A stretch of 15,852 nt of DNA from Streptosporangiaceae bacterium (GTDB lineage: Bacteria > Actinomycetota > Actinomycetes > Streptosporangiales > Streptosporangiaceae): NCBI GenBank assembly GCA_030045215.1, contig JASIBJ010000037.1, forward strand, positions 1-15,852, read 5' to 3'. A program made the position numbers and the translations under genes. The notes under the pieces were generated by a model that saw only the letters and a list, made by a program, of their open reading frames with translations, was not told where the DNA came from and did not search any database. Shown here piece by piece: positions 1 to 15,852 of this stretch; position 1 is the stretch's first letter; the number at the start of each line of letters is the position of its first letter.

Positions 1-2
1 TG

Positions 3-587
3 ATCGCGCTGTCCGCCTGGCTGCCAGTGCCGCTGCTGTTCGGGTTGCGGCTCATCGCGCGCCGGCCGCGGCGCGCGATGCTCGGCGCGGCGACCGTGGT
101 GATCACGGTGACCGGGGTCGTCGCGATCCTCAGCTACCGCGCCACGGTCGGCGCTCATCCGGGGGGCTGGTCGTCCGGCCTGCCCGATCCGATCACCGCG
201 CGGGTAAGCCAGGTGCTTGTGGTGGTCAGCGTCGCGCTCGTGCTGCTGGCGGCGGTCAACGCGATCGTCATCACCTGGTCCACGGTGCTTGACGCCCGGC
301 GCCCGGCGGCTCTCGCCCGATCGCTCGGCGCGAGCCCGCGCCAGGTGAGCACCGGCCTGTCGGCGGCCCAGGTGATCCCGTCGCTGCCAGCCGCGCTCCT
401 GGCCATTCCGCTGGGCGTCGGCCTCTTCGCGGCCGTGAGCAACGGCGTTGCGCCCACGTTCCCTGCGGCTGCCTGGCTGGTGCTCGTCGTGGTGGGAACG
501 ATGGTGGCGGTGGCGCTGCTCACCGCCGTCCCGGCCCGGATCGGTGCCCGCCGTCCGGTAGCCGACGCACTGGGCGGGGAGGCGTGA
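3..587 (+). CDS. FtsX-family ABC transporter permease, C-terminal part (5' end outside window)
   Basis: The frame is open from the first bases of the window, so this is the 3' part of a longer gene; the GTG at 27 is internal. The visible 194 residues hold about four hydrophobic segments (near protein residues 30-50, 70-95, 120-145 and 155-180 of the visible part) and end in a basic tail. The opening stretch, LPVPLLFGLRLIARRPRR, closely parallels MPVPVLLGLRMASRRPRR in the downstream gene (residues 421-438), so the two permeases are paralogues. FtsX/MacB-type permeases sit in the cytoplasmic membrane and work with an ABC ATPase. The ATPase is not in this window and probably lies upstream. The stop overlaps the next start by four bases (GTGA), which implies translational coupling. 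The substrate cannot be told. Confidence 0.85.
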   Translation: MALSAWLPVPLLFGLRLIARRPRRAMLGAATVVITVTGVVAILSYRATVGAHPGGWSSGLPDPITARVSQVLVVVSVALVLLAAVNAIVITWSTVLDARRPAALARSLGASPRQVSTGLSAAQVIPSLPAALLAIPLGVGLFAAVSNGVAPTFPAAAWLVLVVVGTMVAVALLTAVPARIGARRPVADALGGEA

Positions 588-2407
588 ACCAGGTGGGCAA
601 GCTGACACTGGTCATCCGGCTCGCTCTGAGGGACCTGCGGCGCCGCCGGGCCGAGACCGTGATGCTGCTGGTCGTAATGACCGCGGTGACGGTCGCGCTC
701 GGCCTCGCGTTCGCGCTGAACGGAGTCACGCAGCGCCCGTACGCGCAGACCAGGACCGCGACCAGAGGTCCCGATCTCGTGGCCTCCTTCCAGGACATCG
801 GCCCCCTGCCGCCGGGCCAGACTGCGGCTGCCGCACTAGGCGCGATGTCGGCCCTCGCCCGCGAGCCGGGCGTGGCCGGATCATCCGGGCCACTCCCGGT
901 GGCGTGGCCCGTTGTCCAGGTCAATCGGCTGACCGCCGGGGTCGAGGCCATCGGTCGGGAGGCCACTCCGCCGGCGATCGACCGACCCGAGCTGACCGAG
1001 GGCAGCTGGGTACGGCCGGGCGGCGTTGTCGTGGAGCGGAGCTTTGCCATGGCGCTCGGCGTGAGCGTCGGAGAGCGGCTGACCCTGAACGGCAGGCCGT
1101 TCACGGTTGCCGGCATCGCCATCAGCGCTGCCGATTCCCCCTACCCGCGGGCCCAGTACGCCACCTACGGCGGCCCCTATGCGCAGACGGACTTCGGCAC
1201 AATGTGGTTGACCACGGCCGACGCTCGCAGCCTGGCCACCCGCAGCTTGCCGCTGTCCTACGTGGAATACCTGAAGCTCGCCGATCCGGCCCGGGCCGGA
1301 CAGTTCCTGGCCGCGCATTCCGGCGGCAGGTTCGCGGTGCTCGGCTTGGTCTCCTGGCAGGACATCGCCGGAAGCGATAACAACATGGTTGCCGTTGAGC
1401 AAAAGCTACTGATGATCGGAGCCTGGCTGCTCGGCCTGCTCGCCCTCGCCAGCGTGGCTGTCCTCGTCGGCGGCCGGATGGCCGACCAGGCGCGGAGAAT
1501 CGGCTTGCTCAAGGCCGTAGGCGGTACGCCGAAGCTGATCGCCGCAGTACTGCTGGCCGAGAACGTTATCCTCGCGCTGGCCGCGGCCGGTCTCGGGCTC
1601 GGGCTCGGCCGGCTGGCCGCACCGCTACTCGCTAGTCCGGGCTCCGGGCTGCTCGGCCCGCCGGGCTCGCCGTCAATGACGCCGCGCTCGGCCGGGATCC
1701 TCGTACTGGTCGCGCTGGCCGTCGCGCTCCTGGCCACCGCCGGACCGGCGCTGCGCGCCGCGCGCGCGAGTACCGTCTGCGCCTTGGCCGATGCGCCCAG
1801 GGCGCCACGGCGCTCGGGCGCGCTGATCCGGCTGTCCCGGCGGATGCCGGTCCCGGTGCTGCTGGGGCTGCGCATGGCCAGCCGCCGGCCCCGGCGGCTG
1901 GTGCTTACGGCCGCCAGCGTCACGATCACTGTCACGACCGTCGTGACCGCACTCACCGCGTTCGGGGAGGCCCGGCAGGCCAGTGCTGGCTTCTCGGCCC
2001 TGGCCGACCCGCGGACTGCGCGGCTCGAACAGGTCATGCTCGTCATCGCCATCGCTCTCGTGGTGCTGGCCGCAGTGAACGCTGTCTTCATCACCTCAGC
2101 GATCGAGCTCGATGGACGGCATTCCTCAGCGCTGGCGCGCGCCCTCGGCGCCAATGCCGGCCAGGTTACGGCCGGCCTGGCCGCGGCCCTGCTGCTGCCC
2201 GCGACCGCGGGCGCGATCGCCGGGGTCCCGGCGGGCGTCGCGCTAGTGGCGGCGCTCAGCCACGGCGGCGGATTCGGCACCCCGCCGGTCTGGCAGCTGC
2301 TGGCCGCGGCGGCCAGTGTCCTGGCCCTGCTTGCCGCGATGATCGCGGTGCCCGCCAGGATGGGTGGGCGGCGGATGCCGGCTGAGGTCATGCAGACGGA
2401 GGGGTGA
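584..2407 (+). CDS. FtsX-family ABC transporter permease
   Basis: 607-residue membrane protein starting at a GTG that overlaps the previous stop (GTGA). After one N-terminal helix (about 25-47) comes an extracytoplasmic MacB_PCD-like domain (about 50-265). Helices follow near 275-297, 315-340 and 370-392, with the FtsX-type cytoplasmic coupling segment RRIGLLKAVGGTPKLIAAVL between the first two. A second FtsX-like half (helices near 437-460, 481-505, 534-558 and 570-592) lacks a large external domain and resembles the preceding gene's C-terminus. It is shorter than the roughly 800 residues usual for two-domain FtsX permeases. It probably works with its neighbour and an unseen ATPase in export or lipid/peptide handling; this role is inference. 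Its last 20 bases overlap the 3' end of the convergent sigma-factor gene. Confidence 0.88.
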   Translation: MNQVGKLTLVIRLALRDLRRRRAETVMLLVVMTAVTVALGLAFALNGVTQRPYAQTRTATRGPDLVASFQDIGPLPPGQTAAAALGAMSALAREPGVAGSSGPLPVAWPVVQVNRLTAGVEAIGREATPPAIDRPELTEGSWVRPGGVVVERSFAMALGVSVGERLTLNGRPFTVAGIAISAADSPYPRAQYATYGGPYAQTDFGTMWLTTADARSLATRSLPLSYVEYLKLADPARAGQFLAAHSGGRFAVLGLVSWQDIAGSDNNMVAVEQKLLMIGAWLLGLLALASVAVLVGGRMADQARRIGLLKAVGGTPKLIAAVLLAENVILALAAAGLGLGLGRLAAPLLASPGSGLLGPPGSPSMTPRSAGILVLVALAVALLATAGPALRAARASTVCALADAPRAPRRSGALIRLSRRMPVPVLLGLRMASRRPRRLVLTAASVTITVTTVVTALTAFGEARQASAGFSALADPRTARLEQVMLVIAIALVVLAAVNAVFITSAIELDGRHSSALARALGANAGQVTAGLAAALLLPATAGAIAGVPAGVALVAALSHGGGFGTPPVWQLLAAAASVLALLAAMIAVPARMGGRRMPAEVMQTEG

Positions 2408-3380
2408 GCCTCCGCTCCAGCCCGAACAGGTCCCAGACCGCCGGATCGCCGAACACCACGTTCCGGTCAATGCGCCCCCTGGTCACCGAGGGCACCCAGA
2501 GGGTATGCAGCAGGTAGTCGTCACCGTCACCGCGCGCGTATGCGGCCACGGCCGGCTGGCCGTTGGCGCCGACCGGAATCAGCTGCCAGTCGGTACCGCG
2601 TGTTCTGAACACGCGCGCGATGAAGCCCGCGTAGTCCTCCGGGCCGGCGTACCAGTTCAGGAACGGCGGCATCTCCAGGACCACGTCGTGCGCGAGCAGC
2701 CGCTTCAGGGCAGCGATGTCGGCGCTGCGGAACGCGGCGACGTAGCGGTCGATCACCGCCCGGCTGCCGGCATCAGCGGGCTGGCGCAGCCGGTCCTCGT
2801 CGACCTGGGCTTCCGCGAGGCGGGCGCGGGCCCGCTGCAGACCGCTGTTCACCGCGGCGGTCGTGGTCGCCAGGACCTCGGCTATCTCGGTAGCGGGCAG
2901 GCCGAGCGCCTCCCGCAGGATCAGGATCGCCCGCTGCCGGGGCGGCAGTAGTTGCAGGGCCGCGACCAGCGCCAGCCGGAGCCGGCCGCTCGACAGCAAT
3001 GCGGCCGCCGGATCGCCGTCGAGCAGCGCGTCAGGGAGCGGCTGCAGCCACGGCACCTCATGCCCGCCGGCCAGCGGCGCATCCGGGTCGTCGCCGGGAG
3101 CGCCGAAGCCCGACGGCAGCGGCCTCCTGGCCCGGCCCTCGAGTGCCGTCAGGCACGCGTTTGTCGCGATCCGGTACAGCCACGTCCGCAGCGAGGCCCG
3201 AGTGCCGTCGAACTGATCACGGGCCCGCCAGGCCCGCAGCATGGTCTCCTGCACCAGGTCCTCGGCGTCGTGGACGGAGCCGAGCATCTGATAGCAGTGC
3301 GCCAGTAGTTCGCGCCGGTGCCGTTCGGTGGCGTCGGAGAAGTCCTCGCTCGTCAGCGTCGCCATCTCGGTCATGACCAT
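2388..3380 (-). CDS. ECF sigma factor with C-terminal SnoaL/NTF2-like domain (SigG/TIGR02960-like)
   Basis: 330-residue alternative sigma factor. Region 2 (about 15-85) contains LLAHCYQMLGSVHDAEDLVQ and TWLYRIATNACLTALEGR. Region 4 (about 140-190) contains LLPPRQRAILILREALGLPA and a helix-turn-helix ending in QRARARL. From about residue 205 to the end is an NTF2/SnoaL-like domain (VIDRYVAAFRSADIAALKRL, then EMPPFLNWYAGPEDYAGFIA). Such C-terminal domains occur in ECF41 (SigJ) and SigG-like groups, where they tune activity in place of a classical anti-sigma factor. The sequence looks closest to the SigG/TIGR02960 type. The start at 3380 has GGAG five bases upstream; in-frame ATGs at 3374 and 3365 are alternatives. 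No anti-sigma gene is adjacent. A stand-alone NTF2-like gene diverges from it. Confidence 0.9.
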   Translation of the reverse strand: MVMTEMATLTSEDFSDATERHRRELLAHCYQMLGSVHDAEDLVQETMLRAWRARDQFDGTRASLRTWLYRIATNACLTALEGRARRPLPSGFGAPGDDPDAPLAGGHEVPWLQPLPDALLDGDPAAALLSSGRLRLALVAALQLLPPRQRAILILREALGLPATEIAEVLATTTAAVNSGLQRARARLAEAQVDEDRLRQPADAGSRAVIDRYVAAFRSADIAALKRLLAHDVVLEMPPFLNWYAGPEDYAGFIARVFRTRGTDWQLIPVGANGQPAVAAYARGDGDDYLLHTLWVPSVTRGRIDRNVVFGDPAVWDLFGLERRLTPPSA

Positions 3381-3403
3381 ATCTACTCCGGGCCGGGGCC
3401 GGA

Positions 3404-3426
3404 CTCATCGGTTGTTCATCGATGAG
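3404..3426. promoter_or_regulatory. Inverted repeat in the sigma factor / NTF2-like divergent intergenic region
   Basis: The arms CTCATCG (3404-3410) and CGATGAG (3420-3426) are perfectly complementary across a 9-base spacer, and the inner part contains the palindrome CATCGATG (3417-3424). It lies midway between the two divergent starts (3380 and 3487), a position suited to a shared operator. I could not find a convincing ECF41-type promoter (TGTCACA...CGTC) here, so the link to the sigma factor is inference. Confidence 0.35.
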
Positions 3427-3486
3427 ATCTCGCCAGGCCGCCGGTATGTAGTCGCAACCGATCAATCGCGAGGAAGGCGATGAACG

Positions 3487-3894
3487 ATGTCCAGCGCAGC
3501 ACTAACGCATGACGAGATCGCGGTCCGTGACGTCCTGGACCAGATGTACCTGGCGTGGGCGGCCGAAGACCCGGACGCCATCGCCCGGCTCTACCTCGAC
3601 GACGTCACCGTCGTCATGCCGGGCGTCTACCGGAGCAGCAGCGCTGAGGTCCGCGCCTACTTCGCCGCGGGCTTCGCCGGTCCGCTGAAGGGATCGCGAG
3701 CCTCCGACGAGGTGCGCAACGTCAGATTCGCGGGCCAGGACGCCGCCATCGTGATCAGCGAAGGCGGCGTCCTGACGGCGGGGGAGAGCAGTCTGCCCGC
3801 CGCCCGCCGCGTTCGCGCCACCTGGATGCTGGCGCGCCGCGACGGGGAATGGCGGATCGCCGCGTATCACAACTGCCCCGTCCAGGTCAGCTGA
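3487..3894 (+). CDS. NTF2-like / SgcJ-EcaC-type (DUF4440, SnoaL-like) protein
   Basis: 135-residue single-domain protein with the cone-shaped NTF2-like fold pattern. A helical N-terminus (EIAVRDVLDQMYLAWAAEDP) is followed by DAIARLYLDDVTVVMPGVY and alternating beta strands, ending RRDGEWRIAAYHNCPVQ, which is typical of the SgcJ/EcaC (TIGR02246) family. Members bind or transform small hydrophobic molecules, but many have no known activity and no specific substrate can be assigned. The start is the ATG at 3487, preceded by AGGAAGG (3471-3477). The ATG at 3480 opens a frame that stops after ten codons. It diverges from a sigma factor carrying a related domain, which suggests a functional pairing. 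A strong hairpin follows the stop. Confidence 0.82.
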   Translation: MSSAALTHDEIAVRDVLDQMYLAWAAEDPDAIARLYLDDVTVVMPGVYRSSSAEVRAYFAAGFAGPLKGSRASDEVRNVRFAGQDAAIVISEGGVLTAGESSLPAARRVRATWMLARRDGEWRIAAYHNCPVQVS

Positions 3895-3896
3895 CA

Positions 3897-3937
3897 GGGC
3901 GGGCGGGGGCTGGCGTGCGCCAGCGCCCCGCCCGCCC
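3897..3937. terminator. Strong GC hairpin between convergent genes (bidirectional terminator)
   Basis: Left arm 3897-3915 (GGGCGGGCGGGGGCTGGCG) pairs with 3918-3937 over 19 bp with one bulged G and a tight loop around TG. It begins 2 bases after the NTF2-like stop and ends 5 bases before the aspS stop, so it can terminate both strands. There is no long T-run, as is common for actinobacterial terminators. Confidence 0.75.
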
Positions 3938-3942
3938 GTCGC

Positions 3943-5235
3943 TCACGGGCTCAGCCGGTGCAGGTCACGCGGGAACATCCTCACTTGCCGCACGTTCGCG
4001 GCGCCGGTCAGCCGTGCGGTCCACCGCTCCAGCCCGATCGCGAACCCGCCGTGCGGCGGCATTCCGTGCTCGAACACCTGCAGGTACGCCGCATATGGCC
4101 CGGCTGACTGGCCGCGAGCGGCCAGCGCGGCGAGATAGTCCTCGTGCCGGTGCAGTCGCTGCCCGCCGGTCACGATCTCCATGCCGCGGAACAGCAGATC
4201 GAACCCGTAGGAGTAACGGGGCCGGTCCGGGTCGGGGTAGGTATAGAACGGCTTGCTCTCCAGCGGATAGCCGGTGACGAAGATCAGCTCACTGCCGTAC
4301 TCGCGTCCGGACCACTCACACAGCCAGCGCTCGTGCGCGGGCGCAAGGTCCGGCGCGCCCGTGACATCCTCGCCGGTCGCCCCGGAGATCAGTTCCATCG
4401 CGTCGGCGAAGTGAACGTGCGGGATCTCCGCCGGCACGGCCGGCAGCGCGGCTTCGAGCCGGTCCATTTGGTCCCGAGCCCGTTCCGCTACTGAACTGAC
4501 CATCCCGGCGACCGCGTCCCGGCAGACGGCCATTACGTCGAAGTGGTCAGTGATGAATCCGAACTCGGCGTCCAAGCTGGTGTACTCGGCCAGGTGCCGG
4601 GCGGTGTCGGATGGCTCGGCCCGGAACACCGGTCCGACCTCGTAGACGCGCTCGAACACGCCGACCATGGCCTGCTTGTAGAACTGCGGCGACTGGGCCA
4701 GGTAGGCCGGCCGGCCGAACCAGTCGAGCGCGAAGACGTTCGCGCCGGACTCGGTGGCCGACTCGACGATCTTCGGAGTGAACACCTCGGTGAAGCCGAG
4801 ACCGTCCAGCGCCGCCCGGAATCCGGCCACGCTGGCGGCCGCGATGTCGAACCCGGCGCGCAGCAGCGGGTGGCGCAGCGTCGTCGGCGCGTGGTCCAGG
4901 ATCGTGGGCAGCGTGGCCGTGAGCGTCGGCCGGTACAGATCGAACGGCGGCGGCACGGCCGGTCCCGACAGCTGGGTCAGTATCGGGTCGGTGAGCTCGG
5001 CGCCGCCAGGGGCCTGCTCGTTCTCCGTGACAGTGCCCTCGACCTGCAGGACTGTCTCCTCGGGCAGGTCGACCGCCGGGCCGGGCGGCAGCACGACCTG
5101 GGCCAGCCCGGCCCGGTCCCTGAGGATCAGGAACGTAACGGATTTCAGTTCCCGGCGGCGGTGCAGCCAGCCGGCGATCGTGATGCGCTCGCCGACGTGC
5201 CTGGGCAGGTCGGCGGACAGTACTCGTGAGATCAT
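3943..5235 (-). CDS. aspS: Archaeal-type (predicted non-discriminating) aspartyl-tRNA synthetase
   Basis: 430-residue class II aminoacyl-tRNA synthetase of the short archaeal/eukaryal AspRS type; the usual bacterial AspRS is near 590 residues with a GAD insertion, absent here. An N-terminal OB-fold anticodon-binding domain (about 1-100; GWLHRRRELKSVTFLILRDR) precedes the catalytic core. Motif 2 is FRAEPSDTARHLAEYTSLD and motif 3 is GGFAIGLERWTARL near the C-terminus. His25 (GWLH) and Pro76 (QAPGG) sit where non-discriminating enzymes carry His and Pro, so it probably also makes Asp-tRNA(Asn) for GatCAB. The start at 5235 is chosen because GGGAG (5245-5241) lies five bases upstream; the ATG at 5247 would overlap that ribosome site. 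It is a single-gene unit under the T-box leader described separately. It may be a second AspRS in this genome (inference). Confidence 0.92.
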   Translation of the reverse strand: MISRVLSADLPRHVGERITIAGWLHRRRELKSVTFLILRDRAGLAQVVLPPGPAVDLPEETVLQVEGTVTENEQAPGGAELTDPILTQLSGPAVPPPFDLYRPTLTATLPTILDHAPTTLRHPLLRAGFDIAAASVAGFRAALDGLGFTEVFTPKIVESATESGANVFALDWFGRPAYLAQSPQFYKQAMVGVFERVYEVGPVFRAEPSDTARHLAEYTSLDAEFGFITDHFDVMAVCRDAVAGMVSSVAERARDQMDRLEAALPAVPAEIPHVHFADAMELISGATGEDVTGAPDLAPAHERWLCEWSGREYGSELIFVTGYPLESKPFYTYPDPDRPRYSYGFDLLFRGMEIVTGGQRLHRHEDYLAALAARGQSAGPYAAYLQVFEHGMPPHGGFAIGLERWTARLTGAANVRQVRMFPRDLHRLSP

Positions 5236-5536
5236 CACAGCTCCCATCGGGATTTGTGGCGACCCCTTGGGAGTGCGGGCGATAAGGGAACTCGCGGTGC
5301 CACCGCACTTTCGCCGCGGCCCGGTGTCGGTGCGTGATCGCCGGGAGCGACCTCGTCGGGCCCGGTGACGGGGGCTGGCCGGCGGGGCATTGAGCCGGCC
5401 GCTGGCGGCGGTCGCCGTTCCTCCCCGCGCTCAGGAGTGTCTTCGCGGACCGGGGTGCGAGGCCGCCTTCTCAGCTGCCGGCGGCTCTCTGGCTGCTCGC
5501 GTGCTCCCGCGCTACTTGTCTCCGTCGACGCGTTGC
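5236..5536 (-). promoter_or_regulatory. T-box riboswitch, Asp specifier (GAC), translational type
   Basis: Leader of aspS, read on the minus strand. Stem I: CGCG (5532-5529) pairs with CGCG (5429-5426), with a kink-turn-like internal loop (TCGAC / TGAG). GGAG (5523-5520) pairs with CTCC (5437-5434). The specifier loop has AGTA (5516-5513) opposite GAA, followed by codon GAC (5441-5439, Asp). Above it CGCGG (5511-5507) pairs with CCGCG (5448-5444). Distally there is AGAGAG, then stem GCCGCC/GGCGGC (5485-5480/5467-5462) with a GCTGAGAA loop. Antisequestrator: GTGCGG (5308-5303) and CCGCAC (5278-5273) flank the bulge TGGCACC (5302-5296) and stem GCGA/TCGC. The TGGC bulge can pair with a GCCA tRNA end, and tRNA-Asp has discriminator G73. 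Alternatively CTCCC (5273-5269) pairs with the GGGAG ribosome site (5245-5241), hiding it. There is no terminator T-run, so control should be of translation. Confidence 0.92.
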
Positions 5537-5541
5537 GCCCG

Positions 5542-5572
5542 AGGATATCCGGAACGGGTGTGGTTCCGGCAA
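5542..5572 (-). promoter_or_regulatory. Probable aspS promoter upstream of the T-box
   Basis: A -35-like TTGCCG (5572-5567) and a -10 TATCCT (5547-5542) are separated by 19 bases. Transcription would start near 5536, just before the first paired bases of Stem I at 5532. This agreement with the T-box boundary supports the assignment; the spacer is a little long. Confidence 0.55.
5549..5569. promoter_or_regulatory. Operator-like inverted repeat inside the aspS promoter
   Basis: CCGGAAC and GTTCCGG form a perfect 7-bp inverted repeat with a 7-base spacer. It occupies the space between the proposed -35 and -10 of aspS, where a bound repressor would block transcription. The binding protein is unknown. 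The divergent paiB-like gene starts about 100 bases away. Confidence 0.4.
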
Positions 5573-5654
5573 CCTCATTGTCGCTGTGGACCGGCTGTGC
5601 CTTCTCGGCCTGGGACCGCATAACGGGCGGGAGGCATTATCCCGGCCGGCCGCC

Positions 5655-5660
5655 TACCCT
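5655..5660 (+). promoter_or_regulatory. -10 element for a leaderless paiB-like gene
   Basis: TACCCT fits TANNNT and ends exactly six bases before the ATG at 5667, and no Shine-Dalgarno is present. The transcript probably starts at the ATG. No good -35 is visible. Confidence 0.45.
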
Positions 5661-5666
5661 GGTGCC

Positions 5667-6362
5667 ATGTACATGCCTCGCCACTTCACCTGGACCGACC
5701 TGGCGCAGATCGAGTCGTTCGTCGACGCTGCCCAGTCCGCCAACCTGGTTACCTTCGATGGCACGCGGCCAGTGGCCACGTTGCTCCCGGTGATCTGGGA
5801 CCGGCCGGATCGTTCAGGGAACGGCGGCGGGCCGCAGGATCAGCCCGACCCTGGCGGCTACGGCCGTTTGCTCGGGCATATCGCGATAGCGAACCCGCAA
5901 TGGAAGACCGCCGCTCCGGGCGCCGAGGCACTGGCGATCGTGTACGGGCCGCAGGCTTACATCTCGCCGGCCTGGTATGAGGCCAAGGCGAGGCACGGCC
6001 GGGTCGTGCCGACGTGGAACTACGAGACGGTACATCTGACCGGAACCGTCGCGTTCCACCAGGACCCGGAGTGGCTGCGAGCGTTCGTGACCCGGCTGAC
6101 CCGGCTGCACGAGGGTCGTCGCGAGCATCCGTGGGCGGTTACCGACGCCCCGCCGGATTACATCGACGGGCAGCTTCGGGCGATCATCGGGGTCGAGCTG
6201 ACGATCACCTCGATCGAGGCCAAGCAGAAACTGAGCCAGAACCGCAGCGAGCTGGACCGCGAGGGCGTCGTGGCCGGGCTGCGTGAAGAGCCGGGGCCGG
6301 GGACGGCCGTTATCGCCGACCTGATGGCCGCGCAGCTCGGGACAGGGGAACAGCTGGGCTGA
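5667..6362 (+). CDS. PaiB-like FMN-binding negative transcriptional regulator family protein
   Basis: 231-residue protein of the PaiB family, a split-barrel flavin-binding fold related to pyridoxamine-phosphate oxidases. Recognisable segments are MYMPRHFTWTDLAQIESFVD at the start, a central GHIAIANPQWK followed by AIVYGPQAYISPAWYEAK, then VPTWNYETVHLTG. The C-terminal region has IEAKQKLSQNRSELDREGVV, a strong family hallmark. In Bacillus, PaiB with PaiA affects sporulation and protease genes; no paiA-like acetyltransferase is adjacent here. Many members are FMN-binding proteins of unknown role. The ATG at 5667 is chosen because family members begin MYxPxHF; upstream in-frame codons look non-coding. 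A -10-like TACCCT six bases before the ATG suggests leaderless expression. It diverges from aspS. Confidence 0.88.
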   Translation: MYMPRHFTWTDLAQIESFVDAAQSANLVTFDGTRPVATLLPVIWDRPDRSGNGGGPQDQPDPGGYGRLLGHIAIANPQWKTAAPGAEALAIVYGPQAYISPAWYEAKARHGRVVPTWNYETVHLTGTVAFHQDPEWLRAFVTRLTRLHEGRREHPWAVTDAPPDYIDGQLRAIIGVELTITSIEAKQKLSQNRSELDREGVVAGLREEPGPGTAVIADLMAAQLGTGEQLG

Positions 6363-6480
6363 CCGCCGGGCGCGGCTCTGTCTGCCCGGTCTGCCCGCCG
6401 GCTGCCCGGCGTTGCTCCGGCGCTGGATTGGCCGGGCGCTGGCCGTCGGGTTTGTCGGTCCGGTGCGGCGGCCCTTATAC
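6363..6480. other. Non-coding stretch after the paiB-like gene
   Basis: This is GC-rich sequence with scattered CCGG/CGGGC-type short repeats that could form weak hairpins. I see no gene, no ribosome site and no convincing terminator. It leads into the inverted-repeat element and the tandem repeats that fill the rest of the 419-base gap. Confidence 0.5.
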
Positions 6481-6571
6481 CCCAGGTCTGACCTTTCATC
6501 GATTCTGTACGCGCAAAACGGTACAAAGCATGACGAGAAATGTACAGAATCGATGAAAGGTGGCGCCTGGG
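6481..6571. repeat. 91-nt long inverted repeat (hairpin or MITE-like element)
   Basis: ACCTTTCATCGATTCTGTAC (6491-6510) is matched perfectly by its reverse complement at 6542-6561. Outside it, CCCAGG (6481-6486) pairs with CCTGGG (6566-6571) across a symmetric 4x4 internal loop. The 31-base centre (6511-6541) and the arms are clearly richer in A and T than the surroundings. It could be a small non-autonomous mobile element, a stable RNA hairpin or a protein-binding site. I see no convincing target-site duplication. It lies between the convergent paiB-like and marR genes, and the loop is too large for an ordinary terminator. Confidence 0.8.
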
Positions 6572-6594
6572 AGAGCATATGCCGGAAATGCCGC

Positions 6595-6753
6595 GCGGCT
6601 GGGCGTTGCCAGGGGTGGTACGCGGCTGGACGTTGCCAGGGGCGGTACGCGGCTGGGCGTTGCCAGGGCGAAAGGCGGCTGGGCGTTGCCAGGGGCGGTA
6701 CGCGGCTGGGCGTTGCCAGGGCGGAACGCGGCTGGGCGTTGCCAGGGCGGAAC
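6595..6753. repeat. Six tandem 26/27-bp repeats
   Basis: Six head-to-tail units start at 6595, 6622, 6649, 6675, 6702 and 6728. Each begins GCGGCTGGGCGTTGCCAGGG (unit 2 has one A for G); the variable tail is GTGGTAC, GCGGTAC, CGAAAG or CGGAAC. Unit lengths are 27, 27, 26, 27, 26 and 26, so no reading frame is kept and the array is unlikely to be protein-coding. Each unit holds a small inverted repeat, CTGG-N6-CCAG. There are no spacers, so it is not a CRISPR array. It lies just beyond the marR stop codon. Confidence 0.88.
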
Positions 6754-6781
6754 GTGGGATTACGCCGAAGTCGGTCGTGCC

Positions 6782-7333
6782 TTAGCACGTGGTCTCGGAC
6801 GCGGGATCAGCCCGGTCAGGCTCCTCCTCGTCGCCATCGCACTCCAGCGGGCCGCCCAGGCCAGGGCCCACAGGGGAGTCGGCGGCAGCGATGATCGCCT
6901 CGCTGATCGCGGTCAGCTGAGCGACCTGCTCGGCGCTGAGCAGGTCGAACATCGATCGCCTGACATGCTCGACATGTCGGGGTGCAGCCGCCTCAAGCGC
7001 CGCGTACCCGGCGTCGGTGAGCTTGGCGATCTGGCCTCGGCGGTCGGTCGCGCAGTTGAGCCGCTCGACCCACCCGCGTTCCTCGAGCCGGGCCACCGCG
7101 TGCGACAGCCTGCTCTTGCTGGAGGCTGAGGCCTCGGCCAGTTGACTCATTCGCAGCGCGCGGCCGGGCGCCTCGGACAGCCGGACGAGGATCTCGTAAT
7201 AGCCGTGCGGAATGCCCGACTCGTGCTGAAGCTGACCGTCGACCGCCGAGAACAGCGTCTGCGTGGCGGTGAGGAACGCCCGCCAGGCGCGCTGCTCCTC
7301 GGCTGTGAGCCAGCGAGTATCTGAGTCGGCCAT
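6782..7333 (-). CDS. MarR-family transcriptional regulator
   Basis: 183-residue winged-helix regulator. A helical N-terminus (WLTAEEQRAWRAFLTATQTL) leads to the dimer/DNA-binding region GIPHGYYEILVRLSEAPGRA. The helix-turn-helix is about 60-92 (MSQLAEASASSKSRLSHAVARL) and the wing about 93-103 contains CATDRRGQ, where Asp97-Arg98-Arg99 is the usual MarR wing motif. The acidic tail after about residue 160 is not conserved in the family. The ATG at 7333 is preferred over 7420, since upstream codons cross the promoter and operators. A -10 (TATGCT, 7345-7340) ends six bases before this ATG, so the mRNA is probably leaderless. It diverges from yceI and most likely represses it and itself. The ligand is unknown. 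Confidence 0.9.
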   Translation of the reverse strand: MADSDTRWLTAEEQRAWRAFLTATQTLFSAVDGQLQHESGIPHGYYEILVRLSEAPGRALRMSQLAEASASSKSRLSHAVARLEERGWVERLNCATDRRGQIAKLTDAGYAALEAAAPRHVEHVRRSMFDLLSAEQVAQLTAISEAIIAAADSPVGPGLGGPLECDGDEEEPDRADPASETTC

Positions 7334-7339
7334 GCCCCC

Positions 7340-7370
7340 AGCATACCGCAGGTAGTTGAACATTTGACAA
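7340..7370 (-). promoter_or_regulatory. marR promoter (leaderless)
   Basis: TTGTCA (7370-7365) and TATGCT (7345-7340) are separated by 19 bases, and the start codon lies six bases after the -10. The AGTTG-N9-CAACT repeat overlaps the -35, as expected for autorepression. Confidence 0.55.
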
Positions 7371-7424
7371 CTCGCTGTCGGTTGTGATATTCGTTGAGCA
7401 ATCAACAACAGAACATTCAACTAC
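7352..7424. promoter_or_regulatory. Operator-like inverted-repeat array between marR and yceI
   Basis: The array has several parts. GTAGTTGAA (7352-7360) is matched by TTCAACTAC (7416-7424) at the outer ends. AGTTG-N9-CAACT spans 7354-7372. ACAAC-N9-GTTGT lies within 7367-7385. GTTGA-GCAA-TCAAC (7393-7406) is a compact perfect palindrome. All share a GTTGA/TCAAC-like half-site. MarR proteins usually bind such palindromes in the divergent promoter region; which of these is bound is inference. Confidence 0.6.
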
Positions 7425-8006
7425 ATGCGATCGGGAGTGATCACATTGACCGCAGCAACCACGGAGACCGGGATCCCCGGCTACGAAGTCGGCACCTGGA
7501 ACATCGACCCGGTCCACTCCGAGGTGGGTTTCTCCGTCCGGCACATGATGGTCAGCAAGGTCCGCGGTCGGTTCACGAACTTCAGCGGCCAGCTGGTTAC
7601 CGCCGATGACCCGACGGCGTCCTCCGTGACGGCCGAGATCGACCTCAAGTCGATCAACACGGGCAACGAGCAGCGGGATGACCACATCAGGTCGGCCGAC
7701 TTCTTCGAAGTCGAGACGTACCCGACCATGACCTACCGCTCGACCGGCGTCCGGGTTGTCGGCGGCGAGTACATCCTCGACGGGGAACTGACGCTCAAGG
7801 GCGTTACGAGGAACGTACCGCTCCGCCTCGAGCTGAACGGGTTCGGGCCGGACGCGTACGGCGGCATTCGGGCCGGCTTCACCGCGAGCGGCGAGCTCGA
7901 CCGACGGGACTTCAACGTCAGCTTCAACGCGCCCCTGGCCAACGGCGGCGTGGTGGTGTCGGACAAGATCGGGCTGCACCTTGAGATCGAGGCCGTCAAG
8001 GCCTGA
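7425..8006 (+). CDS. YceI-family lipocalin-like protein
   Basis: Up to 193 residues, a single YceI domain: an eight-stranded lipocalin-like barrel known in some members to bind polyisoprenoid or other lipophilic molecules. Family landmarks are GTWNIDPVHSEVGFSVRHMM near the start, then VRGRFTNFSGQL, DDHIRSADFFEVETYPTMTY and GELTLKGVTRNVPL. The protein ends VVVSDKIGLHLEIEAVKA. There is no signal peptide, so it should be cytoplasmic, unlike the periplasmic E. coli YceI. The start is uncertain: the ATG at 7425 lacks a ribosome site and abuts the operator array, while a TTG at 7446 has GGGAG (7433-7437) eight bases upstream and may be the true start. It diverges from a MarR gene, a common pairing, and is probably controlled by it. 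A strong hairpin follows. Confidence 0.9.
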   Translation: MRSGVITLTAATTETGIPGYEVGTWNIDPVHSEVGFSVRHMMVSKVRGRFTNFSGQLVTADDPTASSVTAEIDLKSINTGNEQRDDHIRSADFFEVETYPTMTYRSTGVRVVGGEYILDGELTLKGVTRNVPLRLELNGFGPDAYGGIRAGFTASGELDRRDFNVSFNAPLANGGVVVSDKIGLHLEIEAVKA

Positions 8007-8024
8007 CCTGACGCATCCCGGCTC

Positions 8025-8069
8025 CGGGCCGGTCACGCCGCCCTTTCCGGCGCGGTGGTGGCCGGCCCG
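8025..8069 (+). terminator. Hairpin terminator after yceI
   Basis: 8025-8041 pairs with 8052-8069 over about 17 positions (outer CGGGCCGG/CCGGCCCG perfect, two G-T pairs, one bulged G) around a 10-base loop. It starts 18 bases after the yceI stop. No T-run follows. Confidence 0.65.
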
Positions 8070-8232
8070 TTCACGTGTTACGTGCCACCCAGACGCCGTG
8101 CTCCTGCATCAGGCTGGTACTGCCCGGTGGTGACTGGCCGTACCGCCGGACGTTCCCGGGTACTGGATGTAACCGCCCGACTCGGCACAGAACCGGGCGT
8201 CATATGTGAAGTCTCGATATGCCCGCCATAGG
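8070..8232. other. Non-coding stretch before the Mo hydroxylase promoter
   Basis: I see no supportable gene here. A CACGTG palindrome lies at 8072-8077. The minus-strand reading frame crossing this region runs on into the middle of the Mo-subunit gene and has no family signature. Confidence 0.4.
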
Positions 8233-8262
8233 TTGCAGCGGCGCATCCCGCACCGTGATACT
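8233..8262 (+). promoter_or_regulatory. Possible promoter of the Mo hydroxylase operon
   Basis: TTGCAG (8233-8238) and GATACT (8257-8262) are separated by 18 bases and resemble a housekeeping sigma promoter. This gives a leader of roughly 65 bases before the ATG at 8334. Confidence 0.45.
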
Positions 8263-8333
8263 GACCCCACTGCTGTGGCCGGGCGCGACGCGCGGACCCG
8301 CCAGTGTCATGCACCGGAAGGCAGAGGAGCTTC

Positions 8334-10643
8334 ATGAGCATCCTGGGTACCCGAGTCGTGCGGACAGAAGACCCGCGCCTGCTGACCGCTGGGGGCACGT
8401 ACGTCGACGATCTGCGGGTGCCCGAGCTGACCCGGGCAGCCCGGGTCACGTTCGTCCGGAGTCCGGTCGCGCATGCCCTGATCACGGGGATTGATGCCGC
8501 TGCCGCGCGGGAGGCACCGGGCGTGCTCGCCGTACTGACCGCGGCCGATCTGGACGACCTGCCGCCCCCGCCACCCGACGACGGGGGCGGTGGCGGTGCC
8601 GGTGAGGCCGCTCCGCTGCCGCTCGGCGGACCCTGGGCCGAGCCGTTGCTCGCCGTCGACCGCGTCAGGTTCGTCGGCGAGCCGGTGGCCATGGTGATCA
8701 CGACCGACCGGTACCAGGGCGAGGATGCGGCCGAGCTGGTCAGCGTGGACTACGAGCCGCTCCCCCCGGTCATCGGCACGGACGCGGCGCTGGGCGATGA
8801 GTCCCTGCTGTTCCCGGCAGCCGGCACGAACGTCGCCGTGAACTTTGGCGCGCCTGCCGATTCCGCGACCTTCGACGGCTGCGAGGTGGTCGTCGAGCAC
8901 ACGATCGAGAATCAGCGGCTGGCGCCTGTGCCGATGGAGGGCCGGGCGTGCGCGGCGCACTGGGCGGACGGCAAGCTCACGGTCTGGGTGAGCACCCAGA
9001 ACGCGCAGATCGCGCGGTTCATTCTGGCCGGTGCGCTCGGGCTTGACCCGGCCAGCATCCGGGTTGTGGCCCCCGACGTCGGCGGAGGGTTTGGCGCCAA
9101 GATCGGAATAGACCGCGATGGGCTGCTGGTGGCCTGGGCGGCCAAGCACACGGGCAGCCCGCTGCGCTGGGCGGAGACCCGCAGCGAGAACCTGCTCGCG
9201 ATGACACACGGCCGGGCTCAGCGGCAGGTCATCAAGATCGGCGGGAGCCGCGACGGCCGCATCCTCGCCTATCGGCTGGAGATCGTTCAGGACACCGGCG
9301 CCTATCCGCGGATGGGCGGCTTCCTGCCCTTCCTGACCAGCCTGATGGCCACGGGCCCTTACGACATCGGGAAGGCGGAGACTGCCTACCGGGTCATCGT
9401 GACGAACACGACCCCGATCTCCGCCTACCGCGGCGCCGGACGGCCCGAGGCGACGGCAGCGGTCGAGCGCGCGGTCGACCTCTTCGCCGCCGGGATCGGC
9501 ATGGATCCAGCCGACGTGCGGAGGATCAACCTGGTGCCGCCCGACCGGTTCCCCTACACCTCGCCATGCGGTGCCGTCTACGACACCGGCGCCTACGCCG
9601 AGGCACTCGACAAGGTGCTGGCTGGCGCGGGCTACCGGGAACTGCGGGCCGAGCAGGCCCGCCGGCGGGAGCGCGGCGACGTGCGCCAGCTGGGCATCGG
9701 CCTGGCCAGCTACGTGGAAATCACGGCGGGGGACGCTGCTGGCGGCGAGACGGCCCGCCTCGTGGTGCATGACGACGGCACAGCCACGGTCTATACCGGC
9801 AGCTCGGCCCACGGTCAGGGCCACCACACCGCCTGGGCCATGCTCGTGCAGGCCGAGCTCGGCATCGACATGGACAAGGTCAGGGTGATGCACGGCGACA
9901 CCGACCTGATCCCGATGGGCGTCGGAACGTACGCCTCCCGATCGCTGCAGCTTGGTGGCGTCGCGGTCCAGAAGGCTGCCGTCGATGTCAGGGAGCAGGC
10001 GCGGCGGATTGCGGCGGACATGCTCGAGGCGAGCGAATCCGATCTTGAACTGGACGTTGATCGCGGCCTGTGGCACGTGCGCGGCGATCCGGAAGCCAGC
10101 AGGACATGGGCCGAGGTGGCCGGGCACGCGGGCGAGGACGGCCTGGCCGCATCGGTCAACTACACCGAGGGCCAGCCGACTTTCCCGTTCGGTACCCATC
10201 TCGCGGTCGCGGAGGTCGATACCGAGACCGGCAAGGCGACGATGGTGCGGCACGTCACCGTCGATGACGCCGGGACCGTGCTGAACCCGCTGCTGGCCGA
10301 GGGCCAGCGTCATGGTGGCATCGCCCAGGGCGTCGCTCAGGCGCTGCTGGAAGAGATGCGCTACGACTCGGAGGGCAACCCGGTCACCGGGACGCTGGTC
10401 GACTACGCGATCATCACCGCCGCGGAGCTACCCAGCTTCGAGTTGCTGGCGAGCGAGACGCCGGCCACCGTCAACCGGCTGGGAGCCAAGGGCATCGGCG
10501 AGGCGGGGACGATCGGCGCCACGCCGGCGACGCAGAACGCCGTCATCGACGCGGTCAGCCACCTGGGCGTGCGTCACATCGACATGCCGGTCACCCCCGA
10601 GCGGGTCTGGACCGCGATCAGCGAAGCGAGGGAGGGCCGGTGA
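8334..10643 (+). CDS. Xanthine dehydrogenase/CO dehydrogenase-family molybdopterin-binding large subunit (form II, CoxL-like)
   Basis: 769-residue catalytic subunit of a molybdenum hydroxylase, which binds the Mo-molybdopterin cytosine dinucleotide cofactor and hydroxylates an organic substrate with water. The start is the ATG at 8334, with GAGGAG just upstream and the family opening [30 protein letters not shown] (from residue 249) and [12 protein letters not shown] are Mo-cofactor loops. [17 protein letters not shown] contains Glu723, the expected active-site base. The active-site loop is AYRGAGR (364-370), the form II type, and not the AYxCSFR of true CO dehydrogenase, which has the Cys binding Cu; CO oxidation is therefore unlikely. 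The substrate is unknown. It is first in an operon with the Fe-S and FAD subunits, and its stop overlaps the next start (GTGA). No maturation genes are in the window. Confidence 0.93.
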
Positions 10644-11110
10644 AGGTCAGGCTGACGGCGAACGGCAACGAGGTCGCTGCCGAGGTGGAGGACCGCACGC
10701 TGCTCGTCCACTTTCTGCGCGATGTGGCCGGCCTCAGCGCGACCAACGTCGGTTGCGACACGAGCTCCTGCGGCGCCTGCACGGTGCTGCTGGACGGGCG
10801 GTCGGTGAAATCATGCACGGTTCTCGCGGCGCAAGCCGACGGGTGCGAGATCACGACCGTGGAGGGACTCGCCGATCCCGCGGGCGAGATGCACCCCGTG
10901 CAGGCCGCCTTCCGGGCCGAGCACGCTCTGCAGTGCGGGTTCTGCACTCCAGGAATGGTCATGGCCGCCGTCTCGCTGCTCGCGGAGAACCCCGACCCGA
11001 CCGAGGAACAGGTCAGGACCGCCCTGGAGGGCAACCTGTGCCGGTGCACCGGCTACCACAACATCGTCAGGGCGGTGCTCGCCGCCGCCAGCGAGAGGCG
11101 GCCCAGTTGA
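10640..11110 (+). CDS. [2Fe-2S] small subunit of molybdenum hydroxylase (CoxS-like)
   Basis: 156-residue iron-sulfur subunit that passes electrons from the Mo site to FAD. The N-terminal plant-ferredoxin-like domain has Cys39, Cys44, Cys47 and Cys59 ([17 protein letters not shown]). The C-terminal helical domain has Cys99 and Cys102 ([13 protein letters not shown]), then Cys134 and Cys136 ([13 protein letters not shown]). All eight ligands of the two 2Fe-2S clusters are present. The length is normal for the family. Translation starts at a GTG within the GTGA overlap with the large subunit and ends in a TTGA overlap with the FAD subunit, so all three should be made in fixed ratio. The [12 protein letters not shown] form is the one usual in CO dehydrogenase-like enzymes. 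Confidence 0.95.
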
Positions 11111-11925
11111 TCCCCGCACCTTTCACCTACAGGCGCGCGGCCTCGGTCGACGAGGCGCTCCAGCTGGCCATCGAAGGCGGCGAGGACGCGAAGTTCCTCG
11201 CCGGAGGGCATTCGCTGCTGCCGCTGATGAAGCTTCGGCTGGCCGTGCCGGAGACCCTCATCGACATCGGCCGGCTTGGCGAGCTCAGCTATATCAGCGA
11301 ACAGGACGGTCACATCGCGGTCGGCGCCCTCACCAGCCACGACACGGTGGCCCGGTCGGACCTGCTAGCGGCCGAGCTGCCGCTGCTCGCGCATGCCGCC
11401 GGTCAGGTCGGCGACCCGCAGGTCCGGCATCGCGGCACGATTGGCGGATCCCTCGCGCACGCCGACCCGGCCGCGGACCTGCCCGCGGTGATCCTGGCCC
11501 TGGGCGCGAGGCTGGTGGCCCGCGGGCCCTCGGGTATCCGCGAGATCCCGGCCGCTGACTTCTTCCGCGACTTGTTCGAGACCGCCCTGCAGCCGGACGA
11601 GTTGCTGACCGAGATCCGCATCCCGAAGCCGCACGTAACCGGCTGGTCATTCCAGAAGTTCACCAAGCGCGGGATCGACTGGGCGATCGTGGGAGTAGCG
11701 GTGCAGGGCAGCAGCGTGGCGCTGGTGAACATGGGCTCCACGCCGCTTCGAGCCAGCGCGGTCGAGCGCGCGCTCGCGGCCGGCTCGGAGCCGCGCGACG
11801 CCGCGGCGCACGCGGCCGAGGGCACCAACCCGCCCGACGACCTCAACGGCGGGCGGACCTACCGGGAGCACCTGGCTCGCGTTCTCGTGGCCCGTGGGCT
11901 TGCGGAGGCCCGTTCACGCAACTGA
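11107..11925 (+). CDS. FAD-binding medium subunit of molybdenum hydroxylase (CoxM-like)
   Basis: 272-residue flavoprotein subunit that takes electrons from the Fe-S subunit and delivers them to the final acceptor. The start is a TTG overlapping the previous stop (TTGA); this gives the family opening [18 protein letters not shown]. The frame is open upstream as well, but only as a shadow of the previous genes. FAD-binding signatures are [14 protein letters not shown] (from residue 32) and [18 protein letters not shown] (from residue 111). The C-terminal CoxM-type domain follows ([15 protein letters not shown], then [16 protein letters not shown]). At 272 residues it is slightly shorter than usual. 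The operon order large-small-medium differs from the medium-small-large of classical coxMSL. A hairpin follows the stop. Confidence 0.93.
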
Positions 11926-11927
11926 GT

Positions 11928-11959
11928 GGTCGGGCGGCTCGCGCCTATCCGGCCCGACC
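11928..11959 (+). terminator. Hairpin after the Mo hydroxylase operon
   Basis: GGTCGGGC (11928-11935) pairs perfectly with GCCCGACC (11952-11959) three bases after the stop. A run of six T lies further on (11987-11992), too distant for a classical intrinsic terminator. Confidence 0.5.
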
Positions 11960-12152
11960 GTTCAGGAGTTATACCGGTTTTCATCATTTTTTCGCCCAGC
12001 AGGCGGCCGGTAGATGCAGGCTGTGATCTCAAGGCGCCCGCAGCCCGGCCGGCTGGGAAGCATGCCCTGCCGGGCTTGCGCGCTTGGTGGCAGACTGGGC
12101 TGCGTCAGCGGTTTGCTCTCGCAGATCCGTAGTCGCGACGTGGGAGGGCGAC

Positions 12153-12377
12153 ATGGCACCTAGTTCGGACGTTTTCGGCGGCCCCGAGCCCGACGAGGAA
12201 GGCACCGATCTGCTGAGCGGGTCAGATCCCGGTGAGGACGAAGACGAGCTTGGCGGTCCCGAGCCTGACGAGGAAGACACTGACGTGCTCAGTGGATCAG
12301 ATCCCGGTGAGGACGAGGACGAGTTCGGCGGTCCAGAGCCGGACGAGGAGGGCACGGACATCCTGCGCCCGCACTGA
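12153..12377 (+). CDS. Small, extremely acidic protein of 25-residue repeats, unknown function
   Basis: 74 residues, not recognised as any known family. The ATG has GGGAGGG (12142-12148) four bases upstream. Residues 8-32 and 33-57 are two full copies of a unit beginning FGGPEPDEEGTD, followed by LLSGSDPGEDEDE; residues 58-70 are a partial third. About 11 of 25 residues per unit are Asp or Glu, and the only basic residues are near the C-terminus (RPH). The repeats differ mostly at third codon positions, which favours a selected protein over a DNA repeat. There is no signal peptide or membrane segment, and the chain is probably disordered. It could bind cations, mimic nucleic acid or act as a chaperone-like acidic tether, all speculative. 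It sits alone between the Mo hydroxylase operon and a convergent reductase gene. Confidence 0.7.
   Translation: MAPSSDVFGGPEPDEEGTDLLSGSDPGEDEDELGGPEPDEEDTDVLSGSDPGEDEDEFGGPEPDEEGTDILRPH
12174..12362 (+). repeat. 75-bp coding repeats in the acidic protein gene
   Basis: Units start at 12174 and 12249, with a truncated third from 12324. Spacing is exactly 75 bases and frame is kept, with mostly synonymous differences between units. Confidence 0.85.
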
Positions 12378-12390
12378 GCGGGCAGGTTGA

Positions 12391-12443
12391 GCCGGCGGGC
12401 GGTTGGCCTGGAGAATCTCCGTCAGTCAGCCGCCCGTCCCGGC
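12391..12443. terminator. Compound hairpin between convergent genes
   Basis: CGGGCGG (12396-12402) pairs with CCGCCCG (12430-12436), extended outward by GCC/GGC-type pairs. An inner GGAG-AAT-CTCC hairpin lies in the loop. The stop codon of the reverse-strand epimerase gene (12426-12428) is within the loop. It probably serves both the acidic protein gene and the epimerase gene. Confidence 0.45.
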
Positions 12444-13424
12444 GGTCCAGCGGGCCAGGAGCTGAGCTTCGCGCTCCGCGGAGATGCCGACACCGTCCGG
12501 CCGGCCTTCAAGCGCTCGATCTCCCGAACGGATGTCGGCAACCGTCTGGCGCAGCGGCCGGGGAGCCAGCCCGGTCGCGAACGCGGCCGCCGGGTCGGCC
12601 GAGTTCGCGTTGGCCTCATCCGGATCGCCCGCGTTCCACAGGGGCAGGGCCTGGCCATCGACGCCCTCGGCCAGCAGGAAGTCGGTGTCGACCCAGACCA
12701 GCCGCGTGCCGGCCGGCGCCACCTCGGCGGCGGCCGCCTCCAGCATCTGGCCAAAGCCGAACGGCGGAGCCGGGCTCACCGCGTGGAAAGCGCCGGTCAC
12801 CGATCGCTCGACGAGGCCGATGCTCCAGGTTGCCTGGTCGCGCGCGTCGATGACCTGGATCGGATCCTCCGGCCGGCCGGGCGCCAGCACCGTTCCGCCG
12901 CGGGCTAGCCGGTCCACCCACCACGTGAGGCGATAAGAATGATCATGTGGTCCGACGACATAGGTGGGCCGGATGATCAGCGCTTCAGGCCCGTATATCT
13001 CGCCGGCAGCCCGCTCGCATTCGGCCTTCAATCCGCCGTAGTTTTCGAAGGTAACGAACTCGGCATCGGGGTCGGCGCAGTCCGCCAGCGGGGCACTTTC
13101 GTCGTAGCCCCAGGGCAGTGGCAGCTTATACGCGGACACGCTCGAGACAAGCACGGGCCGGCCACCCCGCCGGCCGAGCGCTGAGGCGAGCGAGCGCACC
13201 TGGCGCGGGAAGTAGGCGCACACGTCGATGGTCGCGTCCCAGCTGCCGTCGGCCAGCGTGGACAGGTCGCCGTCGCGATCGCCGATCAGGTGGGTGGCTT
13301 GCGGGAACAGGTCGCTTCCGGTCTTGCCCCGGTGGAACAGGGTGACGTCGTGGCCGCCGTCGACCGCGGCTTGCGCGATGTACCGGCCGACGAACGCCGT
13401 GCCGCCGATGATCAGGATCCGCAT
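12426..13424 (-). CDS. NAD-dependent epimerase/dehydratase-family (extended SDR) reductase
   Basis: 332-residue Rossmann-fold protein. The N-terminus MRILIIGGTAFVGRYIAQAA has the dinucleotide-binding GGTAFVGR (7-14). SSVSAY (94-99) and Tyr129-xxx-Lys133 (NYGGLKAECE) supply the SDR catalytic residues, followed by IIRPTYVVGPHDHS. This is the extended SDR pattern of sugar epimerases and related reductases. The ATG at 13424 is chosen because the fold begins there; an in-frame ATG at 13508 would lie inside the upstream gene. It shares one base with the upstream peroxiredoxin stop (TGATG), so the two are translationally coupled. The substrate is not evident; the coupling to a peroxiredoxin hints at a redox or stress role. 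Confidence 0.88.
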   Translation of the reverse strand: MRILIIGGTAFVGRYIAQAAVDGGHDVTLFHRGKTGSDLFPQATHLIGDRDGDLSTLADGSWDATIDVCAYFPRQVRSLASALGRRGGRPVLVSSVSAYKLPLPWGYDESAPLADCADPDAEFVTFENYGGLKAECERAAGEIYGPEALIIRPTYVVGPHDHSYRLTWWVDRLARGGTVLAPGRPEDPIQVIDARDQATWSIGLVERSVTGAFHAVSPAPPFGFGQMLEAAAAEVAPAGTRLVWVDTDFLLAEGVDGQALPLWNAGDPDEANANSADPAAAFATGLAPRPLRQTVADIRSGDRALEGRPDGVGISAEREAQLLARWTAGTGG

Positions 13425-13909
13425 CAGGCGGCCGTCAGCGCGGCAAGTTGCGCCGAGATTGTCGCCGCAGCCGGAAACGTCAGGCCAACGAGTGTCACGT
13501 GCTTCCATCGCAGGATGCCCTCGGCGTCAACGACGAAGACCGACCGGCGCAGTCCGGCTCCGCCGAGAGTGATCCCGTACAGGCGGCTGACCTTGAGGCC
13601 CTCGTCGGCCAGCAGCGGGAACGCCAGGTTGTACCGGCGGGCGAACTGCTCGTGGCTGGCCAGGCCCTGCGGGCTGATCGCCCACACGTCCGCGCCGAAG
13701 TTCGTGAAGTTCTCCAGGCCAGAGGTGTAGGAGCACAGCTGCTTGGTGCAAACGCTGGTGTTGTCGCCTGGATAGAACGCAAGCACGACCGGGCGCCCGC
13801 GGTGCGCCGAGAGCGTGTACTCCGCCGCCACGGCATCGCCGTCCTTGACCACCACGCCGGAAAGGGTAAATTCCGGGGCGGCCCGGCCAGTGACCGGTGT
13901 CTTGGCCAA
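13424..13909 (-). CDS. BCP/PrxQ-type peroxiredoxin
   Basis: 161-residue thiol peroxidase that reduces hydrogen peroxide and organic hydroperoxides, regenerated by thioredoxin. The active site FYPGDNTSVCTKQLCSYTSG has peroxidatic Cys54 and a resolving Cys59 five residues on, the BCP/PrxQ arrangement. Further family segments are PEFTLSG near the start, FPLLADEGLKVSRLYGI and RRSVFVVDAEGILRWKHV. The start is a TTG at 13909: AGGAGG lies eight bases upstream, and the ATG directly after AGGAGG is out of frame. The reading frame continues far upstream antisense to the hydrolase gene, but that part is a shadow. It is first in a two-gene reverse-strand operon with the SDR reductase. Confidence 0.9.
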   Translation of the reverse strand: MAKTPVTGRAAPEFTLSGVVVKDGDAVAAEYTLSAHRGRPVVLAFYPGDNTSVCTKQLCSYTSGLENFTNFGADVWAISPQGLASHEQFARRYNLAFPLLADEGLKVSRLYGITLGGAGLRRSVFVVDAEGILRWKHVTLVGLTFPAAATISAQLAALTAA

Positions 13910-14011
13910 CGCGTCATCCTCCTGGGCTCGATGATGATCCCCGCCAAAGCCTACGTGCTTGAGACGGTATGAGGCGGTCCCGTCGGCGCGCACCAGCCGG
14001 CCTCTCCTGGG

Positions 14012-14017
14012 TATGGT
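14012..14017 (+). promoter_or_regulatory. -10 element for a leaderless hydrolase gene
   Basis: TATGGT fits TANNNT and ends six bases before the ATG at 14024. There is no Shine-Dalgarno. No clear -35 is seen. Confidence 0.45.
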
Positions 14018-14023
14018 GGCGCA

Positions 14024-14872
14024 ATGACCGAGACGTCCTTTACGGCGGGCGCGATCGCCGGCTGGGAGAGCGGCGAGGGCGCGCCGGTGCTGTTCCTGCA
14101 TGGCGGGCCAGGGATGAACGACTACGGCCGGATGCTCGGGCCGGAGGTGGCGGACTGGCGCCTCCTCTGCTTCCAGCAGCGCGGCATCAGCCCGTCCGCG
14201 ACCGGCGGTCCGTTCACGCTCGAGCAGCACGTCGCCGACGCCGCGGCCGTGCTGGATGCCCGCGCCGTGCGGCGGGCCATCGTGGTGGGCCACTCGTTCG
14301 GTGCCCACCTGGCGCTCCACCTGGCCGTCTCTCGGCCTGACCGGGTGGCCGCACTCGTCCTCGTGGACGGCCTGGGCGTGATCGGTGACGGCGGCTTGGC
14401 CGATGTGGGCACGGCGCTGGCGGCCCGCCTGCTGCCGGAGGCCGCCGAGCGGTTGCAGCACATCGCGGCCGAGCTCGGCGACGGCGAGCCGGACGACGAC
14501 ATCGCGAGCGAGCAGCTCCGCCTGGTGTGGCCCGGCTATTTCGCCAACCCAGGTTCCGCGCCGGAGCCGGGTGACCTGCGGGTCTGCGTAGCCGCGCACA
14601 AGGGCGCAGTTGCCTCGGTGACGCAGCACCTGGCGGCTGGGTTCGCGGGCCGCCTGGCGGAAATCTCCGTGCCGGTCATCTCCGTACTCGGCGAGCTCAG
14701 CCCGATGCCGGTGAGCCAGGGCCAGCAGACGGTCGCGCTGATATCCGGCGCCGAGGTCAGGATCATCCCGGCCGCGGGGCACCTGCCGTGGCACGAGCGG
14801 CCGGGCTGCGTCGCCGATGCGCTCGCGAGCGCGCAGAACCGGATCGGCCAGGCCGACCTGGCGGCCGGCTGA
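14024..14872 (+). CDS. Alpha/beta hydrolase (proline iminopeptidase-like)
   Basis: 282-residue alpha/beta-hydrolase-fold protein. LFLHGGPGMNDYGRML carries the HGGPG oxyanion loop (26-30), and FQQRGISPSA resembles the DQRGxGxS loop of S33 peptidases. The nucleophile elbow is GHSFGAHLAL with Ser91, and the catalytic His is His253 in AAGHLPWHERP. The acid residue is probably in the strand-loop near VLGELSPMP, but the usual Asp is not evident there. HGGPG with QRG is typical of prolyl aminopeptidases, although many such proteins are esterases or lactonases. There is no signal peptide, so it is cytoplasmic. A -10-like TATGGT six bases before the ATG suggests leaderless expression. The methyltransferase gene follows after 23 bases and is probably cotranscribed. 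Confidence 0.87.
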   Translation: MTETSFTAGAIAGWESGEGAPVLFLHGGPGMNDYGRMLGPEVADWRLLCFQQRGISPSATGGPFTLEQHVADAAAVLDARAVRRAIVVGHSFGAHLALHLAVSRPDRVAALVLVDGLGVIGDGGLADVGTALAARLLPEAAERLQHIAAELGDGEPDDDIASEQLRLVWPGYFANPGSAPEPGDLRVCVAAHKGAVASVTQHLAAGFAGRLAEISVPVISVLGELSPMPVSQGQQTVALISGAEVRIIPAAGHLPWHERPGCVADALASAQNRIGQADLAAG

Positions 14873-14895
14873 GCGGCGCCGGACTGCTGTGCGCC

Positions 14896-15669
14896 ATGAT
14901 GACGGGCGTGGCTGATCCGCCGGGGGAGTATCGCCTGTACTCCGACCTGGCGAAGTGGTGGCCGCTGATCTCGCCGGTAGAGGAGTACGAGCAGGATGCG
15001 GCGTCGCTGGCGCGTGCGTTCGAGTCGGCGCTGGTGCCGGTCCGGCGCGTGCTGGACCTGGGCAGCGGTGGCGGCCACGTGGCCTGGCACCTGAAGCGGC
15101 GGTTCGCCCTCACGCTGGTGGACCGGTCCGCGGAGATGCTGGCCGTGTCGCGCGAGCTCAACCCCGAGTGCGAGCACACCCGCGGCGATATGTTCACGAT
15201 CCGGCTCGGCCGCCTCTTCGATGGCGTGCTGGTTCACGACGCGGTCGACTACGTCACGACGGAGAAGGATCTTCTGCTGGTAGCGCAGACCGCGTTCGCG
15301 CACTGCGGTCCCGGCGGCGTCGCGGTGTTTGCGCCCGACCACACGGCCGACACGTTCCGGCCCGGCACCGGCGGCGGTGGCGGCGCAGACGAGACGGGCA
15401 GGCGGGCGAGCTTCCGGGAGCGGAGCCGCGACCCCGACCCGGCTGACGAGTGGATCGAGGTGGAGTACGAGTTCACGCTCCGCGACGCGGACAACCGCGT
15501 GCAGGTGGTGCGCGAGTCGCACAGACTCGGCTCGTTCCGATATGAAACCTGGAATCGGGTGCTGGCTGCGGCGGGGTTCGACCCCGAGCCGGGCAACGTG
15601 GCGGCCGCCAACGCCGGGTCGCAGGACGCGCCCGGGCTGCGGCACTTGTTCGTCGGGCACCGCCGGTAG
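14896..15669 (+). CDS. Class I SAM-dependent methyltransferase
   Basis: 257-residue Rossmann-like methyltransferase. Motif I is VLDLGSGGGHVAWHL (52-66), and Asp76 at the end of the second strand (LTLVDRSAEML) should bind the SAM ribose. FDGVLVHDAVDYVTTEKDLL corresponds to motif IV and the following helix, and GPGGVAVFAPDHT to the strand-5 region. A Gly-rich insert (GTGGGGGADETGR) precedes the C-terminal beta segment, as in the methyltransferase type-11/25 families. The start is uncertain: ATGs at 14896 and 14899 and a GTG at 14908 are possible, none with a strong ribosome site. Being 23 bases behind the hydrolase stop, it may depend on coupling. The substrate is unknown. Confidence 0.87.
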   Translation: MMTGVADPPGEYRLYSDLAKWWPLISPVEEYEQDAASLARAFESALVPVRRVLDLGSGGGHVAWHLKRRFALTLVDRSAEMLAVSRELNPECEHTRGDMFTIRLGRLFDGVLVHDAVDYVTTEKDLLLVAQTAFAHCGPGGVAVFAPDHTADTFRPGTGGGGGADETGRRASFRERSRDPDPADEWIEVEYEFTLRDADNRVQVVRESHRLGSFRYETWNRVLAAAGFDPEPGNVAAANAGSQDAPGLRHLFVGHRR

Positions 15670-15773
15670 CCGGCGTATGCTCGTGGTCGTGCGCATCTGA
15701 GCCTGATCTGCCCGAGGACCTCCTGTCCGGCTGGCCTTTGTCATGACCTCTCAAGCCGACAAGGAGCTTTCGC

Positions 15774-15852
15774 ATGCTGACGCATCAGCAGATCTTGCAT
15801 TTCCGCACGTTCGGGTACGTGACGCTGCGCGGCCTGCTCAGTCTTGCCGAGG
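15774..15852 (+). CDS. Probable phytanoyl-CoA dioxygenase (PhyH)-family protein, 5' fragment
   Basis: Only the first 26 codons are in the window. They read MLTHQQILHFRTFGYVTLRG and then LLSLAE, matching the usual PhyH-family opening (LTxEQ...FFxxxGYxxLxGLL). The family comprises Fe(II)/2-oxoglutarate-dependent oxygenases; the metal ligands lie beyond the edge. AGGAG (15761-15765) eight bases before the ATG is a good ribosome site. The preceding 104-base gap holds no clear gene; a -10-like TATGCT is at 15676-15681. Confidence 0.6.
   Translation, partial: MLTHQQILHFRTFGYVTLRGLLSLAE

Follow-up and report, generated by a model that had tools for sequence, protein, structure and literature searches.

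Directly 5′ of a gene for an archaeal-type aspartyl-tRNA synthetase (AspRS), on the minus strand of a 15,852-nucleotide stretch of Streptosporangiaceae DNA (the window; all positions are those of this whole stretch), lies a leader at ~5535–5236, which raises the question of whether it controls the gene that follows, and which tRNA it would sense. In actinobacteria, the T-boxes described in the available text of two earlier studies control ileS via hairpins over the ribosome site (PMC1262725, PMC2494555), and in our literature search, within the accessible text of the sources, an actinobacterial Asp T-box is nowhere described. TBDB, for which a class II model was run over reference genomes of actinobacteria (PMC7778990), may list some such loci. 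By its sequence the leader is a genuine Asp-specific T-box, and it quite probably works as a riboswitch through which a build-up of uncharged tRNA-Asp increases translation of a second AspRS. Comparison among relatives supports its identity, the register of its specifier, its helices and a complementarity between the antisequestrator loop and the tail behind it.

The gene (aspS2, 5235–3943, minus strand, 430 amino acids) probably starts at 5235, with GGGAG (5245–5241) 6–10 nt upstream, rather than at an in-frame ATG at 5247. The 434-residue frame from 5247 scores 519 bits with the family model NF003483 (cut-off 353) and 331 bits with TIGR00458, below that model's own cut-off of 368, and among solved sequences T. 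thermophilus AspRS-2 (1n9w, 3kfu), named as non-discriminating and archaeal-type, comes closest. Pfam recovers the class II core and an OB fold, with no GAD domain among its matches at E 1e-6, a domain used to tell AspRS types apart (PMC4206432, in the portion available). An initial reading of the letters (the sequence-only reading) had called the enzyme archaeal-type, and these matches bear it out; the protein falls in the non-discriminating family and may charge tRNA-Asn as well. Its nearest relatives, at 82–89% identity, are in Streptosporangiaceae MAGs. In each of the 12 relatives' genomes checked there is a bacterial-type AspRS too (685 bits or more, cut-off 374), so aspS2 is extra there and is presumably a second AspRS in the window's own genome too; no AsnRS match reaches E 1e-80 or the cut-off in any of the 12, and Asn-tRNA may be made through Asp-tRNA-Asn. 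One Amycolatopsis genome has, in addition to aspS2, a pair of bacterial-type AspRS genes scoring 704 and 610 bits.

Every T-box part that the sequence-only reading had laid out on the minus strand could be located by direct reading of 5536–5236. A -10 element, TATCCT (5547–5542), precedes a predicted transcription start at ~5535, and relatives carry TANNNT at the equivalent spot: among 60 leaders the start of stem I was located in 54, and all 54 have the motif at that distance from stem I, against a background of ~1% of random 16-nt stretches. Stem I (5527–5434) comprises a kink-turn base (GGAG/CTCC, 5523–5520/5437–5434), an internal loop of AGTA (5516–5513) and GAA (5444–5442) followed by the specifier codon GAC (5441–5439), a middle arm, the distal motif AGAGAG (5490–5485) and an apical loop. 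Behind it come stem II (GCGGGG/CCCCGC, 5428–5382), a stem IIA/B pseudoknot (GCCC/GGGC and CGTC/GACG, 5375–5354) and the antisequestrator, in which helix A1 (5309–5303/5278–5272) and helix A2 (5295–5292/5282–5279) flank the T-box bulge TGGCACC (5302–5296).

Rfam's T-box family, RF00230, matches the leader in two parts, stem I (5531–5429, minus strand; 29.5 bits, E=0.0027) and the 3′ part (5310–5275, minus strand; 16.2 bits, E=7.4); neither match reaches the gathering score of 93. This score is of little use for actinomycetes, because none of the 10 RF00230 matches in six related genomes, which lie at ileS as well as at serS and aspS2 genes, reaches it; relatives' aspS2 leaders give E-values down to 1.1e-11 and are still below gathering. 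A covariance model of the lineage, built from 20 leaders of other actinomycetes with the window and its Streptosporangiaceae MAG relatives held out, matched 5444–5264 on the minus strand at 98.3 bits (E=1.1e-28), the next match having E=0.16. The T-box identity claimed from the letters is supported, this held-out match being the decisive test and far above chance.

The homologous leaders, where the sequence-only reading had proposed to look for covariation, display it in the helices of stem I, A1 and A2. Across 66 distinct full-length stems (65 with GAC, one with UCC), four of the six pairs next to the specifier loop (positions 3–6) beat all 200 shuffles, for example with 55/66 against a shuffled maximum of 45, while positions 1 and 2 did not rise above the shuffles, and the arms of stem I pair better with their own partners than when re-paired (−22.2 vs −16.6 kcal/mol). 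Stem II varies little, each pair being formed in 54–55 of 56 leaders; the first pair of stem IIA covaries (G-C 25, A-U 29, C-G 1 of 56), and two of the four pairs of stem IIB form, as aligned, in only 23 and 24 of 56. In 82 distinct sequences A1 is paired in 99.3% and A2 in 95.6% of cells, with double changes in both. Taken together with the loop/tail helix described below, they are paired in 95.0% of cells (85.5% shuffled, 40–59% when slid), with both sides changed in 133 cells (43 when shuffled) and a covariation score of 0.288 against 0.131, counts that are inflated by the relatedness of the sequences. Alignment A1 omits the short-stem-I loci L048 and L050–L052, and the module set leaves out L105, L156 and L185.

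The specifier follows the gene: GAC stands before three AspRS types and UCC before SerRS. GAA-GAC was found at 106 of 115 AspRS-linked loci, 103 of them aspS2 and three a second type of the same family, and the remaining nine have GAC by eye, as CAA-GAC in L138 and with a shortened stem I in eight (L048, L050–L052, L101, L103, L104 and L106). These 115 loci are 114 distinct leaders (L034 and L091 are identical) after removal of 24 other duplicates from the specifier table; when more than one pattern fitted within 260 nt, the search favoured GAC or TCC, and the table entries for L104 (GAA-CCA) and L181 (GAA-AGG) are pattern artefacts. The register is fixed because all eight serS-linked loci, which have the same scaffold, read GAA-UCC at the equivalent position; IleRS loci read AUC-ACC in 13/16 (a loose pattern). 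The position following the specifier, reported to hold a conserved purine, has C in 28 of the 66 stems, a point against this reading.

At the other contact, TGGC of the bulge (5302–5299) complements the GCCA end of tRNA-Asp with its G73. The fourth T-box base is C (UGGC) at 93 and T (UGGU) at 22 of the 115 AspRS loci, C at 7/8 SerRS loci and T at 16/16 IleRS loci, and tRNA-Asp has anticodon GUC and G73 in 11/11 genes, all from relatives' genomes (10 of the 12, as G001 and G004 gave no pattern match); UGGU at AspRS loci would need a G-U wobble with G73. Because the specifier tracks the gene and the fourth base the discriminator, and tRNA-Asp has GUC and G73, Asp is the supported reading, as had been claimed from the codon and the bulge.

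That the T-box also senses tRNA-Asn, since the enzyme's family charges both tRNAs, would accord with membership of the non-discriminating family and with the AsnRS result in the 12 relatives' genomes, and tRNA-Asn also has G73. However, an AAC overlapping the specifier is absent from the window, as the sequence-only reading had noted and as we confirmed, GAC persists by eye even in ultrashort stem I forms, and three clostridial aspS2 leaders do read AAC, so that the lineages differ just at the codon; we consider dual sensing highly improbable. These are the three among the loci L064–L080 with a T-box motif within 450 nt (L067, L075 and L079), which likewise stand upstream of an archaeal-type AspRS gene but have, by eye, an AAC specifier followed by a hairpin and a run of T that is short in L075, and are presumably transcriptional because of that hairpin and run. 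The aspS2 T-box of C. acetobutylicum reportedly reads both tRNA-Asn and tRNA-Asp.

A trait of known T-boxes is absent from the Asp-specific leaders. A conserved G-U at the A2 base is described, in the text available, as the chief sieve against 3′-aminoacyl groups (PMC7583486), yet in the window this pair is G-C, and among 82 Asp and Ser leaders it is G-C in 81, A-U in one and G-U in none, whereas all 15 actinomycete ileS leaders have G-U. The G-U pair is a structural trait and not a criterion for T-box membership, and its loss is not confined to actinomycetes, because by eye the clostridial L075 also has G-C (L067 and L079 have G-U). This substitution makes the need for a wobble pair in sensing aminoacylation directly testable. 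A decayed relic, kept only by its coding and promoter context, could have lost this described sensor pair and would score below gathering in Rfam, but compensatory changes, retention of the specifier at each AspRS locus read and occurrence in many actinomycete genomes all argue against decay, which we judge exceedingly improbable. The Asp-specific T-box has, in addition, a feature outside the described scheme.

Within the loop of A2, CCCTT (5288–5284) is complementary to AAGGG (5268–5264) just 3′ of A1, a possible pseudoknot, and this complementarity covaries. Across 82 sequences the five pairs are formed in 88.3% of cells, with double changes at two of them in 21 and 19 sequences: pair 33-51 is U-A in 51 and C-G in 21, and pair 34-50 is U-A in 51, G-C in 16 and C-G in three. 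At least four Watson-Crick pairs are possible in 54/59 distinct Asp sets and 7/7 Ser sets (61/66), against 17% and 5% of letter shuffles; the sets that fall short are L098, L101, L117 and L119 with three pairs and L102 with two. When loops and tails are re-paired across types, 61% still reach at least four pairs (own mean 4.64 vs 3.95) because CCC/GGG is nearly invariant, and support for the pairing therefore rests on the flanking columns. In ileS leaders at least four such pairs are possible in only 4/15, their loops being 29 to about 42 nt long. The pairing might belong to the ON state or, in an H-type pseudoknot with the helix at the ribosome site, to the OFF state, and on geometric grounds the 3-nt linker would seem too short to span A1 and A2. 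Blocking the loop and tail strands in nested folds hardly changed the mean exposure of the ribosome site (0.39 to 0.37 and 0.25 to 0.28, for the two folded states considered below) and favoured neither state.

For tRNA binding, for which way and how strongly the gene is controlled and for what the loop/tail pairing does, we infer the following scheme. GAC of stem I would pair with the GUC anticodon of tRNA-Asp and, by analogy, the module of AGAGAG and the apical loop would contact the tRNA elbow, while UGGC would pair with the GCCA end of the uncharged tRNA and so stabilise A1 and A2. With charged tRNA, A1 would be lost and its 3′ strand (GCACUCCC) could pair with the ribosome site; a local hairpin over the start codon and the A2-loop/tail pairing would compete for the same GGG strand and may both take part in the switch.

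The sequence-only reading had proposed that CTCCC (5273–5269) pairs with the GGGAG ribosome site as a translational switch. Its complementarity is real, the 3′ strand of A1 forming a duplex of −15.3 kcal/mol with the ribosome-site region, and no hairpin with a T run was seen by eye in the window's leader; the simple CTCCC/GGGAG switch does not appear in nested folding, however, as a local hairpin predicted at 5266–5228 covers the ribosome site and start codon in both folds, even with the antisequestrator formed. Across 82 loci the complementarity averages −10.6 kcal/mol, against −9.4 re-paired (only a modest gain) and −7.2 shuffled, and it is weak in some lineages (L043, L049 and L117). In nested folds of 75 Asp leaders, mean exposure of the ribosome site was 0.39 with A1/A2 enforced and 0.25 with the 5′ strand of A1 blocked, but the gain exceeded 0.2 in only 24 of the 75 (one was reversed) and in one of seven Ser leaders. 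Exposure in the window hardly differs between the two states (0.18 vs 0.08), because the local hairpin covers the site. The folding z of this hairpin is −2.9 in the window; at the 71 loci (of 82) where the spacing is no more than 60 nt the mean z is −1.27, and 43 of these fall below −1; in these local folds GGG of the loop/tail strand is paired in 43/71 and at least three ribosome-site bases in 48/71. The tail also complements the start region better with its own partner (−9.7) than when re-paired (−7.8) or shuffled (−5.9).

A translational mode is thus partly supported, and the same results bear on the view that this is a true Asp T-box which acts on transcription or mRNA stability, its start hairpin being unrelated. 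Since the hairpin is present whichever state is folded, access of the ribosome is not clearly switched, and termination in high-GC actinomycetes can rely on Rho or proceed without a strong U-tract. Yet by eye the leader lacks the hairpin and T run, and many lineages, like the window, have a ribosome site to which the 3′ strand of A1 is complementary. Actinobacterial ileS T-boxes are moreover described as translational, in the parts of the sources available (PMC1262725, PMC7583486), and control at the level of transcription or stability seems to us improbable. We would tentatively suggest, with more doubt than confidence, that the actinomycete Asp and Ser leaders form a T-box subclass with a pseudoknotted antisequestrator, in which the A2 loop captures a strand needed otherwise to close the start-codon hairpin, switching runs through the loop/tail pairing and charging is sensed without a G-U wobble.

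Beyond what had been read from the letters, the Asp T-box of actinomycetes has this A2-loop/tail pairing, G-C in place of G-U, a serS sister class and a wide spread. A T-box motif lies within 220 nt of the matched start at 60 of the first 63 relatives' loci; near the gene, L006 and L057 have no recognisable T-box, that of L056 lies as far as 3.5 kb from the matched start, and L055, with AAC by eye and then a hairpin with a T run, is of a different kind, all four being left out of the leader sets. With E up to 0.001, model R1 matched 16/197 genomes of the class Actinomycetes, 36/200 of the order of an Amycolatopsis and 23/197 of the order of a Yinghuangia, three groups that overlap. Fifteen of the 16 class loci precede AspRS genes (L099 by a match over 87 residues only), the sixteenth being L105, and downstream genes were read at 30 places for the 36 matched Amycolatopsis-order genomes. 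R1 matches without an aminoacyl-tRNA synthetase gene are L105, which has no T-box motif, and L156, where a degenerate T-box-like sequence occupies ~1380–1800 of the reversed locus with no synthetase gene found downstream.

The enzymes and the stem I forms vary. L093, L136 and L139 carry the Asp T-box before the second AspRS type (L093 is 35% identical to the window's enzyme, the other two 91% to L093), different enzymes behind one switch type. In L104 (~1414–1700, minus strand), from the 3.2 Mb genome G140, an ultrashort Asp T-box precedes a bacterial-type AspRS gene, and an Amycolatopsis leader (L049, 4788–5014) is without the AGTA and distal stem I module kept in L043 and L045–L047. The serS sisters (L085 at ~1444–1760, minus strand, with L146, L150, L153–L155, L157 and L159; three identified by family model, the others by similarity) share the scaffold, the A2 base G-C and the loop/tail pairing (each in 7/7 distinct sets) and UGGC (7/8), but differ in their specifier, UCC, and their gene. 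The actinobacterial ileS T-box is alike in its order of stem I, II, IIA/B, III and antisequestrator, in UGGN beside A1, in an A1 3′ strand that can pair with the ribosome site and in its range from full-length to ultrashort stem I, as far as the available text describes them (PMC1262725, PMC7583486). In contrast, the aspS2 leader has GAC and not AUC, a different gene, UGGC more commonly than UGGU, the A2-loop/tail complementarity, and no G-U at the A2 base in the 82 leaders of its type, against 15/15 in ileS. These loci suggest that T-box control in actinomycetes extends past ileS to serS and a spare AspRS, the latter pointing to a response to Asp-tRNA stress, and the serS and aspS sisters on one scaffold form a natural codon-swap series.

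Elsewhere in the window, other Rfam matches were dismissed as chance, such as mir-3524 on both strands of an inverted repeat (6470–6577) between an FMN-binding gene and a MarR gene, where only such miRNA matches occur. Between the same two genes lies a tandem array (6594–6754) of 6.1 copies of a 27-base unit with 90% matches.
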